Part shown: positions 1 to 33,130 of the stretch, piece by piece
How positions within the stretch are numbered: the first letter of the stretch is position 1
Layout of the letters: each line of letters opens with the position of its first letter
DNA from: Clostridiales bacterium
GTDB lineage: Bacteria > Bacillota > Clostridia > Lachnospirales > Bianqueaceae
NCBI GenBank assembly: GCA_024689505.1
Contig: JAILDJ010000250.1
Span: forward strand, 1-33,130
Direction of reading: 5' to 3'
Length of the DNA stretch: 33,130 nucleotides
The notes under the pieces: model-generated
Seen by the model: only the letters and a program-made list of their open reading frames with translations
What the model was told of the DNA's origin: nothing
Databases searched by the model: none
Program-made: the position numbers and the translations under genes

Positions 1-564
1 TTTGAGCTCATCATTTGCCGTATCCGCAACGCGGAAATTCCCGGTATCGAAGATCATACCCAGTTCCGGTACGCGGTCCAGTACATAGCGGACTTCTTCC
101 ACGGAAGCCAGCGGTTTATAGTCTTGCGGTGTGTTCTCGAATCCGATCTTGATCCCATAAGGTCTGGCAAGGTCGCAGGCCATTTGGAAATGGCGGACCG
201 CCAGATCCAGCATCTCCTGACGCGTCATTGCCGCACAAGCCGCTTCATCCCCCATACCCCCGGGGATCACCATGATCAGGCCGGCGCCTGCTTCCTTAGC
301 CAGTTCCAGATTACGTACCAGGCAAGGTCCGACGTCCTCCGGCGCAGAGAAAAAAGGCGGTGCGATCGTCAGACACCCAAGCCGGACCTCATATTTGCGA
401 AGCGCCTTCAGCAGTGCTTCACGGCCGTACGCCTGGAACTCGAATTCCATCATATCGGCTTCGTCATAGCCCGCCTCTTTGATGATGCGGCAGATCAGAT
501 CCGCATCCACAACTTTCTTCATAGCATCCCGCAGGATGGAAAATGTTAAGAGCGAGTACTTCAT
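1..564 (-). CDS. Sugar phosphate isomerase/epimerase-like TIM-barrel protein (host, 3' part missing)
   Basis: I translated this gene by hand from the ATG at 564. It runs 188 codons without a stop and leaves the window at base 1. An AAAGGAG ribosome site lies 6 bases before the ATG. The protein begins MKYSLLTFSI and contains a GFENTPQDYKPL stretch and an IFDTGNFR stretch. Such conserved acidic/His/Asn positions are typical of xylose-isomerase-like TIM-barrel sugar-phosphate isomerases/epimerases, metal-dependent cytosolic enzymes that interconvert sugars or inositols. The exact substrate cannot be told from the sequence. It has no phage character and is most likely the chromosomal neighbour of the prophage, with its promoter side facing the junction. 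The insertion may have separated it from its original upstream region. Confidence 0.8.
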   Translation of the reverse strand, partial: MKYSLLTFSILRDAMKKVVDADLICRIIKEAGYDEADMMEFEFQAYGREALLKALRKYEVRLGCLTIAPPFFSAPEDVGPCLVRNLELAKEAGAGLIMVIPGGMGDEAACAAMTRQEMLDLAVRHFQMACDLARPYGIKIGFENTPQDYKPLASVEEVRYVLDRVPELGMIFDTGNFRVADTANDELK

Positions 565-663
565 CAGTGGCTCCTTTCAAACATGGAAATACTTAAGAGT
601 ATTATACAGCCAAACTGGAGGATGATGCAAGATATGGTCATGATCCTGCAGAAAGAAAACATG

Positions 664-699
664 AAAAAACCGCCGAAATGCTTTAATTCAGCGGTTTTT
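664..699. terminator. Bidirectional hairpin terminator at the host-prophage junction
   Basis: A perfect 9-bp stem, AAAAACCGC (665-673) with GCGGTTTTT (691-699), closes a 17-base loop. The A-rich left arm and T-rich right arm would give a U-tract in either direction. It lies between the host gene's start and the end of the phage lysis operon, so it probably insulates the two. Confidence 0.6.
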
Positions 700-746
700 C
701 TTAGACCGGAGATGAAGAGATTTGAATTATCAAATATGCCTTTTTC

Positions 747-819
747 TTCGCATCACATAGCATTAAAAACCCGCTGTTTCAGCGGGTTCTATCTTTTTTG
801 ACTTTTGTTTCGCATCACA
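747..819. repeat. 11-bp direct repeat TTCGCATCACA flanking a terminator
   Basis: TTCGCATCACA occurs at 747-757 and again at 809-819, on either side of the 768-788 hairpin. Its place at the expected left prophage boundary makes it a candidate for integrase arm sites or part of the attachment site. The right junction is outside the window, so the core cannot be identified. Bases 565-898 hold no gene; apart from these repeats and hairpins I see nothing else in that stretch. Confidence 0.4.
768..788. terminator. Terminator of the phage late/lysis operon
   Basis: The stem AACCCGCTG (768-776) pairs perfectly with CAGCGGGTT (780-788) around a TTT loop. On the minus strand the hairpin is followed by T residues, placing a rho-independent terminator about 110 bases beyond the endolysin stop codon. 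On the plus strand it is also followed by a T-rich tract, so it can act in both directions. Confidence 0.75.
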
Positions 820-832
820 AAACTGTACCTTC

Positions 833-855
833 TTGTGGGTACAATTGTGGGTACA
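833..855. repeat. Tandem 11-bp repeat TTGTGGGTACA near the prophage left end
   Basis: TTGTGGGTACA is present at 833-843 and 845-855, separated by one base. A nearby CTGTACC (823-829) is inverted relative to the GGGTACAG at 849-856. Such short clustered repeats at a prophage end suit integrase or excisionase binding sites, but no site can be proved here. Confidence 0.4.
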
Positions 856-898
856 GCTTCTCCATTTAGCATATACATATTTTGTATATACTTTGCAT

Positions 899-1840
899 CT
901 ATTTCAGATAGTCGCCGCTCGACCATCCGGCGATCTTCCCGTAGGTCACATGCAGCCATACTACCCCTCCGACCTTTTTAATTTGGCCGTCGCATGTGCA
1001 CTTAGCACGATATGGCATGGCTCCCAGAATAGATCCCGATTGTGGTGCCGTTCTGATGTTCAGTCCTGCCTTTGCCGTGACCTCATAGGACCTTTTATAC
1101 TTCTGCTTATCCAGCATCTCGTTGACTCGCGCCTGGATCTGATCATATCTGTATGATATCTCGCTTTTCTTATACATACTGGTCAGTTTGGACTTTCGCG
1201 CCGCGCCGGTTCCATAATCGCCATTGATGACCGCCTGCGCCAGCTGATCCAGCGTGAGCTTCTTGGCATCCGTCTTCGGATCTTCCTTCTTCTCACCCGC
1301 AGGCTTTGTCGGCGTCAACTTTTTCGCGATCGACTTGTAGTCCGGGCAGATAAAACCGCTGATATACCTGAAGTCGATACCACGAGTCAGCTTCTTGACC
1401 TGCGGCAGGTCGCCGGCGTTTCCCTCTACAACTGAGAATGTGTCTTTCCCTACGCTTACAACTGTGCCAACATGATCATGGTATTGGCTTCCTGGTGCGT
1501 CCCCTGTTTTAGGAGCAGTCCATCCGTAGATGACTTGGTCGGCGATCTTTGGCTTATGCGCATCGTTCTCAATCCACCAGCCTTTTGCCTTTGCCTGACT
1601 GATCAGCGATCCGCATGAAAGAGATAGAGGAACATAAGAGCCGATACCCGCCTTGATCAGAGCGGCAGATGCCGTTTCAGCACACCACGGATAGGAGATG
1701 TATGCCTGAGGCAGGCCATGTGTTTTTGCGTAGTCGTTCCAGATCTTCATAATCTCCTTGTGAATCGCCGATCCTTGCTTGCCACCGACCCATTTTGTCA
1801 CTATCGATACTACTGTTTTTCTCAGTTCTGATTCTGTCAT
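899..1840 (-). CDS. Endolysin: CHAP-like peptidase/amidase with CW_7 and SH3 wall-binding domains
   Basis: This 313-residue protein would cut the peptidoglycan of the host wall at the end of the lytic cycle. Residues about 20-165 look like a CHAP-type Cys/His domain: the probable nucleophile is C53 in YPWCAETASAA and the probable His is H121 or H123 in HDHVGTVV. A charged linker (about 172-194) follows. Residues 195-243 resemble a CW_7 (Cpl-7-like) wall-binding repeat, starting LTLDQLAQAVINGDYG. Residues about 252-312 look like a bacterial SH3 domain ending AGWSSGDYLK. There is no signal peptide, so export should depend on the holin. The start ATG overlaps the stop of the upstream gene (ATGA) and has a GGGAG site. 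It is the last gene of the late operon, just before a terminator. Confidence 0.88.
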   Translation of the reverse strand: MTESELRKTVVSIVTKWVGGKQGSAIHKEIMKIWNDYAKTHGLPQAYISYPWCAETASAALIKAGIGSYVPLSLSCGSLISQAKAKGWWIENDAHKPKIADQVIYGWTAPKTGDAPGSQYHDHVGTVVSVGKDTFSVVEGNAGDLPQVKKLTRGIDFRYISGFICPDYKSIAKKLTPTKPAGEKKEDPKTDAKKLTLDQLAQAVINGDYGTGAARKSKLTSMYKKSEISYRYDQIQARVNEMLDKQKYKRSYEVTAKAGLNIRTAPQSGSILGAMPYRAKCTCDGQIKKVGGVVWLHVTYGKIAGWSSGDYLK

Positions 1841-2193
1841 AGCTTTTGCTCCCTCTCCAGCTGCTCCACCTTGTGTTTGATGTAGGAATTACCATCGTGT
1901 TTGACGTAGAAGTCGTATTGTTCATGAAAACGCTGCAATTCGATCTCGTCTGTTTCCTGTCTCCTCTCTACTGCTGCCAGGAATGAGACCAGGAAGTTCT
2001 TGCATGCTTCCATATCACCCTTCTCTACCTTTTTCTCCAATGTGTCAATTTTGGCTCCAAGCGCCTGTATATCGGCCTTCACGGCCCCTCCTACCCAGTC
2101 CTTAAGATTCTTCTTCAAGAAGGCTATGCCGGAGATCAATGCGACCATGAAGGCCACGAACATCCCGATATCTCCCAATGTGATGTTCTCCAT
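1837..2193 (-). CDS. Small membrane protein with coiled coil, holin-associated (XhlA/hemolysin-like)
   Basis: This is a 118-residue protein with one N-terminal membrane segment (about residues 8-26, GMFVAFMVALISGIAFL) and then a long charged helical region likely to form a coiled coil. One membrane anchor plus coiled coil next to a holin and an endolysin resembles XhlA-type lysis accessory proteins, but sequence similarity is not strong enough to be certain. An AGGAGG site lies 5 bases before the ATG, and the ATG shares its first A with the stop of the holin gene (TAATG). It probably helps control the timing of lysis. Confidence 0.6.
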   Translation of the reverse strand: MENITLGDIGMFVAFMVALISGIAFLKKNLKDWVGGAVKADIQALGAKIDTLEKKVEKGDMEACKNFLVSFLAAVERRQETDEIELQRFHEQYDFYVKHDGNSYIKHKVEQLEREQKL

Positions 2194-2414
2194 TACTCTG
2201 CCTCCTGAATCTCTGAATCTACCAGATGGACGCCGCTGTCCGCCAGGCCTTCGCCGATGATATATCCAATCAGCGTGGCGCCTGCCATGATGCAGGCTGT
2301 GACCCGGGTGATCTGATTCTCCGGAGTCCCATACAAGATCAGCAGCTGTGTGATGAACCCTACCACAGCCAGCCAGAACTTGCGCGACGTCAGCTTACGT
2401 TTCCAATCGATCAT
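2193..2414 (-). CDS. Phage holin, phi-LC3-like
   Basis: A 73-residue membrane protein beginning MIDWKRKLTSRKFWLAVVG. The charged Trp-containing N-terminus followed by K-FW and two hydrophobic stretches (about residues 12-29 and 39-55) matches the phi-LC3 holin pattern. Holins form membrane lesions that release the endolysin. It has an AGGAGG site 7 bases before the ATG, which overlaps the preceding stop as ATGA. It sits directly upstream of the coiled-coil membrane protein and the endolysin, forming a three-gene lysis cassette. Confidence 0.8.
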   Translation of the reverse strand: MIDWKRKLTSRKFWLAVVGFITQLLILYGTPENQITRVTACIMAGATLIGYIIGEGLADSGVHLVDSEIQEAE

Positions 2415-2773
2415 GCGTATACCTCCTCTTCTTCACCACCGTGGTATTCGATGTCCGGCTTCTTGGACCTTTCGATCTCAATGTCCAGACTGATCACGGA
2501 CAGCACTTCTTCATTGCCTCCGAAGATCCTCACTTCCGCGACTCCTTCCATCATTCCAACCGATAACGCTGCCGGAATGATGAATGAAGCTACGTTCCCT
2601 TCCGTTACGACATCCAAATAGACTCCATACCTGGTACCTGTGCGCGACAGGAAGCTTATATGAGCCTGCGCCGTGTAACCCTCGAGGATGAAGTCCTCTC
2701 CCTGCTCATCAACGCATGTGATCACGACTTCCCTTGTCGTGCCTTCCTTGTAGCTAATTGACATTTCGGACAA
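2411..2773 (-). CDS. Baseplate/tail accessory protein, BppU-N-like
   Basis: The 120-residue product begins MSEMSISYKEGTTREVVITC and is rich in beta-strand-forming sequence (EGYTAQAHISFLSRTG, VASFIIPAALS). Small proteins of this shape between fibres and holin in Firmicutes phages often resemble the N-terminal domain of upper baseplate proteins; that resemblance here is only moderate. The most upstream start is a TTG at 2773, which has a GGGGGTG site 7 bases away. An ATG at 2764 is the alternative, but then the site is rather far away. It overlaps the upstream gene by about 20 bases. Confidence 0.5.
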   Translation of the reverse strand: MSEMSISYKEGTTREVVITCVDEQGEDFILEGYTAQAHISFLSRTGTRYGVYLDVVTEGNVASFIIPAALSVGMMEGVAEVRIFGGNEEVLSVISLDIEIERSKKPDIEYHGGEEEEVYA

Positions 2774-2996
2774 TGTGCTTCACCCCCGATTTCTTTGTTA
2801 CTACCGTGCCCAGCCGATCCGTCTTCCGGATGGCTGCTCCCACGGTGTCCCGATATATAAGCTCTGCTGCCACCGCTTCCCTTCCAGAGACGATGACCAC
2901 TTCCCTGCTTGTTTTGCTGACCCGCACTGTCAGCCTGGTGGTCTGATGGATCGGCGGGCTGGATTCGAATGTCAAATAGAACCATGATCTACTCAT
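2754..2996 (-). CDS. Small tail-region protein of unknown function
   Basis: An 80-residue basic protein beginning MSRSWFYLTFESSPP. I do not recognise a family. I chose the ATG at 2996 because a GGGAGGGG site precedes it and it overlaps the previous gene's stop as AATGA. It is strand-rich (LTVRVSK, VVIVSGREA) with no membrane segment. Its place between two Ig-like tail proteins and the BppU-N-like protein suggests a structural or receptor-side accessory role. Confidence 0.5.
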   Translation of the reverse strand: MSRSWFYLTFESSPPIHQTTRLTVRVSKTSREVVIVSGREAVAAELIYRDTVGAAIRKTDRLGTVVTKKSGVKHIVRNVN

Positions 2997-3786
2997 TCCA
3001 GACCCCTCCCGCATTCCGACCATAGACAGCTATCAGATAGACACCATCGCCGCTCGTGAGCTCTTCATCGACCACAGAGATCCTCCCCTGCGCACCTGCT
3101 GCAAGATTGGTCCCTGTCTCGACCAAGACACCGACGCCTCGCTGCGGCATGACACCGTTCTTGACCGCTCTGGCTTCCCACTCGACCAGCGTCTGATCCG
3201 CTGTGAAGGTACAGATGCATTCGTCATGCCCACTTTCGTCCGAGATCCTCGTCTTATCCGGTGTGCCGATCGTGATAACCGGCGGTTCCTCCGAAGGCAG
3301 CGTGTAGTCTACCTCGATCTCCGCGCCGTATATATACGCATAGCCGGTCGTGTTCCTCGAGTTGCGTCGGACATAGATCAGGATCGTGAAGTTCGCGCCA
3401 TAGTTGACGATCTGCTGCCATGTCAAGGCTCCTGTTGGGATCGTGATCGTCTTCGCGCTGGTCCCAAAGTTCTCGCTCGCCGTGGTCCCACTCAAGGCCG
3501 ATGTTCCATTGGCCAGTCTCGGAGCATACGATGTCCCTGTCGCCAGGCTTCTTTCGAAGCCTTTCACCTTGATCGCGAATGAGTTGATCGTCGCTCCTGC
3601 AGGAATATCTGAGAAGTTGAACCCCCGCAGGTACAGATACCGCGAGCTGGTCGATGCGTTGTTATTCGTGATCGTTGCATATGTCGGGCTGTCCGTGTTC
3701 GCGTACATGTTCTGTGCATTAGACACGCTCAAATACGACGCGCTGGAGACCGCATATGTGCTTGGGACTAATCTTATCGTAGCCAT
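2989..3786 (-). CDS. Tail fibre/receptor-binding-like protein
   Basis: 265 residues, beginning MATIRLVPSTYAVSSASYLS, with a Ser/Thr/Asn-rich beta-sandwich-like N-terminal part that includes an IPAGATINSFAIKVKG stretch. The last ~95 residues (from VITIGTPDKTRIS to YGRNAGGVWNE) form a separate domain that is clearly related to the C-terminus of the neighbouring gene at 3803-4456. Both carry a PD..-IS-..SG start, a FT-D-..L-E core and a GDG-Y-I-VYGR..G-W end. It probably forms part of the host-recognition complex at the tail tip. It has a GGGAG site and a clear ATG. Confidence 0.6.
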   Translation of the reverse strand: MATIRLVPSTYAVSSASYLSVSNAQNMYANTDSPTYATITNNNASTSSRYLYLRGFNFSDIPAGATINSFAIKVKGFERSLATGTSYAPRLANGTSALSGTTASENFGTSAKTITIPTGALTWQQIVNYGANFTILIYVRRNSRNTTGYAYIYGAEIEVDYTLPSEEPPVITIGTPDKTRISDESGHDECICTFTADQTLVEWEARAVKNGVMPQRGVGVLVETGTNLAAGAQGRISVVDEELTSGDGVYLIAVYGRNAGGVWNE

Positions 3787-3802
3787 CGGCTACACTCCCT
3801 TC

Positions 3803-4456
3803 TTATGCAGACCACAGACCGTTGACTGCGCTACGTCCGAAGACCTTGACGATATAGGTACCATCAGACCCGCCGATGGCCGTCTTGAAGTCCGAACCAT
3901 TGATCTTGCAGGTGACCGCAGTATTGGCTGCCACCGTGGTGCCGTGCATGTTCACTGAACCGTTCGTGGTCGGGATCTCCGTTCCTGCATCATGCGCGCT
4001 GTTCTGAGTCGGCACCACCCGAACCGTATACTCGCTCAAAGCTGTGTCGCTGGTGAAGCTGAACGTGGCCAGATTCTTGCCGCTGATCTCGGAGATCTTC
4101 TCCACATCCGGGCCGGTGATGGTGATGGCCGGGATAGCCGTGGAAAGCGTGATGGTAGCCGTACTCTCCGCGGATTCGTTGTAGACGTCGTCGCGGACCT
4201 TGATGTGCAGCGTATACTGACCGTCCGTTGCAGGAAGATTGACGCTCTTCGTGCCGGCAAATGTCTCCCAGGAAGCCGAGGCTTCTGTCGTATGCTGATC
4301 ATAACCCCAGATCTTCATCGAAGTGACATCAGCGTCAGATGACGCGATCGTCAGCGTGACTGCCCTGTTGCTTGTGATACTCGCGCCGTTGTTGATCAAG
4401 AACGCCGATATCGACGGAGCGAGGGTGTCGAGTGTGAGATTAAAGAAATTCGCCAT
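3803..4456 (-). CDS. Tail protein with Ig-like and shared C-terminal domain
   Basis: A 217-residue protein beginning MANFFNLTLDTLAPSISAFL. Residues about 10-108 look like an Ig-like beta sandwich (a VTLTIASSDADVTSMKIWG strand pattern and a DGQYTLHIKVRDDV segment, common in surface-binding repeats). The C-terminal ~100 residues are the same domain type as in the next gene (2989-3786). A GGGGAG site precedes the ATG. Its position within the fibre cluster suggests an adhesion or receptor-contact role; no enzymatic motif is seen. Confidence 0.6.
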   Translation of the reverse strand: MANFFNLTLDTLAPSISAFLINNGASITSNRAVTLTIASSDADVTSMKIWGYDQHTTEASASWETFAGTKSVNLPATDGQYTLHIKVRDDVYNESAESTATITLSTAIPAITITGPDVEKISEISGKNLATFSFTSDTALSEYTVRVVPTQNSAHDAGTEIPTTNGSVNMHGTTVAANTAVTCKINGSDFKTAIGGSDGTYIVKVFGRSAVNGLWSA

Positions 4457-4474
4457 GATTCATTCTCCCCTCTT

Positions 4475-5218
4475 TTAGCTGAATGCCAGCGTTAAGTTGA
4501 CTGCGGCCATAGAGACCACTGAGTTGTTTGTTACGTTCGTGAATGCCGACGTCTTGACGATATCTAACTGGACCAGCCGATCCGACGCCTTCGTGACAGT
4601 GAACGATATCCCGCTCTTCCCGACCCAGTTCGTTGAATCCGTGCTCGAATCCATGTAGCCGCCGCCTGACACACGTACGCCGCCAACCAGCGCTGTGCAT
4701 GTTATCGTACTTATATTCTTCAGCGATTTGTCGACCGGCACCATGAACCTCGCATGCTTCGTCGATGACGTGATATATCCATTGATCGGAACACCGCCAT
4801 TGTCGCCGGCTATCATGAACGTGTCTCCCGATTTGTAGTACATGTCAGAGATCAGATCAAGTATTTCTGAATCCTTTCCTCCTTGTTCTATGTACCACAC
4901 GGCATTGTGGTATACGAACGCTACAATTTCTCCAGCTTCCCACGCGTTCAACCCCACGTTTTTGTAGATTGAATAACGCACATTTTTTGCCCCTGTTCCT
5001 GAAACATTCAGACTTACTGTCCCATCAAAGAGCTGCGCATAGTCCATTCTCACGACGATTCTCGTACCATTTACCAGGTTCTCACTATTGAAGCCGCTAA
5101 TACTTACCGTCTTTGTGCTTGCAGAACCAGATGTCGAGCATGTCCCATAGTATGTCGCCCCGTAGAACTCAAACTCAACACCATCCGGCATGGTAAGAGT
5201 CTTTGTTTTATTCGCCAT
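4475..5218 (-). CDS. Tail fibre/receptor-binding-like protein
   Basis: 247 residues starting MANKTKTLTMPDGVEFEFYG. The start at 5218 is supported by a GGGAGGAAATA sequence directly before it; its A is shared with the stop of the kinase gene (TAATG). The N-terminal KTLT-PDG-F-YGA pattern is common in Firmicutes phage fibre subunits. The middle contains a FVYHNAVWYIEQGG strand. The C-terminal half (HARFMVPVDKSLKNISTITC onward) looks like a compact beta-rich tip domain. Probably part of the receptor-binding apparatus. Confidence 0.6.
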   Translation of the reverse strand: MANKTKTLTMPDGVEFEFYGATYYGTCSTSGSASTKTVSISGFNSENLVNGTRIVVRMDYAQLFDGTVSLNVSGTGAKNVRYSIYKNVGLNAWEAGEIVAFVYHNAVWYIEQGGKDSEILDLISDMYYKSGDTFMIAGDNGGVPINGYITSSTKHARFMVPVDKSLKNISTITCTALVGGVRVSGGGYMDSSTDSTNWVGKSGISFTVTKASDRLVQLDIVKTSAFTNVTNNSVVSMAAVNLTLAFS

Positions 5219-5631
5219 TATTTCCTCCCGTATGTCAGATCTTTTGTTTCGAACCACTCCTGGATCAGCCAAGCGAAATATGGCGGCCTTTCCTTTGATC
5301 TTTCCATGCAGACATCATATGGTGTGTCAATAAAGATCACTTCATCAGCCTTGATTCGTTCTTTAGCTTTACACAGCTTTTCTGTTGTATTGGCAAGACT
5401 CACTACGTATGCATCTTTCCAACCTCCTACTCGATCGCGAATCATGTCTTTCAGGTCGGAGTCGAGCTTACATGCGATCTCATGCGTATACATCTCCGCA
5501 TCATGCGAATCCTGGCCACTGATTGCGCCGTATATGAGATCCACGTCGCAGATCAGATCCCCTCGTCTAATATGCTCCTTTATATATGTGCTCTTGCCAC
5601 TGCACGGCGAGCCGCAGATCAGGTATACCAT
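5218..5631 (-). CDS. P-loop ATP-binding kinase-like protein in the tail fibre cluster
   Basis: This 137-residue soluble protein starts MVYLIC with a textbook P-loop GSPCSGKST at residues 7-15. It has acidic residues D29/D31 (ICDVDLIYG) where a phosphate-acceptor or Mg site is expected, and a possible lid with Arg residues (CMERSKERP, about 108-116). This layout matches small AAA_33/polynucleotide-kinase-like or zeta-toxin-like kinases; the substrate cannot be assigned. It is embedded between structural genes with tight spacing (2 bases upstream, 1-base overlap downstream), yet has only a weak ribosome site. Three counted 60-base lines (5221-5400) contain 78 of 180 G+C (43%), below the late genes around it. 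This suits a morons-type insertion; it might modify nucleotides, RNA or fibre proteins. Confidence 0.75.
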   Translation of the reverse strand: MVYLICGSPCSGKSTYIKEHIRRGDLICDVDLIYGAISGQDSHDAEMYTHEIACKLDSDLKDMIRDRVGGWKDAYVVSLANTTEKLCKAKERIKADEVIFIDTPYDVCMERSKERPPYFAWLIQEWFETKDLTYGRK

Positions 5632-5633
5632 TA

Positions 5634-6056
5634 TTATGACCAGGTTATCGTCTTAACATCCATGCTGGTAGGATACGCGCTTTTTGAGTTCGCTCCAAAA
5701 ATCCAAGATGCTAGATTTGGATAATAATTTACGCTGGAACCATTCATGCGTATAAACGCTGCTCTGTAATACTCGTCATATTTATACACACCATACAAAT
5801 ATGCCAGTGAATTGTCCGACACGTAGTCATTCCATGCACCATATTGGTACACAAGGTACACCGGGATCCCTGCTTGTGTGGCATCGTAGAGCTCTTGGAT
5901 GGTCTTGTCCAGCGTATAATTGCCCCCTATGTAACTCCCGTGCACTATGATCCCGCCGCTTCCTTGTGCCGCCTCCTGAATCCCATCTTCGATGTTATTC
6001 AGCTTCTCCTTGCTGATAGTCTCATTGTCTACCCATGTGTGCCTCGTATATGCCAT
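5634..6056 (-). CDS. Baseplate/fibre accessory protein
   Basis: 140 residues beginning MAYTRHTWVDNETISKEKLN. The first ~25 residues (YT-H-WVDNE-ISKEKLNNIEDGI) are a motif found at the N-terminus of many Firmicutes phage fibre or structural proteins and probably mediate docking to the baseplate. The rest is aromatic-rich (Tyr/Trp) and may be a short carbohydrate-binding or tip domain; I recognise no known fold. A GAGGAGG site precedes the ATG and the gene nearly abuts its neighbour. Confidence 0.55.
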   Translation of the reverse strand: MAYTRHTWVDNETISKEKLNNIEDGIQEAAQGSGGIIVHGSYIGGNYTLDKTIQELYDATQAGIPVYLVYQYGAWNDYVSDNSLAYLYGVYKYDEYYRAAFIRMNGSSVNYYPNLASWIFGANSKSAYPTSMDVKTITWS

Positions 6057-6057
6057 T

Positions 6058-7191
6058 TCAGTCCTCCTCGACTACGAATTTCACACCGCTTCCCTTGAAT
6101 CCCCGGATCGCCGACACTACATTCATCGTCCTGGTTCGGAGATTGTTCAGCGTCAGCTTGTAGCTGCTGTACTCATAGCCAATCGATCCATCGGTCAGCG
6201 CGATAATCGTCTCTGAATCATGTTCCACATCGCCACCCGGAACGTAATTCGGTACTCCTGTCTTGGCAGTGCCTGTTTTTGCACTCCCGACCGCTGAGCT
6301 CATATCATAGGCGATATGGTAGCTTCCACCGCCACCTCCGCCGCCTCCGCCTCCATGGCTGTCGATATATTGCTTTACGACTTTGTTCTGGACAGGGTTT
6401 GTGCTGGTAGAAGACATCGCAGAATCGATTGTCACCTCAGGCGGGATCGTTGGTTTGTTTTTGATGTAATCATCCGCTGATGTGTCCGTCTGGTTCCAGT
6501 CCGACTGAACATTGGCCTCCGCACCGGCATCGATTCCTTCCAGTTTCTGCTTTTCTGCCGTGGAATAGTCATTTGTGGACAGTCCCTTGCCTGCCACTTT
6601 GTCGACCTTATCCGCAAGGTAAGTCAGCAGACCATAATCCTCCAGGTCTCTGTCTCCGATCACTGTCACGCCACCGATGCTTGGAAGATTCAGCAGCTGC
6701 TCATAGTCGTCAGTGCCGCTACCTCCACCGCCGCCTCCACCTTGCTCCGCCCATTCGGATCGAACGCAAACAGCACCATATCGCGGCCAGACCGTCAATG
6801 CGGATCCACTGGACTGTGCGCCGTTTATGTAGAATGTGACTTCGCCTTGTTCCTCAGTCACCCGGAGCGTAGTGATCAGATGCACATAAGTATAACTGGT
6901 CGCAGATGCATTCTGCTTCGCCGTGTTCCACACCACATCGGCGGCGGCTGCAGACGTGGTTGAAATATTGATGGCTCTTGTGCCTGTCGCATTTGAGGCG
7001 AACCTCGCCGCGACCTTTACGATATGAACACCTGTTTTCAGTTTGAAGGTTGCCAGCTCGTGCCAGTCACCGTCCCCCGCAAGACTGACGCTGTTAGGAT
7101 TCGCTGAACCATTCACCGCACCCGCTGATATCGTGCCGATCGGCACCAGGTCGTCTACGATCGCACTCAGAAGTTCATACAACGTATTCAT
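6058..7191 (-). CDS. Tail fibre protein with polyglycine linkers
   Basis: A 377-residue fibre subunit. Residues 1-148 look like a beta-sandwich domain (SLAGDGDWHELATFKLK pattern). A seven-Gly run (residues about 150-156) leads to a coiled or repetitive middle part containing LSTNDYSTAEKQKLEGID, a sequence motif seen in many phage tail fibres. A second, nine-Gly run (about residues 284-292) leads to a C-terminal beta domain that ends SGVKFVVEED. The polyglycine hinges separate three modules and are natural points for domain exchange. It starts as ATGA overlapping the upstream stop. Role: host attachment. Confidence 0.7.
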   Translation of the reverse strand: MNTLYELLSAIVDDLVPIGTISAGAVNGSANPNSVSLAGDGDWHELATFKLKTGVHIVKVAARFASNATGTRAINISTTSAAAADVVWNTAKQNASATSYTYVHLITTLRVTEEQGEVTFYINGAQSSGSALTVWPRYGAVCVRSEWAEQGGGGGGGSGTDDYEQLLNLPSIGGVTVIGDRDLEDYGLLTYLADKVDKVAGKGLSTNDYSTAEKQKLEGIDAGAEANVQSDWNQTDTSADDYIKNKPTIPPEVTIDSAMSSTSTNPVQNKVVKQYIDSHGGGGGGGGGGSYHIAYDMSSAVGSAKTGTAKTGVPNYVPGGDVEHDSETIIALTDGSIGYEYSSYKLTLNNLRTRTMNVVSAIRGFKGSGVKFVVEED

Positions 7192-8720
7192 TCAATAAGC
7201 CCCATCTTTCTCGCCAGTGTCGCCCACTGCGTTGTGTCGATCGTCATGTTCACGTCTTTGACCCAGAGATCCCAACCGACATCCAGGTTCTTTCTCTTAC
7301 GTGTTCCATCGACGATCTTTCCAATTCCGATGGCTTCACCTGTCTCCGAGAAGTTCATGATGTCCGACGCCGTTGACAGCTGTGTAGTCCATACTGTGGT
7401 CGATCCGACTGTATCCCACACGGTGATCGTGATCGTGTATGCCGTGTCTTCGTCCGCCTGGAAATGAGTTGTCCCGGACAGAGTCGTAGTCTCTGCCACC
7501 GCAGTCTGTTCTGTCCCTCCAGTCTCCTTATATGTGATCTTAAGCTTTGTAGTGTTCTTTTCCGCATTGTTGACCACAAGAGATGTGAACCTGGCATCAT
7601 AGCTGACTTCACAGTAGTCGCCACTGTCATCCGCTATATACTGCTGTCCCTCTTTTCGGCAGCGTCTTACTTCCGGCGTAGCATTGAACCAAGGCTCTTT
7701 ATAGGCCAGGACACTGATGTTCTGCGTGTTTTTGGATGTCCTTCCTCGGGTGTCTGTGATCTGCGATACGACCTGGATCTGATTGCCGGCAGTCTTCAGC
7801 ACGGATGAAGTAAGTGTGTAGCTGGTATCTGCCTCTGTGCTGCTCTTTGTGGCTCCATCAACTGTCATCTCTGCTTTCTTGACTGTCGCTCCCTGTGCCT
7901 GAGACGTACTGACGTTCGCGGTGATCACAGCTTTCACCTTGGACTTGCCCTGAATATATCCTCCGAAGGTCGATGCCAGGTTTGCAGCATCTGATAACGC
8001 GACAGACGTAATGGCTGCTTTTATCGACGAAGGGATCGTCACCGTCACCGTCTTCGTGACCGGATCTCCGATCGCGGTCGATCCGTTATACGTCTGAAGG
8101 GTAACGGTCACGGACAGCGACGTTCCGCTGGTGTTCGCCTGTGCCAGCGTTGCCGCCGGTGTCCAACTGACTGTCGTATCCGATTCTTTTGTACAGATGG
8201 TCTGGCTCTTGCTGCCTACCTTCGCTGTGATCGTATGCGTATATGCACTGTTTTTCTTGGTCACAGTGATCGTCTGCTGTGTCCCGATCGTTCCATTTGA
8301 CACGCTGAATGATGATGCTCTGGCTATCGTCGTCAACGCGAGTGTGCCGGATCCGGATGCCGAGCCTGGCAGATACGATGTACTTCCAGAAGAACAGGAG
8401 AAGCTCATACTGATCGACTTTGTTCCGTCGCTCGAATGTTCGACCGTCTTCGTCTTGCTGACCAGCGTGATCGTTGATGACCCGTTGTAGTCTGAGAGCG
8501 TCCAACTGTAAGAGGTTCCATCGACCGTCACTGTTCCCTTTGGCTGTTCCGATCCGCTGAAGTCTTCCCAGTTATAACCCGTGTTCACCGGTGCTATCGT
8601 GAATTTGATCGATATCGTCGATGTGTTCGCCGACGCGCTTGTCGCTGTCTCCGTGACCACCAGAGAATACTTGTGATGCCCATGCGACGCAGTCTTTGTT
8701 ATGGTCTTTGATACTGCCAT
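7188..8720 (-). CDS. DUF859-like phage minor structural (tail) protein
   Basis: 510 residues, Ser/Thr-rich throughout and almost entirely beta-strand-like. The N-terminus (KTASHGHHKYSLVV... with ISIKFTIAPVNTGYNW) and the end (DIMNFSETGEAIGIGKI followed by a short tail) match the DUF859 family of siphophage minor structural proteins from Firmicutes. These are thought to be baseplate or tail-tip components. Several internal repeats of Ig-like strands are visible. The ATG follows the upstream stop by one base. Confidence 0.75.
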   Translation of the reverse strand: MAVSKTITKTASHGHHKYSLVVTETATSASANTSTISIKFTIAPVNTGYNWEDFSGSEQPKGTVTVDGTSYSWTLSDYNGSSTITLVSKTKTVEHSSDGTKSISMSFSCSSGSTSYLPGSASGSGTLALTTIARASSFSVSNGTIGTQQTITVTKKNSAYTHTITAKVGSKSQTICTKESDTTVSWTPAATLAQANTSGTSLSVTVTLQTYNGSTAIGDPVTKTVTVTIPSSIKAAITSVALSDAANLASTFGGYIQGKSKVKAVITANVSTSQAQGATVKKAEMTVDGATKSSTEADTSYTLTSSVLKTAGNQIQVVSQITDTRGRTSKNTQNISVLAYKEPWFNATPEVRRCRKEGQQYIADDSGDYCEVSYDARFTSLVVNNAEKNTTKLKITYKETGGTEQTAVAETTTLSGTTHFQADEDTAYTITITVWDTVGSTTVWTTQLSTASDIMNFSETGEAIGIGKIVDGTRKRKNLDVGWDLWVKDVNMTIDTTQWATLARKMGLIE

Positions 8721-8721
8721 C

Positions 8722-9621
8722 TCATACCACCTTCAGGAAAGACAGAGAACCATTGGATCTCGGAACGAATGCGAAGTTTCCGAACTGTGCTCGCTGTGTC
8801 AGTTTTACGATCACGTTGCCCGTATACAGATCCGTGCCATCCCACCATCCCAGATTCTCACCATCTTTGGAGAAGGATATGCAGTTCGTGTCGACTCCTT
8901 CTATGTTGACTGTCCCGACACGCAGCATGATACGGCTCTCGCCTTCTCCCGGTACCGGCCCCAGTTCAACTCCGCGAAAGGCACCATCTGTGATGAAGCG
9001 GATATAATCATAGAGCTGGTCGAAGGCGTCTGCATATGTGCCATCCACGGTATTGACTAATGTTCTGATCTCATTATTCTCCGCGTCGATATTGCTGAAC
9101 TGCTCGGCGAAGGCACTTATCACCGACTCGATCTGTCCCGCCATGTCTTCACGGACGGAATCGATATCCTCCTGCATCGATCCCAGCTCGTCTTCCATGC
9201 CCTCTTTATACTCTTCATATTCATCACGCAGCGTGCCTGCGGCAGAAGAAGCTCCTTCCGCCTCATTCTGAGCCGCTTCCGCGGTATCCTTCGCTTCTCC
9301 GGCATTCTTATTTGCCGTATTGGCATTGGAATCCGCTGTCTCCGCCACGGATGATGCGTAGATAGCTGTGGCGTCATCTGTCGGTGGTGCCGATTCATTC
9401 CCGGTGATCCATGCTCTGCCGCCGGCGACCCGGATGTTGATCAGATCTCCAGCTCTGGCAGCGATCGTCTTTCGGATCGGCGTCTCGTCGACACCTCCTG
9501 GGATGTGTACCCATACCGTGTCCGCTTCCACGCGCAGCACCGTCGCCTGCGTATCATATCCTTTGGTCTTTCTCTCCCTAGCCATCGTGAATGCCCGGAT
9601 CAGATCACTCTGGATGCTCAC
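8722..9621 (-). CDS. Tail spike/hub-like protein with OB-like N-terminus and coiled coil
   Basis: 299 residues with three parts. Residues ~20-80 look like an OB-type domain (ATVLRVEADTVWVHIPGG ... RAWITGNESAPP), as found in baseplate spike or hub proteins. Residues ~85-200 are an Ala/Glu-rich helical stalk, probably a trimeric coiled coil. Residues ~205-299 are a beta domain with GPVPGEGESRIMLRVG and WWDGTDLYTGN. The start is a GTG at 9621 with GGAGG upstream, overlapping the stop of the gene before. Probably the central spike/needle or a fibre stalk of the baseplate. Confidence 0.65.
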   Translation of the reverse strand: MSIQSDLIRAFTMARERKTKGYDTQATVLRVEADTVWVHIPGGVDETPIRKTIAARAGDLINIRVAGGRAWITGNESAPPTDDATAIYASSVAETADSNANTANKNAGEAKDTAEAAQNEAEGASSAAGTLRDEYEEYKEGMEDELGSMQEDIDSVREDMAGQIESVISAFAEQFSNIDAENNEIRTLVNTVDGTYADAFDQLYDYIRFITDGAFRGVELGPVPGEGESRIMLRVGTVNIEGVDTNCISFSKDGENLGWWDGTDLYTGNVIVKLTQRAQFGNFAFVPRSNGSLSFLKVV

Positions 9622-10622
9622 AGCTGTTTCACCTCCTCCGATGTTGTTGCTCCAAACCCCAGATCGATCGACTGTGACATGACCAGGAATCTTCCATCGA
9701 TCCCTTGTCTTGGATAGTGCAGCCGGATCATATCGCCCGTCAGCACGTTTGGATCGAATCTCCGCTTATATGATACGGTCAGCGCCTTCCTCTGTTCTTC
9801 ACGCAGCCTGCGCGCCGCGTACTCCGTGATCGATTCATTGGCATTCAGGTCACAGTTGGATTCTTCCATCCAGATCTCTCGGCCTCTGTTGACCGTAGAG
9901 ACCGGACTGTCTTCCGAATCGTCCCTGGCGACCGCGATGATGTCATCAGAGATCGCCCGAAACACGTTTGGAACCGAGTACCAGTCATAGGACACCGTCA
10001 GCTCCGGCTCGATGCTGTCATGATCGATCGCGTCGAAGCTGGCACTGATCTCCGTTGCCTGCGGCACCAGGTTGATCACGCCGTCCCCGGAGATCCGGAA
10101 CCGCCAGTCGATGGCTTCCAGGATCTTCCAGGCCATGGTCAGATTCGTCTCGCCGTCCTCCGCAATGATTGTGTTCTGCAGCGTGCTGCCGCTTCCTTCG
10201 ATCACTACAGGCGCCGGCGTGCACGCCAGCAGTTTCGCGATCTGCCTTGTTCCGTCTGCTCCTGCAGGCGCATACCAGCCTCTCGGCAGCAGCACATCGT
10301 CTGCCGGCTTCAGCACTGAATAGCACTCCAGCGTGTTGGAGATGATGTTCCCTTTGATGTCCCGGCCCGGAGAACACGCCAGGCCGGTGAAGAGAGCCAC
10401 ATGCTCTGCGTCGCCGACCTGTTTCACGTCCATCCAGATCCGGATCCACTGTTCTTTGTTCGTCTGATAGCGCAGCGTCTTCAGATCTGCCGATTCCATC
10501 AGCGCGGATTCGGATCTGGAGATGCTGCCGTCTTCGATCTCGAAGATCTCCATGTCCTTCCATGTGGAAGGATCCACGACGGCAGCGTGATAGCTCGCCG
10601 AGAAGCCTCTATTCCAGTCCAT
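9618..10622 (-). CDS. Baseplate hub protein (Tal/gp27-like)
   Basis: 334 residues. The order of elements (an N-terminal frame with SASYHAAVVDPSTWKDMEIFEIEDG, a central AWKILEAIDWRFRISGDGVINL, and a C-terminal domain ending GDMIRLHYPRQGIDGRFLVMSQSIDLG) resembles siphophage tail-hub proteins of the gp27/Tal N-terminal type. These close the tail tube and join it to the baseplate. Its position between a large Fn3-like tail protein and the OB-domain spike supports this. An AGGAGTGATCA sequence precedes the ATG. Sequence similarity to named families is modest. Confidence 0.6.
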   Translation of the reverse strand: MDWNRGFSASYHAAVVDPSTWKDMEIFEIEDGSISRSESALMESADLKTLRYQTNKEQWIRIWMDVKQVGDAEHVALFTGLACSPGRDIKGNIISNTLECYSVLKPADDVLLPRGWYAPAGADGTRQIAKLLACTPAPVVIEGSGSTLQNTIIAEDGETNLTMAWKILEAIDWRFRISGDGVINLVPQATEISASFDAIDHDSIEPELTVSYDWYSVPNVFRAISDDIIAVARDDSEDSPVSTVNRGREIWMEESNCDLNANESITEYAARRLREEQRKALTVSYKRRFDPNVLTGDMIRLHYPRQGIDGRFLVMSQSIDLGFGATTSEEVKQL

Positions 10623-10631
10623 TGATCACTC

Positions 10632-13600
10632 CTATGTCCAGGATCCCAGCGGCACGCCATCCAGCTCCTCCGGATCCACTCTTGTTACTGACAGAGAGAA
10701 CTCTGCCTGCTTTCCTGCTGTTCCATAACCTCTGGATTCCGAAACCTGGATGTCCGCAGCATAGCTGGATCCTTCCGGAGTCCGCACATGGCAGATGCCA
10801 GGATATATCGCCAGTCTTCGCAGCAGGCTGATCTCTTCCAGATCTTCAGTCACGACTTTGACGCCTGACAGCGATGATTTTCGGCTTACACCCGGGTTCC
10901 AGTCGCCCTGGACGCTGCCGCCCAGATATGTTGTTTCCTGGAAATCCTTCTTCCAGCTGTTGGAGACGTTCACGTTATAGACCAGCCGGATCTGATTTCC
11001 GTCGAAATCGATTATCGCCCGGGTCTCCAGCAGGATATCCCCCTCGTCCTCTCTGAGGTCGATCCACGCCGGTTGATTGGCACTTGTGATATAATCTCCA
11101 TTCTTCGTCTTAAAGACGATCCTGTGGCCTCCAGCCTCTCCTATGGCCGGATACGGATCCACCCATGTAGAGTTCAGATCCGCACCCTCCACGATGAGCT
11201 CCGGACGGTCGGCCGACAATCGATAGATGTCGCAATTATCTCCGCTCGCGTATCCCGTCGGTCTCCCGACCGTGATCCTTGCTGCATCTCCGTCAATGAC
11301 GACAGTCGCCGTCGGCATTACTGCCTGATGACTCCAGTGCACCTCGAAATCCAGTTCCGCTTCTGCTGACTGTCCCAGACCATCCTGTGTCGTAACGATC
11401 AGACGATACGCGGCACCATCATCCAGGCTCCCAATGAGATCCTCTTCGGAGATCTCAAACGGGCCTGTGCCGATCACGTCCATCAGGACGACCGCTTCTC
11501 CTTCGTATCCGTTGAATTCCGTCTCGTCTGGTCGTTCCACGTGGTATTCTGTGGCCCGCTCGATCACCAGCCGCGATGTATCACCGCTTCCAGGGCCAGA
11601 TAAGGTGACTGACATCGGCAGCTGCCTCAGCGACAGCTCTGATCTGCTGTCTCCTGTTGTCTCATCGTCTACAACGGTGATCGTCTGCAGCGACGTGCTG
11701 GAGATCGTCACTGTCGGCGGTGCTGCGATGGTAATCGACACCGGATCGCTCCATTCCGGCGATGTTCTGCCGGATGCCGAACTGACACGAACGCAGAGGT
11801 CGTAGGTGTTCCCGACTTCCCAGCCTGCCTCTTCCGCCTCGATAGTTACGTGCTGCGCTGTCTCAGTATGCGCAATGATCTCATCACTGGTCGCATCATA
11901 TATCTCTGCATAGACCTGCGGCGTGCCGTCATTTGAGACATATACCCAGGAGGCCGTCACGCTGCCATCCTCTGCGATCACATCCTGATCCAGCGTCAGA
12001 TATGGCGTCGCCGGCGGAGATGAAAGGTCTATGGACGCTATTGCGGACCATGGTCCCATTGTTTGACCACGAACCAGCCGCACCCGTACATACCATGTCT
12101 GGCCGATCTCCAACCCTGATATATTCCACTTTGCTGCATGCAGGTTGCTGATGGTATATTCACTCGGTTCTTCCGTTGATTCCCACGCATCCTTGTGATT
12201 TGCCCATGACAGCACAGCGCTGTCAGCTGCTTCCCAGGCCCAGTCCCAGGTCACACGCACTGTACCTGCAACATCAGTTTCTGCAAGAGCGACGTTGGAT
12301 GGCGCCATCGGCACTTCGCCTCCGTCCCATATCGTCCCTCCAGACTGCATGATGGTTTCTACTGCATAACTGTCTGTACTATCTGCGCGTTCTTGTTTCT
12401 CATATGAACCAACGGCTGCATAGACGCCGAAAGCCACGGCATCATCGCCCCAGTCAGGGCACTGTACTGTAACAGATGTCCGCCCATGTTCAACTATACC
12501 GATCACGTAGTCTTCGTCAGGGACTGAAGCCCGGCGATAGATAACTGCAAGGAAAGAATCCTGAATGGCGGAATTGTTCGTGACCGTGACCGTTGCCATA
12601 TGCGTCAGTTCGTTTGTATCTACGCTTATATTTGAAGGCTCCGCTACTGATCCGACCATAGCTACTTCCGGGATGCCCTGAGTAATTTTCGAGTCGTGCT
12701 TCGTGTTCACTCTTACAAAGAGCGCTTCATCGACTTCCGGGATGTCATCTACAGTGAAGAACGCCGAGTCTTTTCCGGATGTATCTTTGGATGTATCCGC
12801 TGTGGACCAACTTCCCGCCGGACAGCTCATGCCTGGTCCCGGAGTCGCTATTTTATATTCTACGATCGTCGCATCGATCGGATGCGCGGCGTCTGCAGAT
12901 GCTGACCATGTGACTTTGATACCAACGCCTCCTGCGTTGTTCGGTGTGGCAGTAACTTTGCTGATCACTGCCTGGAATGGCTCTGCAAAGACATGCTTTG
13001 CATACTTCCATTCAGTAGCTCCATGCGGACCTCTCGCACGTGCACGCAGCCATCTGGTGCAGGATCCGGCCGCGATTACGGTCGTTTCTTCTGTGATGAC
13101 CTTGCTTCCGTTTGCGGATCCGGTCCCCGTCTGCCATCCTGCCGCTGAAGACTTCCACGTCAGCTTTGATCCATCTTTAACAGTGCTGTTCGCTACCCGG
13201 AGCGACTGCCATTCTACGTCTCGGAGCCATTCCGGATCCTTCGTAGTAGACGTCGTCTGCCAGCTGAATGTAATCACGTTAGACTGGCTGCCGCTCAATG
13301 CAGCTGTCAGCTTCGGTTTGTTCGGGTTCTTGATGGTATACTTTTTCGTTGCCCAGCCGCTCCAATCCGGCACGTATGTATTGCCTGATTTTGTGTACTG
13401 AGCCTTCTTGCCCCGCACTCTGAACTCGATCGTTTCCAGCTTCTTCTTTGTGTCCGGATAGTAATTCGATGCCGTGACGGACACCGTCTTGGTCTTCGTA
13501 GATGCTCCGACCGATACTGCCGTCCACTTCTTCGCTCCGTTCAGTCGATACTCCATCTGCTGGCTCGCATAGCCTCCGGAAGGAAGCTTCCAGGAGATGG

Positions 13601-13670
13601 CGAACTTGGCTCCGTTCCTGACGATCGCCAGCCCGGACGGTTTCGAGGATGATGCTTTCTTCGTTGCCAT
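10632..13670 (-). CDS. Large Fn3-like multi-domain tail protein
   Basis: The 1012-residue protein directly follows the tape measure, sharing one base with its stop codon (TAATG). After a short basic, Ser-rich N-terminus it consists of consecutive fibronectin-III-like modules; examples are FAISWKLPSGGYASQQMEYR, GVGIKVTWSASADAAHPIDA, TVRVTWDWAWEAADSAVLSW and NTYDLCVRVSSASGRTSPEWSD. The last ~180 residues (IIDFDGNQIRLVYNVNVSNSW to LDGVPLGSW) are different and probably dock to the hub. By position it replaces a distal-tail protein and may decorate the tail tip or bind carbohydrate. Fn3 arrays are common in phage tail proteins. Confidence 0.7.
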   Translation of the reverse strand: MATKKASSSKPSGLAIVRNGAKFAISWKLPSGGYASQQMEYRLNGAKKWTAVSVGASTKTKTVSVTASNYYPDTKKKLETIEFRVRGKKAQYTKSGNTYVPDWSGWATKKYTIKNPNKPKLTAALSGSQSNVITFSWQTTSTTKDPEWLRDVEWQSLRVANSTVKDGSKLTWKSSAAGWQTGTGSANGSKVITEETTVIAAGSCTRWLRARARGPHGATEWKYAKHVFAEPFQAVISKVTATPNNAGGVGIKVTWSASADAAHPIDATIVEYKIATPGPGMSCPAGSWSTADTSKDTSGKDSAFFTVDDIPEVDEALFVRVNTKHDSKITQGIPEVAMVGSVAEPSNISVDTNELTHMATVTVTNNSAIQDSFLAVIYRRASVPDEDYVIGIVEHGRTSVTVQCPDWGDDAVAFGVYAAVGSYEKQERADSTDSYAVETIMQSGGTIWDGGEVPMAPSNVALAETDVAGTVRVTWDWAWEAADSAVLSWANHKDAWESTEEPSEYTISNLHAAKWNISGLEIGQTWYVRVRLVRGQTMGPWSAIASIDLSSPPATPYLTLDQDVIAEDGSVTASWVYVSNDGTPQVYAEIYDATSDEIIAHTETAQHVTIEAEEAGWEVGNTYDLCVRVSSASGRTSPEWSDPVSITIAAPPTVTISSTSLQTITVVDDETTGDSRSELSLRQLPMSVTLSGPGSGDTSRLVIERATEYHVERPDETEFNGYEGEAVVLMDVIGTGPFEISEEDLIGSLDDGAAYRLIVTTQDGLGQSAEAELDFEVHWSHQAVMPTATVVIDGDAARITVGRPTGYASGDNCDIYRLSADRPELIVEGADLNSTWVDPYPAIGEAGGHRIVFKTKNGDYITSANQPAWIDLREDEGDILLETRAIIDFDGNQIRLVYNVNVSNSWKKDFQETTYLGGSVQGDWNPGVSRKSSLSGVKVVTEDLEEISLLRRLAIYPGICHVRTPEGSSYAADIQVSESRGYGTAGKQAEFSLSVTRVDPEELDGVPLGSWT

Positions 13671-16375
13671 TATGCGGTCCTCAGCTCTCTCTTGATCTGC
13701 TGCACAAATCTCTTGGCATATTCTTCTGGATCTTCGGATCCATCGATGTTGTTGGTGATATAAAAGACGTTTCCGCCGCTTCCGATTCCGTCAAGCGCAT
13801 CGCGCATATCCCTGGCGACCGCGCTGATCCACTTCGCGTTGTTCTCCAGCGGCACGACCGCCTCAGCACCGGTACCTTCCAGAAGGCCTACCTGTCCTCG
13901 TTCCAGAACGGCTCCTTCATACAGTCTCGGAAGATTCAACAGACTCATCTTGCTAATCGAGACACCTGGAATCTTATTGATCATCCCGATCGCGCCATTG
14001 ATCAGGCCGATACCTCCATTGATGATGTTCTCGATCATGCTCAAGACCCCATTGAGTCCACTTCTGATCGTGTCGCTGATCGCGGATCCGATGGAAGACC
14101 CGATGTCCTTGAACTTATCCTTGATCTTCGTCCACAGGCCGGACCAGAACTCTCCCCAAGATGCGAATTTATCTTTGATCGTCTGCCAGGCTTTAGAGAA
14201 GGTATCACCGAACCAGGATCCCACTGTTGAGAAGACGCTCTTGATGCCATTCCACTTCTCCTGGAACCAGCTGCCGATCGAAGAGAACGCTCCTTTGATT
14301 CCGTTCCAGGCAGCCGTGAACTTCTCTGTAAACCAGGACCCGACAGAGGAGAAGGCTCCTGTGATCGCGCTCCACTTTTCCTTGAAGAAGGATCCAATCG
14401 AAGAAAACGCTCCGGTGATTGCGTCCCATGCGGCACCAAACTTTTCGCTGAACCATGAGCCAATCGAAGAAAACACTTCTGTGATACCCTCCCACAGATT
14501 CGTGAAAAACTCCGCAATGCCTTCGATGATTCCGCCAATAGTCTCCTTCACGCCGTTCCAGATGCTCTCGGCCGCTTCCTTGATGGATTCCCAGGTCTCT
14601 TTCAGCCAGGCCGAAATCGCATCCCAATTCTCATAGAGTGCAACACCGATGGCGATCAGCGCACCTATTGCGATGGCTACCAGCGAGATTGGGCTTGTTA
14701 GTGCAGTCATCACTGCAGATACCCCACTGATCGCTCCGGTGATTGCAGATATGATCCCTGGAATCACACTGAATGCCACGAATCCCGCTGCTACCCCTGC
14801 CAGAATCGGGATCAGCACTTCTCCATGATCGATCAACCAGGAGAAAATGTCTTTGACCACGCCGATAACGCTGTCTAGGATCCCTTGAGCTGTCGGGATA
14901 CTGTCAATGATGAAGTTGATAACTTCCTGGATCACTTCTTTGACCGGAGCCAAAGTTTCGCTGAGCTGCGGGATCTCACTTTTGACCCACTCAATGATTC
15001 CTGATGCTGTCTCGGATATCCCGTCAATGAGCGGCTGGATCGTATCCATATGTTCAGTCAACCATGTAAGCCCTTCAGAGATCAGGTCGATGGCACCGGA
15101 CAGCCCATCTGCGATCATATCCGTGATCGAGAACTCATCATTCAGCCCCAATGCTCCGCCGATCACGCTCTCGATCTTCTCGATCAGATCGCCAAATGCT
15201 CCCCCCATGTCCTGGAGATGAGGCACTATCCTATCCAGTATGCTCTGGATCCCTTCCAGTGCTCCGGACAAAACATCCGCGCTTGCCCCAAAGGCCTCGA
15301 TCCCGAGGTTCTTCAGGTTGTTCTTCATAGTCTCCAGTTTATGAGACGTCGTATCAGCCATGGTGCTATACGCATCACCTACGACATCCGCTTCCGTGGC
15401 CATGGCTTCCATGTTGCCGACCCAGTCACTATTGCCTATGGACATTGCAGCTTTACCAGCCTCGATGGACGAGAACATATCCACCATGGATACTCCGTTC
15501 TTGTCTGCCAGGCCCTGCATCATGTCCAGGATCTCATTCAGGTCCGCTCCGGCATCCATCATCTCCGCGAAGCTCATGCCGGCATATTTAGTACCTTCTG
15601 CCGCTTCCGCAAGGTTCTTTGATGCCTGTGTGCCGTTTTTACCCAGTTCTGCAATCAAACTGTTCAACTGTGTGGTAGCCTGGGCCGTAGGAGTACCCTG
15701 TGCCGTCATACCGGCCAGTGCTGCGCCTACCTGCTCGAAGCTGACGCCGAAGGACGCCGCCGTCGGCGTGACCTGCGCCAAAGATGCACCCAGTTCATCG
15801 ACGGTCGTGATACCTTTGTTCTGCGTCTGGATCAGGACGCGCTGGACCTGCTCCATAGCTGCCGCTGTGGCGGCTGCATCATCAGAGACCATGCCATAGG
15901 CGTTCATGGTCTTGGCCGTCGCAGAGAGGGCCGTATCGATATCCGTGAATCCAGCCGTGGCCAGTTTCGCAGAGTTCTCAAGCATAGCGCCCAGGTTGGC
16001 TGCCGGCACCGACGCGGATTCCGCGCTGTATGCCGCTTCCGCCAGCTGAGCAGCTGCTATACCCGTGCTGCTGGAGATCCCGAGAATCTCATCCTGCAGC
16101 GCCGCTAATTCTTCGCTCGTTCCGGAAAACAGCGTCGAAGCCTTCGTCATGGAAGACTCAAAGTCCATCCCGTTCGTGATGGAATCGCTGATCATCTTTC
16201 CGATGCCGAGCGCCGCGATAGTCTTCGTCGCGATCGATGCGATCTTATTGCCGATCGTAGATCCGGCGCTTTCGCCGGCTACGGATGCTTCCGGATCCAG
16301 CACCTGCTGTATCGATCCGCTGATGCCTTCCGCACTCGGTACGATCTGCACAAAGGCTTTTCCTAAATCAGCCAT
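13670..16375 (-). CDS. Phage tail tape measure protein
   Basis: 901 residues, the longest helical protein in the tail module. The N-terminal ~350 residues match TMP-family sequence (FVQIVPSAEGI..., then SSTGIAAAQLAEAAYSAESA). A central hydrophobic block (about residues 515-590, LIPILAGVAAGFVAFSVIPG and following) is the membrane-crossing segment usual in these proteins. A Trp/Phe repeat region (DNA 14168-14473) follows, and the C-terminus contains YEGAVLERGQVGLLEGTGAE. The protein sets tail length and is ejected into the host envelope. AAAGGAAA lies before the ATG; it overlaps the GT frame by 8 bases. Confidence 0.93.
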   Translation of the reverse strand: MADLGKAFVQIVPSAEGISGSIQQVLDPEASVAGESAGSTIGNKIASIATKTIAALGIGKMISDSITNGMDFESSMTKASTLFSGTSEELAALQDEILGISSSTGIAAAQLAEAAYSAESASVPAANLGAMLENSAKLATAGFTDIDTALSATAKTMNAYGMVSDDAAATAAAMEQVQRVLIQTQNKGITTVDELGASLAQVTPTAASFGVSFEQVGAALAGMTAQGTPTAQATTQLNSLIAELGKNGTQASKNLAEAAEGTKYAGMSFAEMMDAGADLNEILDMMQGLADKNGVSMVDMFSSIEAGKAAMSIGNSDWVGNMEAMATEADVVGDAYSTMADTTSHKLETMKNNLKNLGIEAFGASADVLSGALEGIQSILDRIVPHLQDMGGAFGDLIEKIESVIGGALGLNDEFSITDMIADGLSGAIDLISEGLTWLTEHMDTIQPLIDGISETASGIIEWVKSEIPQLSETLAPVKEVIQEVINFIIDSIPTAQGILDSVIGVVKDIFSWLIDHGEVLIPILAGVAAGFVAFSVIPGIISAITGAISGVSAVMTALTSPISLVAIAIGALIAIGVALYENWDAISAWLKETWESIKEAAESIWNGVKETIGGIIEGIAEFFTNLWEGITEVFSSIGSWFSEKFGAAWDAITGAFSSIGSFFKEKWSAITGAFSSVGSWFTEKFTAAWNGIKGAFSSIGSWFQEKWNGIKSVFSTVGSWFGDTFSKAWQTIKDKFASWGEFWSGLWTKIKDKFKDIGSSIGSAISDTIRSGLNGVLSMIENIINGGIGLINGAIGMINKIPGVSISKMSLLNLPRLYEGAVLERGQVGLLEGTGAEAVVPLENNAKWISAVARDMRDALDGIGSGGNVFYITNNIDGSEDPEEYAKRFVQQIKRELRTA
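14168..14473 (-). repeat. Trp/Phe repeats in the tape measure gene, alternating 22 and 18 codons
   Basis: Five consecutive units starting with FSS(I/V)GS(W/F)F or FSTVGSWF were aligned by eye. Their lengths alternate 22, 18, 22, 18 and 22 residues, starting at bases 14473, 14407, 14353, 14287 and 14233. The 40-residue (120-base) pair therefore occurs twice, plus a half. This indicates expansion by unequal exchange of a 120-base unit and gives a regular helical spacing of aromatic residues. Confidence 0.75.
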
Positions 16376-16763
16376 TTTCCTTTATCCCCTCAAGGATCCG
16401 CTTTCGGTAGGCCATGAAGTCCTCGCCGGTATCGAACCCTTTGCTTTCTTTCTTCTTCACCGTCTGTCCGCGCATCGCTTCCATGAAGAGCTCCGGCTTC
16501 TCGATCCCTTTGCTGGATCCGCCGGCCAGCGCGTACATAATCAACGTGATCGTATCAGCCAGCTGCGGCAGGACGATCTCTGTCGGGACCTCCCGCAGCC
16601 CATTTATTTTGAACCAGATCCTGGCGTTTTCCCTCAAACCGGATGCGAGCGTTGCCAGCAGATCTACCGGCAACGCCCATATATCCAGTACGTGATATGT
16701 CTCTGCCATATCACAGATCAGTGCATCCTCATCGGAGGCAAGCATCACGGTGAGGGTGATCAG
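16368..16763 (-). CDS. Tail assembly chaperone T-part (GT), read by -1 frameshift from G
   Basis: The reading frame at 16368-16748 has no good start of its own (only GTG-ATG and no ribosome site). It lies in the -1 frame relative to the upstream G gene, and the two are joined at the A AAA AAC slippery site. After the slip the ribosome reads CTG from 16763, and the fused GT product would be 222 residues. The T-part (MLASDEDALICDMAETYHVL onward, DUF5361-like) ends with a basic/acidic tail. As in lambda G/GT, the minor fused form would bridge the tape measure and the tail tube protein during assembly. Confidence 0.8.
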   Translation of the reverse strand: MITLTVMLASDEDALICDMAETYHVLDIWALPVDLLATLASGLRENARIWFKINGLREVPTEIVLPQLADTITLIMYALAGGSSKGIEKPELFMEAMRGQTVKKKESKGFDTGEDFMAYRKRILEGIKENG

Positions 16764-17035
16764 TTTTTTCCTTCCTGGCTCTCTCCGACCGCCTTGACGA
16801 TCTCGATGAACTCATTCTTCAGTGCATCGACGTCTGCGATCCCTTCCTCGTCTTCGCAGTGCGTGCAGAGCGCTTCGTACTGCTCTGTGCCCAGCATTTT
16901 CTCGATGACAAGGAGCTCTCCAATGCCGTCCCCATCCTTACGGACCTGCGCCATCTCGCGCAGCAGACGCGCGTCCTTCAGCTTCTTGAGATTCATGGAA
17001 AATTCAAAACCGGTCGTTGTTTTACCCGTAACCAT
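16760..17035 (-). CDS. Tail assembly chaperone G
   Basis: The 91-residue protein begins MVTGKTTTGFEFSMNLKKLKD and is rich in charged helices (LLREMAQVRKDGDGIGELLVI). Its position between tail tube and tape measure, its size and the frameshift into the next frame identify it as a gpG-type tape-measure chaperone. An AGAGGAGG site lies before the ATG. The stop TGA (16760-16762) follows immediately on the slippery heptamer, which favours the ribosome pausing there. Confidence 0.8.
   Translation of the reverse strand: MVTGKTTTGFEFSMNLKKLKDARLLREMAQVRKDGDGIGELLVIEKMLGTEQYEALCTHCEDEEGIADVDALKNEFIEIVKAVGESQEGKN
16763..16769 (-). promoter_or_regulatory. Slippery site A AAA AAC for programmed -1 frameshift
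   Basis: The last codons of G read GGA AAA AAC TGA, forming the X XXY YYZ heptamer A AAA AAC right before the stop. Shifting back one base allows the frame to continue through LITLTVMLASDED into the GT frame. Both halves are complete codons up to the heptamer, so the arrangement is exact. Confidence 0.85.
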
Positions 17036-17056
17036 GTGCTACCTCCTCTATGATGA

Positions 17057-17626
17057 TCAGCCTTCTGCCTTAATGATGTATTCCTTGTGCGAGTCGAAGT
17101 CGAAGTTCTCGTCTCCCGGCATCGCATCCAAGGTCACGTCATACGCGATCGGATCCGTGTCCTTATAGACGATCTCGCCGATCTCAGAAACTTTGGCGTT
17201 CGGAATGACCACGCGCTTCAGCGTTCCGTCCGGAAGTGCCATGTCGATTACATAGGCTCGCGCCGGCTGCTCTTTGGAGTTCGCCCGGACCGTGATCCCG
17301 GTGCTGAGGGCTCCGGATACGTTGTCGTCTCCATAGATCACTTTCAGCACGTCGATGTTCAGCGACTCGATGTACTTCATCTTCCAGGTGTCCGGCTTCT
17401 CAGTCTGGGTCGTAGCGACAATATCGCCGCCCCAGGCTTTCAGCTTATTAACGCTCGGACTATTGCTGTTGGAAACGCCATCTTCGGAGATGTAGCCCAG
17501 GCACTTGAACGCACTGTCCAACTCGCCCGATGCGGCCGTCGGAAGCGTGCTTCCCAGTGGTGCCGTGAAGATCGCCCCACCAACCTTAGGCTTACCGAAC
17601 GAAACTTTCGTCGAATCATTAGCCAT
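17057..17626 (-). CDS. Major tail (tube) protein
   Basis: 189 residues beginning MANDSTKVSFGKPKVGGAIF, of the size and character of siphophage tail tube proteins, with an N-terminal GG-IFTAPLG motif followed by LGYISEDG and a VTLDAMPGDENFDF end. Many copies stack to form the tail tube. It lies between the tail terminator and chaperone G, as expected. AAAGGGA precedes the ATG. Confidence 0.85.
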   Translation of the reverse strand: MANDSTKVSFGKPKVGGAIFTAPLGSTLPTAASGELDSAFKCLGYISEDGVSNSNSPSVNKLKAWGGDIVATTQTEKPDTWKMKYIESLNIDVLKVIYGDDNVSGALSTGITVRANSKEQPARAYVIDMALPDGTLKRVVIPNAKVSEIGEIVYKDTDPIAYDVTLDAMPGDENFDFDSHKEYIIKAEG

Positions 17627-17640
17627 GTGTTTTTCCCTTT

Positions 17641-18000
17641 CTAAACATAATAGATATCGTACACGCTCTGATAGCGGTACCGCTTCGTCCGCGTGTCTGT
17701 ATGATTGTATGATCCGTCCAGTTTTACAGAGCCAATCATCGGCAGCTGGATCATGTCCTCAACCGCTTCCCTGGCCTCCTCGTCCAGCGCCGCCGCCTCA
17801 TACAGGCTTTTCAGTGAATAGGACTGGAAAGCAAAGGATGCTGTCTTGATATGATCCGCCTGGATCAGCCCCACACGTTCGATCACTACGAATCGCTCGG
17901 GCCATGTCGGCCAGGCCTCCGAAGGAACCTCCGGAAGCTCCATCAGAACCGGGACATTCAGCCGGTCTGACAGGTAGTTAAGGATCGTCTCTTCTATCAT
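17641..18000 (-). CDS. Tail terminator/completion protein
   Basis: 119 residues (MIEETILNYLSDRLNVPVLM...) with the size and placement of minor tail proteins that cap the tail tube (gp17-like). Features include PVLMELPEVP near the N-terminus and a C-terminal YRYQSVYDIYYV strand. The ATG overlaps the stop of the preceding gene as ATGA, indicating translational coupling. The assignment rests mainly on order: neck protein, terminator, tube. Confidence 0.65.
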   Translation of the reverse strand: MIEETILNYLSDRLNVPVLMELPEVPSEAWPTWPERFVVIERVGLIQADHIKTASFAFQSYSLKSLYEAAALDEEAREAVEDMIQLPMIGSVKLDGSYNHTDTRTKRYRYQSVYDIYYV

Positions 18001-18233
18001 CGTCTTCTCTTCGCCTTCTCCAGAGTGTTGTGGTCGAGGTTGTCATTATAGGCTTCCTCTGTCATCGTCTGCACCTGGACGTTTGCACGGTTTTGGCCGA
18101 CATATACGTCATACCCTTCGCCGGCTGCGTCACTCATGCGCTTGGCTTCACGGATCAGCACGTTCTGCATCTCCGCACTGCGCATCAGTTCCCTGACGCC
18201 GGCACGGTTCAGCTCGAACTTCATCTTAGCCAA
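17997..18233 (-). CDS. Head-tail joining/neck protein (HK97 gp10-like position)
   Basis: A 78-residue basic protein beginning MAKMKFELNRAGVRELMRSA, with a VREL-RS-EMQ--L--EA helix, typical of small HK97 gp10-like tail completion proteins. The ORF starts with a TTG at 18233, close behind a GGAG site (4 bases). An ATG at 18224 is an alternative with longer spacing. It lies between the head-tail stopper and the tail terminator. Confidence 0.65.
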   Translation of the reverse strand: MAKMKFELNRAGVRELMRSAEMQNVLIREAKRMSDAAGEGYDVYVGQNRANVQVQTMTEEAYNDNLDHNTLEKAKRRR

Positions 18234-18570
18234 TTCGCTCCACCTTCACCTTCTTGTTCCACTCCAGCGGGATCAGCTCTTCGATGCCCTGCGTCGGCGC
18301 ACCGATCGTCTGAAACACTTCGCCGAAAAAACCGACCTTACGGTCGGTCCATCTGTGCGTGTCTCCCTTGGGTATAGCCAGAGTATATGCCATCCGCTTC
18401 CCTGTCAGTTCCAGGATGTCGGTGATCTCCTGAGACGTTGGTTCTCCGATCAGCACGTTGCCGACAGGTATCTGCCTGTCTTCGTAGATCGGACGCCCGA
18501 ATCCGTCCGTCCCGGTCTGTACCTTGTCATACAAGATGACCGTTATTCCCCTTCCGGACAGTCGCCCCAT
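18226..18570 (-). CDS. Head-tail stopper/head closure protein
   Basis: 114 residues, beginning MGRLSGRGITVILYDKVQTG. Contains a DGFGRPIYED loop and a conserved-looking AIPKGDTHRWTDRKVGFFGE segment, typical of small head-closure proteins of Firmicutes siphophages. It overlaps the upstream connector gene by 28 bases and the downstream gene by 8, so the connector genes are translationally linked. Confidence 0.65.
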   Translation of the reverse strand: MGRLSGRGITVILYDKVQTGTDGFGRPIYEDRQIPVGNVLIGEPTSQEITDILELTGKRMAYTLAIPKGDTHRWTDRKVGFFGEVFQTIGAPTQGIEELIPLEWNKKVKVERIG

Positions 18571-18956
18571 AATGGAATCGCCCCCATCTGCTGTCGCCTT
18601 AATCCAAGGCGTTTCAGATCATTCTTCATGATGGCTGCCGCGATGCCGCCGCCAGGAATCGCATAGGTGCCGGACCATGTATAGCCCATGGCGCTCTGCG
18701 ATTCCTGGGTCATGGGATCGTCCTGCATGGACTGCCGCATGACGCGGATCACTACATCCACTGTCACAAGCTTCACAACGCTTGCATATGTTGGATCTTC
18801 AGCCATCTGATCCAGATCTTTACCCGCCTTATATGCCTCATACCGCAGGGCATCAGACACATATGGCAGCAACGCCTCAATCCTGCTCTGCTGTGCCATG
18901 GTATAATCCACACCGGACAGCATGATCACATCTGCAAGCGTCGCAAATTCACTCAT
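18543..18956 (-). CDS. Head-tail connector (Gp19/Gp15/Gp42-like)
   Basis: A 137-residue mostly helical protein beginning MSEFATLADVIMLSGVDYTM, with ALLPYVSDALRYEAYKAGKD and VTVDVVIRVMRQS helices. This matches the phage Gp19/Gp15/Gp42 connector family, whose members join the portal to the neck. It also contains an SGTYAIPGGGIAAAIMKNDL tail. An AGGAGAATAAGTC sequence precedes the ATG. It directly follows the major capsid gene, as expected. Confidence 0.7.
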   Translation of the reverse strand: MSEFATLADVIMLSGVDYTMAQQSRIEALLPYVSDALRYEAYKAGKDLDQMAEDPTYASVVKLVTVDVVIRVMRQSMQDDPMTQESQSAMGYTWSGTYAIPGGGIAAAIMKNDLKRLGLRRQQMGAIPLWGDCPEGE

Positions 18957-18971
18957 GACTTATTCTCCTGA

Positions 18972-19922
18972 TCAGCCGGCAGGCTGCTCTTCCGTCTGCT
19001 CTCCTTCGCCTTCAGCTACGATCATAGCGAACGCAGCCGGATCCATGATCGCGAAGCCGATGTAAGTCTCGGCACGCAGATAGACCTGGTTGTGACCCTT
19101 CAGGTCGCCGTCTTCGGAGTTGTCCGGATTGCCATACTGGATCACTTCCAGCGGGATCTCCTTCGCGATGCCCCAGCGGAAGAAGTTCTGGAAGTCGCCG
19201 ACGATAGCCTTGTCATCAGACTCACCGAAGGAAACGGTGGAGTTGACATCGACCGGAGTGCCGTTCAGGCTTCCCGGATTGCCGCCCCAGCGCAGCTCGG
19301 GATACATGCGGGCACCCTTGCCTTCCTCATCGTTGGTGGTCTTGGCCAGGTCACGTGCGAAGTCTCTGGACATCGCGACACCGGTCAGATCCGCATACTC
19401 CGCGATCTTCGCCGCAGCTTCTTCGATGGCTTCATTGGCACCGTTGGTGACGGTGGAATCATATTCGACGATGTTGGCCTGGTCGATCGCGGTATCGAAG
19501 GCGTTCGCAGCGTCGATCTGCGTGGATACGGTCGCGGTCCTCGGATTCATGCGGTGCATGGCCATGATGTCCAGGCCGCGTGCAACCTTCTTGGCATAGC
19601 CTTCATTGAACTGACGCAGGATGTCCAGCTTCAGCTCTTCAGCGCCATACATGAACTCGTCAGAGACGCGGGCGCCATATTCGACCTTGATCGGTACGAC
19701 CGTCTTCGGGGACAGCGCCATGCCGCCACGGGCCTTCGCTGCGTTCTCTGCCACCATGTTGACTTCGTCGTCCATGGTGAAGGTGAAATACTTGTTGCCA
19801 TTGAAGGCAACCGGTTCCTGGTTCGCCAGCTTGATGAGAGAACTCTTGCCGGCAACCTTGGTGATCAGATCTTTGACCAGCGTGGGATCAAAGAGAGTAC
19901 CTCTGCTTACTACATCAGGCAT
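18972..19922 (-). CDS. Major capsid protein (HK97 fold)
   Basis: 316 residues. The sequence pattern (VSRGTLFDPTLVKDLITKVA start, EPVAFNGNKYFTFTMDDEVN, VVPIKVEYGARVSDEF, and FAIMDPAAFAMIV near the end) is that of a Firmicutes HK97-fold capsid protein. No N-terminal protease-type pro-domain is seen; instead a separate scaffold gene lies upstream. The acidic tail (EGEGEQTEEQPAG) may be surface exposed. GAGAAAAGGAG lies before the ATG. Codon use is clearly biased to GC-ending codons, in line with high expression. Confidence 0.88.
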   Translation of the reverse strand: MPDVVSRGTLFDPTLVKDLITKVAGKSSLIKLANQEPVAFNGNKYFTFTMDDEVNMVAENAAKARGGMALSPKTVVPIKVEYGARVSDEFMYGAEELKLDILRQFNEGYAKKVARGLDIMAMHRMNPRTATVSTQIDAANAFDTAIDQANIVEYDSTVTNGANEAIEEAAAKIAEYADLTGVAMSRDFARDLAKTTNDEEGKGARMYPELRWGGNPGSLNGTPVDVNSTVSFGESDDKAIVGDFQNFFRWGIAKEIPLEVIQYGNPDNSEDGDLKGHNQVYLRAETYIGFAIMDPAAFAMIVAEGEGEQTEEQPAG

Positions 19923-19938
19923 AATTTTTCTCCTTTTC

Positions 19939-20409
19939 TCAGGTTAATTTTGACAGCATACTCTTGTATGCTGCGTCTTTGGAACTGCCGCCGTTATTGT
20001 CATGATTGGCCAGCGGCTGGGTGTTGTTCGCACCGGTCAGCTTCTTCAGCTTTTCTGCGCTTTCCAGGATCGACTTCTCATCATCGCCCTGCAGAAAGTC
20101 GATAGCGTCATAGGACAAACCGGCTTCATGGGCGATTCTCGTTTTTACCGAGGCGGTCTCGTAGCCCTTGATCCTGGCATCGCGCTCTGCGATCTGCTTG
20201 TCATAATCCGCGTACTTCTTCGCGTTTTCGTCAGCGGCCTTCTGCAGACCGTTGATCTTCAGCTCGTAATCCTGCTTCAGCTTTGATACATCGTCCGCAG
20301 ACATGTATCCCTCATACTTCTTGGAGAACTTCTCTTCTGCCCTGGACAGACGGTCCTTGATGGCAGCATCAAATTCTTCCTGTGTCGCGATCGGCGTAAA
20401 TTCACCCAT
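19939..20409 (-). CDS. Phage scaffolding protein (DUF4355-like)
   Basis: 156 residues, starting at the ATG with GAAGGAG 8 bases before it (MGEFTPIATQEEFDAAI). It has the expected scaffold layout: N-terminal IATQEEFDAAIKDRL, a long charged coiled coil (about residues 30-95), and a basic C-terminal end (SSKDAAYKSMLSKLT) thought to touch the capsid protein. It guides capsid assembly and then leaves the head. It lies between the large terminase and the capsid gene, after a hairpin terminator. Confidence 0.85.
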   Translation of the reverse strand: MGEFTPIATQEEFDAAIKDRLSRAEEKFSKKYEGYMSADDVSKLKQDYELKINGLQKAADENAKKYADYDKQIAERDARIKGYETASVKTRIAHEAGLSYDAIDFLQGDDEKSILESAEKLKKLTGANNTQPLANHDNNGGSSKDAAYKSMLSKLT

Positions 20410-20461
20410 CTGTGTATCTCCTTCCCTGTTTTTCCGTACAGTGACGTTAGTTTTTATATCT

Positions 20462-20491
20462 AAAAAGGCACCCATATCGAATGGATGCCTT
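20462..20491 (-). terminator. Hairpin terminator between large terminase and scaffold
   Basis: AAGGCACCCAT (20465-20475) pairs with ATGGATGCCTT (20481-20491) around a five-base loop with one mismatch (10 of 11 pairs). On the minus strand the hairpin is followed by TTTTTAG. It overlaps the terminase stop codon. It may partly end the packaging-gene transcript, or separate it from the capsid genes. Confidence 0.6.
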
Positions 20492-21887
20492 AATAGCCTG
20501 CTACTTGTTTTTTGCCCTGTTTATATTCATCTACCGCCCAGGCGGCCAGGATCACCGCGTCCATGAGCGACTGATCAGCTACTTCGCTGATCGATTGATA
20601 CCCGAATCCTCCATGGGATCCGATTGCGCGCTTCTCGCAGTTTGTGACTGCCTGTGTAAGCGCTCCCTGTTCCATGTGCCGGATCCGGCGCTGGAATATG
20701 TTCTGCTCAAATGCTGCATTCGCAGCGATATATTCTGTGACCTTCGGAAAAACGTAATATCTGATCTTTGCCTTCTTCAGCTCTTCCTCGATCAGAGTCT
20801 GGCCGTTCTTGCCGTCGATGATTACCTTATTGGCGTTCTTCCCAAGCGTCTTCAGGAAGTCCATGATCCAGGCGATGCCGTCCCTCATGTGCCGGTTCTC
20901 GACCGCTTCCACGAAGACATTATCGTCATCCGTCCTTCCAGCTACCGCCAGGCTGACTGTTTCTCCGTTCTTGTTGAACTTGATCCCGACAGAGATCTTC
21001 CCGACCAACTGCGGCAGGACCTCGGCCCGGCAGTTCTCCCAGTCGACTTTTGATATTGCTGACTTCAGGTTGTATTTAATCCAGAGGCCGAGCCGCTGGA
21101 TATTGAAATCGATCTCGTCATCGCCGATCTCATCTGCAATCGTATTCTCGTCCAGATGATACCCGAGCGATGGATTCGTTTCATACCAGAGATCTCTGTT
21201 ATTGACATCTGATTTCTGTTCGACACTCCACTCTGCCCAGCCGGCACGCTCCTTCTCTCCAGCCAGCACGCTCTTCCGGAAATCCCGGAAGACCGTTCCT
21301 GAAGAAACAGGCGTCGGAGGCGTCCCACAGAGGATCGTCTGTGGATTCTTGCTGTCCGAGACAACGTACTTCAGCGCAGATTCCTGGTCGGTCTTATATT
21401 CCTGGGCCTCATCGATCACCAGCAGATCATAGCCTTCGCCCAAGCCTCCCTTGGATGTCCTGGTACGAAAAGAGATGTATCCGCCGGTCCGCAGCCGGAT
21501 ATACTCGCTGCCTTTGGCCCGGATGTAGGAATATTGGATGCCGATGGCATCGAGCGCCGTGCACAGCCGCTCCCAGGCTGAATGTGATGTCGACGTCAGA
21601 TGCGCTGTGTGCAGGATCTTTTCGCCGACCATGAGGCCGTATAGCTCCCGGATGATGAGAAGCTCGCCCTTGCCGTTCCGGCGAGGAATAGAATACCCGA
21701 AGCGCGTGTGGATCCACTTGCCGTCATCTCCGACTGCCAGCAGATCGTATGCCAGGAGCTCCTGCCATGGTTCTGCCGGTTTTCCGGAGAGCTCATAGAG
21801 ATCTATCGCATCGGTGCCAACGGAGTTGCTGTAAGGCAGGATGAAGGCTGTTGTCGGTTCCTGGCGGCCGGTTCTTCTTTTTTTCAT
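20490..21887 (-). CDS. Phage terminase large subunit
   Basis: A 465-residue packaging motor. The ATPase part shows a Walker-A-like SIPRRNGKGE (residues ~66-75) and a Walker B LLVIDEAQE (~155-163), then an ILCGTPP coupling motif (~185-191). The C-terminal nuclease part includes VIIDGKNGQ (~355-363) and QSLMDAVILAAW near the end; the usual first Asp is not obvious in GIKFNKNGE (~301-309). It powers DNA translocation into the head and cuts the concatemer. Its position after portal and MuF genes, rather than next to the small subunit, is uncommon. No strong ribosome site is seen before its ATG. Confidence 0.9.
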   Translation of the reverse strand: MKKRRTGRQEPTTAFILPYSNSVGTDAIDLYELSGKPAEPWQELLAYDLLAVGDDGKWIHTRFGYSIPRRNGKGELLIIRELYGLMVGEKILHTAHLTSTSHSAWERLCTALDAIGIQYSYIRAKGSEYIRLRTGGYISFRTRTSKGGLGEGYDLLVIDEAQEYKTDQESALKYVVSDSKNPQTILCGTPPTPVSSGTVFRDFRKSVLAGEKERAGWAEWSVEQKSDVNNRDLWYETNPSLGYHLDENTIADEIGDDEIDFNIQRLGLWIKYNLKSAISKVDWENCRAEVLPQLVGKISVGIKFNKNGETVSLAVAGRTDDDNVFVEAVENRHMRDGIAWIMDFLKTLGKNANKVIIDGKNGQTLIEEELKKAKIRYYVFPKVTEYIAANAAFEQNIFQRRIRHMEQGALTQAVTNCEKRAIGSHGGFGYQSISEVADQSLMDAVILAAWAVDEYKQGKKQVAGY

Positions 21888-21911
21888 TGAGCTTTTCTAA
21901 TCAAGCAAACA

Positions 21912-22067
21912 CTATTTTATATTATACTTTTCCCGAATTTCTTTCGCGTGTTTAACGGTCTTTTCCCATGATTCTGCTGCTTTTTTACGATTCTCGGCAG
22001 TGTCTTCCTTCCACACAATCTTTCTGCTATCGTTTTCGTTTATTTCCATCAATTCTTTTTTATCCAT
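21912..22067 (-). CDS. Small AT-rich protein after the MuF gene (candidate immunity or accessory)
   Basis: A 51-residue, highly charged protein (MDKKELMEINENDSRKIVWK...) with no recognised family, likely helical. I chose the ATG at 22067, which follows an AAGGA-containing stretch, rather than the earlier ATGs that overlap the MuF stop. The region 21911-22070 has 55 of 160 G+C (34%), far below the late genes. It sits immediately downstream of the AT-rich C-terminal half of the MuF protein. A small gene directly after a MuF toxin-like C-terminus could encode the matching immunity protein, but this is inference from context only. Confidence 0.55.
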   Translation of the reverse strand: MDKKELMEINENDSRKIVWKEDTAENRKKAAESWEKTVKHAKEIREKYNIK

Positions 22068-22074
22068 AAATTCC

Positions 22075-23403
22075 TTACCTCTTTTCATAAGACAACCCAT
22101 ATTGATTGAATATCTTCTGCCATATTTTATCTACATCTACCGTGTTTATGCATTGATCAACTATTTCTTTATGAATAACGTTACACTCTTCAAGCGAGTA
22201 TAGTGCTGGTGCTTGCTTGACTACATATACTACTCCATTATGGCCACAAACAACGCTCTTCTCATAGTGATTCCTCAGCGCAGAAACAGCATCATCCGCT
22301 GTAGGAGGATATCCATCGGGATGATTATGAAGTGCAATCAGACTTTTCCCTTCTTTATGATATTCCTTTATTATTGCTTTCATTTCGTCAGGATACTGAC
22401 CAACTAGATTTTCAGCTCTTGTTTCCTCAAACCTATAGAGTCGTTTCCCTGATTTCGCATCCACCAAAACTATTGTTTCCATCTTGGTGCCAGATCTCTC
22501 TTCAAGTATCTTTTTTGCTTCTTCGAGAATTCTATCATCTACTTCATCATCACCAGATATTCCATGATATTTCATTCTATATTCCTGCGAGCGAATATAC
22601 TCCAAATTCACATTAGGATTGTCATAGCTTGGCTTTGCTACTCCAAGCAACTTTCTAGAAGTTTCATTATCTCCTTGCTGGTTTGAGAACTCAATTCGTC
22701 TTTCTCGTTCTGCATAGTTTTCCTCTGCCCATCTCTTCGAATGAGCATTCTGCTTCAACCCGTTCCCCGGATAATACTCCACCAGGCAGTTGCAGTTTTG
22801 GTGTCTCCGATAAACCTCATCCGGAGCCGGGTAGTCGTAGATACCTGCAATCTCATCGCACCACTGGCAGCACTTACCTGTCGAAGTCCTTTTGATTTTC
22901 GGATTCAACCCAGACTGATACTGAAAGGCCTCATTCACCTTAATTGTATCACCGACCACGTTTTCTGTAAAGTGCTCGACGGGTGTGCCCAGGTAACGAG
23001 CTGCGCTCGCTGCGTCTTCAGCGTTGGATCCGAGATGCGCTATCCCGGAAGCGCGATCCTTGTCGAAATCAGTCTGTAAGCCCTTAATGCCGATACCGGC
23101 CTTCTGATTCTGGATCGTCTGGACAGCTACTGCGTAGGTTGCTGATGCATCATAGCACTCATATAGACTCTCCATGATGCTCTCATAGCCATCGATTCCA
23201 TCAGCCACCAGCTCATCGACTTGGCTGAGCATCGCCTTGGATCCGGCCTTCCCGATACGATTCGCATAATCCCAGGCATCTTGGTATGTCGCTTTCCCAT
23301 TGGCGATCTTTTCAGCGAGGCTCTGGATCACTTTATCCTGGTCAACCAGCTCCTTAAACTTCTTGCTGATCTCCTGATAGATCCTGCTCTCTTCTTCTGT
23401 CAT
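22075..23403 (-). CDS. MuF-type minor head protein with C-terminal JAB/MPN-like domain
   Basis: 442 residues from the ATG at 23403 (GGCGGAG site 6 bases away; one base after the portal stop). Residues 1-~210 are a helical SPP1 gp7/MuF-type head protein ending with the family's zinc-like cluster (CCQW-C about 178-182, then HQNCNC about 201-206). After ~residue 245 a separate domain begins: ETIVLVDAKSGKR, then SLIALHNHPDGYPPTADD. The HxH (about 359-361) and following Asp (370-371) resemble the JAMM metal motif of JAB/MPN/RadC-like proteins. GC drops from about 57% to about 37% at the domain border, suggesting a swapped C-terminal cargo. MuF proteins are injected or packaged in the head, so this may be an effector or toxin domain. 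Confidence 0.8.
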   Translation of the reverse strand: MTEEESRIYQEISKKFKELVDQDKVIQSLAEKIANGKATYQDAWDYANRIGKAGSKAMLSQVDELVADGIDGYESIMESLYECYDASATYAVAVQTIQNQKAGIGIKGLQTDFDKDRASGIAHLGSNAEDAASAARYLGTPVEHFTENVVGDTIKVNEAFQYQSGLNPKIKRTSTGKCCQWCDEIAGIYDYPAPDEVYRRHQNCNCLVEYYPGNGLKQNAHSKRWAEENYAERERRIEFSNQQGDNETSRKLLGVAKPSYDNPNVNLEYIRSQEYRMKYHGISGDDEVDDRILEEAKKILEERSGTKMETIVLVDAKSGKRLYRFEETRAENLVGQYPDEMKAIIKEYHKEGKSLIALHNHPDGYPPTADDAVSALRNHYEKSVVCGHNGVVYVVKQAPALYSLEECNVIHKEIVDQCINTVDVDKIWQKIFNQYGLSYEKR

Positions 23404-23404
23404 C

Positions 23405-24634
23405 TCACGCTCCGCCTCGGACACCGGTCAGATCCCGGATTGCCTCGCTGTCGATGTAATCCGGCACGACCTGGTTGATCTTATAGGCGCCATCTCCGAT
23501 GCTGGCCATCATGCTGGCATCCGGCTCGAACAGCGGTTCCCAGATCGCCTGAGTCAAATAGACCTGTGATCTCTGGTAAGGATACTGATCCCGCAGACAC
23601 GCTGCCAGGTATCCCACATTGAGCAGGCCGCTTCCGAAGGTCTTCTGTGCCTTTCTGGCAGTTCCCCGCAGGCTTTCATGCGCCGCCTTAATAGCTTCAG
23701 CTGAGGATGGATTCTCGGACGGGAATCCCATATCATCCATCGTAAGGCCTGCATCTCCTCCAAACATTGAAGCCAGGAGCCGCATCATGTCCAGATGCGG
23801 GTTCATGGACGCCTGCTGGAACTGTCCCAGCGTCGGCTTGTCTCCATCCTGGTCTTTTGTGAACGTCAGCATGGTGGTGATCGTCGCACGCCAGCGATCC
23901 AGCACTTCCGCGTCCGGATCCAGGCCTGTTACATACTTCTGCGGCACCGAATAGAACTCCGCAGTGATCTCCGCTCTCTTGAGAGTTCTCGATGCAGCGT
24001 CTACAAGGTTCATGCCGGCACGGCTGATCCAGCTGTGGCCGAAGGGCCGCTTCGCGTCCGGCCTGAAGACGATAGGAACCAGCAGCGGATGTTCAGTCGG
24101 GTTCGCCCATCGGCCGGATTCTTCACCTTCTTTGAGGATGATCGTCTCTTCAGCGGTAAAATACGCCTCCAAGATGGGCCTCTGCATGTCATCACGCTCG
24201 AGGACCGCATATCCCTCGGTGAGCAAGCCTGTGATCTGATCCATGAGGCCGGTCGCATTGGCGCCATCGATGACCTGCAGTCTTGGATATCCTTCATCAT
24301 CTGCAGAAATATAGACAAAGCTGCAGCCAGCGATCAGCGCAGAAAGGATCGCACTGTCTACCATGATGTCCGGATTGTTCATGTTGAAGATCTCATTCAT
24401 GTTGAAATTGTCATCACGGAACTCTCGGAACACCAGGCGATTAGCCAGGGTATCCACCGCCTTCGTGCACCATCCCAGTGCGTTGTTCCGCCAGAACTTG
24501 AGCTCGTCCGGCGTAGAGATATCCATGTCTCTGACTGTCTGCTTCATCTCGTAATACTCATACCGCTTAAGGACACGGATCCGCTTCTGTGCCAGTCTTC
24601 TCCTGAGATATTCGATGCCTTTATACGCTGCCAT
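23405..24634 (-). CDS. Phage portal protein, SPP1 gp6-like
   Basis: 409 residues from the ATG at 24634, which has an AGAGGAGAAAA site; an earlier in-frame start exists but is less likely. Recognised by the SPP1-type portal pattern: an N-terminal helix with LKRYEYYEMK, an N-domain with LGWCTKAVDTLANRL, IVFRPDAKRPFGHSWI-type wing, and GFPSENPSSAEAIKAAHESL in the stem/crown part. It forms the ring at the head vertex for DNA entry. It overlaps the small terminase stop by 14 bases and ends just before MuF. Confidence 0.9.
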   Translation of the reverse strand: MAAYKGIEYLRRRLAQKRIRVLKRYEYYEMKQTVRDMDISTPDELKFWRNNALGWCTKAVDTLANRLVFREFRDDNFNMNEIFNMNNPDIMVDSAILSALIAGCSFVYISADDEGYPRLQVIDGANATGLMDQITGLLTEGYAVLERDDMQRPILEAYFTAEETIILKEGEESGRWANPTEHPLLVPIVFRPDAKRPFGHSWISRAGMNLVDAASRTLKRAEITAEFYSVPQKYVTGLDPDAEVLDRWRATITTMLTFTKDQDGDKPTLGQFQQASMNPHLDMMRLLASMFGGDAGLTMDDMGFPSENPSSAEAIKAAHESLRGTARKAQKTFGSGLLNVGYLAACLRDQYPYQRSQVYLTQAIWEPLFEPDASMMASIGDGAYKINQVVPDYIDSEAIRDLTGVRGGA

Positions 24635-25022
24635 TTTTCTCCTCTCTGGCTGCTCTCGCATTCTGCAGCCGCTCAAACAAATTGTCGCTCGCGGATTTCT
24701 CCTGCTCTTTCCGGAAGGTGTCTTCGCGGATCTTCTTCAGGCCAGCCGGCGTCAGCCCAAGATCCCGCCAATATGTCAACGCCGATTTATTCAAATCATC
24801 CCAGGTGGCCAGCAGAGGATTCTTGACCATATTCGTGGATCCGTTCTTATTCGTGTACTCCACGATCGGGCCCTCGTCCTCCTCGCGGTAGAGCTCCTCG
24901 ACCTGGTCTCTGCACTCCAGGATCCCGGCCAGCGCGTCGATCGGCGCGTCGAAGTACGGCATATAGGTGCCGGCCTCTCTGCAGGCCCTTTTGATCTTCG
25001 TTTTCCAGGCTCTTTTCTTCAT
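24621..25022 (-). CDS. Terminase small subunit, P27 family
   Basis: 133 residues. The segment NPLLATWDDLNKSALTYWRD followed by LGLTPAGLKKI matches the P27 terminase small subunit signature. The N-terminus (AWKTKIKRACREAGTYMPYF) is helical, and the C-terminus carries a charged coiled segment. It recognises the packaging site and recruits the large subunit. It is preceded by a GC-rich non-coding stretch where the cos site may lie. The ATG at 25022 lacks a strong Shine-Dalgarno sequence. Confidence 0.85.
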   Translation of the reverse strand: MKKRAWKTKIKRACREAGTYMPYFDAPIDALAGILECRDQVEELYREEDEGPIVEYTNKNGSTNMVKNPLLATWDDLNKSALTYWRDLGLTPAGLKKIREDTFRKEQEKSASDNLFERLQNARAAREEKNGSV

Positions 25023-25074
25023 GCTGCCAGTCCTTTATCATGCATTTCGCGTCCAAATACGACACGATTTTCCT

Positions 25075-25200
25075 CACGCGCGCACGCCGAAGGAAGAAAG
25101 ACCCCTTTTCCCCCCTGCCGAAATATCTGGCGCGCGAAAATCCGTGCAGTACGGCCGGGTGAAGGGCTGAGCGGGAGGTCCCCCGGGAGGGTCCCCCCTA
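25075..25200. other. GC-rich non-coding stretch, candidate cos/packaging region
   Basis: This stretch between the HNH and small terminase genes holds clustered GC tracts: CACGCGCGCACGCC, then GGCGCGCG, then a near-tandem GAGG(T)CCCCC pair (around 25171-25197). No convincing gene fits. Phages with an HNH gene beside the terminase genes are usually cos-type, and the cos site often lies next to the small terminase. No cohesive-end sequence can be identified by eye. Confidence 0.35.
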
Positions 25201-25210
25201 TGTGTGCCAA

Positions 25211-25570
25211 TCAGTCCACAGCCTTGTAGTGCTTCCAGTCGTAATGCAACGGAAGATCTCTGTTCGCGATCTCTGCTTCTTCTCCGACTTGCTTGATCGC
25301 GAAAAACTTATCACTTTTTTGTCTGTTACACCAACGATGAGCAAGCTGAAGATTCTCCAGCGCTGATGGGTGCCCGCCTTTTGCAATGGGGATGATGTGA
25401 TCGATCGTTGGCGAGAGAGGATGAGGATATCTGATCGACATGTCCACAGGTTTGCCGCAGATCCCGCAGACAGTCTGGGTGGCATAGATGATACGTCGGT
25501 TCTTTTCCAGGGCGGTCCTGAATTCTCCTGTCCTGTCTGCTCGCAGAGGTTTGCCTGCACGAGCTGCCAT
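25211..25570 (-). CDS. HNH endonuclease (packaging associated)
   Basis: 119 residues with a zinc-type CGIC (C35, C38), the catalytic pair D57-H58 in TIDHIIPIAKGG, the middle N of SALENLQ (N73), and H78 with C81 in LAHRWCNRQKSD. This is a classic HNH nuclease. HNH proteins encoded beside the terminase genes are known to assist cutting at cos during packaging (HK97-like phages). GGAGCTGAGGACAC precedes the ATG. It is the first gene of the late operon. Confidence 0.9.
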   Translation of the reverse strand: MAARAGKPLRADRTGEFRTALEKNRRIIYATQTVCGICGKPVDMSIRYPHPLSPTIDHIIPIAKGGHPSALENLQLAHRWCNRQKSDKFFAIKQVGEEAEIANRDLPLHYDWKHYKAVD

Positions 25571-25774
25571 GTGTCCTCAGCTCCTTCCTCCCATTCTCTG
25601 GTGCCCATGCCGTTCTCCTGGATACCACAGGTCCTCTGATCCCTGCCGGGTCTTTTGTGTAGGCCCGGGCCCTTTTATCTGCCCAGCCCCTTTGTGTGGG
25701 GCGGTCTTTTTCAGGAGGCTCCGTCCCGCCTGGATTTCATCGGGACGGACGAACATGAAAGCAAAAGTGCATAC
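25571..25774. other. Non-coding stretch with hairpins upstream of the late operon
   Basis: No gene is supported here. A 9-bp stem TCCGTCCCG (25720-25728) with CGGGACGGA (25741-25749) spans a 12-base loop. A shorter GCCCC...GGGGC stem lies at about 25686-25702. I see no consensus sigma-70 promoter, so transcription of the late genes may need an activator, probably the ArpU/sigma-like protein encoded upstream. Confidence 0.5.
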
Positions 25775-25813
25775 AAAAAGACAGGCTCCCGGTTGGCGTC
25801 CGGGACCTGTCTA
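25775..25813 (-). terminator. Strong rho-independent terminator of the early operon
   Basis: AGACAGG plus TCCCGG pair with CCGGGA plus CCTGTCT (a 13-bp stem with one bulge) around a seven-base loop. On the minus strand the hairpin is followed by TTTTTG. It lies just downstream of the late regulator gene and separates early from late transcription, so an antitermination or new late promoter is required downstream. Confidence 0.8.
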
Positions 25814-25856
25814 TGGTTCTTGCACAATATCATAATAGCACGTTTTACCTGCGCTG

Positions 25857-26363
25857 TCAAGAACATCTGTTCTGTGGTCCCGGACCCATCTCTTCCAGGC
25901 TGCGTACTGCACGGTCATGGATCTGCCGAATGAATCTCTGACTGTACTGCATCTTCTCTGCGATCCGCTCCCATGACAGCCCATCGATATACCTGAACCA
26001 GATGATCCGCATCTCTATAGGCTTAAGTCTTCCGATGGCGTCACGGATCCGCGCCTGGCGGACCTTCAGGTCGTTGATCATGCCTTCCAGTGTGGACAGC
26101 CTGGCTACCCTGTTGCCGATCTGATCACCGGCCTTGCTGGTCGCCTTCGGCATCCCGGTGACTCTCGGACTCTTAATGCCGCCGTCCTGCAGGTCCTCGA
26201 TCTGCTCTTTGAGGCGCTGGATCTCTTCGTCCCACCGCCTATAGTTCTCCAGTTCCATTCTCGTCACTCTAGCAGTCGCCTCCTCCCGTCTTCTCCGCGT
26301 CACGTTCCACATGGCCGCTCCCGCTGTCGGATCTCTATAATGCTCTTTATTCCGGTATGCCAT
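25857..26363 (-). CDS. ArpU/RinA-like late transcription regulator (sigma-70 region 4-like, DUF1492)
   Basis: 168 residues from MAYRNKEHYRDPTAGA. The N-terminal half is a long charged coiled helix (about residues 20-70). The C-terminal half carries a sigma-region-4-like HTH: RLKPIEMRIIWFRYIDGLSW followed by ERIAEKMQYSQRFIRQ. Such proteins (ArpU/RinA type) activate late operons in Firmicutes phages. It is the last gene before the terminator and is followed by the late operon. The start has no clear Shine-Dalgarno and lies just after the upstream stop, so coupled translation is likely. Confidence 0.75.
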   Translation of the reverse strand: MAYRNKEHYRDPTAGAAMWNVTRRRREEATARVTRMELENYRRWDEEIQRLKEQIEDLQDGGIKSPRVTGMPKATSKAGDQIGNRVARLSTLEGMINDLKVRQARIRDAIGRLKPIEMRIIWFRYIDGLSWERIAEKMQYSQRFIRQIHDRAVRSLEEMGPGPQNRCS

Positions 26364-26365
26364 GT

Positions 26366-26968
26366 TTACAGATTGGACAGAGACTGTGGCTTCTGCTTCA
26401 GCTGCGAACCCGGCACGAACCGTGTGCATGCATCAGCCAGGCACCCTCTGCTATGACCAACCAGGATGATATAGTCGCAGCCATTGATCCCGGATCCTCG
26501 ATAGATGCATTGCCTGCACCGCTTCCGGTATTCGTTGCCGGATCTGATCTGTGCATTGGTCCTGGACTCGCCGAATTGTGCCCGGTTCCGTCTGCGTCTC
26601 TCTTTCTTTGACGGTCCCATCAGAGATCTGACATCCGGCTTTCTGTTCAGCTGCGGACGCCTGGTCATCTTCGGCAGATCTTTCGGATCGCCGCTCTCGA
26701 AGAAAGCCCGATCCGCGCCGATCACGTATGTCAGCGGATCTATTCCATAGAGCTTCTGCAGACGCAGCGCCAGAACTACATTGATCCCGCCGCCGCGGTA
26801 GTATCCGCTGTAGAAATACTGCTCGTTTACGCTGACGGCTATAGCCGCTTCCCTGAGCGTCACGCCTTTCTTGGCCAGCTCTCTGGCCAGTTTCTTCCTG
26901 TCATAGGCGACTGTCTTCCGCGTCTTCCAGAAAGGCTCATCCATGTTGATCTTCTGCTGATCCGTCAT
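26366..26968 (-). CDS. HTH protein fused to a cysteine-cluster domain
   Basis: 200 residues from MTDQQKINMD; I chose the second ATG, which has GGGAGG 8 bases away. Residues ~24-75 resemble an XRE-type HTH (LARELAKKGVTLREAAIAVS then NVVLALRLQKLYGI). A basic linker (KKERRRRNRAQF) leads to a C-terminal cysteine cluster, CRQC...CDYIILVGHSRGC..DAC, of a kind common as a separate small phage protein. Two modules that are usually separate are joined here, probably as a DNA-binding regulator with a zinc site. Confidence 0.6.
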   Translation of the reverse strand: MTDQQKINMDEPFWKTRKTVAYDRKKLARELAKKGVTLREAAIAVSVNEQYFYSGYYRGGGINVVLALRLQKLYGIDPLTYVIGADRAFFESGDPKDLPKMTRRPQLNRKPDVRSLMGPSKKERRRRNRAQFGESRTNAQIRSGNEYRKRCRQCIYRGSGINGCDYIILVGHSRGCLADACTRFVPGSQLKQKPQSLSNL

Positions 26969-27140
26969 CGCTATCATCCTCCCAGTGCTTCATGTCGTCC
27001 GGACGCTCCTCCCATTTGTATCCAGTGACCTGGTATCCATACAGTTTTTCGTCCTCTCCCGCCACCTGGATCGTGACAGTGGCCTCATCGGCCCGCCCGG
27101 TCTCGTCTCTTCCGAGCATCTTTAGAATCAATACTTTCAC
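26937..27140 (-). CDS. Small protein overlapping the Rep gene, function unknown
   Basis: 67 residues with a very acidic C-terminus (HWEDDSDDGSAEDQHG). I prefer the GTG start at 27140 with AAGAGG upstream; an ATG at 27164 is also possible. It overlaps the 3' end of the HUH Rep gene by about 56 bases in another frame. No family is recognised; the VTIQVAGEDEKLYGY segment is strand-like. Confidence 0.5.
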   Translation of the reverse strand: MKVLILKMLGRDETGRADEATVTIQVAGEDEKLYGYQVTGYKWEERPDDMKHWEDDSDDGSAEDQHG

Positions 27141-27885
27141 GCTTTCGCCTCTTCTTTCGTTCATTCCTGCGCTGCAGCCGGATCAGCGTATAGGTCCTGT
27201 ACGGATGCCCTGTGATCGGATTGACGCCCTCACGGAATGACTCCTTATCCAGGTACCAGCCAGCCGGCACTCTGATCTTGTCGGTGATCTTCCAGCCCTG
27301 GTGTACGCTCTTCTCCGGCTCCGGCAGCGGCAGGTTCTTTGATGTCGAGTAGCACGCCTCACGAAGGCGCGATTCTGTCTTCGGTGTCTTGGTCAGATAC
27401 TTGGCCAGCTCGGCAAATTCACCTTTTTGGTACAGGAGCTTGATATCGACCATACCATGCTTCCATAGCCTGGTGATGATCAGGTCGAGATCCGGGATGC
27501 GGTTCAGGACCATGTGGACGTGCCAGGCGCCTCTGGATCCACATTCTATGTTCCGGATCCACTTCAGCTCCCGGCCCGCCTTCCGGTATTCCTTACGCAG
27601 CTGCCTGGTGAACCAGCCGATATCCTTCTTGGCCTGGGCCATGTCCTGAGGGCGTCTGTCCTGCGCATAAGTCAGCGTGACGAAATAATCGTTCACATCG
27701 AAGTGCTTCCGCAGTCTGTGCCGGCAGCGCTTCTCCTTCTGATACTGGTTCTGCTTTTCTATCTGCTCCGGCGTCGCCTTCTTCTTCCGCTCTCGGCTCA
27801 TGCCCGGAGCACCATATCGGCCATCGTGGTAGTCCTCCACCTCGATGGCGTTCAGGAACCGATAGACCTTGCGCTTGTATGCCAT
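27085..27885 (-). CDS. HUH replication initiator/endonuclease (G2P/ORF2-like Rep)
   Basis: 266 residues from the ATG at 27885 (GGCGGAG site); a longer TTG start is less likely. It shows the three Rep motifs in order: motif I YFVTLTY (residues 67-73), motif II HVH (122-124, in WHVHMVLNR), and the nicking Tyr motif YLTK (163-166). HUH Reps nick one strand at an origin, stay bound to the 5' end and start rolling-circle replication. In phages of this type they are the replication protein. No helicase, primase or polymerase gene is present in the window, so this is the only recognisable replication gene. The basic C-terminus (RNERKKRRKRESIDSKDARK) may bind DNA. Confidence 0.85.
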   Translation of the reverse strand: MAYKRKVYRFLNAIEVEDYHDGRYGAPGMSRERKKKATPEQIEKQNQYQKEKRCRHRLRKHFDVNDYFVTLTYAQDRRPQDMAQAKKDIGWFTRQLRKEYRKAGRELKWIRNIECGSRGAWHVHMVLNRIPDLDLIITRLWKHGMVDIKLLYQKGEFAELAKYLTKTPKTESRLREACYSTSKNLPLPEPEKSVHQGWKITDKIRVPAGWYLDKESFREGVNPITGHPYRTYTLIRLQRRNERKKRRKRESIDSKDARKRRDRAGR

Positions 27886-27931
27886 TTTCTCCGCCCTTTT
27901 GTACCCAACTTTAATATCCTTATCAAGGCCG

Positions 27932-27954
27932 AAAGTGGGATGTTCTCCCACTTT
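27932..27954. other. Perfect 9-bp hairpin just upstream of the Rep gene (candidate nicking origin)
   Basis: AAAGTGGGA (27932-27940) pairs perfectly with TCCCACTTT (27946-27954) around TGTTC. It lies about 47 bases upstream of the Rep start. On the minus (coding) strand no T-tract follows, so it is not a good terminator for the early operon; on the plus strand a T-run follows. HUH Reps commonly nick at a hairpin beside their gene, so this is a candidate origin. Confidence 0.45.
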
Positions 27955-27988
27955 TTTTGAAATCCTTATGATTGGAAAATCCTGCCTA

Positions 27989-28318
27989 TTATTTGTTCGC
28001 AAACGGTTCCGGTATATCTACCTTCCAATCCGAAGTGGCTGCCTTCATGGCGCCCAGTTTGATCTTCTCCCAGCCGCGGAGCTTGTTCCGCACCGCGTTG
28101 AGTTCCCGGATCCGCTCTTCTCCCTGATATCCTGCATCTACCATGTAGCTTCTGTCCCAGTAATCCTGCCGGAGATCTTCGGATCCAAGCCTCAGCCGGA
28201 CCTCGAGGAACGTCATCCTTGTGAATAGATGGATCTCCGCTTCCGCAAAGCCCGTGCCGTTGAGACGCACGCACGATGCGGTGATCTCCTGGACCATCTC
28301 ATTTTCTTTCTCTGTCAT
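27989..28318 (-). CDS. Conserved-looking early phage protein, function unknown
   Basis: 109 residues beginning MTEKENEMVQEITAS. Contains IHLFTRMTFLEVRLRL and WEKIKLGAMKAATSDWKVDI; helix and strand mixed, no cysteine cluster, no membrane segment. I do not recognise it. GGAGG lies 5 bases before the ATG. It overlaps the upstream gene by about 20 bases and lies before the Rep gene. Confidence 0.55.
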   Translation of the reverse strand: MTEKENEMVQEITASCVRLNGTGFAEAEIHLFTRMTFLEVRLRLGSEDLRQDYWDRSYMVDAGYQGEERIRELNAVRNKLRGWEKIKLGAMKAATSDWKVDIPEPFANK

Positions 28319-28481
28319 CTCGTCCTCCTAAAACAGGCTCTTCTATCCATCTTCCGTGATTTACTGCGTCTATGGATGGCTCTTCGTCTATTATCTGTTC
28401 AAGCGTCTTTTTATCTTTCAAAATTGCAGATGCCGCTATTGATTGCTTCAACGAAATTCTGCTGATTAAATCATCGTTCAT
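28299..28481 (-). CDS. Small early phage protein with DLISR/AVNHGRW motifs
   Basis: 60 residues from the ATG at 28481 (GAGG site). The start NDDLISRISLKQSI and later EPSIDAVNHGRWIEE match a very common small phage-protein pattern in Lachnospiraceae and Clostridia prophages, of unknown function. It overlaps the upstream gene by 11 bases and the downstream one by 20. The DNA here is AT-rich compared with neighbouring genes. Confidence 0.6.
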   Translation of the reverse strand: MNDDLISRISLKQSIAASAILKDKKTLEQIIDEEPSIDAVNHGRWIEEPVLGGRDDRERK

Positions 28482-28725
28482 ATCCTCTATCCACCTCACC
28501 GCCGCTTACTCCGTTGCATCTAAGTGCGTATTTCATGCCGTAAATAACGCCATCACGATAACGTAATTCATATTTAAGCTGATTTTCTTCTGCGACGTGA
28601 CGGTTATGTTCTACAGCCAATCTTGCTTCTTCAAGTTCTGCTTTTAACTTCTCGTTTTCTGCTCTCAACATATTATTCACCGCACCCAGTTCTTCTCTTG
28701 TTATCTCTCTTACAATTTCACTCAT
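28471..28725 (-). CDS. Small coiled-coil early protein
   Basis: 84 residues beginning MSEIVREITREELGAVNNML. A long coiled-coil helix covers about residues 10-50 (ENEKLKAELEEARLAVEH). The end (RDGVIYGMKYALRCNGVSGG) is a commonly seen phage-protein tail. Function unknown. GAAAGGAAAG precedes the ATG. Confidence 0.55.
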   Translation of the reverse strand: MSEIVREITREELGAVNNMLRAENEKLKAELEEARLAVEHNRHVAEENQLKYELRYRDGVIYGMKYALRCNGVSGGEVDRGYER

Positions 28726-28756
28726 GATTCTTTCCTTTCTCAGTCATTTCCTTCTT

Positions 28757-29008
28757 CTAAAACAGACTCAACTGTTGATCTCTGTAATGATGCTCGTTCC
28801 ATGCTCTGACCGCGAGCCATGGCATTGTGAACAATTCTGTTCTCTTCCCACACACTTCGCACTCAAGATAAATATCCTTCGGATCATTTGTTTCTACCGT
28901 CATTAACTTGGGGTATACTTCACAGCATTTCTCCGCCGATGTTGCGTAGTACCAGCCTAATGCGTTGCCCAGTCTCTGTTGGTGATTCTTTGCTTCTTCT
29001 TTCGTCAT
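28757..29008 (-). CDS. Small zinc-ribbon early protein (Lar-like)
   Basis: 83 residues from the ATG at 29008, which overlaps the upstream stop as ATGA and has GGAG upstream. The second half contains CEVCGKRTELF then AVRAWNEHH. A single CxxC plus A-AWN is typical of Lar-like small zinc-ribbon proteins, one group of which counteracts host restriction; a single CxxC does not prove this. C34/C35 and the residues nearby could complete a metal site. Confidence 0.5.
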   Translation of the reverse strand: MTKEEAKNHQQRLGNALGWYYATSAEKCCEVYPKLMTVETNDPKDIYLECEVCGKRTELFTMPWLAVRAWNEHHYRDQQLSLF

Positions 29009-29226
29009 TGTCCCTGTCTCCACTTTAATCCTCTGATCCTTCTGTGCTGCCAGTAGCGCAGGTTATGGCCTTGTCTGCTATGCCGATTGCTCAGTTGCTC
29101 CTTCTTCAGGATCTCCGCAAGTCTTTCAATGCTCTCCCTGAAGCTTCCGCATTTGGCTTCGATGGCATCCTTAAAGGCGTGAACCAGATTCATAAAAACC
29201 TCTCCGAGTCTTTCCAATTCATTCAT
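29005..29226 (-). CDS. Small early protein, function unknown
   Basis: 73 residues from the ATG at 29226 (GAGGAG site): MNELERLGEVFMNLVHAFKD. The N-terminal two-thirds are an amphipathic helix; the C-terminus is very basic (RHSRQGHNLRYWQHRRIRG). No family recognised. It overlaps the DUF551-like gene by 8 bases. Confidence 0.5.
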   Translation of the reverse strand: MNELERLGEVFMNLVHAFKDAIEAKCGSFRESIERLAEILKKEQLSNRHSRQGHNLRYWQHRRIRGLKWRQGQ

Positions 29227-29401
29227 GTTCTTCTCCTCTATATGGCTCCGGCAGTTCTGCCCAGGCGACCACATCATCATGCCACTCGTCCCATCCGAGC
29301 GGTTCTATCCAGTAGTCGGTAAAGACGAGTCTCTTCCCCATCCATGTGATGGTGACAAGGTATCTCCCTTCTCTCATTGGACATCCGGTATGCCAATCCA
29401 T
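29219..29401 (-). CDS. DUF551-like small early protein
   Basis: 60 residues from the ATG at 29401, one base after the upstream stop, with GGGAG upstream. The pattern EGRYLVTITWMGKRLVFTDYW followed by VVAWAELPEPYRG matches DUF551 proteins, common in phages and of unknown function. The Trp/Tyr-rich strands suggest a small beta domain. Confidence 0.7.
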   Translation of the reverse strand: MDWHTGCPMREGRYLVTITWMGKRLVFTDYWIEPLGWDEWHDDVVAWAELPEPYRGEEHE

Positions 29402-29402
29402 T

Positions 29403-29528
29403 TCAGATCTCCCAGTGATTATCATGCAGCTTCATAATCAAACAGCCGATTCCAAATAGGATCCCACCTACTACCACACTGGCCAAGATGATCCAGGCTA
29501 TCAATGCCTCCACGAAACTTATGGTCAT
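29403..29528 (-). CDS. Very small single-pass membrane protein
   Basis: 41 residues from the ATG at 29528 (GAGGAGG site), beginning MTISFVEALIAWIILASVVV. Residues ~5-30 form one long hydrophobic segment (AWIILASVVVGGILFGIGCL) likely to span the membrane. The ATG overlaps the upstream stop as ATGA. Function unknown; tiny early membrane proteins can affect superinfection or host envelope. Confidence 0.5.
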   Translation of the reverse strand: MTISFVEALIAWIILASVVVGGILFGIGCLIMKLHDNHWEI

Positions 29529-29710
29529 AAGAGCCTCCTCGTATCTTCCTGCGGATACCATTCTATTTCGATGTGGCCGCAACGCTTGCAGCGGTTTACG
29601 ACCACCGTCACGTTTTCCCATTTCTCGATCTCCTCATACAGGCACGGATCCACCTCGTGCCCGCCTATGCAGACGGTCGCTCCCTCCGGCCACTCGCACT
29701 TATCCGGCAT
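29525..29710 (-). CDS. Small zinc-ribbon early protein
   Basis: 61 residues. CKRCGHIEIEWY is a zinc-ribbon half and the N-terminal C-EWPEGATVC may complete it. The protein is acidic in the middle (YEEIEKWEN). It overlaps the upstream membrane protein gene by 11 bases. Function unknown. Confidence 0.5.
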   Translation of the reverse strand: MPDKCEWPEGATVCIGGHEVDPCLYEEIEKWENVTVVVNRCKRCGHIEIEWYPQEDTRRLL

Positions 29711-29855
29711 GTTCCGGCCCCCATGCCCAGCTGATCAGCCAGGCCAGAGACATCACGACCGCGATCAGAGCCCACGGCTCGGCGATCTGAAGGAACACAA
29801 CGGTGCAGATCAGGATCAGCGCTATCGCTGTTACCGTCCAGTTGAATATTTTCAT
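29700..29855 (-). CDS. Small two-segment membrane protein
   Basis: 51 residues from the ATG at 29855 (GGGAGG site), beginning MKIFNWTVTAIALILICTVV. Two hydrophobic stretches (about residues 6-22 and 27-45) are separated by a short loop (IAEPW), suggesting a membrane hairpin. It overlaps the upstream stop as ATGA. No family recognised. Confidence 0.55.
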   Translation of the reverse strand: MKIFNWTVTAIALILICTVVFLQIAEPWALIAVVMSLAWLISWAWGPEHAG

Positions 29856-30070
29856 GCTTTTGCCTCCCATCTTCTGGCATCCCGATACTCCGGAATACCC
29901 TTGTCTGACAGATGCCTTCCGTCCCATTCGCCTCTATGTCCGCAAAAGAGGCAGCCGCCGCCTATATACACCGGCTGATCACCATCTTTGCGAAAACTAG
30001 TCTTTACAAAGGCATATCGGCCACATTTAGGACACTGCTTGATTTCCTTGGCACTCCATACCCTCGCCAT
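29852..30070 (-). CDS. Small zinc-ribbon early protein
   Basis: 72 residues with two cysteine pairs, CPKC (residues ~13-16) and CLFCGHRG (~40-47), forming a classic zinc ribbon. GGAGGGTTTAC precedes the ATG. No enzymatic motif; probably protein-protein or nucleic-acid contact. Confidence 0.6.
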   Translation of the reverse strand: MARVWSAKEIKQCPKCGRYAFVKTSFRKDGDQPVYIGGGCLFCGHRGEWDGRHLSDKGIPEYRDARRWEAKA

Positions 30071-30106
30071 GTAAACCCTCCTTCATAGAGATATTCTATC
30101 GATAGA

Positions 30107-30167
30107 TTCCCGCGGCAGGAGTCGGACCTGCGGCACTGAACCTGTCAGTGCGTCCCGGAGCACGGGC
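30107..30167 (-). tRNA. Compact tRNA-like element lacking a D-arm
   Basis: The minus strand reads as acceptor (GCCCGTG), linker, a 5-bp CACTG/CAGTG stem with a 7-base loop, CC, a T-arm (GCAGG TCCGACT CCTGC) and acceptor (CGCGGGA), then A. Six acceptor pairs and all T-stem pairs are intact. The T-loop differs from the usual TTCGANN at one base. Total about 61 bases, with no D-arm and a non-canonical anticodon loop (no T before the anticodon). It may be a degenerate phage tRNA or a structured RNA; a functional tRNA is unlikely. Confidence 0.35.
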
Positions 30168-30281
30168 AAAAACGGCTGATGCGTGCATGAATCCTTCGTT
30201 CGGTGAGCAACAACACAAGGACCTTATGGATTTTTGAAAAGATTGGAGTGTTTTATCGTGTAACTTTCGCACCAGCCAATA

Positions 30282-30340
30282 TGGGACTTCCGGGACTCGA
30301 ACCCGGATCAGCCATGAGCCCCTTTAGTTTCCCCAATCCC
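30282..30340 (-). tRNA. tRNA-like 3' half with consensus T-arm, overlapping the DUF3846 stop
   Basis: The minus strand contains CCGGG TTCGAGT CCCGG, a perfect tRNA T-arm, followed by AAGTCCC and A. A GGGATTG upstream can pair with AAGTCCC at six positions, one of them a wobble. In between I find neither a D-arm nor an anticodon stem. About 59 bases; the 5' part overlaps the end of the DUF3846-like gene. It looks like a tRNA 3' fragment or remnant. Confidence 0.4.
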
Positions 30341-30656
30341 ACAGGATCTTGTGCCATTCGTCCAAAGTGATCGGCACATCCCCAAAGTCCTCGCCATCTG
30401 CTCCACAGATGATTGCCGGACCGACAATAAGATCCTTGAGAGTGTCTTTCTCAGTGATAATAAAGTTATGTGATAATCCTTGCAGTTTGCCTTCTTCGTT
30501 ACAAATCAGAAGCACTTCAGGATCGCTCTGCACAGATATGAGCTCGATATAGCCACCCACGACCTTTTGCAGCGCCTCCAGTGTGTTGTCGATCGCCTTA
30601 TATTCCCCGACCACCTGGTTGGGATGCTTGATGATTACTTTGATCGTGTCTTTCAT
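30324..30656 (-). CDS. DUF3846-like early phage protein
   Basis: 110 residues, beginning MKDTIKVIIKHPNQVVGEYK. The ALQKVVGGYIELI motif followed by a C-terminal GPAIICGADGEDFGDVPIT segment is the DUF3846 pattern, found widely in phages; its function is unknown. The ATG overlaps the upstream HTH gene's stop as ATGA. Its stop codon lies inside the tRNA-like fragment. Confidence 0.75.
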   Translation of the reverse strand: MKDTIKVIIKHPNQVVGEYKAIDNTLEALQKVVGGYIELISVQSDPEVLLICNEEGKLQGLSHNFIITEKDTLKDLIVGPAIICGADGEDFGDVPITLDEWHKILWDWGN

Positions 30657-30877
30657 ATAGCTACCTCCTCATGCTGCCTGGCCATACGAGCTGACCATTC
30701 CTTCAGGCCGTCATATGGGATCCTGTACCTCTTCCCTATTCGGAAGCACGGAAAATCATCTCTTCGGATCAGCGTATACATGGTATTCATGCTAACACCC
30801 AGATCCGCGGCCGCTTCCTCCAATGTGAGCGTGGTCCGCTCCAGCTTGATGAGCTGCTTTTGAATCGCTAATTCCAT
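30653..30877 (-). CDS. Excisionase/AlpA-like HTH protein
   Basis: 74 residues; the ATG at 30877 with GGAGG 5 bases before it is preferred to the one at 30889. The sequence LTLEEAAADLGVSMNTMYTL followed by GKRYRIPYDGLKEW is typical of MerR/excisionase-family DNA-binding domains (helix-turn-helix plus winged part). Such proteins act as excisionase or regulators. It lies in the leftward early operon, not beside the integrase. Xis function is plausible but not proved. Confidence 0.65.
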   Translation of the reverse strand: MELAIQKQLIKLERTTLTLEEAAADLGVSMNTMYTLIRRDDFPCFRIGKRYRIPYDGLKEWSARMARQHEEVAI

Positions 30878-30892
30878 GTTTTCCTCCATTTC

Positions 30893-31090
30893 TTATTTCG
30901 CTGGCATTAACAACTGCGCTGCAGAATCAGCTTCCGGCTTCTTTACCGCTTCTTTCAGCTTTCGTCGATTCATCTCCTCCAGCATCTCCATGCTCAGTTC
31001 CATGGCCTCTGTGACCACATCCTGACGGTACTTCCCGACCTGTCCAATAATCTCGATTTCTTTCAGCTGCTCTTTGATCTCTGTGCTCAT
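30893..31090 (-). CDS. Small charged helical early protein
   Basis: 65 residues from the ATG at 31090, which has AAAGGAG 6 bases before it; the upstream ATG is less likely. MSTEIKEQLKEIEIIGQVGK then a helical, charged region ending QLLMPAK. No family recognised. Confidence 0.5.
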   Translation of the reverse strand: MSTEIKEQLKEIEIIGQVGKYRQDVVTEAMELSMEMLEEMNRRKLKEAVKKPEADSAAQLLMPAK

Positions 31091-31106
31091 AAGTGGCTCC
31101 TTTCTC

Positions 31107-31349
31107 TTACCGATCACCAAAGACATCATCTTCAACGATGCTGATGTTCCAGATCACTACGTCCCTGATGTCACGATCCATCCGTAACGGCTTAACTACG
31201 TTTTCCTCAGCAAGCTTTAATGCCCCTTGGATTGTCCGCGCCTTAACCGTCGGTATATCCAATCCTCCACTTCCAAAAGATACCTTTTCTACTGATCCAT
31301 CGATATATTGAATCGAGTAATAGATCCGCCAGTGTTTGTATGCGCTCAT
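31107..31349 (-). CDS. Small early protein of unknown function
   Basis: 80 residues, MSAYKHWRIYYSIQYIDGSV then a strand-rich middle and IWNISIVEDDVFGDR at the end. The ATG overlaps the upstream stop as ATGA. The WRI-Y-IQY start resembles short beta-sheet phage proteins; no known family is assigned. Confidence 0.5.
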   Translation of the reverse strand: MSAYKHWRIYYSIQYIDGSVEKVSFGSGGLDIPTVKARTIQGALKLAEENVVKPLRMDRDIRDVVIWNISIVEDDVFGDR

Positions 31350-31564
31350 TTTTGCCTCCGCTTTCTTCTGTTCGGTCTTCCTAATCTATCCATCCTATCC
31401 TTCCTTGTTTCATATGCCCATTTGTTGAAGGCTTCCTTCCGCGCTGAGTGTGAAGCCCTGTATGAAATGTATTCCTGGCAATTTGAATGGCATCCCTCAT
31501 GCCGTTCGTCACAATCTTTGCATGGCGTACTGTTATGAGTCTTCCAGGATGATTCCTCTTTCAT
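31346..31564 (-). CDS. Small cysteine-rich early protein (first gene of early operon)
   Basis: 72 residues with a cysteine cluster, CKDCDERHEGCHSNCQEY (residues ~15-32), like a small zinc finger widely seen in Firmicutes phages, followed by a very basic C-terminus (RPNRRKRRQK). It is the first gene after the leftward early promoter. The nearest AAAGGAG is about 20 bases upstream of the ATG; an AGAGAG directly before it may serve. Confidence 0.6.
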   Translation of the reverse strand: MKEESSWKTHNSTPCKDCDERHEGCHSNCQEYISYRASHSARKEAFNKWAYETRKDRMDRLGRPNRRKRRQK

Positions 31565-31602
31565 CTCTCTCTGTTTTCTTGCTGCTCCTTTCTGTTTTCT
31601 AT

Positions 31603-31660
31603 GTGTACATTATATTACACTATGTGACGCTTGTCAACACGTTCTGTCCACTTTGTGAAC
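31603..31660. promoter_or_regulatory. Candidate operators between the divergent promoters
   Basis: Several inverted repeats overlap the promoters: GTGTA (31603-31607) with TACAC (31616-31620); GTGAC (31624-31628) with GTCAA (31633-31637), an imperfect dyad over the leftward -35; and GTTC (31641-31644) with GAAC (31657-31660). They are likely targets of the CI-like repressor. Which sites are real cannot be told by eye. Confidence 0.45.
31609..31637 (-). promoter_or_regulatory. Leftward early promoter (sigma-70)
   Basis: On the minus strand a perfect -35 TTGACA (31632-31637) and a perfect -10 TATAAT (31609-31614) are 17 bases apart. It drives the early operon. Inverted repeats overlap it, so the CI-like repressor probably blocks it in the lysogen. 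Confidence 0.85.
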
Positions 31661-31667
31661 TTTTTTC

Positions 31668-31696
31668 TTGACTTTTTTTATTCTTTGTTGTATAGT
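31668..31696 (+). promoter_or_regulatory. Rightward repressor promoter (sigma-70)
   Basis: TTGACT (31668-31673) and TATAGT (31691-31696) are 17 bases apart and lie 39 bases before the repressor start. It should maintain repressor expression in the lysogen. It is divergent from the early promoter, with the putative operators between them. Confidence 0.75.
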
Positions 31697-31735
31697 GTGT
31701 TTATCCCACGAAATTAATGAAAGGAGTATGTTTTG

Positions 31736-32239
31736 ATGACTCAGAGTGAAAGACTAAAACTCTTAAGAAAGGACTATCTTAATCTCACTCTTGAGAAGTT
31801 CGGCGACAAACTTGGAGTTACTAGATCTGCTATTTCTAATATCGAAACTGGATCTCGCTCCTTAACTGATCAGATGATCAAGTCCATCTGCCGCGAATAC
31901 CACGTCTCCGAAGATTGGCTTCGTGATGGTGAGGGAGAGCCTTTTGTCGAGACCAGCCAGGAGGATGAGCTGATCTCTTGGGCTCAGGACGTTTTTACCG
32001 ACCGGGATGATGCTTTCCGCCGGCGCTTTGTGACCATGTTAATGAACCTGCCTCCGGAAGGTTGGAAATGGCTCAAATGGATGGTCGATAAGGTCTATGC
32101 TGAGTATTTGGACGAGCAAAAGGCTTCTGCAATTGATAAAGAAGCTGCGCTCCAGGCTTACGCTGAAGAGCTGGACCTTCAGGAAAAAGCGGCGGACGGA
32201 TCCTCTCTATCCGATACGCTGCGAGACGGTACGGCTTGA
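31736..32239 (+). CDS. CI-like lysogeny repressor (XRE HTH)
   Basis: 167 residues from the ATG at 31736 (AAAGGAG 9 bases away; a TTG one codon earlier is ignored). Residues ~5-60 form an XRE HTH: LEKFGDKLGVTRSAISNIET then SLTDQMIKSICREYHVSEDW. The remaining part is helical and charged, without a LexA-type Ser-Lys protease motif, so induction by self-cleavage is not evident. It lies opposite the early operon and should hold the prophage silent. Confidence 0.85.
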   Translation: MTQSERLKLLRKDYLNLTLEKFGDKLGVTRSAISNIETGSRSLTDQMIKSICREYHVSEDWLRDGEGEPFVETSQEDELISWAQDVFTDRDDAFRRRFVTMLMNLPPEGWKWLKWMVDKVYAEYLDEQKASAIDKEAALQAYAEELDLQEKAADGSSLSDTLRDGTA

Positions 32240-32259
32240 GATGACCGTTTTCAGGCACA

Positions 32260-32291
32260 AAAATAACGCCTCCGAAGAGGCGTATTATTTT
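32260..32291 (+). terminator. Terminator between repressor and integrase
   Basis: ACGCCTC pairs with GAGGCGT around CGAA, extended by A/T pairs with one bulged A; a T-tract follows on the plus strand (TATTATTTT). It would end repressor transcription before the integrase, allowing separate control of integration. Confidence 0.75.
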
Positions 32292-32311
32292 ATCAAAAGG
32301 AGGGCATGCCT

Positions 32312-33130
32312 ATGAGATCCAAATCAACGGGCAGCATCCGGAAGCGCGAGCGCAACGGAGTGATCACCTGGGAAGGCCGTCTGACTGTCGGTTATGATCC
32401 CGGTACCGGCAAGCGTCTCGTCAGATCGGTCTATGGAAAGACGCAGCGTGAAGTCCAGCAGAAGATGACTGATCTGATCTACGAGGTCGAACACAATCGC
32501 TATATCGCTCCCATCAAGATGACCGTCGGTCAGTGGATGGATGAATATCTGGATACATACTGTAGGGATCAATTGAAGCCTTACACCGTCATGAAGTATG
32601 AGAGTGATACCAAGAACTATATAAAGCCCTATCTTGGCAATATCCCTCTACAGGATGTCTCCGGTAAAGACCTCCAGAAGATGGCAAACGGCATGATCAG
32701 GAAGGGCTTATCCGTGAAGACTGTGCGCTGTGCTACCGGCCTATGCCATAAAGCATTCGATACAGCTATCAAGCTCGGATACCTGGATACGAATCCTGCA
32801 GACAAGATCACCGTCAAGAAGGCTGTGAAGGAAGAGGTCCAGCCTCTGACGGATGCAGAGATCCCCCGCTTCCTGGATGCGATACGTGGCGATCGGTTTG
32901 AGAATGCCTTTGCCATTTCTTTGTTCGGTGGGCTGCGTGAAGGCGAATGCCTCGGTCTATCCTGGCGTCAGGTCGATCGCGAAAAAGGAACCCTTTTGAT
33001 CGAGCAGCAACTGCAGCGCAGAAAAGAAGGCTTCGTCGTGGTCCCGTCTACCAAATCCAGCAGACCAAGAACCGTACACCTGCCGCAGATCGCAATCGGA
33101 TATCTGAAGGACGAGGAGCTGAAACAGAAA
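32312..33130 (+). CDS. Tyrosine site-specific integrase (3' part missing)
   Basis: The gene starts at 32312 with AAAGGAGGG upstream and is open to the window end (273 codons). It has an N-terminal arm-binding segment (GSIRKRERNGVITWEGRLTV, with KRLVRSVYGKTQREVQQKM), a SAM-like core-binding domain (MTVGQWMDEYLDTYC onward, residues ~70-160) and the start of the catalytic domain. The first catalytic Arg is in GLREGECLGLSW and the Lys region is TKSSRPRTVHLP. The HxxR and Tyr lie beyond the window. It integrates and, with an excisionase, excises the prophage. Confidence 0.93.
   Translation, partial: MRSKSTGSIRKRERNGVITWEGRLTVGYDPGTGKRLVRSVYGKTQREVQQKMTDLIYEVEHNRYIAPIKMTVGQWMDEYLDTYCRDQLKPYTVMKYESDTKNYIKPYLGNIPLQDVSGKDLQKMANGMIRKGLSVKTVRCATGLCHKAFDTAIKLGYLDTNPADKITVKKAVKEEVQPLTDAEIPRFLDAIRGDRFENAFAISLFGGLREGECLGLSWRQVDREKGTLLIEQQLQRRKEGFVVVPSTKSSRPRTVHLPQIAIGYLKDEELKQK

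Follow-up and report, generated by a model that had tools for sequence, protein, structure and literature searches.

The window, i.e. the whole stretch of DNA that was analysed (33,130 nt, contig C177 of its genome, from a Clostridia bacterium), carries a prophage in which the following genes and end features were located:

665 to 726, minus strand: partial tRNA-Ser 3' end, likely the left-end att site (84% match to the tRNA-Ser-like sequence beside the integrase in L039, a sister prophage)
20490 to 21887, minus strand: large terminase (TerL_nuclease; PHROG 9, E=5e-71)
24621 to 25022, minus strand: small terminase, Terminase_4 / P27 type (PF05119, E=1.6e-9)
25857 to 26429, minus strand: late-gene transcription regulator, sigma-70 region 4-like (Sigma70_r4, E=1e-8; PHROG 36)
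27085 to 27885, minus strand: rep, encoding a 266-aa single-Tyr HUH rolling-circle replication initiator (PF23343 REP_ORF2-G2P; PHROG 3584)
32306 to 33130, plus strand: integrase, cut by the contig end and complete in L039 (Phage_int_SAM_3, Phage_integrase)

Judged by its gene content, which includes terminase and tail genes (a 901-aa tape-measure-like and a 1012-aa tail-like ORF, recognised by inspection), the prophage is a tailed dsDNA siphophage of the Caudoviricetes. The P27-type small terminase proposed in the first-pass annotation was corroborated by the PF05119 (Terminase_4) match. In the sister prophage, which comes from the same genus (L039, genome G084), the integrase gene is present in full, with a tRNA-Ser-like sequence within ~130 nt after it; ARAGORN called a tRNA-Ser at the homologous place in the genome of the window, and the truncated L039 copy was not called. 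Except for the final portion of the integrase, the whole prophage is probably contained in the window. A separate replication module hidden past position 33130, which the first-pass annotation had named as a finding that would speak against its reading, is unlikely, because the integrase of the sister prophage adjoins this tRNA-Ser-like sequence. Additionally, a 25-bp sequence, TCTTGTGGGTACAATTGTGGGTACA, was common to both prophage ends, at the left end of the window (831-855) and at the integrase end of the sister (L039 1-173). From their sequence, the tRNA-Ser 3' end piece (665-726) and TCTTGTGGGTACAATTGTGGGTACA likely represent the att core and integrase arm sites.

Besides rep, the early region (25.8-32.3 kb) contains the sigma-70-region-4-like regulator, an excisionase-like HTH protein, a repressor, a DUF3846 protein and many short ORFs of unassigned function. 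No match to a polymerase, helicase, primase, helicase loader or SSB was obtained in this region with Pfam or PHROG, and all early ORFs other than rep and the integrase are at most 203 aa long, too short for a polymerase, helicase or primase. Rep is the sole recognised replication protein, as had been claimed before.

The rep gene starts with the ATG at 27885, preceded by GGCGGAG; the interval 27085-27954 originally assigned to it comprises the gene plus a hairpin and not the gene alone. The product was correctly described as a 266-residue HUH Rep with three motifs: it matched PF23343 with 69.5 bits (E=3.2e-19), above the curated cut-off of 27.8, as well as PHROG 3584 (replication initiation, E=3e-51), and motif 1 YFVTLTY lies at residues 67-73, HVH at 122-124 and YLTK at 163-166. 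In an alignment of 45 homologs H122, H124 and Y163 were invariant and K166 nearly so, i.e. both the HUH and the YxxK signature are present. The P2-type gpA profile PF05840 gave no match at E<=0.01, and Rep has a single Tyr, in YLTK. The Rep_1 (pC194) profile PF01446 was absent from the Pfam matches of Rep at E<=0.01, though the origin sequences are alike (see below), and a PDB sequence search with the Rep profile gave no matches. Modelled with AlphaFold2 from the 45 homologs, Rep reached a pLDDT of 87.5 (the single-sequence model was poor), and siphovirus ORF2/G2P proteins were the nearest predicted viral structures. The model core (residues ~61-186) matched SIRV1 ORF119 with Z 8.7, B19 NS1 with 8.3 and AAV Rep with 7.8; since unrelated ferredoxin-like folds reach nearly equal Z (~7-8), the fold by itself is suggestive, and the case for HUH identity, made at the level of sequence, is carried by the invariant HUH and Tyr residues.

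The stretch between rep and its upstream gene contains the features of a predicted double-strand origin:

27886 to 27970, minus strand: whole predicted origin stretch, from the upstream gene to rep
27906 to 27927, minus strand: conserved origin motif CTTGATAAGGATATTAAAGTTG, the best matrix site, with the likeliest nick predicted at G27924/A27923 (CTTG^ATAA)
27932 to 27954, minus strand: 9-bp perfect hairpin AAAGTGGGA-GAACA-TCCCACTTT, the 5' element of the predicted origin, enriched in relatives
27962 to 27969, minus strand: ATAAGGAT, exact direct repeat of the inner 8-mer of the motif (27916-27923), on the far side of the hairpin

Between the window and the sister prophage this intergenic stretch is identical (85/85 nt), compared with an identity of 93.5% for rep and 89.1% for the upstream gene. 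The perfect 9-bp hairpin reported in the first-pass annotation is real, but it lies 46 nt and not 47 bases 5' of the rep ATG. Only two perfect hairpins with arms of at least 9 bp and loops of 3-10 exist in the window, the other one being at 768, near the left end of the prophage. Among the relatives, a stem of at least 5 bp ending near the motif was present in 22/43, against a mean of 6.9 and a maximum of 13 in 200 shuffled sets; in a control window such a stem was found in 7/42. This shuffle and control-window test was used instead of RNAalifold, which, given the differing lengths of loops and spacers, found no common pairs when 32 origins were aligned with MAFFT. Stem sequences differ among the relatives, and a perfect stem of at least 5 bp occurs in just half of them, yet a hairpin is significantly enriched at this position.

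Lying between two genes, the hairpin might instead be an intrinsic terminator of the upstream gene, with the motif acting as rep promoter or operator and the origin being located elsewhere; in relatives a run of three to five T often comes after the 3' arm of the hairpin. We consider this very improbable. When positions 27000-29000 were scanned, no terminator was found on either strand and no sigma-70-like site, and both the terminator and the promoter reading were rejected. TTGATA and TATTAA are ~5 nt apart, which is too close for -35/-10 boxes, and several relatives have a separate, stronger hairpin farther upstream of rep. Moreover, the motif stays with the Rep family even where the upstream gene or the host order is a different one, and it picks the pC194 origin.

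The nick-like motif at 27906-27927, which was missed in the first-pass annotation, is stronger evidence for an origin than the hairpin. In 74 non-redundant rep upstream regions, an ungapped 22-nt motif (consensus CTTGATAAnnnTATTAACTTA) was located on the coding strand, mostly 30-90 nt 5' of the rep start codon and usually 4-10 nt 3' of the hairpin. It scored above 9 bits in 49 regions and was found in 60 with looser anchoring; ~14 had no recognisable motif. Information content peaked at the motif, at a G-rich arm ~33 nt 5' of ATTA and at a C-rich arm plus TTT ~20 nt 5' of it, and stayed at background elsewhere. With a matrix built from 42 unique motifs, window and sister prophage left out, the top site in the 33 kb was 27927-27906 on the minus strand with 17.1 bits, followed by a site with 9.4. 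The motif of the window is identical in the sister prophage, and the sister genome G084 has a single exact copy of the 17-nt motif core, at rep; with two mismatches allowed, counts of the core became unspecific in whole AT-rich genomes. The exact 48-nt origin pattern retrieved no contig from IMG/VR.

The direct repeat ATAAGGAT flanking the hairpin is a possible Rep-binding repeat by its sequence and was not seen generally in distant relatives. The first-pass annotation had suggested looking for conservation of hairpin and nick sequence in front of homologous rep genes, and such conservation did emerge, in the form of a hairpin of variable sequence and a conserved CTTGATAAnnnTATTAAC motif. At the sequence level, the stretch has what characterizes a rolling-circle origin, a nick-like sequence with adjacent secondary structure in cis to rep. 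In five relatives (L006, L008, L012, L013 and L014) a dyad GCCATA...TATGGC surrounds a -10-like TATAGCAT upstream of rep, and a second hairpin is located ~150-180 nt upstream of the gene; both are absent in the window, whose rep intergenic region is short.

Applied to pC194, the matrix from the phages ranked CTTGATAATAAGGGTAACTATT first of 5,778 positions, by a small margin (9.7 vs 8.8 for the second). This sequence falls within the 36-bp origin/termination fragment of pC194 (PMC7072734). The phage element resembles pC194/pUB110-type plasmids in its CTTGATAA-type origin sequence, whereas their Rep belongs to another Pfam family (Rep_1, PF01446) and the replicon here is a ~32-kb phage. The annotated origin of phiX174, CTTGATATTAATAAC, came 21st of 10,730 by matrix; the likeness to the Microviridae/phiX174 gpA origin consists in CTTGATA followed by a TATTAA-like sequence, and differences are the ssDNA genome of that phage, its two-tyrosine gpA and the weak matrix rank.

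Rolling-circle replication could also start from a nick in the other half of the motif, at TATT^AAC, in the style of the circovirus-type nonanucleotide, a sub-variant that we regard as rather unlikely. ATTA is the most invariant block, in part due to anchoring, and part of the Rep clade of the window retains the ATATTAAAG half but has a degenerate CTTG. On the other hand, CTTG is conserved at a distance and is common to the pC194 and phiX174 origins and to pGTG5-like plasmids. The exact cut site is uncertain because the motif is missing in the ~14/74 regions and because of the degenerate CTTG in this part of the clade; CTTG^ATAA is the likeliest position.

Homologs of Rep were detected in 47 of the 295 genomes sampled in the order and in 47 of the 391 in the class. 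PF23343 (ORF2/G2P) Reps of siphoviruses, inoviruses, microviruses and small Bacillota plasmids belong to the same or a close protein family, most members of which are annotated merely as replication protein. The Rep of the window is similar to those of the cultured Butyrivibrio phages Arawn and Idris, of induced Latilactobacillus phages, of bajarodino virus 41 and of the plasmids pGTG5 and pHT926. In the Arawn genome (31,118 bp) Rep and two SSBs are annotated, and no polymerase, helicase or primase is; the describing paper (PMC7372960) classes Arawn as a siphovirus and is silent on replication. Arawn (L034) also has, between its tail and lysis genes, a gene annotated as reverse transcriptase (8262-9407). 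In the stretches viewed of TMW 1.1381 P1, TMW 1.46 P2, TMW 1.1365 P1 and the Terrisporobacter phage TPDSL_ph2, Rep was present, in some together with SSB, and the motif was the top matrix site in the TPDSL_ph2 and TMW 1.1365 P1 stretches. Faecalibacterium phage FP_Toutatis encodes a related Rep and a primase, and the motif is absent. Likewise, bajarodino virus 41 (L037), a filamentous member of the Inoviridae, has a related Rep (31% identity) and no CTTG...ATTA motif upstream of it. Among small plasmids, pGTG5 (1,540 bp), pHT926 (1,786 bp) and a 2,485-bp Lysinibacillus plasmid have CTTGATT...ATTA directly 5' of a related rep, found by reading and not by matrix, and with slightly different spacing; Fusobacterium and other plasmids have no such sequence 5' of rep.

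SSB, ParA, VRR nuclease and RNase H were enriched among the neighbours of rep in relatives, and no DnaB, DnaC or primase was among the 25 commonest neighbour families, a survey depth at which rare replication genes beside rep may be missed. Partition genes (ParA-like and also ParB-like) lie beside rep in some relatives, among them L093, L094 and L096, which suggests that some such phages persist as plasmids. The ParA, SSB, RNase H or VRR nuclease genes beside rep in some relatives, like the many small early ORFs of the window without assigned function, would leave room for another, unrecognised initiator, or host DnaA, to replicate the prophage, with Rep as an accessory nuclease. This has little probability in our view: the unassigned early ORFs are all short, Rep is the only annotated initiator in the cultured phages, and plasmids as tiny as 1.5-2.5 kb whose Reps are related have to rely on Rep and origin.

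Among tailed dsDNA phages, it is mainly the P2-like myophages for which textbooks describe rolling-circle replication. P2, a temperate phage with a tail and a dsDNA genome, uses the HUH initiator gpA and host enzymes for this mode of replication; P2 gpA is much larger and has two tyrosines, and the P2 origin is inside gene A. The prophage is like P2 in combining an HUH initiator with a temperate tailed dsDNA phage. It differs in that its Rep has 266 aa, a single Tyr and the PF23343 rather than the PF05840 domain, in being a siphophage, and in that the predicted origin lies upstream of rep. HUH Reps of dsDNA Myoviridae are on record (PMC6668415). In the literature searched, the origin of siphophage PF23343 members was not described, which is weak evidence of absence.

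An HUH-motif protein, a conserved origin-like element and no other replication genes were found in the prophage, and the same arrangement was found in related and cultured phages. We regard it as highly probable that Rep nicks the hairpin-plus-motif element by its own gene and, as the sole initiator, drives rolling-circle replication with host enzymes. The prophage would presumably be excised and circularised, whereupon Rep would recognise the hairpin and motif just 5' of rep. Y163 would cut the coding strand, likeliest at CTTG^ATAA (27924/27923), leaving Rep attached to the 5' end and a free 3'-OH, which would prime unidirectional synthesis of the leading strand, first through rep and then around the circle. 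For elongation and lagging-strand synthesis the phage would use the host's helicase, polymerase III, primosome and SSB, as in P2 and pC194, and Rep would finally close or re-nick at the regenerated origin. Of this scheme, the nicking itself, its strand and exact position, the termination and the part played by host factors are inferred, the position from similarity.

That tailed phages can encode HUH Reps is established, and annotations of this Rep family exist for many metagenomic siphoviruses. The apparent novelty lies in the conserved origin element, together with the argument that origin and Rep make up the entire replication module. Tentatively, and with slightly less than even confidence, we propose that a Rep of ~260 aa and a ~60-nt hairpin/CTTG^ATAAnnnTATTAAC origin may form a compact, portable replicon that occurs in small plasmids as well as in siphophages of Clostridia and Bacilli, and that this replicon alone may suffice to replicate whole tailed-phage genomes of 30 kb. 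The predicted cut site and the catalytic residue are directly testable, and the origin matrix can be used to annotate other phages. Altogether, a large group of Clostridia siphophages, human-faecal and rumen phages included, seems to carry a minimal, single-gene replication module whose origin is readable from the sequence, which would tie tailed-phage replication to plasmid (pC194-type) origins.
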